A program made the translations under genes and the position numbers. The notes beneath the pieces were generated by a model that worked only from the letters and a program-made list of their open reading frames with translations, searched no databases and was not told the origin of the DNA. From NCBI GenBank assembly GCA_011369465.1, contig DRQG01000065.1:1-56173 (forward strand): DNA of 56,173 nt. The letters run 5' to 3'. The stretch comes from Caldithrix abyssi. Its GTDB lineage: Bacteria > Calditrichota > Calditrichia > Calditrichales > Calditrichaceae. Of this stretch, positions 1 through 56,173 are shown one piece after another. How positions within the stretch are numbered: position 1 is the stretch's first letter; every line of letters starts with the position of its first letter.

Positions 1-95
1 GACCGTTTGGGCTATTTTTATGACCCAATTTTTCAAAAAACAAAATAAGTCAATATACGCTGTTCTATCACCCTAACAACCAACCCCTGCAACAG

Positions 96-133
96 CCTCT
101 CGAAAAGAGAGGGGGACCAAGGGGGAGAGTTGG
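96..133. repeat. fragment of a G-rich dispersed palindromic repeat
   Basis: A CCTCTC (96-101) and GAGAGG (107-112) hairpin is followed by a GGGGGACCAAGGGGGAGAGTTGG-like G-rich arm. The right-hand half resembles the complete palindrome at 46177-46235, which also has AAGAGAGGGGG and a GAGTTGG end. The left arm appears missing or diverged here. It lies upstream of the first gene with no coding potential. Family membership is inferred from two copies only. Confidence 0.45.
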
Positions 134-226
134 CGGATGAGTAGATTTAACAATGAAGATAATTGTTGTTGTAACTCCTTATAAAACAACGCTTGTTTTT
201 ATCATAATAAATTATTTTGGACAGCA

Positions 227-1693
227 ATGATGTTAGATAAGTTTCTGATTGCTCAATTTATGCTTATAGCATTTTTTTCTTCTTTATCTGCGCAGGATGA
301 GCCCGTATCCATCCATCAACAACAATGGCAGGAACATCGCCACATTGCCAAAGCGCCCTCGTTGTTCGATGCTTCCGGGGCGGATATTCGGCCTTTGTCG
401 CTGTCCAAAACGCAGACGCTGACCCGCACGGTGTTTGGGTATTTGCCCGATTGGGAATATTATGACGCCCGCTCAACGCTCAAATACGATCTGCTCTCGC
501 ATATTGCCGCTTTTGATTTTAACGTTAGCGCTTCGGGCAGCATCGGCAATCCGTCGTATTGGCCCTGGACCGATGTGATTAATGCGGCTCATGACAAGGG
601 GGTGCGGGTGATTATGACGGCAGTCAATTTTGATAAAGATGAAATCCACACCATCCTCACCGATACTACCGTTAAAAATGCCTTTTTTCGGAACGTGAAA
701 AGCAAAATAGCAAACTTCAAACTGGACGGCGTGAATATCGATTTTGAAGGGTTGTACACAGCCGACCGCGGCAGCCTGTTGAACGATTTTATGAGCGAAT
801 TGACCGACTATGTGCATACCAATCTGCCCGGTGCGGAAGTCTCTTTTGCCGGGCCTGCGGTCAACTGGGGCGGCTGGGATTTGGCCGGGCTGGCCGCTTC
901 CTGCGATTATATTTTTATCATGGGCTACGCCTTTGCCGGCAGCTGGAACAGCCAAACAGGCGCTAACGCCCCATTAACGGGGGGTAGTTATAACATTAGT
1001 AATACGGTTAATGTGCAATATGCCCCAGTCACCAAAAACCATCCGGAAAAACTGATATTGGGCGTGCCGTACTACGGCAACCGATGGAAAACGCAAACCG
1101 GCAGCGCCTATTCGACCATTATCGAATACATCAATCATCCGCGCTTTTCTTCGGCTATGTCCGAAGCGTTAAACTACGGCCTGCGCTGGGACGCCAAAAG
1201 CCAAACGCCCTGGTACGCCTACAGCAAAAGCGGCGCCTGGTATCAGGTTTGGTTCGATACCGATTCCAGCCTGGGCTTAAAATATGATTTGGCCGAGTCT
1301 AAAAACTATCGCGGCGTGGGTATGTGGGCGCTGGGCTATGACGGCGCCCGCCAGGAATTGTGGGACGAATTGCGCCGCCGCTACGTTCTGGATATAATAG
1401 CCGATGGATACTCTGCTGACCTGCCTCCGGAAAATTTCATTTTGTTTCAAAATTATCCCAATCCGTTCAACCCGGCAACGGCTATCCGTTATCAACTATC
1501 GGTTGCCGGTAATGTGGAACTGGCTGTTTATAACCTGTTGGGACAAAAACTAACAACGCTGGTAAACGAGGGGCAAACGGCCGGAACGTACCATGTTCTG
1601 TTTGACGGAAAAGGTTTAGCCGGCGGTGTCTATCTATACAAGTTGAAAGTAAACCGGCAAGTCCAAAGCCGTAAAATGATTTTGATGCGCTGA
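227..1693 (+). CDS. secreted GH18 family glycoside hydrolase-like protein with sorting domain
   Basis: This 488-residue protein starts with a hydrophobic signal peptide ending near SLSAQ (about residues 1-22). The GH18 barrel signature DGVNIDFE is at 167-174. It fits the family consensus DGxDxDxE with Asn in the first middle position, and E174 is the expected proton donor. GH18 enzymes cleave chitin or related N-acetylglucosamine polymers, or act as spore/cell-wall glucosaminidases; the exact substrate is not readable. Residues ~400-488 form a sorting domain with NYPNPFNP and a C-terminal basic end, as in substrates of type IX secretion, so the protein should be exported to the surface or medium. 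ATG 227 is immediately followed by a second ATG at 230 and either could start. No near neighbour suggests a pathway. Confidence 0.8.
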   Translation: MMLDKFLIAQFMLIAFFSSLSAQDEPVSIHQQQWQEHRHIAKAPSLFDASGADIRPLSLSKTQTLTRTVFGYLPDWEYYDARSTLKYDLLSHIAAFDFNVSASGSIGNPSYWPWTDVINAAHDKGVRVIMTAVNFDKDEIHTILTDTTVKNAFFRNVKSKIANFKLDGVNIDFEGLYTADRGSLLNDFMSELTDYVHTNLPGAEVSFAGPAVNWGGWDLAGLAASCDYIFIMGYAFAGSWNSQTGANAPLTGGSYNISNTVNVQYAPVTKNHPEKLILGVPYYGNRWKTQTGSAYSTIIEYINHPRFSSAMSEALNYGLRWDAKSQTPWYAYSKSGAWYQVWFDTDSSLGLKYDLAESKNYRGVGMWALGYDGARQELWDELRRRYVLDIIADGYSADLPPENFILFQNYPNPFNPATAIRYQLSVAGNVELAVYNLLGQKLTTLVNEGQTAGTYHVLFDGKGLAGGVYLYKLKVNRQVQSRKMILMR

Positions 1694-1716
1694 AGTTGAG
1701 AGCCGAATCCTCTGAT

Positions 1717-1748
1717 GCATATTTTGCTCTCCCAAGCGCAAAATATGC
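1717..1748. terminator. perfect 11-bp inverted repeat after the GH18 gene
   Basis: GCATATTTTGC (1717-1727) and its exact reverse complement (1738-1748) flank a 10-nt loop, 24 nt after the stop codon. No clean T-run follows directly, although T-rich sequence comes about 20 nt later. It may act as a transcription terminator or mRNA 3' end stabiliser for the upstream gene; it could also be a small repeat. Confidence 0.45.
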
Positions 1749-1875
1749 GCGATTAAAACACACTCTTTTTCAAAAACACCGCAAATAGACGCCATTTAAA
1801 ACTCTCCGGCTATTTTGGAATAGTTTTTGCTGAATATCTGGTTGTCGAATGGCTTAATTTTTCTTGGAAATAAGT

Positions 1876-3291
1876 ATGAAATACTGTCTATCTCGTTCAA
1901 TTATAGTATTGATTCTGCTCTTTTATGGTGTTAAAGCACAAAATTTTACATCTTCACCTTTAATCACTTTAAATGGTAATAATTATGATTTTGAAGTTTT
2001 ATCAACTTATGATGGAAATTATTATGAAGGAATTCCTACATATCTAATTTGGATAAATGAATTTGAAGACAGATATTCAGTTTATTTAAATAATATTAAT
2101 GATTCTACAAGTAAAAATATAATCATTGATAGCGACTCTACAGTTAAATCTAATCCTCAGATTGCCTTTAAACGATCTGATTCAGGTATAAGACTTGCAT
2201 GGCAGAAACAAACTGATACTGGTTGGCAAATTTTATATCAAGATTTTCATAGTGATTCTCTTGGCGCTATTAACATAATTGCCGACTCTTTAAATAACGA
2301 TCCGCAAATTTCAATGAACATGCATAGAATTTCTTGGGTTCAAAATGGGAGTATTTATGTAAAAGAATTCTACCCTTATTTAGGAGAGACCGAATGTGTT
2401 GACAGTATTCTTTGCTCTTCACCAGTTCTTATAAAAAATGATGGTCTTGAGCAGTCAAAACTTATGTATGAGAAGGGAATTTCCACAGCCAAGCAAATAT
2501 ATATGGCAGATTTAAATAAATATTACTCTACAAAATGGAAAATAAGTCAATTATCCAGACATGGTCACAATGTGAACCCAAATTTTGGTTTACTTGGTGA
2601 AGTCTCATTTCAAAACTTTGATGAAACAAATTGGAGAATTGTTTATTCATTTTCATTATATGAAAATATGGATACAACTACAAATGCTTCATGTGATTAT
2701 AAAAATTCTACTGTTTATAGTTATGCGGTACCTACTAAATCACAGGAAGACTATACACCATATTTCATTGTTTTCGATACAGACTCCTTGGATAACAGGG
2801 AAATATTTATAAATATAATAGAATATGGTAAAAAGGATTCGCTTATAAATATTTCTAATTCTATATACGATGATTACGGAGCAAAGCTAGCCTATTTATT
2901 TAAAAATGATAGCACTTATATCTCAATTATTTGGATAAAAAATTCTAATAATAAAAAAGATCTATGGATATCTAAATCACCTTACAATCCTAAATGGACT
3001 TCTTTGAGAAATGAAATAAATAATCCATTGACTTTTAGGCTAGAACAAAACTATCCCAACCCTTTTAATCCATCAACAACAATTAAGTATTTTATTCCAG
3101 AATCTGGGAATGTCAACTTATCTATATATGATATTATTGGCAGAAAAATTCGTATTCTTGAGCATGGTTATAAAACAAGAGGTTATCACAGAGTCAATTT
3201 TGATGGATATGGTCTATCTAGCGGTATTTATCTTTATAGGTTGGTGGTAGGTGAAACTATTTTAACCAAGTCAATGTTGTTAATACGTTAG
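1876..3291 (+). CDS. AT-rich secreted protein of unknown function with sorting domain
   Basis: This 471-residue protein has a signal peptide (MKYCLSRS through the hydrophobic core to VKAQ). It is followed by ~360 residues rich in Asn, Ser, Asp and Tyr with repeating strand-like segments, some resembling sequential 'blade' motifs (for example QIAFKRSDSGIRLAWQ and DPQISMNMHRISWV). That would suit a beta-propeller, but this is inference. Residues ~385-471 are a sorting domain with NYPNPFNPS. ATG 1876 is preferred over TTG 1864 because GGA (1866-1868) sits 7 nt upstream and the signal peptide begins cleanly there. Base and codon use is visibly much more AT-rich than in every neighbour, suggesting recent acquisition. 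The C-terminal domain still matches the local secretion system. I do not recognise the family. Confidence 0.75.
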   Translation: MKYCLSRSIIVLILLFYGVKAQNFTSSPLITLNGNNYDFEVLSTYDGNYYEGIPTYLIWINEFEDRYSVYLNNINDSTSKNIIIDSDSTVKSNPQIAFKRSDSGIRLAWQKQTDTGWQILYQDFHSDSLGAINIIADSLNNDPQISMNMHRISWVQNGSIYVKEFYPYLGETECVDSILCSSPVLIKNDGLEQSKLMYEKGISTAKQIYMADLNKYYSTKWKISQLSRHGHNVNPNFGLLGEVSFQNFDETNWRIVYSFSLYENMDTTTNASCDYKNSTVYSYAVPTKSQEDYTPYFIVFDTDSLDNREIFINIIEYGKKDSLINISNSIYDDYGAKLAYLFKNDSTYISIIWIKNSNNKKDLWISKSPYNPKWTSLRNEINNPLTFRLEQNYPNPFNPSTTIKYFIPESGNVNLSIYDIIGRKIRILEHGYKTRGYHRVNFDGYGLSSGIYLYRLVVGETILTKSMLLIR

Positions 3292-3304
3292 CGCCATACA
3301 ACAA

Positions 3305-3356
3305 GCGCATGTACCAGTATTGCCACGCGGCGCATAAATCGGCATTTTGAATGCGC
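3305..3356. other. inverted repeats in intergenic region
   Basis: GCGCAT occurs at 3305-3310 and 3330-3335, and its complement ATGCGC at 3351-3356, so either copy can pair with the last. T-rich sequence follows around 3366-3378 and 3405-3413. This may be a terminator for the AT-rich gene upstream. I see no gene in this stretch. Confidence 0.25.
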
Positions 3357-3458
3357 AGGCCGGTATTTTGATTTTTAGAAGCTGTATTCTTCATACCGAT
3401 AAAGATTTTTTTTTCATATATAAATACATCAGCACATCAAATCGTAAAGGAGCTCAAA

Positions 3459-5555
3459 ATGAAGACGCTTCCCTCCTTTGTTACGTTTGTATGCCTCGTT
3501 CTTTTGCTTTCCGTTACAAACAGTCTGTTTGCCATTGGCGCCCTGTTCTCACGACCGCGGGGCAGCGATCAGGAATATCAGAAAATGTGGATCAAAACGG
3601 TAAATGTGGATGTGGAAATACAGGATCAGGTTGCCGTTACCCATGTGGATCAGATATTTTATAACGAAATGAACACCTCGGTGGAAACCATTTATATTTT
3701 TCCGTTACCGGAAAACGCCATGATCACCGAGCTGATTTATTGGGCCAATGGCAAACGTTATGTGGCCGAAATACGGGAACGGCAGGAGGCGGTAAATGAT
3801 TACAACCGACGACTGCGTCAATGGCTGGACCCGGCCCTGCTGGAATATCTGGGCGATAATCTGTTCCGGCTGAGTATCGTACCGGTGAATGCTAAAACGG
3901 AAGTGCGCACGGAAATCACCTATGCCGAACCGCTGACTTACGATATGGGAAAAGTAAGTTATACTTTTTTACTCAACACCCTTGAACTTTCCCCCCAACC
4001 GTTGCAGAGCGTTTCGCTCGATCTGGATGCCCGAACACAAACCGGTTACAAAAGCTTTTCATCCCCGTCCCATCAAAATTCAACCGCAACGCGGATCGAA
4101 AAAGTGGCATATAACCACTATCATCTCTTTTTTGGAGATGAGAATTTTTATCCCGATCGGGATTTGATTGTCGAATTCGAAACCGTTATGGATAATGTGG
4201 ATATGCGGGTTTTAACCTATGTACCCGAACCGGCCGATTCCTTCGGGACAGACCGTTTTTACGCCATGTGGATCACTCCGCCGGATACCGTGGAAGGCAA
4301 TGAGGTTATCCCCAAAGACATTGTGTTTACGGCGGATGTTTCATCCAGCATGGATGGGGAACGGATAGAGCAGGTCAAAGAGGCCTTATACAATTTTCTG
4401 GATTTGCTTAATGCCGATGACCGCTTTAATATTATTACCTTTGGTACCTTTGTGGAAAAATTCCGCGATGATTTTGTGAAAGCCAATGAAAACAATATAA
4501 ACGATGCCAAGGATTTTGTCTATCAGATGTACGCATTGGGTATGACCAACATCGATGAAGGATTGAAAACCTCATTATCACTCAGCTACCGTGATACCTC
4601 TTCCAATAATCTCATATTTCTTACCGACGGTAAACCGACCTGGGGGGAAACCAATCAGGACTCCATTCTGGCGCACGTGCAAAAACTGAACACCAGCGAG
4701 GTGCGTATTTTTTCTTTTGGAGTGGGGGAAGATATCAGCCGCGCCCTGTTGTACCGGCTTTCGGAACAAAACCATGGTTACGACCAGTATATCGCCGCGG
4801 ACGACAGTATCGCGCTGGTGGTCAATAAGCATTTCCAACGCATATCCAAACCGGTTTTGCGCAATGTGCGTATCGATTTTGGCGGGTTGGACACCTGGGA
4901 TCGTTATCCCAAGCAGATAAACGATCTGTTTTGGGGTACCCAGTTGTTGTACATGGGTTTGTACGACAACGCCGGCACTTTTCCGGTTACGTTAAAAGGC
5001 GATATGCGTTCCGAGCAGTTTGAAGAAACCCAAATGGTAACCTTTAGCGATACCTTGGGCGGGCACCGTTTTATTCCCCGATTGTGGGCCAGAGCCAAAA
5101 TTAATCATCTGATGGATTTGATTGAAATCTATGGTGAAACCGATGAGTTGGTTGATCAGATTATCGAGCTGAGCTTACGTTTTCAGATTCTCACGCCGTA
5201 CACAGCCTTTTATTCCGATCCCGATGACGACAGTACGCCCATTGAAGAAGAAGAGACGCATAATCCCAATCAGTTCGTGTTGTATCAAAATTATCCCAAT
5301 CCGTTTAACCCATCCACCGAAATCAAATATCAATTGCCGCAGAGTCAAAGCGTTTTTCATGTGATTATTAAAATCTATGATGCGCTGGGGCGTTTGGTCA
5401 AAGTGCTGGTGGATGAAAAACAGGGCCCCGGCATCCATAAAGTGCGCTGGGACGGCACAGACATGCGCGGCAATCGCGTACCCAGCGGCGTTTACTACTA
5501 TATGCTCAAAACCGAATCGTTTGTTCAAACCCGCAAAATGGTTCTTGTGCGGTAA
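3459..5555 (+). CDS. secreted VIT and VWA domain protein with sorting domain
   Basis: This 698-residue protein has a signal peptide (~1-27) and a VIT domain (~35-160: VDVEIQDQVAVTHVDQIF, then FPLPENAMITEL). A VWA domain follows at ~285-460 with an intact metal-dependent adhesion site beginning D293-V-S-S-S. The sorting domain is at ~603-698 (NYPNPFNPSTEIKYQL). This order matches bacterial relatives of the inter-alpha-trypsin inhibitor heavy chain. VWA domains of this kind bind protein ligands through a divalent metal, so a surface adhesion or matrix role is likely; the ligand is unknown. AAAGGAG at 3446-3452 sits 6 nt before ATG 3459 and fixes the start. It is the first of three consecutive VWA genes (gaps 36 and 16 nt), probably one operon. 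Confidence 0.85.
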   Translation: MKTLPSFVTFVCLVLLLSVTNSLFAIGALFSRPRGSDQEYQKMWIKTVNVDVEIQDQVAVTHVDQIFYNEMNTSVETIYIFPLPENAMITELIYWANGKRYVAEIRERQEAVNDYNRRLRQWLDPALLEYLGDNLFRLSIVPVNAKTEVRTEITYAEPLTYDMGKVSYTFLLNTLELSPQPLQSVSLDLDARTQTGYKSFSSPSHQNSTATRIEKVAYNHYHLFFGDENFYPDRDLIVEFETVMDNVDMRVLTYVPEPADSFGTDRFYAMWITPPDTVEGNEVIPKDIVFTADVSSSMDGERIEQVKEALYNFLDLLNADDRFNIITFGTFVEKFRDDFVKANENNINDAKDFVYQMYALGMTNIDEGLKTSLSLSYRDTSSNNLIFLTDGKPTWGETNQDSILAHVQKLNTSEVRIFSFGVGEDISRALLYRLSEQNHGYDQYIAADDSIALVVNKHFQRISKPVLRNVRIDFGGLDTWDRYPKQINDLFWGTQLLYMGLYDNAGTFPVTLKGDMRSEQFEETQMVTFSDTLGGHRFIPRLWARAKINHLMDLIEIYGETDELVDQIIELSLRFQILTPYTAFYSDPDDDSTPIEEEETHNPNQFVLYQNYPNPFNPSTEIKYQLPQSQSVFHVIIKIYDALGRLVKVLVDEKQGPGIHKVRWDGTDMRGNRVPSGVYYYMLKTESFVQTRKMVLVR

Positions 5556-5591
5556 AATATAAATCATGGTATTGCTCGTATCGGAGGAAAG

Positions 5592-7955
5592 ATGAAACAA
5601 AGTATTCTGTTCACACTTATTCTGTGTGGAGCGTTGTGGGCCGGTCTGCCGGATAAATCCCGCTACGATTTACCCTCGGATCTTCGGCTAAGCAAAGTCA
5701 GCGGCGATATCGGCCCGAACGAATCCAAAATGGCCGAAAACGAGTGGCTATCTGCGACTCTGATTTTTGGCGGTTATTTTACGCTGGGTACCACCCACGG
5801 ACTTACGGATCAAATGCTGGATGATCGATGTGGCCTCACCTTCGGCCATCCCTATGCCAAAACATCTTATCCCGTATTTTCGGTCGATGGTGTTTGGTAC
5901 AAAACCGAAGACATTATCAACGATGCGGTGGAGAATTTACCCCATGCCAGCGGCGATACGCTCTATATGGAATCGCTGTTGCCAGGACGGCTTATTTTCC
6001 GCTTTTCGCTCATTTTGAATCCGCAGGAAGAAGAGGGAACCGTACAAATTAATCTATCCGTTACCAATACGGACAGCGTAACGCACCGTTACGGTCTGGG
6101 GCTTTTCTTTGATCCCGCGCTGGGACAATGGGGCGACGGTCGGGTATGGCTGGACGAGACCTTTTTATCGGAGGAAAAACTGATTACGGCCTGGCCCGCC
6201 GGTTTACCGCTTACGCTGTGGGAACGCGACCGGAGCGGAAAAGGGCTGGGCATGGATATCAACTTTAGCGAAGAGCTGCCCGATACCATCATACTGGGCA
6301 ACTGGCCGGTCTTCTATAATGATATTAGACCGGCTTATCAGCAGAACGACATAAAAAAACTGTATGATTTGCTGCTCAAAATATACTGGGCGCAGGAAAG
6401 TACAGCGCCCGGGCAAACCCGCAGCGAATCACTGACTGTTGCGCTGCGTGAACCGGATTTTTCATCTTCGGCCTTTATGCGCTGGGATTTGCCGACCGTT
6501 TTTCAGATGGATAACGGCCGTCTTTTTCCGCGCAGCCTAAGCAGCTATGTCCAGCTTACCAATACCGGGCAGGATCAGATTCAGGAAGCGAAAGTGGAAG
6601 TGAGCGCTTCGGCCGGATTCGAAACCCCGGTTTATATAAACGGTGTAAATCTACAACCGGACGGCCAAAAAACACGTAAAGCCGATTTGCGATCGAATCT
6701 GGTTTATGAAGACAAGGTGGTGGAAGTAACGGCCCGTTTTATGGAAAACGATCAGGTGCTGGATGAGTTAAGCCGGATGGTTTTTATGCCTGCTACGCCT
6801 GTTTCGGACACGGGTTTGGTGGTTCTGCTCGATTCGTTGATCGTGGAAGATTTTCCGAAGGTGAGTATTCGCTTCAATGTACAACACAAAGCGGGCGAGT
6901 ACCTGATTCGCGACTTGAGCAGAGAAAATATTTTCCTGTATGAAAATAGCGAGCGTATCGGGGAATTTAACTTCGGTAAAGACACCACCGGCGGCGCATC
7001 GACGACAGACATTGTGTTTGTACTTGATGTAACCGGCAGTATGAGCGACGAAATTAATGCCGTAAAAAATAACATTATCGAATTTACCGACAGCCTGGCC
7101 GAACGCGGCGTTGATTACCGTCTGGGGATGGTTACTTTTTTAGATACCATAGAGAATGTATATCCCTTCACAACGGATGCGCAGGAATTTCAGGATCGGG
7201 TAGCGGAACAGCGCGCCCATGGCGGCGGCGATACGCCGGAGAATTCGCTGGACGCATTGCTGGAAACGACAAAGTTTCCTTTCCGAGCCAACGCCAAGCG
7301 AATTGCTATATGGATTACCGACGCCAATTATCACGAAAACGACAATGTAACTTCGAGCACCAAACAGCAGATTATCGACGCCTTACTTTTAAACGGCATC
7401 ACCGTACACTCTATCGGCAACACAGACTATAAATCATATTATTATGACCCGATTATACAAGCCACCAACGGCGATTTTTATGATATTGACGGCAATTTCC
7501 GTGATATTCTGCTGGATATTTCGCGCTTGAATAGCGCTGTTGGCTATTTGCTGTCCTATACTTCACCGAATACAGGAACAAATTCCAATACAATCGATCT
7601 TGATATACGTTATGAAGGACTGGGCGGCCGGTTGACTCTGGATTATTCAGCCTCGTCCCGGTCCGAGGCGGAGGAACCGCTGTTGAGCTGTTACCCCAAT
7701 CCGTTTAACCCGCGTATTATCTTAAGTATCCGGCCGGGAAAATATATCGAAGGGCAAATCGATATTTATAATATGCTGGGGCAGCGGCTCAAAAAATTTA
7801 CTTTTGATCCTTCGCAAAAGACAAAAATAAGCTGGGACGCACGCAATCAGCAGGGGCAGCAGGTCAGCTCCGGTTTTTATATTGTCCGACTTTCCCTGAA
7901 GGATACAACGGGTGAGATAGTTAACCGGACCGCCCGTATTCTCTATTTGAAATAA
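5592..7955 (+). CDS. secreted VWA domain protein with sorting domain
   Basis: This 787-residue protein has a short signal peptide (~1-17). A large N-terminal region (~20-470) lacks a recognisable VIT signature but looks beta-rich. A VWA domain spans ~473-640 with an intact metal site D479-V-T-G-S and the later TD(A)N segment. The C-terminal sorting domain (~690-787) has the variant CYPNPFNPR. GGAGGAAAG immediately precedes ATG 5592. It is the middle gene of the VWA trio. The metal site predicts ligand binding outside the cell. The N-terminal region differs from its two neighbours, so the three are not simple duplicates. Function beyond adhesion or assembly is unknown. Confidence 0.8.
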   Translation: MKQSILFTLILCGALWAGLPDKSRYDLPSDLRLSKVSGDIGPNESKMAENEWLSATLIFGGYFTLGTTHGLTDQMLDDRCGLTFGHPYAKTSYPVFSVDGVWYKTEDIINDAVENLPHASGDTLYMESLLPGRLIFRFSLILNPQEEEGTVQINLSVTNTDSVTHRYGLGLFFDPALGQWGDGRVWLDETFLSEEKLITAWPAGLPLTLWERDRSGKGLGMDINFSEELPDTIILGNWPVFYNDIRPAYQQNDIKKLYDLLLKIYWAQESTAPGQTRSESLTVALREPDFSSSAFMRWDLPTVFQMDNGRLFPRSLSSYVQLTNTGQDQIQEAKVEVSASAGFETPVYINGVNLQPDGQKTRKADLRSNLVYEDKVVEVTARFMENDQVLDELSRMVFMPATPVSDTGLVVLLDSLIVEDFPKVSIRFNVQHKAGEYLIRDLSRENIFLYENSERIGEFNFGKDTTGGASTTDIVFVLDVTGSMSDEINAVKNNIIEFTDSLAERGVDYRLGMVTFLDTIENVYPFTTDAQEFQDRVAEQRAHGGGDTPENSLDALLETTKFPFRANAKRIAIWITDANYHENDNVTSSTKQQIIDALLLNGITVHSIGNTDYKSYYYDPIIQATNGDFYDIDGNFRDILLDISRLNSAVGYLLSYTSPNTGTNSNTIDLDIRYEGLGGRLTLDYSASSRSEAEEPLLSCYPNPFNPRIILSIRPGKYIEGQIDIYNMLGQRLKKFTFDPSQKTKISWDARNQQGQQVSSGFYIVRLSLKDTTGEIVNRTARILYLK

Positions 7956-7971
7956 GAGGAGAAGAATCGTC

Positions 7972-10005
7972 ATGAAAAAATTTTATATCATACCGGTTAT
8001 TTGGATTCTATCATTTTGCGCTCAGCTATTGGCGGATGGCTTAATGCTGCCCAATGAGGATAACTATCCCAAAGAATTGCTGCGCAATAGGATGACCCAT
8101 GTAACCGTGAACATAAACGGCCTGGTAGCCGAAACCTATGTATATCAGGAGTTTGTCAACGAAAGCAACGACACCACCGACGCCGTGTATTCTTTTCCCT
8201 TGCCGCCCGACGCCCGGGCCACGGATTTTGTTTATTGGTATGAAGGAAAAGTGTACAGAGCAGTCCTCAAGGTAAAGGAACAGGCGGTCAATCCCGGCAC
8301 GGGCGAGGGAGGCATCGCCGCGGAAGTGAACAGCTATATCGGTCGCAACGGGATTAAAATTTTCCTGAAAAATATTAAAGCGGGGCAAATACAAAAGGTA
8401 CGCCTGCGCTATATAAGTCTTTGTGATTATTACCAGGGTAAGCTGACCTATACGTATCCGCTGAATACGGAAAAATTTGTAACCTATCCGCTCGATCATT
8501 TACAGTTCACCTTTAGCGTAACATCCAATTCGGATATTCTTGAGTTTGATATACCTACGCATCCGGATTATCGGGTGATCAATAATGATGGTCGTTCTTT
8601 GAAGATAGAGATGGAACAACCGAAAGCCTATGTAAACCGCGATCTGGTGTTCACCTGTCAGTTAACGCAGGATGAGTTGGGCGTGGATTTCTATTCGGTC
8701 AACAATGATAGCACAGACGGACATTTTGCTCTGTTTGTCCGGCCGCAAAATGAGGCGCCCGCCGATAGCGTGCTTCCCCGGCGCGTGCTATGTCTCTTGT
8801 CTACTGCCAGTGATATGTATGGCTATAAGCTGGAACAGAGCATCATCGCCATAAAAGATATTCTGAATATGCTGGGTGACCGCGATCAGTTTAATATCCT
8901 CTTGTTCGATCATCAAACCACCGCCTGGAAAGAGGCGCCGGTACAGGCCAGCCCGGAAAATATCCAACAGGCTGAAGATTTTCTGGATGCCGTGTCGATC
9001 GGATACGGTTCGGATTTAGGGAACGCTTTGCAAACAGCTCTGGATCAGATAACGGATGCCTCTTACAGCAATGCCATTTTAGTGTTTTCCGGAGGGACAA
9101 CCTCCATCGATCCGCGCCAGATTGAAAGCCAAAACACCTATCGCAGCGGTATTTTTCCGATTAGTATCGGGACATCGGGCGGATTGGCCCGCCTGGAAAT
9201 GACGGCGGCGCTGAATTACGGATTTGTAACCTACGTTCAAGGAACCGAGTACATCAGGCAGAAAATGGTTCGGGTATTCGAACAAATCAGTCAACCGGTT
9301 TTGGATGATGTGCGCCTGGAATACGGTAAGGCCGATCTTTCACAGCTCATTCCGGAAAAAATTCCCAATGTTTACGCCGGTTCCTATCTTTTTACCGCCG
9401 GGCGTTATGCCGAAAGCGGTGAATCGGCGCTGAGTATAGCCGGATATTCGGCCCGGGGACCGGTAGTGTATGATTTCAGGTTGGAGTTCAGCGACAGCAC
9501 CAATCCGTACAAATTCGCCGAATCTTTATGGGCCAAAGAAATGATTGATGCGCTGGAAAGGGAAATCGAAATTTACGGGGAAACCGATGAGCTGAAAGCG
9601 CGCTTAATCGATTTAAGCCTTACCTACAATATCCGTTGCCGGTACACGGCCTTTATTGCGGACTATGAGAACGAGGCAACCCCCATAGACCGTACGCTGC
9701 CTCAGTTGAAGCCGCAAAGTTCATTCCTTGCCGGAAATTATCCCAATCCGTTCAATCCGCTTACCCGCATCCGCGTTTACATATCGCCCGAGGCAGATCA
9801 TGCGGTTAAACTGATTAAAATATATAACATTCTTGGGCAGTTGGTGGCTGTTATCGACATATCCCATTTGACCTCCGGCTGGCATGAGGTACTGTTTGAT
9901 GCGCTCAACTTCTGGGGCGGCCGGTTGTCCAGCGGTATGTACATTGTGCAACTGCAAATCGGGAACAATATCAGAAACGCCATTCGGATCAATCTGGTCA
10001 AATAA
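7972..10005 (+). CDS. secreted VIT and degenerate VWA-like protein with sorting domain
   Basis: This 677-residue protein has a signal peptide (~1-21), a VIT domain (~30-150: FPLPPDARATDFVYW matches the first gene's FPLPENAMITELIYW), and a VWA-like fold (~265-430). The sorting domain is at ~581-677 (NYPNPFNPLTRI). The first metal-site motif, DxSxS in active VWA domains, reads S277-T-A-S-D281, so the key Asp and the second Ser are gone. Metal-dependent ligand binding through the canonical site is therefore unlikely. AGAGGAG at 7955-7961 sets the ATG at 7972. It closes the operon and is followed by a terminator. It resembles the gene at 3459 along its length, including the EIYGETDEL segment after the VWA, so it is a paralogue that lost its metal site. 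Confidence 0.82.
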   Translation: MKKFYIIPVIWILSFCAQLLADGLMLPNEDNYPKELLRNRMTHVTVNINGLVAETYVYQEFVNESNDTTDAVYSFPLPPDARATDFVYWYEGKVYRAVLKVKEQAVNPGTGEGGIAAEVNSYIGRNGIKIFLKNIKAGQIQKVRLRYISLCDYYQGKLTYTYPLNTEKFVTYPLDHLQFTFSVTSNSDILEFDIPTHPDYRVINNDGRSLKIEMEQPKAYVNRDLVFTCQLTQDELGVDFYSVNNDSTDGHFALFVRPQNEAPADSVLPRRVLCLLSTASDMYGYKLEQSIIAIKDILNMLGDRDQFNILLFDHQTTAWKEAPVQASPENIQQAEDFLDAVSIGYGSDLGNALQTALDQITDASYSNAILVFSGGTTSIDPRQIESQNTYRSGIFPISIGTSGGLARLEMTAALNYGFVTYVQGTEYIRQKMVRVFEQISQPVLDDVRLEYGKADLSQLIPEKIPNVYAGSYLFTAGRYAESGESALSIAGYSARGPVVYDFRLEFSDSTNPYKFAESLWAKEMIDALEREIEIYGETDELKARLIDLSLTYNIRCRYTAFIADYENEATPIDRTLPQLKPQSSFLAGNYPNPFNPLTRIRVYISPEADHAVKLIKIYNILGQLVAVIDISHLTSGWHEVLFDALNFWGGRLSSGMYIVQLQIGNNIRNAIRINLVK

Positions 10006-10039
10006 ATGGCGACTTTTTTAATAACCAATTACTATTTTA

Positions 10040-10063
10040 CCCCTCGCTTGTAAATATGAGGGG
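10040..10063. other. CCCCTC/GAGGGG hairpin
   Basis: CCCCTC (10040-10045) pairs with GAGGGG (10058-10063) across a 12-nt loop, 35 nt after the VWA operon stop. It lies just before the stronger terminator at 10078. It may help block 3' exonucleases; no T-run follows on the plus strand. Confidence 0.35.
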
Positions 10064-10077
10064 AAAAGTATAACTTA

Positions 10078-10110
10078 AAGCCGTTCGATTCATTTCGGAC
10101 GGCTTTTTTT
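10078..10110 (+). terminator. intrinsic terminator of the VWA operon
   Basis: AAGCCGTTCG (10078-10087) pairs with CGGACGGCTT (10096-10105) with one G-T pair and an 8-nt loop. A run of seven T's (10104-10110) follows. This is a textbook factor-independent terminator and separates the VWA genes from the phospholipase gene. Confidence 0.85.
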
Positions 10111-10177
10111 GCAACAAATTCATAGCGCGGTTCAGGACGGGCACTTATTTCCGATATTTTGGCAAGAAGGGAACAAA

Positions 10178-11053
10178 ATGACAGAAAAGAAAACCACAGT
10201 TTCTCTGGTATTGGGCAGCGGCGGGGCCCGCGGACTCACCCATATAGGCATTATTCGGTATCTGGAAGAAAACGGTTATCAAATCACCTCTGTGGCCGGA
10301 TCATCCATGGGCGCGTTGGTAGGCGGTATTTACGCGGCGGGCAAACTGAAGGAATACACCGCCTGGGTACGGGGAATCACCAAACTGGACATTTTACGTT
10401 TGCTGGATATATCCTTAGTCGGGGGCGGTTTCGTGAAAGGGGATAAAATTATCGGGACATTACGTGAACTCATCGGCGATCGATTAATTGAGGACCTGCC
10501 CATTCCTTTTACGGCCGTGGCTTCCAATATCGTTAACGGAAAGGAAGTCTGGCTAAGTAAAGGACCCCTTTTTGACGCCATCCGCGCTTCCATAGCTATC
10601 CCGCTCTTTTTTACACCTTTTGAATTAAACGGAGAAGAACTGCTGGACGGCGGTATATTAAATCCCGTACCCATTGCACCTACTTTTAAAGATAACACCG
10701 ATTTGACTATTGCCGTTAATTTGGGCGCCCAGCCGGATGAAGCCTATGAGCGAAAGGAAGAAAAAATACAGGATGATGACTCGCCTCTCTCTTTCATCCA
10801 AAAAACCATAAAAGGATTCATTGAAAATTTGCAGGACGAGCCCAGGCAAAAACCGCAAATTAAACTGGATATGTACGACATTATCAACCAGTCGCTGGAC
10901 GCCATGCAGGGAACAATCGCCCGGCAAAAGCTGGCCGCTTATCCGCCCGATATTTTAATTGACATTCCGCGCAACATCTGCGGTACATTGGAATTTGACC
11001 GCGCCGATGAGATGATCGACTACGGTTACCAAAGAGCCAAGGAAGTGTTGTAA
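10178..11053 (+). CDS. patatin-like phospholipase (RssA/YchK type)
   Basis: This 291-residue protein has the full patatin set: oxyanion-hole glycines in LGSGGARG (about residues 10-17), the nucleophile elbow GSSMG, and the Asp of the catalytic dyad in DGG (LLDGGILNPVP). The family hydrolyses acyl chains from membrane lipids using a Ser-Asp dyad. No signal peptide is seen, so it should be cytoplasmic or membrane-associated. The start is set at ATG 10178 because AGAAGGGA lies just upstream. An in-frame TTG at 10109 falls inside the preceding terminator's T-run and is rejected. It stands alone between a terminator and a 194-nt gap. That gap holds only weak inverted repeats (for example TGATGAA at 11080 and TTCATCA at 11090). 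Confidence 0.88.
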   Translation: MTEKKTTVSLVLGSGGARGLTHIGIIRYLEENGYQITSVAGSSMGALVGGIYAAGKLKEYTAWVRGITKLDILRLLDISLVGGGFVKGDKIIGTLRELIGDRLIEDLPIPFTAVASNIVNGKEVWLSKGPLFDAIRASIAIPLFFTPFELNGEELLDGGILNPVPIAPTFKDNTDLTIAVNLGAQPDEAYERKEEKIQDDDSPLSFIQKTIKGFIENLQDEPRQKPQIKLDMYDIINQSLDAMQGTIARQKLAAYPPDILIDIPRNICGTLEFDRADEMIDYGYQRAKEVL

Positions 11054-11247
11054 GACATGGCCGATACGGATAACACGTGTGATGAACGTTTCATCATCGC
11101 GTGCCCGCTTTGCCGGGATAAGCGATTTTCACTCTGGTGACGGATCGATTTTTAACTTAGTGCGTATATTATTTTGTCCACTTTTGGCATTTCTCAACAT
11201 CATATAAAGGTAGAGATTGACATTCATACTGGTTATGATGGGAGGGA

Positions 11248-12390
11248 ATGATGCGCATTGGTATGATTTCTTCTTATCCGCCGATTGAATGCGGTATCGC
11301 CACCTACACGCAATATCTCACAGAGGCCCTGCGCCGGTTGCAAAATGATGTTTATATTGTTTCGCATGTGGGCGGTGCGGGTAAACAGGTTTTTCCCAGT
11401 TTCGACTATGATGACGGTGATCTGGCCCATAAGGCTTTCTCCGCTATGATCCGATTTACTCCGGATGTGGTGCATATTCAACATGAATTCGGTCTGTTCG
11501 GTAAATATCACGGTGTTGCCGTCGTCCCGTTAATCCTGCAGTTTCGGTTATCCGGAACACCGGTGGTAACCACATTACACACTGTATATAAAAATCCGGA
11601 TGAAACCCATCGCCTGCTGCTGGAATCCATCCTACTGCATTCCAATACAATTATCGTTCATGAAGATTATCAAAAAGATACATTGTTAAAGTTGTCTCCA
11701 ATTGAAGCGGGACATAAAATCCATGTGATCGAGCATGGCGCCCGCGAGGTGGAACCGGTGGCCAGGGCCAGAGAAAAGCTCAATCTGCCGCGTGATAAAA
11801 AGATTATTTTGATGATCGGTTATTTCCGACCCAGTAAAAATTTTGAGCTTATTATCGATTTGTTTCCGCAAATTTTAGCCAAATATCCGGAGGCCGTTTT
11901 AGTGCTGGCCGGGAAAATTCGCGGTAACGAACATTTGGAATACCGTACCCAATTGTTTAATCGTATCGAACATTCGCCGGTGAAGGATCATATTTATTTG
12001 ATTCGCGGGCAGTTAAAACAGGATGTTTTTGACACCATACTTTCGGCAGCGGACGTAGTGGTTTTACCCTACAAAATTAACTCCCAAAGCGGCATTCTGG
12101 CCCATAGTCTGGCTTTTGGCCGTCCCATTGTGGCCAGCGACAGTGGGGCTATGAAGCGCATTATGCAGCGTTCCGGCGCCGGTTTCGTTTGCGAAAACGA
12201 CGATGAATTTGTTGCAAATATTGTTAAAGTGCTCAGCGATTCCCGGTTGGCGCAGGCTTTGTCAACCAACGCCCGCAAGTACGTAAAAGAACACATCGGC
12301 TGGTCGGGCACCGCCCAAAAACATCTCGCTATCTACCGGCAGTTAATGGACAAACCGATTTTAGAATCGAGAACGATTTGGGTGGAGTAA
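11248..12390 (+). CDS. GT4 family glycosyltransferase
   Basis: This 380-residue protein has the two-Rossmann (GT-B) layout of GT4 enzymes. The N-terminal motif is SSYPPIECGIATYTQ. A central HEFG-containing segment binds acceptor, and the C-terminal donor domain starts near MIGYFRPSKNFE. The nucleotide-sugar loop is SQSGILAHSLAFGRPIVAS in place of the more usual E-x7-E segment. Such enzymes are retaining transferases, often mannosyl- or glucosyltransferases. GGAGGGA precedes ATG 11248. The next gene is a GH130-type mannoside phosphorylase homologue, and in other bacteria GT4 and GH130 genes are paired, so mannose-containing glycans are a reasonable guess. The true donor and acceptor are not readable. 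Confidence 0.85.
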   Translation: MMRIGMISSYPPIECGIATYTQYLTEALRRLQNDVYIVSHVGGAGKQVFPSFDYDDGDLAHKAFSAMIRFTPDVVHIQHEFGLFGKYHGVAVVPLILQFRLSGTPVVTTLHTVYKNPDETHRLLLESILLHSNTIIVHEDYQKDTLLKLSPIEAGHKIHVIEHGAREVEPVARAREKLNLPRDKKIILMIGYFRPSKNFELIIDLFPQILAKYPEAVLVLAGKIRGNEHLEYRTQLFNRIEHSPVKDHIYLIRGQLKQDVFDTILSAADVVVLPYKINSQSGILAHSLAFGRPIVASDSGAMKRIMQRSGAGFVCENDDEFVANIVKVLSDSRLAQALSTNARKYVKEHIGWSGTAQKHLAIYRQLMDKPILESRTIWVE

Positions 12391-12399
12391 AAGCGGTGT

Positions 12400-12468
12400 C
12401 CTTCCCTGTTGAATCAGGGAAGGTGGCTTCCCGACCTGTCGGGGCTGGGGAGGGTCAACAGGTTTTTT
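12400..12468 (+). terminator. repeat-derived terminator-like structure between GT4 and GH130 genes
   Basis: CCTTCCCTG (12400-12408) is perfectly complementary to CAGGGAAGG (12415-12423). CCCGA/TCGGG (12430-12434/12439-12443) forms a second hairpin, typical of the dispersed repeat family seen at 19742 and 28332. Overlapping these, CCTGTTGA (12405-12412) pairs with TCAACAGG (12455-12462), followed by six T's (12463-12468). Either local hairpins or the long stem can form. The T-run supports termination, perhaps partial, before the GH130 gene. Confidence 0.45.
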
Positions 12469-12587
12469 AAGTGTTCCAAATACGAGTTGTGAGATCCATC
12501 GATAATTTAACCGGACACCATTGGCGAATGAAATTAAATAATCAAAAAATTATGTTAACACTACCTTTGAATATAAAAGGAGCGATC

Positions 12588-13526
12588 ATGAAACAGCATC
12601 AATTGCATCCTTTTATCCGTTATGAAAAGAATCCGATTTTAAGCAGGGACAGTGTTCCGTATGCTTGCAATACCGTTTTTAATGCGGCTGCTACGAAATA
12701 CAACGACAAATATCTGCTGCTCTTGCGTATTGAAGATCTGCGCGGGCACAGCCATTTAACCAAAGCCTGGTCCGATGACGGCTATCATTTTGAGGTGGAA
12801 GAAAAACCATGGATTTGTCCTACCGATGATCCGGAAACGGAAGTGTACGAACGCTATGGCGTGGAAGACCCGCGCATTACCCGGATGAATGAGGAATTCT
12901 ACATCACCTATACGGCCTACGGCCCGTACGGCCCGCGGGCGGCCATCGGCAAAACGACGGATTTCGAACAATTTGAACGCATCGCTTTAATTACCGAAGT
13001 GGATAACAAAGATGTAGTGCTCTTCCCGGAAAAAATAAACAGCAAGTTTGTCCTGATCGACCGCCCGGGCGGTTTTGGCGGCAAACGGGGAGATATCTGG
13101 ATCAAAGAGTCGCCGGATTTGATTCACTGGGGTCGGGCGCGCGTTCTGCTGGCGGCGGAGCCGGGCTGGGGCGGATTTAAATTAGGCGTATCCACCCCGC
13201 CGCTTAAAACCGGGTCGGGCTGGCTGGTGTTTTATCACGGCGTGCGATCCACTCCGGCAGGCAACCTGTACCGTATCGGTGCCATGCTGCTGGAATTGGA
13301 CAATCCCAAAAAAGTTATCGCCCACACGCCGCATTTTATTTTCGGTCCGGAAGAGAGCTACGAACGTACCGGCGATGTGCCCAACGTGGTTTTTCCCTGC
13401 GGATTGATATTGGAAGAGGATAACACGATCAAACTTTATTACGGTGCTGCAGATACCCACATAGCCCTGGCCGAGGCCAGACTGGAGGATATTGTGGAAC
13501 TGTGTATGATGGGGCCGCGGGAATAA
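12588..13526 (+). CDS. GH130 family beta-mannoside phosphorylase/hydrolase-like protein
   Basis: This 312-residue protein is the usual length for GH130, a five-bladed propeller family that phosphorolyses or hydrolyses beta-1,2- or beta-1,4-mannosides. It has the N-terminal HPxxRYEKNPIL segment, the LLLRIEDLRGHSHL motif, and GVEDPRI, whose Asp is the family's catalytic acid. It also has the GWGGFKLGVSTPP and YHGV segments lining the active site. No signal peptide, so cytoplasmic. AAAAGGAG (12575-12582) fixes ATG 12588 over an upstream in-frame codon at 12471. It probably acts with the GT4 gene upstream in turnover of a mannose-containing oligosaccharide (inference). It ends tail-to-tail with the arsenic operon with no gap. 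Confidence 0.85.
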   Translation: MKQHQLHPFIRYEKNPILSRDSVPYACNTVFNAAATKYNDKYLLLLRIEDLRGHSHLTKAWSDDGYHFEVEEKPWICPTDDPETEVYERYGVEDPRITRMNEEFYITYTAYGPYGPRAAIGKTTDFEQFERIALITEVDNKDVVLFPEKINSKFVLIDRPGGFGGKRGDIWIKESPDLIHWGRARVLLAAEPGWGGFKLGVSTPPLKTGSGWLVFYHGVRSTPAGNLYRIGAMLLELDNPKKVIAHTPHFIFGPEESYERTGDVPNVVFPCGLILEEDNTIKLYYGAADTHIALAEARLEDIVELCMMGPRE

Positions 13527-13775
13527 TCATTGTTTTGCGCTATCCTCCAGCCAGTGGGCCAGCGTAGCTTTTACCGGTATTTTACCGGCGCTTTTGAGCT
13601 GACCGTTGATGAGCAAACCGGGGGTAATGTACACCCCCAACTCGGCAAAACGGTTGATATCGATAACCTTTTCTATTTGCGCATCCAACCGCAGTTCGTT
13701 TACAACCTCTTTGCACAGGGCTTCCAGCTTGTTGCAATTGGGGCAGCCGCTGCCCACAACCTGAATGTGTATCAT
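13527..13775 (-). CDS. thioredoxin-like small redox-active disulfide protein
   Basis: This 82-residue protein of the MTH895 / 'redox-active disulfide protein 2' family has a CPNC active site near residue 11. It also carries the cis-proline segment YITPGLLINGQ and a thioredoxin fold length without the N-terminal extension. It overlaps arsC by 4 nt and is last in the operon. This suggests it reduces the arsenate reductase or the permease's cysteines; that pairing is inference from position. Relatives are commonly found next to ArsP-type permeases. Confidence 0.85.
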   Translation of the reverse strand: MIHIQVVGSGCPNCNKLEALCKEVVNELRLDAQIEKVIDINRFAELGVYITPGLLINGQLKSAGKIPVKATLAHWLEDSAKQ

Positions 13776-14188
13776 CGCACATACTCCTCATAAAATTTAC
13801 GGAAATCACGTTTGATTTCATCTCGCACGCGGCGGAATACGGCCAAAACCTCTTCTTCGCTGCCGGTGGCTTCGGCCGGATCGTCGAAACCGATATGCAG
13901 GCGGGTTTTTACCTGACCGGCAAAAACAGGGCAGGTTTCCCTGGCATGATCGCAAACGGTAATTACAAAATCAAAGGGCTCATCAATAAAACAATCCACA
14001 TTTTTAGGATAATTGGCGGAAAGATCGATGCCTTCCTCCCGCATAACCTGCACCGCCTTGGGATGAACCCGTTCCGACGGCGCAGTGCCGGCGGAATACA
14101 CTTCCAAACTGCGGTCAAACGATTTGAGGAACCCCTCCGCCATCTGACTGCGGCAGGAATTGCCTGTACATAATATTAATATACGCAT
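13772..14188 (-). CDS. arsC: arsenate reductase ArsC, thioredoxin-coupled (LMW phosphatase type)
   Basis: This 138-residue protein has the P-loop CTGNSCRS (C-x5-R) at its N-terminus. Two further cysteines in VCDHARETCP form the cysteine relay of the Bacillus/Staphylococcus-type enzyme. The aspartate in the FDDPAEA loop matches the general acid of low-molecular-weight phosphatases. It reduces arsenate to arsenite for export. The neighbouring thioredoxin-like protein could regenerate it. It lies 100 nt downstream of the permease gene in the same operon, and that gap holds no other gene. Confidence 0.92.
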   Translation of the reverse strand: MRILILCTGNSCRSQMAEGFLKSFDRSLEVYSAGTAPSERVHPKAVQVMREEGIDLSANYPKNVDCFIDEPFDFVITVCDHARETCPVFAGQVKTRLHIGFDDPAEATGSEEEVLAVFRRVRDEIKRDFRKFYEEYVR

Positions 14189-14288
14189 GCTGTAGTCCTT
14201 GTTAATTTAATGTTTGTTTCGCATTTCATCTGAGCGCCAACCTTCTTGGTTTCCCGCCTTTTCACAAGGAGCGCAGAAATAATTCCGG

Positions 14289-15590
14289 CTAAAAAAAGAA
14301 ACCGAAAATAAAACCGCTTATGGTGGACATTGCGATGACCAGACCCACATAAACCACGGTTTTTTGTGTCCCGATTACGCCGCGAATCACCAGCATATTA
14401 GGCAGGGAAAGCGCGGGACCGGCCAGCAGCAGGGCCAGCGCCGGACCTTTGCCCATACCGGCGGACAGCAGACCCTGCAATATCGGTATTTCCGTCAGAG
14501 TGGCAAAATACATAAATGCCCCCACAAACGAGGCAAAAAAATTGGCCGCCAGCGAATTACCGCCCACCAGACCGGAAACCCATTCGTTGGGGATGATCCC
14601 GCTGCCGCCCTCGGGGGAACCCAGTAAAAACCCGGCCACCAGCACACCGGCCGCCAGTAAAGGCAGTATCTGTTTGGCGAAGCCCCATGTTTCGGACAGC
14701 CATTCTTCTCCTTCGCCCCGGCTGAAGGTCAGTAGAACCGTTAAAGCGATAACCGCGGCCACAAACACCATCAGCGGCGAGCCGGGTACAAGAAGATAAA
14801 CCAGCACCACCGCCGCAACGGCCAGGCTGACATGCCATTTATTCAACTTTAAAATATAGACCAGCGAGAAGGCCAGAAGCAGACCGAAAAATGCAGTGAA
14901 CAGCCATTTATTGGCGTAAAGAAAAGTCAATACACCCGGTTCGCTATCCGGTTTGCCCCAGGTGGCAAAAATTAAAATGAACACCAGTGTGAAAAAATGA
15001 AACACGGTGTGTCGTAACGGCCTCGGACTGTCCTCCTGCGGCAGTGTGAAATCGGCGCTCGGACTATCGGTCTCTTCCTTACGATAAATACGCTGCATAA
15101 TCAATCCGATGATTACGGCAAATGCCACCGCGCCGATAACGCGGGCCAGCCCCAGATCCCAACCCAGAATGCGGGCGGTTAAGATGATGGCCAGTATATT
15201 TACGGCCGGACCGGAATACAGAAACGCCGTTGCCGGGCCGATCCCTGCGCCGCGTTTGTAAATACCGGCAAACAACGGTAAAATGGTGCAGGAACATACG
15301 GCCAGCACCGCGCCGGACACCGAAGCCACACTGTACGCCACCCATTTTTTGGCTTGGCTGCCAAAATACCTGATCACCGTGGCCTGGCTGATAAATACCG
15401 CGATCACTCCGGCGATAAAAAACGCCGGAACCAGACAGAGCAGCACATGTTCGCGGGCGTACCAGTTCAGCAGATCAAGGGCGGAAAAAACCGCCTGACG
15501 AAAGACCGTACTGTCCAGCGGCATAAAATAGGCTAAAAGAAAAACGGCCAAAATCCATAGTAAGGGTTTAAATTCTTCACGCCAGTTCAC
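14289..15590 (-). CDS. ArsP-type (UPF0718) metal/metalloid efflux permease
   Basis: This 433-residue integral membrane protein has about ten hydrophobic segments and a charged loop near residues 180-200. The signature CSCTILPLFAGIYKRGAG, with paired cysteines in a helix, is the metalloid-binding motif of ArsP/PF03773 permeases. FLYSGPAVNILAI and ALLLAGPALSLPNMLVI are the matching internal-repeat motifs. Members export trivalent organoarsenicals or copper/zinc. The adjacent arsR and arsC favour arsenic, but the substrate cannot be fixed from sequence. It starts 48 nt after arsR and is the second gene of the operon. Confidence 0.85.
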   Translation of the reverse strand: MNWREEFKPLLWILAVFLLAYFMPLDSTVFRQAVFSALDLLNWYAREHVLLCLVPAFFIAGVIAVFISQATVIRYFGSQAKKWVAYSVASVSGAVLAVCSCTILPLFAGIYKRGAGIGPATAFLYSGPAVNILAIILTARILGWDLGLARVIGAVAFAVIIGLIMQRIYRKEETDSPSADFTLPQEDSPRPLRHTVFHFFTLVFILIFATWGKPDSEPGVLTFLYANKWLFTAFFGLLLAFSLVYILKLNKWHVSLAVAAVVLVYLLVPGSPLMVFVAAVIALTVLLTFSRGEGEEWLSETWGFAKQILPLLAAGVLVAGFLLGSPEGGSGIIPNEWVSGLVGGNSLAANFFASFVGAFMYFATLTEIPILQGLLSAGMGKGPALALLLAGPALSLPNMLVIRGVIGTQKTVVYVGLVIAMSTISGFIFGFFF

Positions 15591-15638
15591 GTAAGCTATC
15601 CTGAAAATTATAAATATTTTTCATCGCATTAAAGCGGT

Positions 15639-15986
15639 TCAATTTGTTGAACAGATCAAGTTACGATCCACTTTCGCAACCTTTGCTCTGTCCGCCTGTA
15701 CCGTTTCGTCGTCCGGAAGCCAGGAGCGCAGCAAGGGCAGCAGCTGATCGACATATTCAGTCCCGTTCCGGGTGTTCAGACTATAATTCACCCATTTACC
15801 CTCTTTGTGATCCAAAATAAGATCCGCATCGCGTAAAATAGACAGATGTTTGGAAACAGTGGATGCGGCCAGTCCCAGTATGTCGGTAATTTCGCAAACG
15901 CAAAGCGCCCGCACTTCCAGCATTTTCAGGATGCGTAAGCGGTTGGGATCGGAAAGGGCTTTAAAAATTTTAATCAGGTTTCTCAT
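15639..15986 (-). CDS. arsR: ArsR/SmtB family repressor
   Basis: This 115-residue winged-helix protein has the ALSDPNRLRILKML opening, then the metal-sensing ALCVCEITDIL with two cysteines as in the ArsR arsenite site. The recognition helix is AASTVSKHLSILRDA. An extra Cys near the C-terminus (ICSTN) might be a third ligand. It should repress its own operon until arsenite or a related thiophilic metal binds. AAAGG lies upstream of its ATG. An imperfect palindrome overlapping the -10 box is the probable operator. Confidence 0.92.
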   Translation of the reverse strand: MRNLIKIFKALSDPNRLRILKMLEVRALCVCEITDILGLAASTVSKHLSILRDADLILDHKEGKWVNYSLNTRNGTEYVDQLLPLLRSWLPDDETVQADRAKVAKVDRNLICSTN

Positions 15987-15999
15987 TATTGCCTTTCAA

Positions 16000-16043
16000 T
16001 TCGTTAATTAGCGAAATATAAAGTTATCGGCGATTTTATGCAA
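16000..16043 (-). promoter_or_regulatory. arsR operon promoter with palindromic operator
   Basis: Read on the minus strand, TTGCAT (16043-16038) and TATATT (16020-16015) are -35 and -10 boxes with a 17-nt spacer. The imperfect palindrome TTCGTTAATTAGCGAA (16000-16015, seven of eight pairs matching) abuts and overlaps the -10, 14 nt before the arsR start. ArsR dimers bind such palindromes near the transcription start, so repression by blocking RNA polymerase is expected. Confidence 0.6.
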
Positions 16044-16062
16044 AATATTTTTAGCTGTTTTA

Positions 16063-16237
16063 ATAAGTGAGTCCACTCTAAAAAGGGTACTACGAATAAA
16101 ATGTCACCCTGAACTCTGACCTGACGCCAGGACAGGCTCGTTTCAGGGTCTATTGATTTTATTGAAGTTATAGATGCCGATCCCGCCGGGGCGGGACGGA
16201 ATGACTTCTACCACCTCTTTAGAGTGGACTCATAAGT
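16063..16237. mobile_element. MITE-like element with terminal inverted repeats and target duplication
   Basis: GAGTCCACTCTAAA (16069-16082) and its exact complement TTTAGAGTGGACTC (16218-16231) bound a 163-bp segment. They are flanked by the same 6-mer ATAAGT at 16063-16068 and 16232-16237, as expected for a target-site duplication. No transposase or open frame lies inside. The interior carries GTCACCCTGAACTC, TTTCAGGGTCT and a CCCGCC/GGCGGG hairpin, resembling widespread dispersed palindromic repeats. It sits between the arsR promoter and mutY, so it does not break a gene. The parental transposon is not in this window. Confidence 0.65.
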
Positions 16238-16269
16238 GAAGAAAAAATATTTAGAAAAGCCTTCCTTCC

Positions 16270-17349
16270 TTATTGTTCGATCAGCCAGTTCCAGGCTTTG
16301 GCATGGGCGGTGTGCAGCCGTAGATTGTCCATCTCGGTCAGCGGCTTCCAAACAAATTTATCGTAAAATTTGTTTTTGAACTTACCCGCCGCATCATCGA
16401 TAAGTACGGCACGGTAGCGTAAACGGATGTGGCTGTATATGTGCTGCAAAACAGGGGAAACACTTCTGAATTTCCCCTTTATCCCATAGGTTTTTTGCAA
16501 CAAACCGGGCAGTTCCGCCGGTGCGCTGTCCAGGTTGTCGGTTGCGGCATAAGGGAATTCCCACATACCGGCTAACAAACCTGTCGCCGGCCGCCGGGCC
16601 AGCAAAATTGCGCCGTTCTGCCGAATCAAAAAAACAAAATGGTTCAGCTTACGCTTTTCCGGTGGACGTGAGCGAACCGGAAATGATTCGGCCTGTTTGC
16701 TTTGCCCGGCACGGCAAAATGAATAAACCGGACAGGATGAACAATTCGGCCGGCGGGGTGTGCAGATAATCGCCCCCAGTTCCATGAGCGCCTCGTTAAA
16801 ATGACCGGGCTGCTGCTTGTCGATGAGCTGATTGGCCAGTTGTTCTATCGTTTTGCGGGTGGACGTTAAACGCGTATCTTCTGAAATCATAAATATTCTG
16901 CTGAGTACGCGAATCACGTTACCGTCAATGACCGGATAAGGTTGATTATAAGCGATGGACAAAACCGCGGTGGCTGTGTAGGGGCCGATGCCCGGCAGAG
17001 AAAGCGCTTCTTTGTATGTATGGGGAAAATGACCGTTAAACCGGCCGGTAATTTGGCGCGCCGCTTTCAGTAAATTGCGGGCCCGCGCGTAATAGCCCAG
17101 GCCGGTCCACATAGCCAGGATATCATCTTCGTCGGCTGCGGCCAGTGCAGTAATATCGGGATAGGCAGAAATGAATTTTTCGTAATAGGGCAAAGCCTGT
17201 TGTACCCGGGTTTGCTGCAAAAGAAATTCCGAAAGAAAAACCGGATACCAGTCGGTTTGCCCGCGCCAGGGCAAAGAACGTTGGTTATGACGAAACCAGG
17301 TTAGCAAGATTCGTTGAAATGGCACAATTTTAATTGTATTCAGACTCAT
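16270..17349 (-). CDS. mutY: A/G-specific adenine DNA glycosylase MutY
   Basis: This 359-residue protein removes adenine mispaired with 8-oxoguanine. It has the LPWRG segment, catalytic Glu41 in SEFLLQQTR, and helix-hairpin-helix LPGIGPYTA. The catalytic Asp is in VIDGNVIRVLSR. The [4Fe-4S] cluster cysteines are spaced C-x6-C-x2-C-x5-C (ICTPRRPNCSSCPVYSFC). The C-terminal ~130 residues are the NUDIX-like 8-oxoG-sensing domain (FVFLIRQNGAILLARRP). It begins 7 nt after the recQ stop, so the two repair genes are probably co-transcribed. Confidence 0.95.
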   Translation of the reverse strand: MSLNTIKIVPFQRILLTWFRHNQRSLPWRGQTDWYPVFLSEFLLQQTRVQQALPYYEKFISAYPDITALAAADEDDILAMWTGLGYYARARNLLKAARQITGRFNGHFPHTYKEALSLPGIGPYTATAVLSIAYNQPYPVIDGNVIRVLSRIFMISEDTRLTSTRKTIEQLANQLIDKQQPGHFNEALMELGAIICTPRRPNCSSCPVYSFCRAGQSKQAESFPVRSRPPEKRKLNHFVFLIRQNGAILLARRPATGLLAGMWEFPYAATDNLDSAPAELPGLLQKTYGIKGKFRSVSPVLQHIYSHIRLRYRAVLIDDAAGKFKNKFYDKFVWKPLTEMDNLRLHTAHAKAWNWLIEQ

Positions 17350-17356
17350 AATAAAA

Positions 17357-19666
17357 CTAAGTTAATTCCTTTCTAAATTCCCTGATTACGCGTAAGAAAT
17401 CCGGGCCGTATTGTTTGAGTTTCCGTTTACCCACACCACGGATGCGTTGCAGCTCTTCTTCGTTTTGCGGAAGCAGCGCGGCCATCTCTTCCAGGGTGCG
17501 GTTGCTGAACACGGTAAAAGCCGGTTTGTCGCCGCATAATTCCCGGCGCAGTATTTTTAATTTTTCCAGCAAAACCAAATGAGCTGCAGGAACGATAACA
17601 TCCTCTTCATCCGGAGTATTCCCGGATACGGGTTGGCGCCTTTTTATGCGCTTCGAATTTTTCCCGGAACGTTTCGATTTCTTTGGCGACGGCGAGAGCA
17701 GGTAATTCAACCCTTTCTGGCTGATGCTCAGGGTGGGGTAGTCATCCGAACTTTTTTCCAAAAATCCCCGGCCTATCAGTTTGTAAATACTGTGGATGAT
17801 GGCGCCTTCGGGTAGATGGCCGTACCGGCCGAAGTATTTATGCTCATCCAAACCTCGTTTAACCATAGCGTCATCCTCGCGTCCGGACAAAATTCCGGCG
17901 ATAGTGGTTACACCGTAGCGACCGTCCAGGCTGAGTACGCAATCCAGAATAACGCCTGTAAAATCCCGGGCAGTGGGTTTTTCCGTCCGCCGAACAGCGG
18001 GCTGCCAGTCGAGGCACACATCGCAGGCCTTGCAGTTTTCCTCGTGGTATTTTTCCCCGAAATACTCCAATATGTTTTTGCGCCGGCAGCGGTGGTTTTG
18101 AACGTAGTCTTCCATTTCCTGCAGGCGGTCGTACTGGCGTTCCATTCTCTTTTGATAGGCCTTAAAATCGATCGGAATTTTATTCCAGTCCACTTTTTTG
18201 GAGGTAATCAATATGCCGCGGCCGCGAAACGGCGGCGTATAGAGGATCAAATCCTTTTGGATCAACTCTCGTATGGTCCGATTGAATTGTTCCTGTGTCA
18301 TTTCCACAGCCTGAAGGGTTTCATCCAGAGGAATGTTTTCGCCATCGTGTCGGATCAGCCAGTCCATTAGCGCCGATTGACGAGGGGCCCGTTTTACCGC
18401 GCTCCGGGCTTTTTCCGCTTCCTGCAGCACAACGGCCTGAAAGGTGACCGTTTGCCGGTTCATCCTTTGCAGTATATTGTTTTGTTCAAAAAGTTTAACG
18501 GCCGAGGCGGTCAGCATTTCGTTTACGCCGCAGGCCTCGCCGATTTCCCGATAGGTGAGAAAAATTTCTTCGCGGTTCAGACTGAACAGGAAGTTGTAAA
18601 TATCTTCCAGAACCGGCTCGGGCGGATAATTATTTTCAATGAAGAATTCCTGAATTTTGCGGTCGCGGTAGTTGTAAAACAGAATACAGTACGAGGTAAG
18701 CCCGTCCCGTCCGGCGCGTCCGGCTTCCTGGTAGTAGGCTTCCATAGACCCCGGCATATTGTAATGCAGAACAAACCGTACATCGGCTTTATCGATGCCC
18801 ATGCCAAAGGCGTTGGTGGCTACAACAATGGGCACGGCGCCGCTCAACCAGCGGTTCTGCGCTTCATCCCGCTCCGGTTTCTGCATCCCGCCGTGGTAGC
18901 CGATGGCCGGCAGATCGCTGGCGTTCAACAGGGCGCTCACCTCTTCCACCGCTTTTTTGGTGGAAACGTAAACAATGCCGGAGCCTTTTATCGCGGACAG
19001 GATGCGTATAATTTCGCTGCGCTTTTCCTCTTCTTCCAGTTCAACGGCAAAATATTTGAGATTGGGGCGGTCGAAGCCGGTAATAAACACCTGCGCTGCA
19101 TCCAATCCCAACTGTTTCAGAATATCTTCGCGTACTTCGCGGGTGGCGGTGGCCGTAAGGGCAACCACCGGCGGGTTTCCAATCGCTTCGCGAATGGATT
19201 TGAGCTTTAAATAGGATGGACGGAAATCGTGTCCCCATTGCGAGATACAATGGGCTTCGTCAACCGCTAACAGGGAAATATTAATTTGATGGATGAGGGC
19301 CATGAATTGCCGCGAATAAAAACGTTCCGGCGCCACATACAGTAATTTGTACTCGCCATTGCGTACGGCTTGAACGCGCCGCTGGGTTTCCTCCATCGAT
19401 AGCGTGCTGTTAATAAAAGTAGCGGCAATTTTCAAATCCATCAGCGCGTCCACCTGATCCTTCATCAGGGCGATGAGGGGCGAAATAACCAGGGTAACCC
19501 CATCCAGCATTAAGGCCGGCAGTTGATAGCAAAGCGATTTGCCGCTGCCTGTGGGCATAATGACCAGGGCGTCATTACCGGACAGAATAGACTCAATAAT
19601 TTCTTTCTGTCCCTGACGGAATGAGGAAAGGGCAAAATGCTGCTGAAGGATTTGTTCGGCATTCAT
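17357..19666 (-). CDS. recQ: ATP-dependent DNA helicase RecQ
   Basis: This 769-residue superfamily 2 helicase has Walker A PTGSGKS, DEAH box in [18 protein letters not shown], the SF2 motif VI region [10 protein letters not shown], and the RecQ zinc-binding cysteines ([12 protein letters not shown] through CKACDVC). A winged-helix domain follows. A C-terminal HRDC domain (~695-769, [20 protein letters not shown]) comes after a basic, Lys/Arg/Ser-rich linker (~650-680) that makes it longer than E. coli RecQ. It unwinds recombination and fork intermediates. It leads a two-gene operon with mutY. Confidence 0.95.
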
Positions 19667-19741
19667 AAATTATGGATAATCGGATGAATGTATTACTGAA
19701 TTAATGGCCCGCCGGAATAAATATGCACAGGGAAGGGAGGC

Positions 19742-19960
19742 TCACCCTTCGGCAGGCTCAGGGTTCGGAGGCTGAGCCTTGCCTTTCCCGAGTCATCGGG
19801 GTCGAAGCCACCAACCGATCCCTTCGACAGGCTCAGGGATCGTTGGCTGAGCCCGTCGAAGCCGACATACGTTCCCTTTAACGAACTCAAGGAACGGTGG
19901 CTGAGCTTCGCCTGTCCCGACTTGTCGGGATCGAAGCCGCTATATGTTCCCTTCGACCGA
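19742..19960. repeat. cluster of dispersed palindromic repeats between recQ and pfk
   Basis: Three full units and one partial share the pattern CCCTTCGACAGGCTCAGGG...GGCTGAGC...CCCGA-nnnn-TCGGG...TCGAAGCC. They lie at about 19745-19809, 19815-19865, 19870-19938 and 19945-19960. Units differ in whether the CCCGA/TCGGG hairpin is present, and arms are complementary. The same family occurs at 12430 and inside the gene at 27684 (28332-28512). An open frame through this cluster is repeat-derived, not a gene. The repeats lie between the end of pfk and the start of recQ. Confidence 0.8.
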
Positions 19961-19963
19961 GAA

Positions 19964-21058
19964 TTAATCTCCCAAATTTATCCCGATGCCCCGGGCGGTT
20001 TTTAACAGTTGATCGTCCAGAGTGATGGTGTTGTATGTGGCAATCACTTCTTTTATCGGCAGGCCGACGATATTGGGATGTTTGTAGGCCACCATCTTCC
20101 CGTAATCCTGTTCAAGAACCAACTCAAAAGCCTTTACGCCAAACTGAGTGGCCAGAATACGGTCGTAGGCGTTTGGGGTTCCGCCGCGCTGCAAATGCCC
20201 CAAAATAGTAACCCGGACATCTTCCTCAACCCCGGCGTCCTTTAACTCTTTTTTGAGGCGGGACGCCGCGCCGCCCAAATGTTTATGCTGATAACCGACC
20301 TCGTCGAGCTCTTCAGCAACTACATCGCCGCCTTTGGGTTTGGCACCTTCGGCAATGACGATAATGGCGAAACCGCGACCGCGGTGAATCCGGGCGTGCA
20401 AGCGTTCCACTATGCTGTTAATATCGTAAGGAATTTCGGGAATAAGGCATATTTCCGCGCCGCCGGCTACGGCTGCGTGCAGGGCGATCCAGCCGGCGTC
20501 CCGGCCCATCACTTCCAAAATAAATATACGGTTATGGCTTTCCGCCGTGGTTACCAGCTTATCCACGGCGTCGGTGGCTATTTCGACCGCGGTCTGGAAG
20601 CCAAATGTAAAATCCGTGCCGCCCAGATCGTTATCGATGGTCTTGGGTACACCGATGATATTTAAGCCCTTCTCAAACAAGCCCTGTGAGATACGCTGGG
20701 AGCCGTCGCCGCCGATATTGATCACCGCTTCGATGTTTTGATACTGCAGCCGGCGCAGCAGCTCATCCGAACGATCAACGGTAGTCCAGCTGCCGTCTTT
20801 GTTTTTAACAGGCCAGGCAAACGGGCCGCCTTTATTGGTGGTGCCGATGATCGTCCCGCCTTTTACGTGGATACCGGATACTTTTTTTTCGTCCAGAACA
20901 ATCAGTTCCATGGGTTCGCGCAGTACGCCGTTAAAAGCCTCATAACTACCTAAAATTTCCCAGTCGCGTTCCTGTGAGGCGCGTTTCACAATACCGCGCA
21001 ATACGGCGTTTAAGCCGGGACAATCACCGCCGCCTGTGGCAACCAATACTCTTTTCAT
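19964..21058 (-). CDS. 6-phosphofructokinase
   Basis: This 364-residue protein phosphorylates fructose 6-phosphate in glycolysis. It has the N-terminal donor loop GGGDCPGLNAVLRG, then GGDGS, PKTIDND (catalytic Asp), MGRDAGWIAL and HLQRGGTP. GGDGS has Gly at the position that is Asp in pyrophosphate enzymes, indicating ATP use. PKTIDND has Lys where E. coli PfkA has Gly, a residue typical of pyrophosphate-type enzymes. The combination is found in the mixed 'group III'-like clade, so donor choice is uncertain though ATP is favoured. An AAGGGC ribosome site precedes the ATG. It is transcribed divergently from the peptidase at 21189. Confidence 0.9.
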   Translation of the reverse strand: MKRVLVATGGGDCPGLNAVLRGIVKRASQERDWEILGSYEAFNGVLREPMELIVLDEKKVSGIHVKGGTIIGTTNKGGPFAWPVKNKDGSWTTVDRSDELLRRLQYQNIEAVINIGGDGSQRISQGLFEKGLNIIGVPKTIDNDLGGTDFTFGFQTAVEIATDAVDKLVTTAESHNRIFILEVMGRDAGWIALHAAVAGGAEICLIPEIPYDINSIVERLHARIHRGRGFAIIVIAEGAKPKGGDVVAEELDEVGYQHKHLGGAASRLKKELKDAGVEEDVRVTILGHLQRGGTPNAYDRILATQFGVKAFELVLEQDYGKMVAYKHPNIVGLPIKEVIATYNTITLDDQLLKTARGIGINLGD

Positions 21059-21108
21059 CTTGCAGCCCTTTATTTATTTACATAAAAAATTACGATCTAA
21101 TTACCAAA

Positions 21109-21161
21109 AATATAACCAGTTAATTATCTTCTTGCAATTTTTAATAATATTGTACTATCTT
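21109..21161. promoter_or_regulatory. divergent promoters sharing a palindromic -35 box
   Basis: TTGCAA (21132-21137) is its own reverse complement. Rightward it is followed after 18 nt by TATCTT (21156-21161), 28 nt before the start at 21189. Leftward it is followed after 17 nt by TATATT on the minus strand (21114-21109), serving the phosphofructokinase gene at 21058. Neither -35 is perfect. If both are real, polymerase could use only one direction at a time. Confidence 0.4.
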
Positions 21162-21188
21162 ACTTTTTTTAATTTAAGGTACCTGGTT

Positions 21189-23273
21189 ATGAAGCAATTA
21201 TACATCACTTTGATCTTCTTTTTGGGGATAGGGCTTTCTATTGCACTGGCGGCACCGCCGGATGTTGTGCAGTATAAAATCGACGTTCGGCTCGATACCT
21301 CTTCCCAAATGCTTTACGGCAAGGAAATACTCACCTGGCATAATTTAAGTAATGACCGGGTGAAGGATATTTACCTGCATTTGTACTGGAATGCCTTTAA
21401 AAATGAAGAAAGCGCCTATTTGAGCGAATCCGCGGAATCGCAGGGACGGAGTAACCACAGCGGTCATCTGGACGAGATAGAAGACGCCGGATGGATACGA
21501 TTAAAACAGGTAACCCTCTCTGACGGGCGTAGTTTAAAAGAAGCCATGCAATATGTTACGCCCGACCTGCCGCGGCGTCCCGGCGATCAAACGGTGCTGC
21601 GCATCGATCTGCCCGAAGTTGTTCAACCGGGCGGTTCGGTGCGGCTGCATATCGATTTTGAAGCGAAAATCCCCAAAGCCATTGCCCGGGCCGGTTATTA
21701 CAATAATAATTATTTTATCTCACAATGGTTTCCCAAACCGGGCGTTTACCAGGCAGGCAAAGGTTGGAACTGCCATGCCTACCACTATTTTTCGGAGTTC
21801 TTTGCCGACTTTGCCGACTTCGACGTGCGCATCACCGTGCCGCAGGATTTTGTTGTCGGCGCCAGCGGGGTAAATACCGAACGGGTGGTGAACGATACCG
21901 CCGGCACCGTAACCTACCGCTATCAACAAAACCATATCCATGATTTTGCCTGGACCGCCGGACAGCGTTTTATTAAGAAAGAGCGCCTGTTTAATCCCGA
22001 TTCGCTGATTTCGGAAGATGAGTACCGGCATTACGCCAGCTTGTTTAACCTTCCGTTGGACTCGGTAAGGCTTACTCCGGTTAAACTTATATTGCTTATC
22101 CGTCCCGAACACGAAAATCAGATTGAACGTCATTTTCAGGCTACGGAACAGTCTGTTAAATACCTCGGTCTGTGGTTCGGACGGTATCCCTATCCCACGC
22201 TTACGGTGGTGGACCCGCCCTATCGCACGGGCAGCAGCGGAATGGAGTATCCCACGCTTGTTACGGCCGCGACCCGTCCCATCATTGCCGAAGAAGGCTG
22301 GATACCCGATGGTGTGATTGCCCATGAATTTGCCCATAACTACTGGTACGGTATGGCTGCCAATAACGAGTTCGAAGAAGCCTGGCTGGACGAAGGCATC
22401 ACCACGTACAGCGAAGATAAGGTGATGCAGGCGATGCACGGTAAAACGAAAATGATCGTAACATTTGGTCCTTTTCCCATTAGCCGATATTTCGATCAGA
22501 TTCGCTATTCATCGTGGGAACGGGCGCGGTCGAGCGCTTTGCATATTGTGGAGACCGACCCTGTGGTAACGCCTTCCTGGCAGTTTTACGATATCTACAG
22601 TTATTTTCTGAATGTGTATGAACGCACGGCTTTAAATCTGTTTACATTGGAACGCCTTTTGGGTAAGGATACCATGCTGCGCGTTTTGCGGACATTCCAG
22701 AGCCGTTATCGCTACCGGCATCCCACAACGCAGGATTTTATCGGAATTGTCAACGAGGTTTCGGGCCGGGATATGCGCTGGTTTTTCGACGAATTCTTTT
22801 ACGGCGACCGTTTGTTCGATTACGGCGTCGGATCGCTGGTTTCGCACAAAATAGTGCCGCCCATCGGTGTGTTTGATTCGGACAGCGGTATGGTGGTGGT
22901 CTCGCGGGACTCTTTGGAAGGGAGGACGGAACCGGACAGTCTGACCCGTTATAAAACCATCGTCAGAGTGCGGCGGTACGGACAGGCCCGTCCGGGAGGC
23001 GATGTGCGCATTAAACTGCTGGTAGCCTTTGCCGACAGCACCACGGAAACCCGTTACTGGGACGGCCGCAAACGCTGGCAGGAATTTCGGTTCGAAACCG
23101 CGGCACGGGCGGTGTACGCGCAGGTGGACCCGGATACGCTGTTTTTGCTGGACGCCAACCTGGCCAACAACAGCTACCGGACGGAAACAAAATCCGCCGG
23201 AATAAACCGTTGGGCCGGTAAATTTCTGTTCTGGCTGCAAAACCTGCTAACCATTATCACCCTGATCAGTTGA
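21189..23273 (+). CDS. secreted M1 family metallopeptidase (aminopeptidase N-like)
   Basis: This 694-residue protein has a signal peptide (~1-20, ending IALAA). The gluzincin zinc site is H379-E-F-A-H383 with the third ligand E402 in WLDEG, spaced exactly HExxH-x18-E. The substrate-binding segment reads GSSGMEYP, a variant of GAMEN, common in short bacterial M1 relatives. The C-terminal part has extra beta-rich sequence and a hydrophobic stretch near the end (FLFWLQNLLTIITLI) that could anchor it. ATG 21189 is chosen over upstream in-frame codons because AAGG is 9 nt before it and the signal peptide begins there. It probably degrades peptides in the periplasm. The next gene follows closely. 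Confidence 0.88.
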   Translation: MKQLYITLIFFLGIGLSIALAAPPDVVQYKIDVRLDTSSQMLYGKEILTWHNLSNDRVKDIYLHLYWNAFKNEESAYLSESAESQGRSNHSGHLDEIEDAGWIRLKQVTLSDGRSLKEAMQYVTPDLPRRPGDQTVLRIDLPEVVQPGGSVRLHIDFEAKIPKAIARAGYYNNNYFISQWFPKPGVYQAGKGWNCHAYHYFSEFFADFADFDVRITVPQDFVVGASGVNTERVVNDTAGTVTYRYQQNHIHDFAWTAGQRFIKKERLFNPDSLISEDEYRHYASLFNLPLDSVRLTPVKLILLIRPEHENQIERHFQATEQSVKYLGLWFGRYPYPTLTVVDPPYRTGSSGMEYPTLVTAATRPIIAEEGWIPDGVIAHEFAHNYWYGMAANNEFEEAWLDEGITTYSEDKVMQAMHGKTKMIVTFGPFPISRYFDQIRYSSWERARSSALHIVETDPVVTPSWQFYDIYSYFLNVYERTALNLFTLERLLGKDTMLRVLRTFQSRYRYRHPTTQDFIGIVNEVSGRDMRWFFDEFFYGDRLFDYGVGSLVSHKIVPPIGVFDSDSGMVVVSRDSLEGRTEPDSLTRYKTIVRVRRYGQARPGGDVRIKLLVAFADSTTETRYWDGRKRWQEFRFETAARAVYAQVDPDTLFLLDANLANNSYRTETKSAGINRWAGKFLFWLQNLLTIITLIS

Positions 23274-23282
23274 GGAATGACA

Positions 23283-24155
23283 ATGACCGTATGGAATATT
23301 TTCCGGCGCAGCTTTGGCGAGTCTTTGAGACGCTATCCTCTGGTGCTTATTATGTGGATGGGAAATCTGATTTTTGCCTTGAGCGCTATGATGCCGCTGT
23401 ACGCTTTTGTAAAAAATCAATTCGGCCACTCTTTAACCGTGGATTCCATGCTGGAAAAATTTAATATGTATTGGGTAAGCGATTTGGCGTTTATGCTGCG
23501 CGACGTCCAACCGTTGCTTTGGTGGCCGATGATCAGTGCTTTACTGCTTTTTCTGGTCCTGCAAATCTTTTTTAATGCGGCGGTTTTGGGCAGCTTAAAT
23601 GCCTGGTTGGAAAAAGATTCTTTAAGCAGCTTTTTTGAAAACGGCGGCCGTCTGTTCGGCCGGTTTTTCAAACTGTTTCTGATTTTTCTTCCCCTTTATC
23701 TGATTGCCCTGCTGGTTTTGCCGGCATTGGTCGATTCCGTTTCCTCAGGTTATGTGGAACGGGCGGTAAATGAATGGCCGGGTCAAATCGTTTTTCTTAT
23801 TAAAACCGGGGTGATGATCCTTGCCTTTACCATAGTGAATATGGTGGCCGATTATGCCAAAATTGCCGCGGTGCAGAATGATCGGATCGGCGCGGTACGG
23901 GCGTTACTCACCGGCGGCCGTTTTCTGTTTAGAACATTTTTCCGGGCCTGGGCACTGTATTGGCTGCTGGTCATTTTCTTTTTGATTGTATCGGTCGCTT
24001 ATATGGAGACGGAGAACCTGATTACGGCCAACAGCGCCGCGTTGATCGTTGTGGTTTTCCTGCTGCAGCAAATTTATATGCTTTGCCGGTACTGGATAAA
24101 AGTGCAGTTTTATCAGGCACAGATGGAATTTTTTCAGGCCAATCATCTTATTTGA
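23283..24155 (+). CDS. polytopic membrane protein of unknown function
   Basis: This ~290-residue protein has about six hydrophobic segments and a short N-terminal cytoplasmic stretch (VWNIFRRSFGESLRRYP). GAGGAA at 23273-23277 favours ATG 23283 over ATG 23277. It follows the M1 peptidase by a few nucleotides and is likely co-transcribed. The architecture resembles DUF-type integral membrane proteins with 'glycerophosphodiester phosphodiesterase membrane domain'-like topology, but I cannot assign a family. No catalytic motif is apparent. Confidence 0.7.
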   Translation: MTVWNIFRRSFGESLRRYPLVLIMWMGNLIFALSAMMPLYAFVKNQFGHSLTVDSMLEKFNMYWVSDLAFMLRDVQPLLWWPMISALLLFLVLQIFFNAAVLGSLNAWLEKDSLSSFFENGGRLFGRFFKLFLIFLPLYLIALLVLPALVDSVSSGYVERAVNEWPGQIVFLIKTGVMILAFTIVNMVADYAKIAAVQNDRIGAVRALLTGGRFLFRTFFRAWALYWLLVIFFLIVSVAYMETENLITANSAALIVVVFLLQQIYMLCRYWIKVQFYQAQMEFFQANHLI

Positions 24156-24175
24156 TAAGCTTCCCGCCTGAAGCA

Positions 24176-24229
24176 GATTCCGCGGATTGTCGCAATCCCA
24201 GGGATAGCAAACGCGGGATGGACGGAATC
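24176..24229. other. nested inverted repeats between genes
   Basis: GATTCCG (24176-24182) is complementary to CGGAATC (24223-24229). Inside, GGATTG (24184-24189) and CAATCC (24193-24198) form a tight hairpin with a 3-nt loop. There is no T-run. It may be a small palindromic repeat or mRNA-processing structure. Confidence 0.3.
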
Positions 24230-24268
24230 ATTTCCCAATATTAACACAGCCAATATGAAGGATGTATC

Positions 24269-26317
24269 GTGTTCGGGGTAATCCTTAAAGCCATACTGAA
24301 TGACAAAGATTTTTTTAGCCGGTCTGTACTGCAAAACGATTCCGCTAAAGGGAATACGCCTCGATCGCTCCAGCCGATATACGGGTTATTGCGGGAATTT
24401 TTTTACCGCCTGACCACCGAAGAACGGGAACACATCTCGCCAATCGAAGAAAAAAGTTTTCGGGAGCTACGGGAATTCCTGCACATGGGTCTTCCTTTGA
24501 TTAAGGAAGAATGGGAGGACTACTGCCGCCGCGAGCCCCGTTTCCGGAAGGAACAGGAGGAACTGGCTGAGTTTTTAAACAGCAGTGCAAAAAATACGGA
24601 TGCGCTCGAAAAGGTTCGGCGTATCCAGCGTGTCTTTTTCCCACAGGGCAGCGATTTGTGGGATGAGGAGCGCCGTTCCGAAGAGGAACAAAAACTGCGC
24701 GCCCGCCGCACCGTGAAGATAACCCGGCCCAATCCCGCGCCGATTGCCGATCCGGTACGTGAAATTTTGTTTACTTCCAATATTCTGGTTACGCTTCCTC
24801 TGCCGGGAGCAGACGAAAATCTGCAGCCCGATTTTAAGAAAAGGGTGAATGATGTACGGAACGAGGAACAAAAATACTGGTACGATCATCCCATTCCGCT
24901 GGGTATCGATTCTGCCAAAAACGAAGCCCTGTACGGGATGCGCGGTCTGGTCGATATGCTGCGCTTCGAGAAAGAGCGCGGCAATGTTGCCGGCGAGACC
25001 CGTCTGACCTGTCTGCTCTCGGCCTCGACCACGCACGACGGTTTGCACGACCTTGTGAAAGACTATTTTGAAGGGGAATTCCGCGCCGCCGGCAACTGGG
25101 AGGATGTTGATATCTACCTGTTCAGCGAAACCGACTGCCGGCTGCTGATTGACGAAGTATTGCGACCGCTATCCGATATTTACTTCCCCCAAAAAGATGC
25201 CGAAGGTTTGTACGATATATTTGGCGTGGACGGCGAATACGGCCGGCACTATTCTTTTTTAAAGGCTGTCGCGGCTTTGTGGCAGGTGTTTGTCAATCCG
25301 CAAATAAAAGCGACTTTCAAGATCGATCTGGATCAGGTGTTTGACCAGGAAACGCTGCTACGCGAAACGGGGCAAACGGCGCTGCAGCTTTTCAAAACCC
25401 CTTTGTGGGGCGCCGAAGCCGAAGATTACCGGGGGCGGCCCGTTCATCTGGGGATGATTGCCGGAGCGCTGGTCAATCATGATGATATCGAAAAATCGCT
25501 CTTTACGCCGGACGTTACCTATCCGGATAACACCGCGCCCCGGGGTGATCGGCTTGTTTTTTACAGCCGTTTACCTCAGGCGCTTTCTACCAAAGCGGAA
25601 ATGATGTGCCGCTATGACGGGCAAGACATAGACGGAAAACGGAAGGCCCTTCAAAGAATACACGTAACCGGTGGTACCAACGGCGTTCTGATAGACGCCT
25701 TGCGCAGGTACCGTCCCTTCACCCCAACCGATATCGGCCGCGCGGAGGATCAGGCCTATCTGCTTTCCGTTTTGTTTGAAAAGAAACCCTATCTGCGCTA
25801 TGTACACCGGGCCGGTCTGGTGATGCGGCATGATAAAGAAGCCTTTGCCCGCGAAGCTATCCGGGCTGCGCAGGTGGGAAAAATGATCGGCGACTATGTG
25901 CGGATTTTGCAGTTCACCTTTTATGCCCGCGCTCTGGCCTGGCCGCTTAAAGAAACCAAAGAAATGGTTGATCCCTTTACGGGAAGTTTTATAACGGAGC
26001 TGCCCTTTACTATTGTGTACTTACGTTTTACATTTAAACTACTCGCTCTGCTGGAAGAAAATGCGCAGGAACAGGCCATTGAATTTGCGGAATTGGGTTC
26101 CCGGCGTCTCTCGGCCTGGGTAGGCAAGCTAAGCTCGGAAAAGAATACCTGGCCGGAAAAAATTCAGCGCGAGCGGCAGGCCTGGCAATTATATTATGAT
26201 ATATTGGACCGGGCGGAGCAGGGGCTGGCCGAACAAGACCGCCGGGTTGAGGAGATAAAAGAAAAAGCGCGGCAGATAATTCAACAATGCAGGTTGGATA
26301 TATGGCAAAAGTCTTAA
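24269..26317 (+). CDS. large uncharacterised protein with possible GT-A glycosyltransferase core
   Basis: This 682-residue soluble protein is not recognised as a named family. The N-terminal ~170 residues are helical and charged. From ~170 on, a segment (TSNILVTLPLPG, then LSASTTHDGLHDLVKDYF) looks like the opening strands of a Rossmann-like domain. FKIDLDQVF places D353-x-D355 in a hydrophobic strand, as in the metal-binding DxD of GT-A enzymes. AEDQAYLL further on resembles the ED acceptor motif of GT2-like enzymes. Its end is coiled-coil-like. GAAGGA (24257-24262) supports the GTG start at 24269. Transfer of a sugar or sugar-phosphate is only a hypothesis. Confidence 0.7.
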   Translation: MFGVILKAILNDKDFFSRSVLQNDSAKGNTPRSLQPIYGLLREFFYRLTTEEREHISPIEEKSFRELREFLHMGLPLIKEEWEDYCRREPRFRKEQEELAEFLNSSAKNTDALEKVRRIQRVFFPQGSDLWDEERRSEEEQKLRARRTVKITRPNPAPIADPVREILFTSNILVTLPLPGADENLQPDFKKRVNDVRNEEQKYWYDHPIPLGIDSAKNEALYGMRGLVDMLRFEKERGNVAGETRLTCLLSASTTHDGLHDLVKDYFEGEFRAAGNWEDVDIYLFSETDCRLLIDEVLRPLSDIYFPQKDAEGLYDIFGVDGEYGRHYSFLKAVAALWQVFVNPQIKATFKIDLDQVFDQETLLRETGQTALQLFKTPLWGAEAEDYRGRPVHLGMIAGALVNHDDIEKSLFTPDVTYPDNTAPRGDRLVFYSRLPQALSTKAEMMCRYDGQDIDGKRKALQRIHVTGGTNGVLIDALRRYRPFTPTDIGRAEDQAYLLSVLFEKKPYLRYVHRAGLVMRHDKEAFAREAIRAAQVGKMIGDYVRILQFTFYARALAWPLKETKEMVDPFTGSFITELPFTIVYLRFTFKLLALLEENAQEQAIEFAELGSRRLSAWVGKLSSEKNTWPEKIQRERQAWQLYYDILDRAEQGLAEQDRRVEEIKEKARQIIQQCRLDIWQKS

Positions 26318-26318
26318 G

Positions 26319-26358
26319 ACGCTGTATGTTGAAGCCGCATCGGTTTGTTTTACAGCGT
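26319..26358 (+). promoter_or_regulatory. hairpin upstream of the MFS gene
   Basis: ACGCTGTA (26319-26326) pairs perfectly with TACAGCGT (26351-26358). Within the loop AAGCCG and CGGTTT add a second helix around CAT. The structure starts 2 nt after the upstream stop and ends 8 nt before the AAGGGA ribosome site. It may tune translation or mRNA processing of the transporter. No T-run, so not a simple terminator. Confidence 0.4.
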
Positions 26359-26379
26359 AATAAATAAGGGAAACGAACC

Positions 26380-27684
26380 ATCACCACATCATCAAAACAA
26401 ACCAGACGGGCTGAGCGCAGGCAGATTTTAGCCTGGACGCTGTACGATTTTGCCAATACATCCTTCAGCGTAATCGTGGTAACGGTGGTTTACGCCGTCT
26501 ATTTTAAACAGTACATTGTCGGCGATATAACCATTTCCTTTTGGGGATTGGAACGGAATCCCGGCGATTTGCTGTGGGGGATGAGCGGTGCGCTGTCCAT
26601 GTTTTTGGTGGGCGTCACTTCACCGGTTATCGGCGCCATGGCTGATTACGGCAGCAAGAAAAAACTGTTTTTGCTGCTATATACCTTGCTCTGCATTGCC
26701 GCAACCGTTTCGCTTTACGGGCTGATGCCCGGAATGATTTGGCAGGGGATGGCCCTGTTTATTTTGGGTAATATCGGGTTCGAAGGCGCTATCGTGTTTT
26801 ATAACGGATTTCTGCCCCAAATATCCAACCCGGATAATATCGGCAAAATTTCCGGTTACGGTTTCGCACTGGGCTATGTGGGTTCCCTGGCCTCGTTGAT
26901 GATTGCCCTGCCTTATGCCAATGACGCTTTTGCCTCAGGCGATCTCGGCCGTATGCGGCCCACGTTTGTTTGGGCCGGGTTGTTTTTTCTGGCTTTTTCC
27001 CTGCCGTTTTTCTTTTTTATTAAAGAACAGATTACGCCGATAAAACAAAAATCATCGGGCTGGTTGGCCGAGGGTTACCGCCGTACCAGAGAAACCCTGA
27101 AGAAGATCCGTGAATTTCCTGAAATAGTGCGTTTTTTAACGGCCTATTTTGTGTATATCGACGGCGTGAATACGGTCATTTATTTCAGCGGTATTTACGC
27201 CAGCGATTCGCTGGGATTCTCTTTGCGGGAGGTGATTCAGTTTTTTGCCGTCGTCCAGGCCTCGGCCATCTCCGGGTCGTACATCTTCGGCTTTCTCACC
27301 GACAAAATCGGGCCGCGCAAAACCATCAAACTGACTCTGGTGTTGTGGATGATCGTGGTAATCGGCGGTTTCTTCTCTTATGATAAAGCCGCCTTTTATA
27401 TGGTCGGTTTGGTTGCCGGCGTGGCTATGGGGTCGTCTCAGGCGGCCAGCCGGGCTCTAATGGGGCGTTTGATTCCCGAGGGTATGGAAGCGGAATTTTT
27501 CGGTTTTTACGCGCTGATGGGTAAATTTTCGGCCATACTTGGTCCATTGATTTTCGGGCTGGTCTCCACCCTGACGGGCAGCCAGCGCTGGGCGGTTCTG
27601 TCCATTATTTTCTTTTTTATCGCCGGTTTTGTGATGATCAATCGCGTAAATGAGTCGGTTACCTATAAAAAGGTTGTGATCTGA
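26380..27684 (+). CDS. UMF1/Atg22-type MFS transporter, apparent AUC start
   Basis: This ~434-residue permease has about 12 membrane segments. The family's conserved opening, RQILAWTLYDFANTSFS, is present in frame but lies upstream of the first GTG (26476), so that codon cannot be the real start. The preceding in-frame stop is at 26365. Between them there is no ATG, GTG or TTG. The best-placed codon is ATC at 26380, 8 nt after AAGGGA (26366-26371), giving I/M-TTSSKQTRRAERRQ. Either AUC initiation, a start-codon mutation or a base-call error (ATG to ATC) explains this. UMF1 relatives are putative efflux transporters; the substrate is unknown. It ends in a TGATG overlap with the next gene. Confidence 0.8.
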   Translation: MTTSSKQTRRAERRQILAWTLYDFANTSFSVIVVTVVYAVYFKQYIVGDITISFWGLERNPGDLLWGMSGALSMFLVGVTSPVIGAMADYGSKKKLFLLLYTLLCIAATVSLYGLMPGMIWQGMALFILGNIGFEGAIVFYNGFLPQISNPDNIGKISGYGFALGYVGSLASLMIALPYANDAFASGDLGRMRPTFVWAGLFFLAFSLPFFFFIKEQITPIKQKSSGWLAEGYRRTRETLKKIREFPEIVRFLTAYFVYIDGVNTVIYFSGIYASDSLGFSLREVIQFFAVVQASAISGSYIFGFLTDKIGPRKTIKLTLVLWMIVVIGGFFSYDKAAFYMVGLVAGVAMGSSQAASRALMGRLIPEGMEAEFFGFYALMGKFSAILGPLIFGLVSTLTGSQRWAVLSIIFFFIAGFVMINRVNESVTYKKVVI

Positions 27685-28811
27685 TGCTGTCGGAGCGTTC
27701 CGCATCAGCCTTCCTCCGGACGGCGGCCATTGCTTGCCTTATAATTATCTCGGTGCATACCGTAGGCGCGGAAACGCTGAACTACCGGAACTATCAATTC
27801 ATACATCAAAACAAAGACAGCCTGCTGGTACGTCATCTGTTGGGAAAAATTGAACCGTCTTTAATAAAGATCGAAGATTTTTTTGGTTATGCGCCGGTAA
27901 GTCTGGTAACCATTTATCTTACCCGCAGTGAAGCAGACTACCGCAAACTGACCCGTAACGGCATACCGGAGTGGAGTCAGGCGGTCGCTTTTGGTAAGGA
28001 AAAAATCATTGTGCTTAAACTGATCAGCGCGGACGATGTGTTGAAAGGGCCGGAAGTTCTCCTGCACGAACTGGTGCATATCTACTTTGCCGAACGATTT
28101 CCGCCGGGGCGCGTACCGAACTGGCTGAACGAAGGACTGGCGCAGTATCTTTCGGGTAAACGACTAACACTGCAGGATAAGGTTTTCCTGGCCCAATCCA
28201 TGTCCGCCAAAAAGCTGATCGGATTGGATGGTTTGGATACTCTACTCACTTTCAGCCGGCCGCGTGCCCGTTTGGCCTATATCGAAGCCCTGAGCGCTGT
28301 GGAGTACTTTATACAGGACTTTGGCGTAAACATCCGTTCCCTGAGTTCAACGAAAGGAACAAGTACCGGCTTCGACAGGCTCAGCCTACGATCCCTGAGC
28401 TCTGCCTGCCCCGACTCGTCGGGGTCGAAGGGATCGGGAAGCGGCTTCGATAAACTCAGCCAGCGTTCCCTGAGCTCTGCCTGCCCCGATTTGTCGGGGT
28501 CGAAGGGAACGGTGAACCCCGGGTACCAAAGGTTAAAAGAACTGGTGAAAACGCTTCGTACGGAGCGTTCCCTGAATAAAGCATTTTTAATGGTTACCGG
28601 GTCTGATTATATCGATTTTGAGGTGGGCTGGTACGCCTGGCTGGATGAGAAATTTCATTGGCTTCTTATTTTGAATATTGATAATTTGCTGTGGATCGGC
28701 ATGGGAGTTCTGGCCCTGCTGGCCATCGTTTTTGTCCGCTGGCGAAACCGGCGCAAAATAAAACAATGGGAAGCGGAAGACGAGTCATACATTGATACAG
28801 AAAGGGAATAG
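27684..28811 (+). CDS. MA-type zinc peptidase with membrane anchor, interrupted in frame by dispersed repeats
   Basis: This 375-residue protein has an N-terminal signal/anchor (~10-30), a gluzincin site H128-E-L-V-H132 with E150 in NWLNEGLAQYL, and a C-terminal transmembrane helix (~332-350) with a basic, acidic-ended tail. The periplasmic zinc peptidase ('peptidase MA-like') normally runs straight from the ...VEYFIQDFG helix to GYQRLKELV. Here about 60 residues (~217-276) of low-complexity Ser/Leu/Gly sequence separate them, encoded by the repeat at 28332-28512. The insertion preserves the frame and both flanking segments. TGATG coupling with the transporter upstream suggests co-translation. 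The substrate is unknown. Confidence 0.85.
   Translation: MLSERSASAFLRTAAIACLIIISVHTVGAETLNYRNYQFIHQNKDSLLVRHLLGKIEPSLIKIEDFFGYAPVSLVTIYLTRSEADYRKLTRNGIPEWSQAVAFGKEKIIVLKLISADDVLKGPEVLLHELVHIYFAERFPPGRVPNWLNEGLAQYLSGKRLTLQDKVFLAQSMSAKKLIGLDGLDTLLTFSRPRARLAYIEALSAVEYFIQDFGVNIRSLSSTKGTSTGFDRLSLRSLSSACPDSSGSKGSGSGFDKLSQRSLSSACPDLSGSKGTVNPGYQRLKELVKTLRTERSLNKAFLMVTGSDYIDFEVGWYAWLDEKFHWLLILNIDNLLWIGMGVLALLAIVFVRWRNRRKIKQWEAEDESYIDTERE
28332..28512. repeat. dispersed palindromic repeats inserted in a coding sequence
   Basis: A partial unit (28332-28366, CGTTCCCTGAGTTCAACG...) is followed by two near-identical units of about 70-75 bp (~28367-28439 and 28442-28512). Each contains CGGCTTCGA, CTCAGCC, TCCCTGAGCTCTGCCTG and a CCCCGA-nnnn-TCGGGG hairpin then TCGAAGGGA. 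Orientation is opposite to the cluster at 19742. They stay open in the host frame and encode the repeated peptide RSLSSACPD-x-SGSKG. The full stretch adds roughly 60 codons. Confidence 0.8.
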
Positions 28812-28813
28812 AG

Positions 28814-29359
28814 TTGTACGTACCGACCAAAATATTCTTAACCCGTGGAGTGGGATGTCACCCGGAGGAACTGACCAGTTTCGAAATGGCTCTGCGTGAC
28901 GCCGGGATCGGGCCTTTTAATCTGGTGGGCGTTTCCAGTATTTATCCTGCGGGTTGCAAGCTGGTTAGCCGCGAAGAAGGATTGGCCGAATTGCAGCCCG
29001 GGCAAATTGTACATGCGGTTTACAGTCGCAACGCCACAAACGAGCCGAACCGGCTGGTTTCGGCCTCTATTGGATTGGCGATTCCCAAGGATACCACCGC
29101 CTATGGGTATCTTAGCGAGCATCACGCCTTTGGGCAGTCGGCCAGAAAAGCCGGCGATTATGCCGAAGATCTGGCCGCTGAAATGCTGGCCACCGTACTT
29201 GGCGTGGAATTTGACGCTGATTTGAGCTGGGATGAAAAGCGCCACATCTGGACAATTTCGGATAAGATCGTCAAAACGCAAAATATTACCATGGCTGCCT
29301 CCGGGGATACTCAGGGCCGTTGGACTACGGTTGTGGCGGCGGCTATTTTACTGCCGTGA
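28814..29359 (+). CDS. pyruvoyl-dependent arginine decarboxylase
   Basis: This 181-residue proenzyme converts arginine to agmatine. The family self-cleaves between two serines to make a pyruvoyl cofactor. Here the GVSSIYP motif places the expected break between S41 and S42. Other family motifs are the GVGCHPEELTSFE opening, ASIGLAIP and YGYLSEHH. Length fits the archaeal/chlamydial-type PvlArgDC. It starts with TTG at 28814, 2 nt after the peptidase stop, with AAAGGGA just upstream in the end of that gene. It ends in a TGATG overlap with agmatinase, giving a direct arginine-to-putrescine unit. Confidence 0.92.
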   Translation: MYVPTKIFLTRGVGCHPEELTSFEMALRDAGIGPFNLVGVSSIYPAGCKLVSREEGLAELQPGQIVHAVYSRNATNEPNRLVSASIGLAIPKDTTAYGYLSEHHAFGQSARKAGDYAEDLAAEMLATVLGVEFDADLSWDEKRHIWTISDKIVKTQNITMAASGDTQGRWTTVVAAAILLP

Positions 29360-30240
29360 TGGAAAACAAGATGACAAATTTTTTGGGTATTGAAAAACCA
29401 TATACCGAATATAACACCGCCCGTTATGCGGTACTGCCGGTGCCGTTTGAGCACAGCACCAGTTATGGCTCCGGTACGCGCCAGGGGCCGCAGGCTATTC
29501 TGAAAGCCTCGGCCTATGTGGAATTATATGATGAAGAATTTAACCGCGAGGCCTATAAAAAGGGCATTCACACCTGCGTACCGCCCTCACTAACCGACAA
29601 TGTGGAGGAAGCATTCGAAAATATGACCCGCTCTGTGGCAGGCTTGCTGCAGGACGGCAAATTTCCTGTGGTGTTGGGCGGGGAGCATTCACTGTCGTAT
29701 CCGGTATTCCGTGCTTTTAATCAACACTATGAAAATCTATCGGTTTTACAATTTGACGCCCATTCGGATTTGCGTTTTGAGTATGAGGATTCCATTTATT
29801 CGCACGCCTCGGTCATGCGCCGGATTTATGAAATCAATCCAAATATAGCGGCGGTGGGTATCCGCTCCCAATGTGTGGAGGAAGCTCGCTTTATTCACGC
29901 AAAGAATATCCCGGTTTTCTATGCTCATCGGCTGCATGAAGAAGGTTTCGACGATGCGATAATCGGGCAATTGCAGGAGAATGTGTATATTACCTTTGAT
30001 GTGGATTATTTTGATCCGTCGCTGATCCCGGCTACCGGCACGCCGGAACCGGGCGGATTTTTCTGGCCGGAGACCATCCGCTTTCTGACCCGTCTGTTCC
30101 GCAAACGCAATGTGGTTGGTTTTGATGTGGTGGAACTGGCTCCGCTGAACAATATGCCGCATCCCGATTTTACAATTGCCAGGTTGGTGTATAAATTAAT
30201 TACTCTGCATGACCTAACGTCGGGGGAACGGCAAAAATGA
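29359..30240 (+). CDS. speB: agmatinase
   Basis: This 293-residue ureohydrolase splits agmatine into putrescine and urea using two Mn ions. Metal ligands lie in GGEHS, DAHSD and FDVDYFDPS. The SHASVMRR and FDVVELAP segments are typical. ATG 29359 overlaps the decarboxylase stop by 1 nt (TGATG), consistent with translational coupling; ATG 29371 is an alternative. Together with the preceding gene it makes putrescine from arginine, presumably the precursor for spermidine. No later polyamine gene is in the window. Confidence 0.93.
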   Translation: MENKMTNFLGIEKPYTEYNTARYAVLPVPFEHSTSYGSGTRQGPQAILKASAYVELYDEEFNREAYKKGIHTCVPPSLTDNVEEAFENMTRSVAGLLQDGKFPVVLGGEHSLSYPVFRAFNQHYENLSVLQFDAHSDLRFEYEDSIYSHASVMRRIYEINPNIAAVGIRSQCVEEARFIHAKNIPVFYAHRLHEEGFDDAIIGQLQENVYITFDVDYFDPSLIPATGTPEPGGFFWPETIRFLTRLFRKRNVVGFDVVELAPLNNMPHPDFTIARLVYKLITLHDLTSGERQK

Positions 30241-30274
30241 TTATTAAACCGGACTAAAAAAATCAGGGTTTGCC

Positions 30275-31900
30275 ATGGCTGCAAGAAAATCAAATATTTT
30301 ACTGATCGTCGTTATCGTCGTTTTATTGAATCTGGCCTGGCCATATTTGGAGATGGCTTATTATCACCTTTTTCCGGGCGGTTCGGAGCTGAAACGCAAT
30401 TTGGCCAAGTACGAAGAGGTTGTTCACTACATCGATAATTTTTACGTGGACAGCGTAGCGTATGACAAGCTGACCAGAGAATCCATTAAAGGCGCGCTGC
30501 GCACTTTGGATCCGCATTCGGTTTACATTACGCCGGAAGAGGCCAAAGCCAACGAAGAACAGTTTAACGGGCGCTATCAGGGCATCGGTATCCAGTATGA
30601 TGTTATTGACGGGTATATTACCGTTATCTCGGTTATTCCCGGTTCGCCCTCGGAAAAAGCGGGTTTACAAGCCGGCGACCGGATTCTTAAAATTGAAGGG
30701 AAATCGGCCTACAAAATTTCTATGGACGAGGTGCCCCGTAAGCTGAAAGGCCCTAAGAACACCAAGGTAAATGTGACCATTTCCCGTGCCGGCATCCCGG
30801 AACCGTTTGAAGTAACTTTGATAAGAGATGAAATTCCCATTTACACCATTCATACCTATTTTATGGTGGATGATACCACCGGCTACATTTGGTTAAACCG
30901 CTTTGCCCATACGACCAGCGGCGAATTGGAACACGCGCTGATCAAATTGGAACAACAGGGGATGAAACAATTGCTGCTCGATCTGCGCGATAACGGCGGC
31001 GGTTTGCTTCAGCAGGCGGTTGAGGTGGCCGGTAAGTTTATCAGCGGCCATAAACTCATTGTATATACCAAAGGCCGCTTATCCAGATTTGATAACGAGT
31101 ATTACAGCGACGATTTCGGCATCTCCATCGATCGCAACTATCCGCTTATCGTCTTGATAAATCAGAACTCGGCCAGCGCATCGGAAATCGTAGCCGGAGC
31201 GATTCAGGACTACGACCGCGGGTTGATTGTCGGGGAAACCAGCTTTGGAAAGGGTTTGGTACAAAATGAATTTATACTAAACGACGGCTCGCGGCTGCGT
31301 ATGACGGTTTCCAAATACTACACGCCAAGCGGCAGGCTTATCCAGCGCCCTTACAAGGATATTTCCAAAGAAGAATACTACCACGAAGTAGAGGAGCCGG
31401 ATTCGCTTCGGGATCGGTTGGCTGCGGATAGCGCGGCAACCCGTCCCGTTTACTATACAGCGGGAGGACGCAAAGTGTATGGCGGCGGCGGAATTACACC
31501 GGATACGGTAGTGGCCTATCGGCTTTCGGCAAAATCGCCGGATTTAAGCCGTACATTTAATCAGGATCGCGTCTTTTTTGAGGCGGCAACCCGTCTGGCG
31601 CAAAAAAATCCGGGCTGGAAAGATGATTTTGAATATTTCTTTCGGCACGTTAAACCAAACCGCCTGTGGTTGAATGTGCTGCGTCAAACGGCTAAAGACC
31701 GTGGTATCGGATTTAACGAAAAGGATTTCCGGAAGGACAGCGTTTTCCTTAAAAATCGGCTTAAAGCCGAAGTGGCCCGCATACTGTGGGGCACAGGCAA
31801 ATTTTATCAAATTTTGCTGATGCAGGATAACCAGTTTAAAACTGCGGTACGCCTGTTTCCAAAGGTGCCGCTTTTGTTACAAAACAGTGCAGATAAATAA
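30275..31900 (+). CDS. S41 family C-terminal processing peptidase (Ctp)
   Basis: This 541-residue protein has an N-terminal membrane anchor (~8-25). A PDZ domain lies at ~95-175 (GIGIQYDVIDGYITV, then GSPSEKAGLQAGDRIL). The protease core has the Ser in NSASASEIVAGA and the Lys in SFGKGLVQ that form the Ser-Lys dyad. The C-terminal ~150 residues extend beyond E. coli Prc-like cores. It should cleave C-termini of exported proteins in the periplasm. It starts 34 nt after agmatinase and is the last gene before a new promoter. Confidence 0.92.
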   Translation: MAARKSNILLIVVIVVLLNLAWPYLEMAYYHLFPGGSELKRNLAKYEEVVHYIDNFYVDSVAYDKLTRESIKGALRTLDPHSVYITPEEAKANEEQFNGRYQGIGIQYDVIDGYITVISVIPGSPSEKAGLQAGDRILKIEGKSAYKISMDEVPRKLKGPKNTKVNVTISRAGIPEPFEVTLIRDEIPIYTIHTYFMVDDTTGYIWLNRFAHTTSGELEHALIKLEQQGMKQLLLDLRDNGGGLLQQAVEVAGKFISGHKLIVYTKGRLSRFDNEYYSDDFGISIDRNYPLIVLINQNSASASEIVAGAIQDYDRGLIVGETSFGKGLVQNEFILNDGSRLRMTVSKYYTPSGRLIQRPYKDISKEEYYHEVEEPDSLRDRLAADSAATRPVYYTAGGRKVYGGGGITPDTVVAYRLSAKSPDLSRTFNQDRVFFEAATRLAQKNPGWKDDFEYFFRHVKPNRLWLNVLRQTAKDRGIGFNEKDFRKDSVFLKNRLKAEVARILWGTGKFYQILLMQDNQFKTAVRLFPKVPLLLQNSADK

Positions 31901-31944
31901 CCGGATATAGGTAAAACCGAACAGTCCGGAATGCCAAAAATAAA

Positions 31945-31973
31945 TTGACTTTAAAAATGAAAAATTGTAAACT
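31945..31973 (+). promoter_or_regulatory. promoter of the exbB-exbD-tonB operon
   Basis: TTGACT (31945-31950) and TAAACT (31968-31973) are separated by 17 nt in an A/T-rich stretch. They match five of six and four of six consensus positions. A leader of ~70 nt leads to ATG 32051 with AGAAGGAG just before it. Confidence 0.6.
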
Positions 31974-32050
31974 TAGCCAAATTAAGTAACCAATTCTTAA
32001 TGTGTAACTACACTTAATGTAATCCACCATAAGCAGAAGGAGTTAAGATT

Positions 32051-32662
32051 ATGGTCGAGCTTTTTTTAGCCGGCGGAGAATTTATGTGGCCAATTTTGAT
32101 ACTGCTCATAGTAGGTTTGGCTTTTTCTCTGGAAAGATTGTGGACGTTAACCCGTGCATCGGTAAATACAAGAAAATTCTTAGCCAGATTGCATAACGCA
32201 TTACAGGAAGGCGGAATTGAAGGCGCGGCGGCGGAATGTGAAAAAACACCCGGCCCGGTTGCTTCCATATTACACGCCGGTTTGTCCCGGGCTTCCAAAG
32301 GCCTGGAACACGTGGAAAAAGCCATTTCCAATGCCGGTTCTATTGAAATGGCCTTTTTGGAACGCGGTATGATCGTTTTGCAAACCGTTATTGTACTTGC
32401 CCCCATGTTGGGTTTTACCGGTACGGTTAGCGGTATGGTAGGTGCTTTTGACGCGATTAAGAAAGCCAATGATATTTCTCCGGCCATCGTTGCCGGCGGT
32501 ATTTCACAGGCTTTGCTTACTACACTGTTCGGTCTGGTTGTAGCTATGATCATTCAGGTATTTTACAACTATTTCAGCTCCCGTATCGACAAGCTGATTA
32601 TCGATATGGAAGAAAGTTCCGTAGAATTGATGGATGCGCTCGTTGAAATGCAGGAAAAATAA
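32051..32662 (+). CDS. exbB: ExbB/TolQ/MotA family proton channel
   Basis: This 203-residue inner-membrane protein has three membrane segments (~12-28, ~110-135 and ~155-180). The family core GFTGTVSGMVGAFDAIK and the following ALLTTLFGLVVAMIIQVFYNYF are present. With ExbD it forms the motor that uses proton flow to energise TonB-dependent outer-membrane transport. AAGGAG precedes the start. It is first of four genes with gaps of 27, 16 and 1 nt, ending in a terminator. Confidence 0.92.
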   Translation: MVELFLAGGEFMWPILILLIVGLAFSLERLWTLTRASVNTRKFLARLHNALQEGGIEGAAAECEKTPGPVASILHAGLSRASKGLEHVEKAISNAGSIEMAFLERGMIVLQTVIVLAPMLGFTGTVSGMVGAFDAIKKANDISPAIVAGGISQALLTTLFGLVVAMIIQVFYNYFSSRIDKLIIDMEESSVELMDALVEMQEK

Positions 32663-32689
32663 ACCATAGTATCGAAGTAGAGGTATAAA

Positions 32690-33097
32690 ATGTTACTTGG
32701 AAAAAAGAAAGAGAAAGACGTAGAGATTCCCTCTGCCTCCTTGTCCGATATCGTTTTCCTGCTGTTGATTTTCTTTCTGGTAACCACATCCATTGATACG
32801 GAAAAAGGGCTCGATTTGGTCCTGCCGCCTCCCGGTGATACCGAGGTGAAAATTCCGAAAGAGAACCTGGCCAACATGCTGGTCAATGCGCAGGGACAGG
32901 TGCTCCTGGACGGTGAAATTATCGAAATTAACGAAATATCCAGAATCGTCAGAGAAAAAATCCAGGCGAATCCCAATCTGGTTATATCACTTAAAACCGA
33001 TAAGGAAACCCGATACGAAGATTATGTCCACGTTTTGGATCAACTGAAAGAGGCAGAGGCGAAAAAAATATCAATTGCTGAACCGGATGAAGATTAA
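32690..33097 (+). CDS. exbD: ExbD/TolR family protein (first copy)
   Basis: This 135-residue protein has a short cytoplasmic N-terminus and one membrane helix (SDIVFLLLIFFLVTTS) carrying the conserved Asp that takes part in proton transfer. A periplasmic domain follows. It is a partner of ExbB. It lies 27 nt after exbB and is followed by a second, diverged ExbD. The pair may form a heterodimer in the channel, as is common in Bacteroidota-like operons. Confidence 0.92.
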   Translation: MLLGKKKEKDVEIPSASLSDIVFLLLIFFLVTTSIDTEKGLDLVLPPPGDTEVKIPKENLANMLVNAQGQVLLDGEIIEINEISRIVREKIQANPNLVISLKTDKETRYEDYVHVLDQLKEAEAKKISIAEPDED

Positions 33098-33113
33098 TAG
33101 GAGGCCGCTTTAA

Positions 33114-33533
33114 ATGAAGTTCGGAAAAAAAAGTAAAGTCAATGTGGCCATCCCAACGACATCAATGCCCGATATTATCTTTATGCTGCTCATCTTTTTT
33201 ATGGTGGCTACCGTCTTTAAACAGTATTCTGGTTTAAAGGTGAGCCTGCCGGATGCCGTTAAGATTCAAAAAATAGCGGGATCAAAGCGGCATGTGGTTA
33301 CAATTTGGGTTGATCGGAACAATCAGGTGGTCTGTGACGATATAAATGTAAAGAAGATGTCCGATCTGCGTCAGGTCGTCTATCAAAAAATGGTAGCTGA
33401 TCCGCAGATTAAAATTGCGTTAAAGATTGATAAAGACGTCGATATGGGTATTGTAAACGATGTCCATCAGGAACTCCGGAAAGCCAGCGCCTTAAATGTT
33501 TATTATTTTGCCATACCAGGCGGGGAGTTGTAA
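33114..33533 (+). CDS. exbD: ExbD/TolR family protein (second copy)
   Basis: This 139-residue protein shares the layout of the preceding gene, with PDIIFMLLIFFMVATVF as the single membrane helix and its conserved Asp. Its periplasmic part differs, with the VTIWVDRNNQVVCDD segment. AGGAGG is positioned 11 nt upstream. Duplicated exbD genes next to tonB are typical of the Bacteroidota relatives. Which copy contacts TonB cannot be told from sequence. Confidence 0.9.
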   Translation: MKFGKKSKVNVAIPTTSMPDIIFMLLIFFMVATVFKQYSGLKVSLPDAVKIQKIAGSKRHVVTIWVDRNNQVVCDDINVKKMSDLRQVVYQKMVADPQIKIALKIDKDVDMGIVNDVHQELRKASALNVYYFAIPGGEL

Positions 33534-33534
33534 C

Positions 33535-34164
33535 ATGAAGGCAATGAAAAAAAATCCGGAAGCAGATTTAAAACTAAAATATAAAAAAGCGTTGGAATCG
33601 GCGCTGATTGTCGCCTTGTTGATTACGATCGGGGTGTTTTATTCGTTTAAAAAGTTCGAATCCGGGTTCCAGTTACCCGAGCAGCCCGATATTACGATCG
33701 AAACAATCGAAATTCCGCAAACAAGGCAGATACAAAAACCGCCTCCCCCTTCGCGCCCGTCTATTCCCGTGGAAGCCGAAGACGACGATGTTGTGGATGA
33801 TGTAACAATCGAGGATACCGACGTATCCTTTGAACCGCTGGAAGAGTTGCCGCCTCCGCCTCCGCCGGAAGAAGACGAAGTATTCGAATTCTTTGCCGTT
33901 TCGCAGAAGCCGGTTCTGATTCATAAGGAAAAACCGGTCTATCCGGACCTGGCAAGAAAAGCGGGTATCGAAGGTATTGTTGTTGTGTTGGTTACCATCG
34001 GCAAAGACGGCAGCGTGGAAGACGCCAAAATATATAAGTCGTTGCCTATGCTGGACGAAGCCGCATTGGCCGCAGCTAAAAAATGTAAATTCAAACCGGC
34101 CAAACAGCGCGATAAATTTGTCCGCGTTAAAATGACCATTCCTTTTCATTTTAAATTGAAATAA
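33535..34164 (+). CDS. tonB: TonB family energy transducer
   Basis: This 209-residue protein has an N-terminal membrane helix (~22-42). A Pro-rich and acidic spacer (PPPPSRPSIP, then PPPPPPEEDE) follows. The C-terminal TonB domain (~125-209) has KPVYPDLARKAGIEG and the YxxxxLPMLDEAA segment. It passes proton-motive energy from ExbB/ExbD to outer-membrane receptors. GGGGAG (33522-33527) puts the start at ATG 33535, one nt after the ExbD stop. The acidic segment in the spacer is unusual compared with the Lys/Pro repeats of enteric TonB. Confidence 0.93.
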   Translation: MKAMKKNPEADLKLKYKKALESALIVALLITIGVFYSFKKFESGFQLPEQPDITIETIEIPQTRQIQKPPPPSRPSIPVEAEDDDVVDDVTIEDTDVSFEPLEELPPPPPPEEDEVFEFFAVSQKPVLIHKEKPVYPDLARKAGIEGIVVVLVTIGKDGSVEDAKIYKSLPMLDEAALAAAKKCKFKPAKQRDKFVRVKMTIPFHFKLK

Positions 34165-34186
34165 TAGGAATATTTAAATTAAATTG

Positions 34187-34211
34187 AGGCAGCCGCTTGG
34201 CTGCCTTTTTT
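34187..34211 (+). terminator. intrinsic terminator of the exb-tonB operon
   Basis: AGGCAGCC (34187-34194) and GGCTGCCT (34199-34206) form a perfect 8-bp stem with GCTT loop. Six T's (34206-34211) follow. It ends 26 nt before the GT2 start. Confidence 0.88.
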
Positions 34212-34236
34212 ATTTAAACGATTTCGGAACGAATGA

Positions 34237-35301
34237 ATGGACAATGCATATCGGATTTCTGTTATAATTCCACACTATAACGGATTGGATATTTTACGCG
34301 ATTGCCTTGATGCCCTGATGAAAAATGTGTTTGATGCGTTTGAAACCATAGTAATCGATAATGGCTCCAATGACGGCAGTCAGCAAATGGTTAAAAAGAA
34401 TTATCCCGAAGTGCGCCTTGTGCAGAACAAGGAAAACCGGGGATACGCCGGGGCCTGTAACCAGGGCATTGAGCTGGCCCGGGCGCCCTATGTGCTGCTG
34501 CTTAACAATGATACGGTAATGCCGAAAAACTTTTTGCAGGAAATGCTGGCTGCTATGGAAAGCGATGAAACAATTGCCTGCGTTCAGCCGAAAATTTTAT
34601 CCATTCAGGATAAACACTACTTCGACTATTCCGGAGCGGCCGGCGGCGAGATGGATATTTTAGGTTATCCCTTTGCCCGTGGCCGCATTTTTGACACGGT
34701 GGAACGGGATAAAGGTCAATACGATGCCATGGAAAAAACGGTTTTCTGGACTTCCGGGTGCGCCTTGCTGCTGAGAAAATCGGTAACCGAAGAATTGGGA
34801 AAGCTGGACGAGGACTTTTTTGCCCACCAGGAAGAAATCGATTTAAACTGGCGCGTACAGATCGCCGGCTATCGCAATGTGGTTACCTGCTCAACCTACA
34901 TTTATCATTATTCCGGTTATACCCTGCGCAGCGATAACCAGCGTAAAATGTATCTGAATCATCGCAACAATCTGATTATGATGATAAAAAATTATTCTTT
35001 TCCGGTATTGCTGGTGCTTTTTCCATTCCGTGTTTTAATGGAGATGGCCACAGTCGTGGTGGATTCCATGTTTTGGGGCGGACGACGCGGAAAGGCTGTA
35101 CTTAACGCCTTACAGTATATTTTCTCTCATCCGATTAAGATTTATAAAAAACACCGTTCCGTACAAAAGCTGCGCAAGGTCTCGGATCGGGCCATCATCC
35201 AAAATATGTATCCGGGCAGCATCGTCATTGATCATTTTTTAAGGAAACTTACCCCGCATTTATCCGTTAAAAAATTCAGAAAAAGCGAATTTACTCAATG
35301 A
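34237..35301 (+). CDS. GT2 family glycosyltransferase (rhamnosyltransferase-like)
   Basis: This 354-residue protein starts with the GT-A fold (VIIPHYNG, then VIDNGSNDGS), followed by the NRGYAGACNQGI segment. The LLLNNDT motif at the donor-metal site and the HQEEIDLNWR acceptor-side motif typify the GT2 rhamnosyl-like branch. The C-terminal ~110 residues carry hydrophobic, membrane-facing helices. It probably adds a sugar to a lipid-linked or surface glycan. It starts ~25 nt after the terminator and may be driven by read-through or a weak local promoter. Confidence 0.88.
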   Translation: MDNAYRISVIIPHYNGLDILRDCLDALMKNVFDAFETIVIDNGSNDGSQQMVKKNYPEVRLVQNKENRGYAGACNQGIELARAPYVLLLNNDTVMPKNFLQEMLAAMESDETIACVQPKILSIQDKHYFDYSGAAGGEMDILGYPFARGRIFDTVERDKGQYDAMEKTVFWTSGCALLLRKSVTEELGKLDEDFFAHQEEIDLNWRVQIAGYRNVVTCSTYIYHYSGYTLRSDNQRKMYLNHRNNLIMMIKNYSFPVLLVLFPFRVLMEMATVVVDSMFWGGRRGKAVLNALQYIFSHPIKIYKKHRSVQKLRKVSDRAIIQNMYPGSIVIDHFLRKLTPHLSVKKFRKSEFTQ

Positions 35302-35334
35302 TGAATCGTTTTACCTCAATGAGATAAAATCCGC

Positions 35335-35363
35335 TTGATTAAACTGCGCATTTTGTGTACTTT
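35335..35363 (+). promoter_or_regulatory. possible promoter upstream of the DUF2723 gene
   Basis: TTGATT (35335-35340) and TACTTT (35358-35363) are 17 nt apart, 63 nt before ATG 35426. The -10 is a weak match. A partly overlapping TTTAAT (35361-35366) has a 20-nt spacer. The 124-nt gap here is the longest between genes in this otherwise tight run. Confidence 0.35.
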
Positions 35364-35425
35364 AATCACTTTTATCTGCTAAAAAACCGTCTTAGGATAC
35401 CATTAAATTTAAGAGGATTAGTTTA

Positions 35426-38086
35426 ATGCAAATGGAAAAGCTGAATAAAATCATAGCCCTGGTTGTGTTGGTATTTACAGCTATCGTGTACTACTCTACA
35501 GCCGCGCCCACTGTATCCTTTTGGGATTGCGGCGAGTTTATCGCCTGCAGCTACAAAATGGCCGTACCTCATCCTCCGGGAGCGCCTCTGTATTTGCTGG
35601 TGGGCCGTTTGTTTACCATGCTGCCTATTGCCGAAGATATTGCTTTACGAGTCAATATCATTTCCGTTTTGTCCAGCGCCATTACGATCATGCTTCTCTA
35701 TCTTTCCATTGTGCATATCGTTCGTCATAAAATGCTTAAACTGGAAACCAAAAGCGATTGGTATATCGCCATTTTCTCCGGACTGATCGGTTCGCTCACC
35801 TTTGCCTTTACGCACAGCTTTTGGTTCAACGCCGTTGAGGCCGAGGTGTATGCGCCTTCCATGCTGTTTACCTCATTGCTGGTCTGGCTGATTTTGGTCT
35901 GGGAAACCAAAGCCGATAAACCCGGTAACGAAAAATACCTGCTTATGATCGCCTATCTGATCGGTCTGGCCATAGCGGTACATTTGCTTAATGTGCTGGC
36001 CCTGCCCTTTGTGGCCATGATCTTTTATTATAAGCAGGTGGAAATGGGACGATGGGAATTCAACGTTAAAACATTTGCCATCATGACCGTGGTAACGGCT
36101 GTAATCATGATTGCTGTGTATCCGGGTATGGTTAAATGGATGCCTCTGCTGGCTTTAAAACTGGGTGCCATGGGTCTGGCCGGTTTTTTTATAGCCGTGC
36201 TGGCCTTAAGCATGTGGGCGATCAATAATCATCGCCATATACTTACCCTGGTTTTTGTTTCCGTATTGCTGATTGCCATCGGGTATTCCACCTATGCCAC
36301 AATCTATATTCGCTCCAACCTGAATCCGATGATTGATGAAAACAATCCGGAAACGGTGGAAAACTTTATTAAATACATCAATCGCGAACAATATGGTGAC
36401 AGCGATCCGTTAGACCGTACCGGGGTTTGGCGTAATTCGCCGAATGCAAAGAATTACCGCTCGGTAGGAGAGTTTTTTTGGAAGTATCAGATAAATAAAA
36501 TGTATGTCCGGTACTTCCTGTGGCAGTTTGTAGGAATGTCGGATGATGAGACGAACGTGGACCCCAAAGAGCTTTTTGCGCTGCCTTTCCTGCTGGGTTT
36601 GTTTGGAATGCTATGGCATTTCCGAAGGGACCCGAAATACGCCCTGGCGATTTTAGCGCTCTTTTTTATGACCGGGCTGGCCATCATCTTGTATCTCAAT
36701 CAACCCGATCCCCAGCCCCGGGAGCGGGATTACAGTTATGTGGGCAGCTTCTTCGCCTTTTCGATGTGGGTGGGCATCGGCTTTGCGGGCATCGCCGAGC
36801 TGCTGAAAGAGAAACTGCTCAATAAAAAGAAAGAACTGTCGGCGGGGCTGTTAACGGGCATTTTTGTCGTATTGCTTTTGGCCATTCCGATACACATGCT
36901 GGCTAAAAGCTATCATCACCAAGATCGCAGCGGAAATTATGTGGCCTGGGATTATTCCTACAATATGTTGATGAGCTGTGAGCCAAACGCCATTTTATTT
37001 ACCAATGGCGATAACGATACTTTTCCGTTATGGTACTTACAGGAAGTGGAAAATATCCGCACCGACGTGCGGATCGTAAACCTGAGTTTGTTAAACACGG
37101 ATTGGTACATCCGTCAGCTGCGCGATCTGGAACCGAAGGTGCCGATGAGGGTGAATGAGGCCATGCTGGAACGGCTGGGGCTGCACCGCTGGGAGAAAAA
37201 TAAAACGGTTTCGGTAAAAGTACCCAAAAAGATCGTTGAAGAAGCACGGAGAGAATATCAGGAAAATTACTTATATCGCAATCTGGAGCTGCCCGAACAA
37301 ATCCGTTTTAAAGTGGAGCCGACTTTGAATACCCCATACGGCCCGGCAATCCGCACGCAGGATTATATGATTTTAAATATCATAGCGGCCAACCGCTGGA
37401 GAAAACCCATTTATTTTGCCGTCACCGTTCCGGGCAGCAATATGCTTACAGAATTGGCCAGCTATCTGCGTATGGACGGGTTGGTGTTGCGTCTGGTTCC
37501 TTATAAAAACTGGCGTATTGCGCCGGACAAACTAAAACATAACCTGATGAATGTTTACAAATATCGCGGTTTGGATGACCCCAATGTTTATTTTAACCGC
37601 AATATTTTAAATCTCCTGCAAAACTATCGTTCCGGTTTCATTCAGTTGGCCGAGTACTATATGCGGAAAGATGATAAAGACAGCGCAAGGGAGATGCTGG
37701 CGGCGATGAATGAAAGAGTGCGCCCTGATGTGATTCCATGGAACAGCAGATATGTGAAGCTGGCCAACGACGCCTTTACCATCGCATTGGATTCCAGCAA
37801 GGTCGATTCCATTCTGGCTACATCCAACAACCAGCGTTATCTGGAGGAATTGGGTCGTCAGCTCCTGGGAATGCGCTTTCCGGCTGCCAGCGTTCCGGTT
37901 CTGGAAAAAGCCTACGAACTGAATCCGGGTAATCCGCAGGCGCTGGGTATGTTGATTAACGCCTATCGGATATTGGGACAGGATGAAAAAGCCATCGCTC
38001 CGTTGGAAGACTGGATTCGACTTAATCCTAATGATAAAAACGCCAAGCGAATGTTGGATGTACTCAAAAAGCAGGCCAGCGATTAA
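35426..38086 (+). CDS. DUF2723 (TMEM260-like) membrane glycosyltransferase with C-terminal TPR
   Basis: This 886-residue protein has a large N-terminal polytopic region (~10 hydrophobic segments, residues ~1-480) beginning with the family signature SFWDCGEFIACSY, then MAVPHPPGAPLYLLVG. The acidic residues resemble the catalytic DE region of GT-C transferases. The central periplasmic region (~500-730) has NGDNDTFPLWYLQ. The C-terminus has tetratricopeptide-like helices (~800-886). The eukaryotic homologue TMEM260 is a protein O-mannosyltransferase. Here a role in attaching sugars to exported proteins is inferred, supported by a polyprenol-phosphate mannose synthase-like gene downstream. DUF2723 proteins are common in Bacteroidota. 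Confidence 0.85.
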   Translation: MQMEKLNKIIALVVLVFTAIVYYSTAAPTVSFWDCGEFIACSYKMAVPHPPGAPLYLLVGRLFTMLPIAEDIALRVNIISVLSSAITIMLLYLSIVHIVRHKMLKLETKSDWYIAIFSGLIGSLTFAFTHSFWFNAVEAEVYAPSMLFTSLLVWLILVWETKADKPGNEKYLLMIAYLIGLAIAVHLLNVLALPFVAMIFYYKQVEMGRWEFNVKTFAIMTVVTAVIMIAVYPGMVKWMPLLALKLGAMGLAGFFIAVLALSMWAINNHRHILTLVFVSVLLIAIGYSTYATIYIRSNLNPMIDENNPETVENFIKYINREQYGDSDPLDRTGVWRNSPNAKNYRSVGEFFWKYQINKMYVRYFLWQFVGMSDDETNVDPKELFALPFLLGLFGMLWHFRRDPKYALAILALFFMTGLAIILYLNQPDPQPRERDYSYVGSFFAFSMWVGIGFAGIAELLKEKLLNKKKELSAGLLTGIFVVLLLAIPIHMLAKSYHHQDRSGNYVAWDYSYNMLMSCEPNAILFTNGDNDTFPLWYLQEVENIRTDVRIVNLSLLNTDWYIRQLRDLEPKVPMRVNEAMLERLGLHRWEKNKTVSVKVPKKIVEEARREYQENYLYRNLELPEQIRFKVEPTLNTPYGPAIRTQDYMILNIIAANRWRKPIYFAVTVPGSNMLTELASYLRMDGLVLRLVPYKNWRIAPDKLKHNLMNVYKYRGLDDPNVYFNRNILNLLQNYRSGFIQLAEYYMRKDDKDSAREMLAAMNERVRPDVIPWNSRYVKLANDAFTIALDSSKVDSILATSNNQRYLEELGRQLLGMRFPAASVPVLEKAYELNPGNPQALGMLINAYRILGQDEKAIAPLEDWIRLNPNDKNAKRMLDVLKKQASD

Positions 38087-38092
38087 TAAAGA

Positions 38093-39079
38093 ATGAAGAA
38101 ATGGATCGAAAATAGCGTAAAGGTGATTATTTCTTTAGGACTGATCATCTACCTTATTTCGGAAGCGGATCCGCAAAAAATATTGGATGTATTGGGGCAT
38201 ATTACATCGCCAAAAGGTTTTCTGCTGCTGTTGCTGGCAATTTTCTTAACGCTTGCGGCTATTTTGCTGATGTCGATGCGCTGGAAAATTCTGCTCAAAG
38301 GGTATGGATACAGGTTGTCGTTAAGCCGTTTGTATAGTTTTTATTTAATAGGCCTGTTCTTTAATAATTTTTTACCAACCAGTATAGGCGGTGATGTGAT
38401 TCGCATCTATAAAGCGGTTGCCGAGATTGATGAACGCGCTGTAGGGTTTGCCAGCGTAATTATCGAACGAATGATGGGTATTGCGGCTACCTTGTTTATG
38501 GCCATTGTGGCTTTGTTCTTCATATCCCAGGAGTTTAAAAGCCCGCGGCTGCTTTATACTTCGATCGGCTTATTCGTGATTATCGGCCTTTTTTTTCTGG
38601 TTATCATTCGCAACCGGCCCTTCGCAATTATGCTGCGCTTATTTGATAAATTCACCATTTTTAAAATAGGGGAAAAGCTCAATAAATTATTAGAGGCCAT
38701 TCATTATTTTAAAGACAAACGGCGTGTGCTGTTGTACGTTTTTTTGTTTTCATTGATGTCGCAAACGATGATCGTCTTTATGAATTATGCTCTGTCCAGA
38801 GCCTTTGAAGTTGATGTGAGCCTGAATATGCTGTTCATGGTTGTACCCGTTTCTTTTGTACTTACCATGCTTCCGTCCATAAACGGTTTGGGAGTACGCG
38901 ATCTCGGGTTTGTGAGTTTGCTGGGACGTGTTGGGGTGAGTAAAGCGGGGGCTCTGTCGCTTTCGTTTATGAATTTGTTAATACCGATGGCCGTATCCAT
39001 TTGGGGCGCTTTTCTCTTCGTTATTCAAAAAAAGAAAACCAGAGAAGGAGAGATTGATGTGGTTAAATCGACATTTTAA
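38093..39079 (+). CDS. flippase-like/lysylphosphatidylglycerol synthase TM-type membrane protein (UPF0104)
   Basis: This 328-residue protein has about eight membrane segments. The motifs LFFNNFLPTSIGGDVIRIY, VIIERMMGI and PSINGLGVRDLG characterise the PF03706 family. Members include aminoacyl-phospholipid flippases and proteins in glycan loci presumed to move polyprenol-linked sugars. It begins 6 nt after the DUF2723 gene and overlaps the next gene by 23 nt. Its position suggests it flips a lipid-linked donor for the DUF2723 enzyme (inference). Confidence 0.88.
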   Translation: MKKWIENSVKVIISLGLIIYLISEADPQKILDVLGHITSPKGFLLLLLAIFLTLAAILLMSMRWKILLKGYGYRLSLSRLYSFYLIGLFFNNFLPTSIGGDVIRIYKAVAEIDERAVGFASVIIERMMGIAATLFMAIVALFFISQEFKSPRLLYTSIGLFVIIGLFFLVIIRNRPFAIMLRLFDKFTIFKIGEKLNKLLEAIHYFKDKRRVLLYVFLFSLMSQTMIVFMNYALSRAFEVDVSLNMLFMVVPVSFVLTMLPSINGLGVRDLGFVSLLGRVGVSKAGALSLSFMNLLIPMAVSIWGAFLFVIQKKKTREGEIDVVKSTF

Positions 39080-40088
39080 CCGGTTTGCGGCCATTCTTCT
39101 CGCAGGTATTTTAATGACGGTTATCGGCTGTGATGTGCGCCCGACCACCATGGGATACCAGTACCGTATTTTTATTGTGGCCGATTCTCTTTTGTGGGAA
39201 GACGTAAAAGACGATGTTCTGGCCACCTTCGAAAAACTTATATATACGCCTCACACGGAAACGTCGTTCGAAGTCCATCGCATTTCTCTGGAAAAACTTG
39301 CTGCGTATAAAACGCGCATGAATATCTTTTTACTGGGCGTTGCCGACGGGCATAACGAAACCGATGACTACATCAGAAAAATCCTGCCCGATGATTTCAA
39401 AAAAAGCGTGGCTGAAGGTAAGATGTTTTACGCCTTTCAGGATAACCTTTACGCCCGCGATCAGATTAATCTGATTATGTACGCTCAAAATGTGCAGGAT
39501 TTTAAACGTAATTTTAAACTGACAAAAGATGATATTTATAAAACATTTGAAAAAAAATATTACAAACGGTTGTTAACCGGGATGTACGAACGGGGCGAGC
39601 AAACCAATTTGTCCGATTTTCTGGCCAAAAACTATGGTTTCCGGGTTCGCGTTCAGCACGATTATTTTATCGCCGTACAGGATGTGGATGATCATTTTGT
39701 CTGGCTGCGCCGCACCCAGCCGGATCGCTGGTTGTCCGTTTGGCGGGTGAAGGGAGACAGCTCTTTGATAAACGACCGGTCGCTGTATGATATCCGTGAT
39801 CGCATGACTAAAAAATACTACGAAGGCGATAAGGTTATCCGCGAAGACAGCTACCTCACAGACGTGGAATTTAACGGGCGGCCGACCACAAAAATAATCG
39901 GTTTATGGAAAAACGATTCCCTTTTGGTCGGAGGTCCCTTCCGCACCTATATAATCCCGGAACCGAAAAATTCGCTGATCTGGTTTGTTGATATTGCGGT
40001 AATGGCGCCGGGCCGGCTCAAAAAGCCTTATCTGGATCAGCTCGAAGTGATGGCCCATACGTTTAAAATCGTACAACCCCAAAAATGA
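39057..40088 (+). CDS. DUF4837 family lipoprotein
   Basis: This 343-residue protein has a lipobox-like signal (LAGILMTVIGCD), giving a lipidated Cys near residue 24. It matches the DUF4837 pattern known mainly from Bacteroidota-related genomes; the function is unknown. ATG 39057 is used because AAGGAG (39045-39050) lies 6 nt before it; TTG 39054 is an alternative. It overlaps the preceding gene by 23 nt and the next by 4 (ATGA), so it belongs to the same operon. Confidence 0.8.
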   Translation: MWLNRHFNRFAAILLAGILMTVIGCDVRPTTMGYQYRIFIVADSLLWEDVKDDVLATFEKLIYTPHTETSFEVHRISLEKLAAYKTRMNIFLLGVADGHNETDDYIRKILPDDFKKSVAEGKMFYAFQDNLYARDQINLIMYAQNVQDFKRNFKLTKDDIYKTFEKKYYKRLLTGMYERGEQTNLSDFLAKNYGFRVRVQHDYFIAVQDVDDHFVWLRRTQPDRWLSVWRVKGDSSLINDRSLYDIRDRMTKKYYEGDKVIREDSYLTDVEFNGRPTTKIIGLWKNDSLLVGGPFRTYIIPEPKNSLIWFVDIAVMAPGRLKKPYLDQLEVMAHTFKIVQPQK

Positions 40089-40570
40089 AACATCTGTTCG
40101 AAGCCTTGTGGCTCATTGCCGGCTTTGTTATTATGGCGCTTGTTTACTACGGGATTAAAAGCCGGGTGAAAAGCCGCAGGCGAAAGCGCCTGGAGGAAAA
40201 GAGAAGGTACCAACAGGAAGTGGCGAAAACAAAATGGCGCAGAGCGCAGATTTCGGCCGCCTATCAACGCCTTTGCAGGGATGAAATTTCCTGGTTTGAA
40301 GTACGTCAATCCGGGCAGCCACAGGGGCGGATACAAATAAGCCGGGCGCCGGGCAAACCCGTTGTTTTAATCGAAGTCCCGCCTTTTAAGCTTAGCGAGC
40401 AGGACAGGAAGAGTCTGGCGGAACTGGGGGCCTTTTCCTTCCGGGCCCTGCCGGACACTTTTCAGATGGAATTTAAAGCCGATGCATTCGGTTTTGACAG
40501 GTTAGTGGAACGGTTAATGCAAGTTCTTTGCGGAAAGGATGTTCCGCTGACTCTGGAAATTAAGGAATAG
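40085..40570 (+). CDS. small membrane-anchored protein of unknown function
   Basis: This 161-residue protein has one N-terminal membrane helix (~5-24, ALWLIAGFVIMALVYYGI). A strongly basic Arg/Lys stretch (~25-55) and a globular C-terminal part follow. Nothing in it is recognised. It overlaps the DUF4837 gene by 4 nt and ends 10 nt before the sugar kinase, so it is probably co-expressed. Confidence 0.7.
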   Translation: MKHLFEALWLIAGFVIMALVYYGIKSRVKSRRRKRLEEKRRYQQEVAKTKWRRAQISAAYQRLCRDEISWFEVRQSGQPQGRIQISRAPGKPVVLIEVPPFKLSEQDRKSLAELGAFSFRALPDTFQMEFKADAFGFDRLVERLMQVLCGKDVPLTLEIKE

Positions 40571-40580
40571 GCGGCATGCT

Positions 40581-41501
40581 GTGCGGGTGACGGTAATCGG
40601 GACGTTTATTAAAGACGTTATTTACCATTGGGACGGCAGCCGGTCGCATAGTCTCGGCGGGTTGATGTACACTTTGATACCGCTAAAGGCTCTGTTGGCT
40701 GCGAATGACGAATTGACTCCGGTATGCCGCGTTGGAGAAGATATTTACGATGCGGTGGTTGACCGCCTCACGGATGACCCGATCACTCGTACGGAAGGAT
40801 TGATCAAAGCGCCGCAGTTAAACAACAACGTTGAATTGCGCTACTTCAGCCCGCAGGAACGACAGGAGCAGTCACTGCATCCGCTGCCGCCGTTTACATT
40901 TGCGGAAATTGAACCGTTTCTGGATGCGGACGCTCTGTTTATTAACATGATTTCCGGCTGGGAACTGGACGCCGCCTTGCTCGGACGCATCAGAAAATCG
41001 TACAATGGTTTGATATTTCTGGATATTCATAGTCTGGCGCTCGGCCGCAAAAAGGACGGCACACGTTTTTACAGGCCTATTCCGCAAGGCAAAGAGTGGC
41101 TGTACAACGCCGACGTCATTCAACTAAATCGCAGCGAATGGCAGGCTCTGGCGGGAGAAGAAGAACCTGAAATATTCCTAAAAGATTGTTGTTTTAATCA
41201 ACATAAAATCGTTAATTTATTATTATCCTGGGAGGGAAGTAAAACTTTTATCCTGCGGGATGGGGCGGTAGATGTATTTGCCATTGCCCCTCCGCAGAAT
41301 ATAGCGGTTGTTGACCCCACAGGATGCGGAGACGCGTATTTAGCCGGGTTTGGAATAACCTATCTGAAAACTGCGGATCCGCACAAAGCGGCACGGACGG
41401 CCAACCGCTGCGCCGCTTTGATGGGCAGTTTTAAAGGATTGCCGGAAAGCAAAGAGTTTATCAGCAGATACAGGACGTTGAACGGGGAAATGGATGAGTA
41501 A
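40581..41501 (+). CDS. PfkB family carbohydrate kinase
   Basis: This 306-residue protein has the ribokinase-family C-terminal signature VDPTGCGDAYLAGF with the catalytic Asp. The N-terminal GG motif appears as SLGGLMYTL. Sugar specificity is not readable; PfkB members phosphorylate ribose, fructose, adenosine and nucleosides. It starts with GTG at 40581 (GTG 40587 possible) and overlaps rfbD by 8 nt. Its place among glycan genes suggests it supplies a phosphorylated sugar for nucleotide-sugar synthesis, but that is inference. Confidence 0.82.
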   Translation: MRVTVIGTFIKDVIYHWDGSRSHSLGGLMYTLIPLKALLAANDELTPVCRVGEDIYDAVVDRLTDDPITRTEGLIKAPQLNNNVELRYFSPQERQEQSLHPLPPFTFAEIEPFLDADALFINMISGWELDAALLGRIRKSYNGLIFLDIHSLALGRKKDGTRFYRPIPQGKEWLYNADVIQLNRSEWQALAGEEEPEIFLKDCCFNQHKIVNLLLSWEGSKTFILRDGAVDVFAIAPPQNIAVVDPTGCGDAYLAGFGITYLKTADPHKAARTANRCAALMGSFKGLPESKEFISRYRTLNGEMDE

Positions 41502-42387
41502 AGTACTTATTTTCGGATCAAACGGATTATTGGGACAAAGTCTGGTTAAAAAATTTGAAGCGGATAACGAAGTTATCGCTTCTTCCATAGAGAAAGAAAG
41601 TTTTTTACCTGATTTTAAAGGAACATATCAGCCTTTGGATTTAACCGACCGGGCGGCAACGAGAGACTTTATAGAGCAGCTCCAACCGGATGTTATTATC
41701 AATGCCGCCGCATTTACGGATGTGGACGGTTGTGAAGAGCAGAGAGAATTATGCTGGGATGTGAATGTACGTTCCGTGGAACATATCATCGAAGGCGCGG
41801 CAAATTTAAAAACCGTTTTTGTACATATCTCCACCGACTATGTTTTTGACGGACTCAGCGCGCCCTATTCCGAAAACGATACCCCAAATCCGCAGGGCAA
41901 CTATGCCCGCAGTAAAATGGCTTCCGAAAACCTGGTGCGCAACAGCGAACTCGAATATCAGATCATCCGCACGCAAATTCTTTTCGGAACCGGCAGACGG
42001 GTGCGTTTTAATTTTGTTACCTGGGTGATTGATCAGCTGCAAAAGGGCAATCCCATCCGTGTGGTGAGCGATCAGGTTGGTAATCCGACCTATGCGCCCG
42101 ATTGCAGCGAAGCCATTTACCGTTTGCTGAACAAACAGGCCTATGGCACCTTTCACGTTTCCGGCCCGGATAGTTTAAGCCGCTACGATTTCGCACTGAA
42201 AATCGCCAAAATTTTTGAACTGGACGCCGGTTTAATTGAAAGAATATCCACGGAGGAGCTTGACCAGAAAGCACCGCGTCCGTATAATTCCACTTTTGTG
42301 ATCGACAAACTGGTAAACTATGCGGAATGGGAACCGCATACGCTGGATGAAGCTCTGAAATTATTACGCGAGGAGATGCAAATTTAA
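41494..42387 (+). CDS. rfbD: dTDP-4-dehydrorhamnose reductase-like SDR
   Basis: This 297-residue protein has the Rossmann GSNGLLGQ motif (residues ~7-14). The THVDGCEEQ-like DVDGCEEQ and YVFDG segments of RfbD follow. The catalytic Y-x3-K is in NYARSKMASE. RfbD makes dTDP-L-rhamnose from dTDP-4-keto sugars. The rfbA, rfbB and rfbC genes are absent from the window, so the assignment to rhamnose is by similarity. Some close relatives are other NDP-sugar reductases. It overlaps the kinase upstream and ends 1 nt before the next GT2. A second relative is at 54498. Confidence 0.82.
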   Translation: MSKVLIFGSNGLLGQSLVKKFEADNEVIASSIEKESFLPDFKGTYQPLDLTDRAATRDFIEQLQPDVIINAAAFTDVDGCEEQRELCWDVNVRSVEHIIEGAANLKTVFVHISTDYVFDGLSAPYSENDTPNPQGNYARSKMASENLVRNSELEYQIIRTQILFGTGRRVRFNFVTWVIDQLQKGNPIRVVSDQVGNPTYAPDCSEAIYRLLNKQAYGTFHVSGPDSLSRYDFALKIAKIFELDAGLIERISTEELDQKAPRPYNSTFVIDKLVNYAEWEPHTLDEALKLLREEMQI

Positions 42388-42388
42388 A

Positions 42389-43114
42389 ATGGCCGAAGCC
42401 TCAAAAGCCCTGGTAATCATACCGACCTATAACGAAAGCGAAAACATCGAACGTATTATCGGTGAGGTGTTCAAACACACCCCGGATATTCATATCCTGG
42501 TCGTGGATGATAATTCACCCGACGGCACTGCAAATCTGGTAAAAGCGCTGCAAAAGAAACATCCCACCATTCATATACTGGAACGGGAAAAAAAAGATGG
42601 GCTGGGGCAGGCATATCTGGCCGGCTTTAAATTTGCATTGCAAAACGGTTATGAATACATTTTTGAGATGGACGCGGATTTCTCCCACGATCCCAAAGAA
42701 ATCCCGAATTTTTTAAAGGCCATTGACGAGGCCGATCTTGTGCTGGGATCGCGTTATATTCGCGGAGTTAACGTGGTGAACTGGCCTTTGCAGCGTTTAC
42801 TGCTCAGTTATTTTGCCAATGTATATACGCGGTTCGTAACCGGGATGCCGGTGCGCGACGCCACGGGCGGGTACAAATGCTTTCGTAAAGAGGTGCTGGA
42901 AAAAATCGATTTCGACCGTATCCATTCGTCCGGCTATGCTTTTCAGATTGAACTGACTTACAAAGCCTGGCGTAAAGGATTCAGAGTGAAAGAAATCCCT
43001 ATAATTTTTGTCGATCGGGTTTACGGCCAGTCCAAATTATCGCGGGCAATTATGTGGGAAGCGATGTTTTTAGTCTGGAAACTTCGGTTAAGCAGTTTAT
43101 TCCATAAACGGTAG
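42389..43114 (+). CDS. polyprenol-phosphate mannose synthase-like GT2 (Dpm1 type)
   Basis: This 241-residue protein has the GT-A motif [12 protein letters not shown], the [11 protein letters not shown] segment and [11 protein letters not shown] (metal-binding DxD). The [12 protein letters not shown] and KLSRAIMW segments are typical of Dpm1-like enzymes, which transfer mannose from GDP-mannose to a polyprenol phosphate. It lacks the extra membrane helices of some fusions. Linked to DUF2723 and flippase-like genes, it would provide the lipid-linked mannose donor (inference). Confidence 0.9.
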
Positions 43115-43122
43115 GAATGTGT

Positions 43123-44091
43123 ATGGCCATTAAAAACAATAAATTTGTTCTTGAATTTGAAAAACCGGTGGTGGAACTGGAAAATAAAATTGCCGAAATG
43201 CGCGAATATGCCATGTCCACCGGGCTGGAACTGGAAGACGATATTAAACGGTTGGAAAAGAAAGCCAAACAACTGCGCAAGGAAATCTATTCCAACCTGA
43301 CCCGCTGGCAACGGGTGCAGTTGGCTCGTCATCCCCTGCGGCCGTACACGCTGGATTATATCAACAAAATGTGCCAGTATTTCGAAGAACTGCACGGCGA
43401 CCGGCGTTTTGCCGACGATCCGGCCATTGTAGCCGGACTGGCCAAGCTGGATCAATATTCTGTGGTCATTGTCGGACAGCAAAAAGGACGCGACACCAAA
43501 GACAAACTGTATCGCAATTTCGGTATGCCCAATCCGGAAGGTTACCGTAAAGCTCTGCGGGTGATGGAATTGGGTGCCAAATTCGGAAAACCCATCATTA
43601 CCCTGATTGATACGCCGGGCGCCTACCCGGGAATCGGCGCCGAAGAGCGGGGACAGGCCGAAGCCATCGCCTATAATTTGTACGCCATGTCGCATATGCC
43701 CGTACCTATTATCAATGTGATTATCGGCGAAGGCGCCTCGGGAGGCGCTTTGGGGATCGGCGTGGGCGACCGTATTTTGATGATGGAAAACACCTGGTAT
43801 TCGGTAATCAGTCCGGAAGGTTGCGCCGCCATACTGTGGCGGGACGCCGCCGCTGCACCCACCGCCGCCGAAGCGATGAAAGTTACGGCCGAGGACCTGC
43901 AAAAACTGGATATCATCGACGAAGTAATTCCCGAACCGGAAGGCGGAGCGCATCACAACCCCGATGAAGCCATTGCCACGGTTAAAAAAGTCATTCTGAA
44001 GCATCTCGAAGAACTGATGCAGATCCCACCGCAAGAACTGGTGGAACAGCGCATCAAGAAATATGAGAAAATGGGCGCCTGGACAGAATAA
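43123..44091 (+). CDS. accA: acetyl-CoA carboxylase carboxyltransferase subunit alpha
   Basis: This ~322-residue protein matches AccA in length and motifs: coiled N-terminal region, [37 protein letters not shown] and [19 protein letters not shown]. It carries out the carboxyl transfer step of malonyl-CoA synthesis with AccD, which is not in this window. ATG 43123 is chosen because AGGA (43113-43116) is 6 nt upstream; ATG 43117 is too close to it. Its position after glycan genes and before a thioesterase is an operon of mixed function. Confidence 0.93.
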
Positions 44092-44092
44092 A

Positions 44093-44518
44093 ATGATTGA
44101 ACACACCAGTGAAATACGCGTGCGTTACGCCGAAACCGATCAAATGCGGTTTGCCCATCACTCCAATTACATTACCTGGTTTGAACTGGCACGGATCAAT
44201 CTTCTGCGGGAAGTCGGCATCTCATACGCGCAACTGGAAAAAGACGGTTATTTGATGCCGGTTCTGGAGGTGAGCGCACGTTTTATTCGTGCCGCCCATT
44301 TTGACGACCGTTTGTTCATAAAAGCAGTTATCGAAGAAGAACCCAGGGCCAAACTGGCTTTTAAATATGAAGTTTACGACGAGCAAGGTGAGCTGTTGTG
44401 TACGGGACATTCTTTGCACAGCTTTATGAATCGCAAAGAACGGGCCGTTAAACCACCCGCATCCTTTTTAACCCGTGTTCGGGAGCTCATGAAACAAAAT
44501 AGCAATATAACTGTATAA
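44093..44518 (+). CDS. YbgC/4-hydroxybenzoyl-CoA thioesterase-type hotdog enzyme
   Basis: This 141-residue protein has the hotdog signature YAETDQMRFAHHSNYITWFE. It includes the catalytic Asp (D16) of the family; the position usually Gly after the Asp-x-x is Arg here. Enzymes of this group hydrolyse short acyl-CoA or aromatic-CoA thioesters. Its start is ATG 44093, 1 nt after the accA stop; ATG 44063 lies inside accA and is rejected. Acyl-CoA hydrolysis would fit next to accA. Confidence 0.88.
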   Translation: MIEHTSEIRVRYAETDQMRFAHHSNYITWFELARINLLREVGISYAQLEKDGYLMPVLEVSARFIRAAHFDDRLFIKAVIEEEPRAKLAFKYEVYDEQGELLCTGHSLHSFMNRKERAVKPPASFLTRVRELMKQNSNITV

Positions 44519-44541
44519 TCCAACTAAACTATTGAGAAAAA

Positions 44542-44706
44542 ATGGTCGAGAAAGAACTACTGGAAATACTGGCCTGCCCGAAATGCAAAGGCGACCTGGA
44601 ATATGATGAGGAAAAAGACCGCCTCATCTGCCATCAATGCCGTTTAATTTACCGGGTAGAAGATGACATTCCTATTATGCTGATTGATGAAGCGGAAAAG
44701 TTTTGA
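44542..44706 (+). CDS. Trm112-like UPF0434/YcaR zinc-ribbon protein
   Basis: A 54-residue protein follows the thioesterase by 23 nt. It begins [20 protein letters not shown], with two CxxC pairs (C12/C15 and C30/C33) that form a zinc ribbon. The family activates or stabilises tRNA/protein methyltransferases in eukaryotes and archaea; the bacterial role is not established. GAGAAAA upstream is weak as a ribosome site. It is the last gene before a structured leader region. Confidence 0.85.
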
Positions 44707-44844
44707 GCTGGATCACCGAATCCAAAAAGCACTTGACTTGTAGTTGAAATGCCATTAAATTCGATGCCACTTTAAAAAAAGAAGGAAGCTAGCCTATACG
44801 TAGTTTGTTAAAGGGTTTAATTATTTAATTAATTTAAAATTGGG

Positions 44845-44947
44845 TTCCGTATAAACGGAAACGTCTACCTTTAGCAAAGTACTTATGGGCTTGAAAGTGA
44901 ACCGGTAAGAGGATTGAGGTAGACGATCCGATTGCCGGTTTTTTTTT
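44845..44947 (+). promoter_or_regulatory. structured leader RNA with pseudoknot/terminator-like fold upstream of the PorV-like gene
   Basis: Three helices stand out. TTCCGT-ATAA-ACGGAA (44845-44860) is a hairpin. CGTCTACCT (44862-44870) is perfectly complementary to AGGTAGACG (44917-44925). AACCGGTAA (44900-44908) pairs with TTGCCGGTT (44932-44940; one G-T pair), followed by a 9-T run (44939-44947). The last two interleave, so they form an H-type pseudoknot or alternate, and the T-run makes the second a terminator candidate. AGGAGG follows directly and then ATG 44961. The layout resembles a cis-regulatory riboswitch or attenuator. I do not recognise the class. Confidence 0.6.
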
Positions 44948-44960
44948 AGGAGGAAATACA

Positions 44961-46046
44961 ATGCGAAAGATCACAATTCTATTGGGAATACTTTTGATGT
45001 CATCTTTGGGTGTATCGAATTTGTTTGCTCAGGGCGAAGCGGCAGTACCCTTCTTGCTTATTGCGCCGGGCGCGCGTAACGGCGGTATGGGTGAAGCCGG
45101 TGTGGCTCTGGCCAATGATGCCAATGCGGTTTACTGGAATCCGGCCGGTCTGGCCTTCCAGTACGATGACCCGGAAAGGGACAAAAAAAATGAAATTTCA
45201 CTGATGCATTCCAAATGGCTGCCACAGTTTAATTTCAGTGATTTGTTCTACGAATTCATGGCTGCCCGATTTTACATCGAAGGTATCGGGATGGTCGGCG
45301 GTAGTTTTACTTTTCTCAATCTGGGCAAGAACGTCTGGACCGATGAAAACGGCAACGAACTGGGTACCTTTGATTCCAACGAATTTGCCATCGCTCTTTC
45401 TTATTCCACCAAAATACAGGAAAATATGGGTATTGGGGTGAACCTGAAATACATCCGCAGTAACCTCTCCAATGTTTCGGTGGGATCGGAAAACCGTGAC
45501 GGCAGGGCGCATACACTGGCTGTCGATATTGGTTATTTATGGAAACCGGCTTATGATATCTTCAATAACCGCTTCAGTTTTGGCGCCAATCTGTCCAACT
45601 TTGGACCAAAGATTACTTATATCGATCAGGCTCAGGCCGATCCTCTGCCCACCAACCTGCGTTTGGGAATCGCATACGACGTGATTGACGACGGATTCAA
45701 TAAACTGACCTTTGTGTATGACACCAACCGTCTTTTAGTGGTAAAGGATACTTCCGGCACATCGGATAATGTATTTAAAGCGGTGTTTTACTCTGCCTGG
45801 GCGGAAGGCGATTTGGCCGCTTTTACGCATTCCCTCGGTCTGGAGTATCGGTACGGCACATTAATCGCTTTGCGTACCGGTTATTTTTATGAAGACCCCA
45901 GCCACGGCGCACGTAAGTTCTTCACTTTTGGGGCGGGTTTGGAATACAGCATCTTCGGCATCGATTTCAGCTATTTGTACACATGGGAGGACGAAGACCA
46001 TCCGCTTTCGGACACGGTGCGCTTCTCCCTGGCTGTTAAATTTTGA
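44961..46046 (+). CDS. PorV/PorQ family outer-membrane protein
   Basis: This 361-residue beta-barrel protein has a signal peptide (~1-24) and the typical start FLLIAPGARNGGMGEAGVALANDANAVYWNPAGLA. The rest alternates as in outer-membrane strands and ends in aromatic SLAVKF. PorV is the shuttle and attachment protein for type IX substrates; PorQ-like relatives have related roles. This explains the many sorting-domain proteins here. AGGAGG sits 10 nt before ATG. A structured leader lies upstream. It opens the outer-membrane locus that follows. Confidence 0.85.
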   Translation: MRKITILLGILLMSSLGVSNLFAQGEAAVPFLLIAPGARNGGMGEAGVALANDANAVYWNPAGLAFQYDDPERDKKNEISLMHSKWLPQFNFSDLFYEFMAARFYIEGIGMVGGSFTFLNLGKNVWTDENGNELGTFDSNEFAIALSYSTKIQENMGIGVNLKYIRSNLSNVSVGSENRDGRAHTLAVDIGYLWKPAYDIFNNRFSFGANLSNFGPKITYIDQAQADPLPTNLRLGIAYDVIDDGFNKLTFVYDTNRLLVVKDTSGTSDNVFKAVFYSAWAEGDLAAFTHSLGLEYRYGTLIALRTGYFYEDPSHGARKFFTFGAGLEYSIFGIDFSYLYTWEDEDHPLSDTVRFSLAVKF

Positions 46047-46176
46047 GTGCGGCCGGGGAAATTATGTACTAAATGTTTGCTCCTTCCCGCATTCCGCCAG
46101 GTTCATTTGGGTAACGGATCAAATCACAGTTGTCCAAAATAGGATTTTTAGCCTTAATAAATCGACCTCCTTGGAA

Positions 46177-46235
46177 AACTCACCCCCTTTAATCCCCCTC
46201 TCTTTAACAAAGAGAGGGGGGCTGGGGGGTGAGTT
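46177..46235. repeat. long G/C-rich palindromic repeat
   Basis: In the 397-nt gap between two genes, AACTCACCCCC (46177-46187) pairs with GGGGGTGAGTT (46225-46235), and CCCCCTCTCTTT (46194-46205) with AAAGAGAGGGGG (46209-46220) across a 3-nt loop. The two perfect helices, separated by short unpaired bulges, form a nearly 60-nt hairpin. The type CCCCCTCTCTTT/AAAGAGAGGGGG is a known widespread intergenic repeat. A degraded copy is at 96-133. The rest of the gap holds no gene; short frames across the repeat are spurious. Confidence 0.75.
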
Positions 46236-46321
46236 GGAAAATGGGGCTGAACAATAAAGGATGTCAAAATGTACCGTATTTTATTGAAAGCAAGGCATAT
46301 TATTTAACGTCAGGTTTATTT

Positions 46322-46351
46322 TTGACAGCATTGGGATCAAATGAAAATTAT
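46322..46351 (+). promoter_or_regulatory. possible promoter for the 46444 gene
   Basis: A perfect TTGACA (46322-46327) is followed after 18 nt by AATTAT (46346-46351), ~92 nt before ATG 46444. The -35 is strong and the -10 is weak, so this is tentative. Confidence 0.4.
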
Positions 46352-46443
46352 ACAGCCTTTCATTATGATACTCATTTGATTCGTTACTTCTCTATATTAA
46401 CTGACAACAAGACAAGAGCCGAAAAACAAAGACTTGGTATTTC

Positions 46444-49437
46444 ATGTTTACTCACATAAAAAAAGCCTCGTGGGGATATTTCCATCTTTTCATCTTTGGC
46501 ATTATTTTACTCTTTTTTACCAAAAGCTTCCTGGTCGCCCAGGATACATTGAAAATATGCGCCCTGCGTGTGGAATTTGTGGAAGACAACAATCCGCTTA
46601 CCACCGGCAACGGCAAGTTTATGATCGATACGGTAACTACGGATACCAACGCGATCGATCCGGCGCCCCATTTGAAAGGGTATTTTCAGGATCAAATTCG
46701 GGCGGTTGCCAACTATTTTAAAAAAGCGTCTTCGGGCAGATTACTCATCAGCGGCGATGTGTACCCTGCCGGCGACAGTGCGGCGTATCAGCTTCCGCAC
46801 GAAATGGGTTATTACAATCCCAACCGAACCGATGAAGAAATTCACCGCGGTTTGAGCAATTTGCTGGTCGATGCGGTACGGATAGCCGATTCGCTGGAAA
46901 CCGATTTAAACTTTTCCGACTACGATCTGGTGGTGGTGTTTCACGCCGGAGTGGGAAAGGACATAAATTTGGGATACGATCCCACTCCGCAGGACATTCC
47001 GTCTCTGTTTCTTTCCCTGGATTTTATGCAGAAGGTACTGGAACCCGGATTTGAAGGCATACCGGTCAAAGACGGACTGGTAACGCAGGGTATCCTGCTG
47101 CCGGAAACGGAAAACCAGCAGGGCGAAGCTGTGGCTTTAACCGGAATTTTTGCTTCCAATATCGGCAGCTATCTGGGACTATACGATCTGTTCAGCCCGT
47201 CCAAACAGCGCAGCGGGATCGGCCGCTTCGGGTTGATGGATTTTGGACTGCTTAATTTAAACGGCCTGGCGCCGGCCATGCCCAGCGCCTTTTCGCGCCA
47301 GTTGTTGGGCTGGGATCAACCCCGCGTCGTTAATTCCAATACATCCGACATTACGCTGCAGCGGTTAGACCGCAAACAACCCTTTGGTCCACCCACCATG
47401 GTGCGCATTCCCATTAACGAAGATGAATACTATTTGCTGGAATATCGCGGCGTTTTTACCACTAATGTCGATTCGGAATACGCCGTTCTGGCCGAAGAAA
47501 AGGACAAGGCGCCCACCTATCTGGAAGTGCTTAAAACCTTTCATGCCGATGAAATCGAAATTTCGGAAAACGGCGTGCTGCTTTCCCTGAAGGATTATGA
47601 TATGGGACTGCCGGGGGGAGGCATACTGATCTGGCATATCGATGAGCGCGTTATCCGCGAAAGCGTAAACAAAAACGCCATTAACGATGATCCCGAAAAC
47701 CGGGCCGTCGATCTGGAAGAAGCCGACGGCGCACAGGATATCGGGCAGGTGTACGGCTTGCTGGACGCCGGGTTTCAGACAGAGCTGGGCTGGGCCGGGG
47801 ATTTCTGGTTTGCCAACCGGCCAAAAGGCTGGAAAAATTTTGATTTGTACAACAATGAATTCTCCGTAAACTCCACACCCAACACCAGAGCCAACCGCAA
47901 CCGCGCCAACACGCACATTACCATACATAATTTTAGCGACAATACCGGCGACGTGATGACCTTTGACTACCAACGGGATTTTCTGCGTGAGCGTTTCCCC
48001 CAAAAACTGTTTGCCGACAGCGTTGGCGATTACAGGATTGTGGCCGCCACGCCGGTAAATAAAACAGCGGAGTACTTGTTCATTCTTACCGACAAGGGCC
48101 GGCTGTACGCTGTGGGCGATTCCGGCAAAGGCCTTTTTTACAATAATAAAACCCTGTTGGCGGATTTAGGGAAACAAAGCGAACGTATCTCGCTGGTTAT
48201 GGCCAATTATCCCTATAATGAGGGAACGTACAGCAACGCCCTTGTCGCTCTGGATGACACCATCTATGTTTTCACGTTTAGTCAGGATTTCTTACAGGAT
48301 TCCCTTTTGGCGCCCGAAAAAACAATCGGCTTACCCGCCCCAATCACCTCGCCGCTGGTGCGGGATGATTTAGAATTGTTTGCCGCTTGCGCCAATGACT
48401 CTTTATACGGTTTTAACATTATTAACGGACAGAAAACCTCATCTGTGTACCGTTCTTCCGGACACAGGGATTTTGTGATTTATCCGGGGATGGAAAATGA
48501 GCTAAACGCCTCAGATAATATATTGTATGCCGCGGTATATAGCGGGCTGATCAAAACGGTGTTATACGGCTCCGGAAATAACCGCTTCTATCTGGGCCCC
48601 TTCGGCGATTTGACGGATGTGCCTTCTTTTCCGGCTCCTGCGGGTGCGGCCGGCAGCCCAGCCGTACCAACGGGGCAGTTCACCCTGGATGACCTGGACG
48701 GCAACGACACCTACGATATTTTGTACAACGCCGCAGACGGCATTTACGCCCTGAATCTATCGGGCTCCCTATTGAATAATTTTCCCCTCCGGCCTGCTTT
48801 GAATCCCGATGAATATTTTGTGGGAAGTCCGCTTATTTATCGGAAGGAACGGTTGGGGTGGCCGGTTATCGTTGCGGCAACCTCGCAGGGGCAGATTTTG
48901 GCCTACGACCTGAACGGGGAAGAAATGCGCGATTTTCCATTGTCCTGCGGCGGGAGACTGTTACAATCGCCTGTGCTGTTGGATATGGATGCGGATGGTA
49001 ACAAAGAATTGGCCGCAATAACGGATGAGGGAAGCCTGTATGTGTGGAACGTGGCCGCGCCTGCGCCGTATGTGGCCTGGGCTATGGCCGAATACGGTCC
49101 GGAAAACAACGTTTGGGTAACAAAGACCCTTATCCCGGATCCTTTTGGCGTCGATTTGCTGCCGCAAAGCAGAGCCTACAATTACCCCAATCCCAACCAG
49201 GGCGGGCAAACCACCATCCGTTACTATCTTAACAACGACGCGCAGGTTCGCATTCGTATTTTTGATACGGCCGGTACTCTGGTGGATGAATTTAACGCGC
49301 CCGGCGTCGGACATACGGATAATGAGGTGGTCTGGGACGTATCGAACGTAGCCTCCGGCGTGTACCTGTGCCATATCGAAGCGGTAGCCGGGGACGGCAA
49401 ACAGAGCCGGATCATCAAAATTATGGTGGTGCATTAG
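46444..49437 (+). CDS. M6 protease-like secreted protein with degenerate zinc motif and sorting domain
   Basis: This 997-residue protein has a signal peptide (~1-32). A region resembling immune inhibitor A/M6 peptidases (~35-420) ends with LGLYDLFS, the counterpart of LGLPDLYD after HExxH. The expected HEFGH reads SNIGS, so the zinc ligands and Glu are missing and proteolysis is unlikely. The IWHIDE motif later in M6 proteins (GGGILIWHIDERV) is retained. The C-terminal half includes FG-GAP/PQQ-like repeats (LDDLDGNDTYDILYNAADGIYALN-type, from about 750) suggesting a beta-propeller. A divergent sorting domain (~907-997, NYPNPNQGGQTTIRYYL) ends it. It may act as a binding or scaffold protein at the surface. 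It is joined tail-to-head with the next gene (no gap). Confidence 0.8.
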   Translation: MFTHIKKASWGYFHLFIFGIILLFFTKSFLVAQDTLKICALRVEFVEDNNPLTTGNGKFMIDTVTTDTNAIDPAPHLKGYFQDQIRAVANYFKKASSGRLLISGDVYPAGDSAAYQLPHEMGYYNPNRTDEEIHRGLSNLLVDAVRIADSLETDLNFSDYDLVVVFHAGVGKDINLGYDPTPQDIPSLFLSLDFMQKVLEPGFEGIPVKDGLVTQGILLPETENQQGEAVALTGIFASNIGSYLGLYDLFSPSKQRSGIGRFGLMDFGLLNLNGLAPAMPSAFSRQLLGWDQPRVVNSNTSDITLQRLDRKQPFGPPTMVRIPINEDEYYLLEYRGVFTTNVDSEYAVLAEEKDKAPTYLEVLKTFHADEIEISENGVLLSLKDYDMGLPGGGILIWHIDERVIRESVNKNAINDDPENRAVDLEEADGAQDIGQVYGLLDAGFQTELGWAGDFWFANRPKGWKNFDLYNNEFSVNSTPNTRANRNRANTHITIHNFSDNTGDVMTFDYQRDFLRERFPQKLFADSVGDYRIVAATPVNKTAEYLFILTDKGRLYAVGDSGKGLFYNNKTLLADLGKQSERISLVMANYPYNEGTYSNALVALDDTIYVFTFSQDFLQDSLLAPEKTIGLPAPITSPLVRDDLELFAACANDSLYGFNIINGQKTSSVYRSSGHRDFVIYPGMENELNASDNILYAAVYSGLIKTVLYGSGNNRFYLGPFGDLTDVPSFPAPAGAAGSPAVPTGQFTLDDLDGNDTYDILYNAADGIYALNLSGSLLNNFPLRPALNPDEYFVGSPLIYRKERLGWPVIVAATSQGQILAYDLNGEEMRDFPLSCGGRLLQSPVLLDMDADGNKELAAITDEGSLYVWNVAAPAPYVAWAMAEYGPENNVWVTKTLIPDPFGVDLLPQSRAYNYPNPNQGGQTTIRYYLNNDAQVRIRIFDTAGTLVDEFNAPGVGHTDNEVVWDVSNVASGVYLCHIEAVAGDGKQSRIIKIMVVH

Positions 49438-52400
49438 ATGGCGCGCTATTTACGCAAATGGTACCTTTCTTTGTTGCTGACGGGTCTATCCGCCATTTTC
49501 GCTTTTGCGCAGCTCTGGACGTACAATCATCCCGAGCTGGAATGGGAAACCTTTGAAACGGAACACTTCATCATCCATTTTCATAAGGGAACCCGGCAAA
49601 CGGCGCTGATTGTGGCCAAAGTGGCCGAAGAAATCTATCCGCATGTAACCGGCGTGTACAATTACCGCCCGGCCGATAAAATCCACTTTATTATAAAGGA
49701 TACGGACGACTACTCCAACGGCGGCGCTTTCTTTTTTGATAACAAAGTGGAAATATGGGCCAGCAATCTGGATTACGTGATGCGCGGCACCAAAAACTGG
49801 CTGCGCGACGTGGTGACCCACGAGTTCACGCACATGATCTCCATCCAAAATATGATCAAGACCAATTTAACTTTTCCCTATGGCTTCTTGCAGGTTTTTG
49901 GTTACGAAAAAGAAAAACGGAAAGATGTGGTGCGCGGTTTTCCCAACACATTGGTTTCCTATCCGTTAAGTTCCATCAATATTCCCGTCTGGTTTGCCGA
50001 GGGCGTGGCTCAGCATCAGGTCGATTCGGCACGCTACGATTACCGCGACCCGCACCGCGAAATGATCCTGCGTGACCGGATTTTGCACAACCGCTTGCTT
50101 ACCTACAACGAAATGACCGTTTTCGGAAAAAACAGCCACGGCAACGAATCCGCTTACAACCAGGGCTTTTCATTGGTCAATTATCTGACCGACCGCTTTG
50201 GCGAAGGCGTGTTGGCAAAGATTACCAAACGCTCCTCCGAATGGTCTTCCTACACCTTTGAAGGCGTTATCGAAGATGTGCTGGGCATCAGCGCCGATGC
50301 CTTGTATGCGGATTGGAAAGACTCGCTGGAAACGGTGTATGAACAGCGTACGGAAATCATACGCCGCAATGAAGTAAAAGGACAGGCCGTGGAAACAGAG
50401 GGCTTTGCTAATTTATATCCCGCCTGGTCTCCGGACGGCCGTTACATCGCCTATGTGAGCAACCGGGGACGGGACTATTTCAGTCTCAACCGTTTGACTC
50501 TGCTGGATACCCAAACCGGAAAGAAAAAGGACCTGACCGAGGCGATTACTTCTTCGCTAAGCTGGTCTCCGGACGGCCGGTACATCGTTTATGCGCGGGA
50601 CCGGCGCAATAAATACGGCTCCGCCTACAATGATTTGTTTTTGTACGACGTGAAGGAAGAAGAGGAAATCCGTTTAACCAAAGGCCTGCGCGGCAGCAAT
50701 CCCGACTTTAGCCATGACGGCAAACACCTGGTTTTTGTAAGCGCTACCAACGGATTGCACCAGCTCAATATTTACGATTTACCGCAAGACTTTACGCAGG
50801 AAATGAACCGTACGGTATATTACGATATTGAAACCGGTCGTTTGCTGGAAGAGGGCAAAGAGGACTATACCCGCTTCCGAAAAGTGGAATTCCGGGGCGG
50901 ATACATCAGACAGGTAATGGCCTTTGAAGACAACCGCCAGATCTACCATCCGCGCTGGTCCAACGACGACCGGCAGATCGTTTTTGATACGGCAATCGAA
51001 TATGGCCGCAATATCGGCCGTTACGATTTGGACAGGGATTCGTTTGAACTTATTTTGACGGGCAGGGAAGAGCTGCGTTATCCGTCGTTTCAACCGGGCA
51101 GCGACTGGATCTATTATGCCGCCAGCTCCACCGGTATATACAACATTTACCGCTACAATCCTGAAAGCGGAAAAAAGGAATTGCTGACCAATGTAATCGG
51201 CGGCGCCTTTATGCCTTCGGTGGATAAAGACGGCCGATTGGTGTATGCCTGCTATGACAGCATTGGCTATCATATTTATCGCCTCGATGATCCAAAACCG
51301 CTCAATCCGGAACTGGCGGTTTATGTGCCCGATTATCCCCGGACGGTTCCGATAAAAAATTTTGACAACACGGTTAAAACTCTACCGGAAATAAAACCGT
51401 ACAAGCAGACCTTTACCAAAGTGCACGTTCTCCCGCGTCTGCTGATCGATTACGGCACCGTAAAACCCGGTTTGTACGTAGTGTCCAACGATGTGCTGGA
51501 TAAATACAGTCTGGTGGGCGGCGCCGCGGTAAACAGCAATTATGATTATGATTTGTACGGCTATTTTGAGGCCCGCGTTTTCCGGCCCACTCTGTTTGTG
51601 GAAGCCTATAATGTAAACGCCAATATTAGCGACTCCCTGCACGACCGCCGTGGGCAGGATTATACGCTGATCTATAACAGGGACATCAATTTTAATCTGA
51701 CCGAAGCGCGGATCGGTATGTACGGCCGTCTGATCGAAAGCCCCTTCGATTTTACACAGGCGCTGGATATTATGGCGGCGCTGGTATGGCGCAATTACAA
51801 CGCTAAAATCGATCAAAAATCAACCTACGATCCCATTCAGGGTATCACCTTTCCGGGATTTACTTTTCGCTACAACTATTTAAAGGGCTGGGCTGCGGAA
51901 CTGAGCCTGCGCGGCAACATGGTTAAAACCGATAAGGATGAAGTCATCAATCCATCGGGCGGGCGCTACGTCTTTTTGAAATACAGTTTCGAATCCAACG
52001 ACTTCATCACCGGTTTCGCCTTTAGCCCAACCGGCGTGGATGAGGTATATAAAAATTACAGTTTTAATCAATTGCTGCTGGAATGGGAAGAGTACTTCAC
52101 CAATCCGCTTCTTAAAAGCCATGCATTCAGCCTGCATCTGCGGGCCGGATATATCGACCGACCCGTGGACAGTTTCTTCCATCTGTTTGCCGGCGGCATA
52201 TTGGGCATGCGCGGCTATTCGTATTTTAGCATCGAAGGGCGGCAAAAGCTGATTGGCAGTTTGCATTATCGCTTTCCCCTGTTCCGCCATATCGATACCA
52301 TGATAAGGCACCTCTATTTGGATAAAATATACATGGGCTTGTTTTACGACTACGGAAACGCCTGGGACGGGCCGATTAAATGGGAAGATTTTAAGCAGGA

Positions 52401-52623
52401 TGTAGGCATGGAACTGCGTATCAATATGTTTAGTAATTCGCTGTTCCCCACACGGGTGTTTTTTGCCGCAGCCTGGCCGCTGAATGAAGCCTTCAATCCC
52501 AATGTGCAGGTAGTTTATGAGCGGGATGTGCGGTTTTATTTCGGTATGTTGTTCGATTTTGATTTGCGCGAGCGGATGGGCAATTTGTTTGCCCGCCGAC
52601 CGTTCCGCGTGCCGGGTCGTTAA
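49438..52623 (+). CDS. peptidase MA / beta-propeller / outer-membrane barrel fusion protein
   Basis: This 1061-residue protein has a signal peptide (~1-24). A metallopeptidase domain (~25-310) with zinc site H128-E-F-T-H132 and E188 in WFAEGVAQH is intact. A TolB/PD40 propeller (~320-620; YPAWSPDGRYIAYVSNRG and LSWSPDGRYIVYARD repeats) and a C-terminal barrel region (~650-1061) follow. The barrel is like the bacterial surface antigen/Omp85 end with GMRGYSYFSIEG and LFYDYGNAWDG. ATG 49438 follows the previous stop without a gap. The layout suggests the barrel anchors a protease with a protein-binding propeller at the outer membrane. Exact topology is not established. Confidence 0.85.
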   Translation: MARYLRKWYLSLLLTGLSAIFAFAQLWTYNHPELEWETFETEHFIIHFHKGTRQTALIVAKVAEEIYPHVTGVYNYRPADKIHFIIKDTDDYSNGGAFFFDNKVEIWASNLDYVMRGTKNWLRDVVTHEFTHMISIQNMIKTNLTFPYGFLQVFGYEKEKRKDVVRGFPNTLVSYPLSSINIPVWFAEGVAQHQVDSARYDYRDPHREMILRDRILHNRLLTYNEMTVFGKNSHGNESAYNQGFSLVNYLTDRFGEGVLAKITKRSSEWSSYTFEGVIEDVLGISADALYADWKDSLETVYEQRTEIIRRNEVKGQAVETEGFANLYPAWSPDGRYIAYVSNRGRDYFSLNRLTLLDTQTGKKKDLTEAITSSLSWSPDGRYIVYARDRRNKYGSAYNDLFLYDVKEEEEIRLTKGLRGSNPDFSHDGKHLVFVSATNGLHQLNIYDLPQDFTQEMNRTVYYDIETGRLLEEGKEDYTRFRKVEFRGGYIRQVMAFEDNRQIYHPRWSNDDRQIVFDTAIEYGRNIGRYDLDRDSFELILTGREELRYPSFQPGSDWIYYAASSTGIYNIYRYNPESGKKELLTNVIGGAFMPSVDKDGRLVYACYDSIGYHIYRLDDPKPLNPELAVYVPDYPRTVPIKNFDNTVKTLPEIKPYKQTFTKVHVLPRLLIDYGTVKPGLYVVSNDVLDKYSLVGGAAVNSNYDYDLYGYFEARVFRPTLFVEAYNVNANISDSLHDRRGQDYTLIYNRDINFNLTEARIGMYGRLIESPFDFTQALDIMAALVWRNYNAKIDQKSTYDPIQGITFPGFTFRYNYLKGWAAELSLRGNMVKTDKDEVINPSGGRYVFLKYSFESNDFITGFAFSPTGVDEVYKNYSFNQLLLEWEEYFTNPLLKSHAFSLHLRAGYIDRPVDSFFHLFAGGILGMRGYSYFSIEGRQKLIGSLHYRFPLFRHIDTMIRHLYLDKIYMGLFYDYGNAWDGPIKWEDFKQDVGMELRINMFSNSLFPTRVFFAAAWPLNEAFNPNVQVVYERDVRFYFGMLFDFDLRERMGNLFARRPFRVPGR

Positions 52624-52656
52624 AAAAACATGAATAACCGAAAGGTAAGGGTAGCT

Positions 52657-53607
52657 ATGAATAAGAAAAATTTGTCCGGAATTTTGTCTGAATTTACCAT
52701 AGCCTGTTTGATTCTTATCGGTTTGTATATCTCCGCAGCCAATGCAGCGGACTCTTCCATGCAGGATACCGGCAAAAAGGAAAGCAGCGCCTCATTTTTC
52801 GCTTATAATGAGGAACGGTTTGCTATGCTGCAGAAAGCGGCGGAAGATGTAAAGGTAGAAGTAAAAGAAGATGTCGAGAAGAAATCCGGACTGAAGGCCG
52901 CCTTTTTCTCGGCAATCATACCCGGCGCCGGACAGGTGTACACAAAAAATTACTGGCGGGCCGCTCTGTATGCCGGGCTGGAAATTGTCCTCTGGTCGGC
53001 CAATATTATTTATAATAACAAAGGCGATGATGTGGATACGCGGATGCGCGCCTATGGCGACGAGCATTGGAGCGAACATAAATACTGGTCTTTTTTGTAT
53101 TACAAAGCCAACCAGATCGGAGTGGAAGGGCTTCCCAACTATCAGTACGACGAAAATGACCCCAATAAACTGCTGCTGGAATTTAACACGGACGTCGCCA
53201 ATAATCTTCGCTATCTGGAAGGACGGTTGGGTTACACGCATATTCTGCCCTCCACCAAAACACAACAGTATTACGAGATGATCTACAAATATCTGCATCA
53301 ATTTGGCGTGGGTTGGGATGACGTACTGGCCACATTTGGCGACGCCTTTTATTACGATTCGGGCGACTACACAAAACTGACGCCCAACATAGCTTTTTAC
53401 CGCGATTTGCGTAACGAAAGCAACGGTTATTACGATCTGGCTAACACGATGCTTAGCGTAATACTGGTAAACCATGTGGTCAGCGCCATCGACGCCGCCT
53501 TTTCCGCCAAAAAATACAATGAAGGCTTGCAGTACAGTTTTCGCGCTTCTTCTCGGCGCGTTGCCGGCCGGAGTCTCAATATGTACGGTGTGGTGTTGAC
53601 CTGGTAA
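52657..53607 (+). CDS. DUF5683 family protein, first paralogue
   Basis: This ~316-residue protein has a signal peptide/anchor (~10-30). The DUF5683 core starts with KKSGLKAAFFSAIIPGAGQVYTKNYWRAA-type sequence (two hydrophobic helices joined by the PGAGQ turn). A second membrane-like helix is near LANTMLSVILVNHVVSAIDA. It ends in strand-like, barrel-like residues (LNMYGVVLTW). The function is unknown; homologues are widespread in Bacteroidota and Calditrichota. The start is ATG 52657 because AAGGG is upstream; ATG 52630 lacks a site. Located after the fusion gene, it is in the outer-membrane locus. Confidence 0.78.
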   Translation: MNKKNLSGILSEFTIACLILIGLYISAANAADSSMQDTGKKESSASFFAYNEERFAMLQKAAEDVKVEVKEDVEKKSGLKAAFFSAIIPGAGQVYTKNYWRAALYAGLEIVLWSANIIYNNKGDDVDTRMRAYGDEHWSEHKYWSFLYYKANQIGVEGLPNYQYDENDPNKLLLEFNTDVANNLRYLEGRLGYTHILPSTKTQQYYEMIYKYLHQFGVGWDDVLATFGDAFYYDSGDYTKLTPNIAFYRDLRNESNGYYDLANTMLSVILVNHVVSAIDAAFSAKKYNEGLQYSFRASSRRVAGRSLNMYGVVLTW

Positions 53608-53623
53608 AACGATCAGAACGGGT

Positions 53624-54469
53624 ATGTATATAATGAAATGTTTTTTTGTGAATAGTATTGTTTTTATTTTGATAGGAGCCGGCGCGCTTTTTGGGCAAGA
53701 TCCCACTCAATCCCGACCGGTCGGGTTGGAAACCGGCGGTGATCGCGTAAATTCAGGGATATATGCAGCTACGCAAATCCCCTTTGCCGGTACATCAAAC
53801 CTGATGCGGGCTAGCGAATCTCCGGCTTACATATTTCCGGACGATGCATCGCAGGCGCCGGATTTGGCTTCTAACAGTCAGGAAAAATCGCCGGGGAAAG
53901 CCTTTTTGTTTAGTTTGCTCTTACCGGGAGCGGGTCAATATTATACAAAGAACAACAATAGCGCGGTACTCTTTCTGGGCGCCGAAGCGCTGTTGTGGCT
54001 TGGTCTGGTCGGTAACAATCTTTATGCCGAGCATCTGGTAGATGAATATAAAACGTACGCTGTTCAGCATGCCGGTGTACTCGATTCCGGAAAAGACAAG
54101 GATTATTGGGGCGTTATCGGTAAATATGATGACATCTATCGGTACAACGATCAGCGCCGCCGCGAGCGCCGCTTCGATGAGGTTTATGAGGAAAACGCCT
54201 TCTACTTTTGGAGTTGGGATTCCAAAACCAACCGCTACAATTACGACCGCGCCCGCTTGAAGGCCAACGAAATTGCCGACCGCGATGTTTATTTTTGGGG
54301 CGCCATTGCTTTAAACCATCTGGCCAGCGCTATTCATGCCCTGGCTATGGCTAAAAAATATAATAAAAACCTGCAAGAAGAAGGGATGTCCTGGGAATTT
54401 CGATTGGACTCGCGTCCTCCGCTTGATGGTAAAGGATATATGGGTCTGGTATTTCAGGCCCGGTTTTAG
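53624..54469 (+). CDS. DUF5683 family protein, second paralogue
   Basis: This 281-residue protein is a diverged duplicate of the previous gene. It has a signal peptide (~1-25), the same KAFLFSLLLPGAGQYYTK turn at ~90, and the matching ALNHLASAIHALAMAKKYNK helix near residue 235. It starts 16 nt after its paralogue, at ATG 53624; ATG 53633 is an equally likely start because neither has a clear ribosome site. The function is unknown. Confidence 0.75.
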   Translation: MYIMKCFFVNSIVFILIGAGALFGQDPTQSRPVGLETGGDRVNSGIYAATQIPFAGTSNLMRASESPAYIFPDDASQAPDLASNSQEKSPGKAFLFSLLLPGAGQYYTKNNNSAVLFLGAEALLWLGLVGNNLYAEHLVDEYKTYAVQHAGVLDSGKDKDYWGVIGKYDDIYRYNDQRRRERRFDEVYEENAFYFWSWDSKTNRYNYDRARLKANEIADRDVYFWGAIALNHLASAIHALAMAKKYNKNLQEEGMSWEFRLDSRPPLDGKGYMGLVFQARF

Positions 54470-54497
54470 ATAAGTCTTGATCTGCTCGGAGAGAAAA

Positions 54498-55367
54498 GTG
54501 CGCGTTTTGATTTCGGGTATAAGCGGCTATATCGGTCAATATCTTGTTCGCCATCGTCCCGCTTCCGTAACGCTTAGCGGCACTTACCATAAACAAAAGC
54601 CTGCCTTTTCCGCGGATATTGCCTTGCTGCCCCTTGAATTACAAAAACCGTTACAGAAACAACTGGAAATGGTACAGGCCGACGTCTGCATCCATACGGC
54701 GGCAATGGCCGGTCTGGCCGACTGCCAGCGCAACGAGCGCGAAGCCATGCGCATCAACGCCGAAGCAACAGCGGAACTGGCCGATTGGTGCAGGCAGCAA
54801 GGAATACGACTGATTTATCTTTCCACGGATATCGTCTTTGACGGACAGAACGCGCCATACAACGAAGACAGCAAACCCGAACCGGTGAATGTGTACGGAA
54901 AAAGCAAACTGGCCGGTGAGCAAGCCGTGCAGGAAATTTTGAAGGACTTTGCCGTTTGCCGCATCGCTCTGTCTCTGGGGCGCGGATTGGGCGGGCGTAG
55001 AAATTTTATCGACTGGCTGCTGGAACAGCTGCGGCAGGGCAGGGAAGTTGGGCTGTTTAATGATGAAATCCGTACGCCTTCGCCTGTAACACCGCTGGCC
55101 GAACGCATCTGGCAAATCGCTTTAAGCGAAGGGTGTGGTATCTATCATTGTTTTGGCCGGACGAAAACCGACCGCTACGCTCTGGGCCGGGCTGTTTGCC
55201 GTTATTTGCAAAAAGACGAAGACCTGCTCAAATCGGTTTCCCTGAACGATGCGGCGGCGTATCCCCGTCCGGCGGATGTTTCGTTAACCACGGTGCGCCG
55301 GGACAATCAGCCGCTGCCTGCGGTATTTGATTGTTTGGATGAGATTTTAACGGAAAAGGACGTATGA
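54498..55367 (+). CDS. RfbD-like SDR family NDP-sugar reductase
   Basis: This ~289-residue protein has the Rossmann motif GISGYIGQ, the LSTDIVFDGQNAPYNED segment and the catalytic Y-x3-K in VYGKSKLAGE. It is a paralogue of the gene at 41494, but with a different C-terminal half, so the substrate may differ (dTDP-4-keto-rhamnose or a related sugar). GTG 54498 is chosen, preceded by GGAGAG (54488-54493); the TTG at 54477 lies before that site. It starts 28 nt after the DUF5683 gene. Confidence 0.8.
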   Translation: MRVLISGISGYIGQYLVRHRPASVTLSGTYHKQKPAFSADIALLPLELQKPLQKQLEMVQADVCIHTAAMAGLADCQRNEREAMRINAEATAELADWCRQQGIRLIYLSTDIVFDGQNAPYNEDSKPEPVNVYGKSKLAGEQAVQEILKDFAVCRIALSLGRGLGGRRNFIDWLLEQLRQGREVGLFNDEIRTPSPVTPLAERIWQIALSEGCGIYHCFGRTKTDRYALGRAVCRYLQKDEDLLKSVSLNDAAAYPRPADVSLTTVRRDNQPLPAVFDCLDEILTEKDV

Positions 55368-55398
55368 CAGGCGGGCCTGTTCAGCCGGATATTTTGCT

Positions 55399-55426
55399 TG
55401 ACAAATGCATCTAAAAGATTATTATA
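55399..55426 (+). promoter_or_regulatory. promoter upstream of the rsmB-like gene
   Basis: A perfect TTGACA (55399-55404) and TATTAT (55421-55426) are spaced 16 nt apart in A/T-rich DNA, ~75 nt before ATG 55503. TATTAT matches the -10 consensus at five of six positions. Confidence 0.6.
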
Positions 55427-55502
55427 TTTGTACAATTATACGATAAGAAAATACTCAAGCGCATTATCGTTAATACATCCGTGATTATAGCGGTTCTTAT
55501 GT

Positions 55503-56173
55503 ATGAAAAACACGACAATTACCACTACCCGAAAAATCGCATATACCGTTATTTTAAAGTTCGAACAGAATTTATCCCGGCTGGATGACCTGTTGGAAGG
55601 GGAACTTGCCCGGAACAATTTGTCCCCCCGCGACCGCCGTTTCCTTAAAAATTTAACCTCGGGGGTGGTGCGGCATTGGCGTTTGTTGGATTGGACGGCA
55701 GAGCAGCTCTATCACGGGCGCTATAATAAGTTGCTGCTCAAAAACAAAGTAATCCTGCAATTAGCTCTCTACGAAATCAAATTTCTCGATCATATCCCGG
55801 CCCGGGCTACGCTGGATCAATACACGGCTCTGGCCAAAAAGAAAACCGGCCTGCGTTCCGCGCAGATGGTCAACGGTTTGTTGCATGCCTATCTGCGCCG
55901 GGTCGAAGAAGTATTGCCGGAAAAAATAATAAAAAACCCGGCGGAACGGCTGGGCGTACAGTATTCCTTCCCCGACTGGCTGATCAAGCGGTGGCTGCAT
56001 TTGTGGGGAGAGCAGGAAACCGAAGCGCTGTGCCGTTCGCTTAACCGGCCGCCTCTGTTTGAGCTGCGCGTCAATACCTCTAAAATATCCGTAAAAAAAT
56101 TTACGGCTTTGCTGGATAAACATAACATAGTCTGGCAGGCTTCCGATTTTTTCCCGGAACTGCTGCAGGTGGA
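55503..56173 (+). CDS. rsmB: 16S rRNA (cytosine-967-C5)-methyltransferase RsmB-like, truncated by window end
   Basis: The frame is open from ATG 55503 to the edge (223 codons). The N-terminal NusB-like RNA-binding domain is seen (RKIAYTVILKFEQN, SPRDRRFLKNLTSGVVRHW, then QLALYEIKFLDHIPARATLD). Next comes SFPDWLIKRW, which leads into the methyltransferase domain. RsmB/Sun transfers a methyl group from S-adenosylmethionine to cytosine 967 of 16S rRNA. The catalytic domain lies beyond the window, so the identification rests on the N-terminal half. No clear ribosome site; a strong promoter lies upstream. Confidence 0.85.
   Translation, partial: MKNTTITTTRKIAYTVILKFEQNLSRLDDLLEGELARNNLSPRDRRFLKNLTSGVVRHWRLLDWTAEQLYHGRYNKLLLKNKVILQLALYEIKFLDHIPARATLDQYTALAKKKTGLRSAQMVNGLLHAYLRRVEEVLPEKIIKNPAERLGVQYSFPDWLIKRWLHLWGEQETEALCRSLNRPPLFELRVNTSKISVKKFTALLDKHNIVWQASDFFPELLQV

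Follow-up and report, generated by a model that had tools for sequence, protein, structure and literature searches.

An in-frame array of REP-type palindromes within a membrane metallopeptidase gene of Caldithrix abyssi

Dispersed palindromes that lie in frame within proteins have already been published, both as REPs and as Rickettsia palindromic elements (RPEs) (PMC3733652, PMC10969869, PMC2229807). Di Nocera et al. (2013, PMC3733652) report that inserts formed by clusters of intragenic GTAG- and CGTC-tagged REPs measure 43-82 aa; in their definition a CGTC-tagged REP ends in CGTC or TGTC and has AT at the base of its stem, and they place RPE-4 and RPE-6 of Rickettsia among the CGTC-type REPs. 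A Rickettsia guanylate kinase that carries an RPE is translated and active (PMC2229807), and REPINs have been proposed to move as a single-stranded hairpin with the transposase acting in trans (PMC3116915). Here we describe a comparable array inside a peptidase gene of Caldithrix abyssi (Calditrichota). The window analysed is the whole of contig C65 (DRQG01000065.1; 56,173 nt), which belongs to a 4.31 Mb draft genome in 161 contigs; several of its large genes for secreted proteins repeat the sorting-tail type C-terminal motif YQNYPNPFNP (1436-1495, 5274-5333 and 9721-9780).

The host gene (27684-28811, + strand) encodes a 375-aa membrane metallopeptidase of the Peptidase MA superfamily, as indicated by a profile match to PF13485 (Peptidase_MA_2; E = 4.6e-17), an HExxH motif at residues 128-132 and a distal Glu, and the initial annotation had recognized it as a metallopeptidase gene. 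Its ATG overlaps the stop codon of the gene upstream, and the surrounding gene order is maintained in many relatives, so that the homologues aligned below can be treated as orthologues; judging by resemblance, we take these neighbours to encode an MFS transporter upstream and, downstream, a pyruvoyl-dependent arginine decarboxylase-like protein and an agmatinase-like protein. Invariant residues of the peptidase flank the insert on both sides and are kept (H128, E129, H132 and E150 before it; D308, E313 and W316 beyond it). The open reading frame runs through the repeats without a stop codon or a frameshift, which agrees with the frame preservation first reported and speaks against a gene killed by frameshift. 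Judged by its sequence, the host gene appears intact despite the insert.

The array itself, also reported initially as in frame within this gene, was placed at 28335-28513 (+ strand) and is stop-free. It begins with a half-unit, a single degenerate REP read directly from the sequence (CGTTCCCTGAGTTCAACGAAAGGAACA; 28335-28361, + strand) with three mismatches to the core pattern and a weak hairpin. REP dimer 1 follows (28366-28432, + strand) and is composed of an inverted REP GGCTTCGACAGGCTCAGCC, a 12-nt gap between the cores and a REP TCCCTGAGC..TCGAAGGGA, with the 24-nt loop form CCCCGACTCGTCGGGG and a DNA fold z of -2.6; REP dimer 2 (28441-28507, + strand) has the same layout, with the loop module CCCCGATTTGTCGGGG and a DNA fold z of -1.35. 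The 75-nt units of the two full dimers are 81% identical. An earlier count of two full copies and one partial copy is right if the unit is a dimer, and the peptide repeat RSLSSACPD-x-SGSKG had been read correctly.

Relatives carry the same protein without this stretch. The peptidase gene is present in 39 of the 60 genomes searched, its own genome counted, and in 29/29 aligned orthologues only 3-4 residues separate the conserved blocks that stand 69 residues apart in the window protein. Matches of relatives in tblastn likewise stop near residues 214-216 and restart near residues 278-285. The alignment proposed at the outset, against uninterrupted homologues, thus returned no homologue with the linker, and a search of 39 further genomes of the class did not find the insert peptide. 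Insertion between conserved segments was therefore correctly described, although the added length is about 66 residues rather than about 60 (approximately 28329-28526, + strand; protein residues about 216-281); the ends are approximate because no close relative with an empty site was found. In an AlphaFold2 model built on a 19-sequence alignment (mean pLDDT 84), residues 224-273 have pLDDT values below 50 and lie between confident helices at 192-215 and 279-293. The model thus predicts a disordered, floppy loop for the insert.

The repeats belong to a dispersed family. In the window, for which shuffles give an expectation of 0.21, the core CTGAGN{2,30}TCGAAG has 8 matches; in the whole genome it has 283, against 12 in a reversed control. 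Cores of the form TGAGC-loop-TCGA occur with loops of 3 nt (101 copies), 4 nt (71) and 24 nt (61), and complementary bases occupy the stem positions beyond the core in 88/88/77% of copies, compared with 64/45/33% in shuffles. The stems flanking the core are of the types GGC/GCC, CCC/GGG, TCC/GGA, TAG/CTA and TGG/CCA. Elsewhere in the genome, a CGTC/TGTC tag is present on 41 of the 43 copies with TCC, TAG or TGG stems, while the tag, with AT at the stem base, was not found in the CCC and GGC stem classes of which the insert is composed. Tagged REPs (for example TGTCATCCTGAGC..GTCGAAGGATGACA; loci L072, L078 and L085) occur in the genome side by side with the untagged family and have the same core. 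Copies also occur near the ends of contigs C84, C103, C109, C134 and C135, which are probably assembly breakpoints.

Of 30 divergent REP pairs, 25 are separated by a gap of exactly 12 nt. The consensus dimer forms a single 15-bp hairpin (z = -5.1), while a REP on its own does not fold; given this fixed gap and the one-hairpin fold, the repeat unit is a dimer of inverted REPs of the REPIN/BIME type. The 24-nt loop form, which holds a second small palindrome, exceeds the short form by 21 nt, so that the extension leaves the reading frame unchanged. Reading the consensus dimer by hand gives four frames of six without a stop; for non-coding arrays the mean share of open frames is 43%. One such intergenic array of the same family, annotated initially at 19742-19960, is real and maps to 19734-19958 (no strand assigned), with like-oriented spacings of 75 and 54 nt; a further copy claimed near 12430 is only a loop-module look-alike (CCCGACCTGTCGGGG) with no REP core and was dropped from the family. 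The idea that unit lengths of 54 and 75, both multiples of three, are a general adaptation for keeping the frame was rejected, since like-oriented spacings in non-coding arrays are distributed 11/7/5 over remainders 0/2/1, which is not convincing.

In our interpretation, held with high confidence, a dispersed, non-autonomous REP-dimer element of the REPIN/BIME type landed in frame in the peptidase gene, where it now forms a small array. The supporting observations are a dimeric unit dispersed in the genome, an insert that orthologues lack, an uninterrupted frame, catalytic and C-terminal residues that have been kept, and a loop predicted to be disordered. A Y1/HUH enzyme acting in trans would probably have moved a REP dimer into the gene as a single-stranded hairpin, and the array may afterwards have been enlarged by unit duplication. 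Three features could explain the survival of the insertion: it kept the frame, most frames of the dimer contain no stop codon, and the loop tolerates extra residues. Insertions that broke genes would have been purged. The added peptide is most likely without a function of its own.

Several units in a conserved, operon-like gene, and two 75-nt units that are both open with the same peptide motif, might instead suggest that the inserted peptide has been co-opted as a spacer or as a regulatory or binding loop and is maintained by selection. We consider this very unlikely. The two units differ at 12 sites, distributed 1/5/6 over the codon positions, which gives no sign of constraint or purifying selection on the inserted peptide; the insert is predicted to be disordered; and a glycosyltransferase reads copies of this family in another frame. 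It could also be argued that adding 66 residues to a protein of about 309 residues would abolish activity and that the gene is a recent pseudogene, open by chance, but this is very unlikely given an uninterrupted frame, intact catalytic and distal invariant residues, similar identity to the five nearest relatives on the two sides of the insert (45-52% before and 35-47% after) and the position of the insertion in a predicted loop. An assembly or binning artefact, in which a repeat was misjoined into the gene, is the kind of error to which a draft of 161 contigs with family copies near contig ends is prone; however, both gene halves are in frame on one contig with conserved neighbours on either side, a misjoin would rarely preserve the frame, and in-frame arrays appear in three other genes too, which makes this explanation extremely improbable.

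Those three genes, which were found in the genome-wide search for further coding copies that had been suggested from the outset, encode a family-9 glycosyltransferase, an M14 carboxypeptidase and a lipoprotein. The glycosyltransferase (L131, PF01075) has about 56 extra internal residues that are absent in 12/12 relatives, and its array is read in the other orientation and in another frame than that of the peptidase. The carboxypeptidase has more than 100 extra residues directly after its signal peptide when compared with three orthologues. In the SurA/TPR-type lipoprotein the array lies upstream of the signal peptide, and relatives begin near the signal peptide, which leaves the start codon in doubt and makes this a weaker case. 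Altogether, 4 of the 41 arrays with two or more cores are coding, as against a window of which about 95% is covered by ORFs of at least 90 aa (counted stop to stop, which overestimates coding density); coding insertions are therefore strongly under-represented, as expected if most have been purged.

Mobilization was approached through the two Y1_Tnp loci of the genome (L061 and L062). No copy of the core was found in the flanks of either gene, and thus neither is a RAYT flanked by the same REPs, as in REPINs, and both transposases were rejected as mobilizers of the family. Since no RAYT association was found, we call the element REPIN-like and make no claim of RAYT mobilization. Both Y1_Tnp genes sit amid other palindromes (CACGACT..AGTCGTG and CGAAACCGAT..ATCGGTTTC; CCCTTTCAGGG), possibly REP families of their own. 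A Propionicimonas MAG with the identical dimer gave no Y1_Tnp match, so either the bin lacks the mobilizer or the mobilizer there is a protein outside Pfam Y1_Tnp. CGTC REP families without a dedicated flanking transposase have been described (PMC3733652); Y1_Tnp genes flanked by other palindromes agree with those published CGTC REPs and leave mobility unexplained.

When 84,980 species genomes were scanned for exact matches, the fixed-spacing dimer was recovered elsewhere only in this Propionicimonas MAG (six contigs; loci L216-L220 and L223) and in an epsilonproteobacterial MAG (VCAW01; two contigs). Looser cores are much commoner, with 264 in the Propionicimonas MAG; they vary in number among relatives and are lacking in several, a genome of the same family (G005) included. 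Genes of the epsilonproteobacterial MAG contain both of its exact dimers and several of the looser ones, all in frame (L221:1538-2443; L222:1780-2928 and 2915-5923; L245; L241), the hosts being Mfd, a FolC-like ligase, an AddA-like nuclease and an ACC deaminase-like enzyme, some of them named by resemblance. Most copies of the family in that MAG appear to be in frame in conserved genes. The ACC deaminase-like protein was rejected as a clean insertion: a solved homologue (9jqf) has a native stretch of similar length at that place, which points to replacement or misalignment.

These results add another bacterial lineage, on clean orthologue evidence, to those with palindromic repeats that code for protein. 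They show that different proteins can read a REP dimer in more than one frame and orientation, and they point to one dimer unit that distant phyla have in common and that is often coding in at least one of them. Whether REP elements regularly supply new protein segments thereby becomes testable. It is conceivable, though we regard it as doubtful, that a single REP-dimer family with a near-invariant unit acts as a protein-coding palindromic element across distant phyla (this lineage, Actinobacteria and Epsilonproteobacteria), its stop-free frames making in-frame insertion frequent and most copies being coding in some genomes, such as the epsilonproteobacterial MAG. If so, the REP-dimer family would be a general source of new protein loops.

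The repeat sequence itself was not found in the literature text searched, and the array is best placed by comparison with three described systems. With REPINs and BIMEs (PMC3116915) it shares an inverted REP doublet at fixed spacing, a hairpin, alternating orientation in arrays and many copies dispersed in the genome, but REPINs are described as extragenic and adjoining RAYT genes, an association not found here. With the GTAG- and CGTC-tagged REPs it shares short palindromes that form dimers and clusters, mostly intergenic and sometimes in frame in unrelated proteins; the units inserted here differ in lacking a CGTC/TGTC or GTAG tag and in having other stems, although the tagged CGTC copies elsewhere in this genome have the similar core TGAGC-N4-TCGA. 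The likeness to RPEs (Ogata et al. 2000, reviewed in PMC10969869 and PMC2229807), drawn in the initial annotation, holds for behaviour: both are dispersed palindromes inserted in frame in unrelated conserved proteins, here missing in orthologues, with an insert predicted to be compatible with the structure of the host protein. The parallel is drawn for behaviour and not for sequence: RPEs are described as Rickettsia elements of about 105-150 nt, whereas the anatomy here is that of a REPIN/BIME-type array of REP dimers of about 49-70 nt in another phylum. The peptidase array is thus a well-supported further example of the known in-frame REP/RPE insertion, with an untagged stem class and in a new bacterial group.
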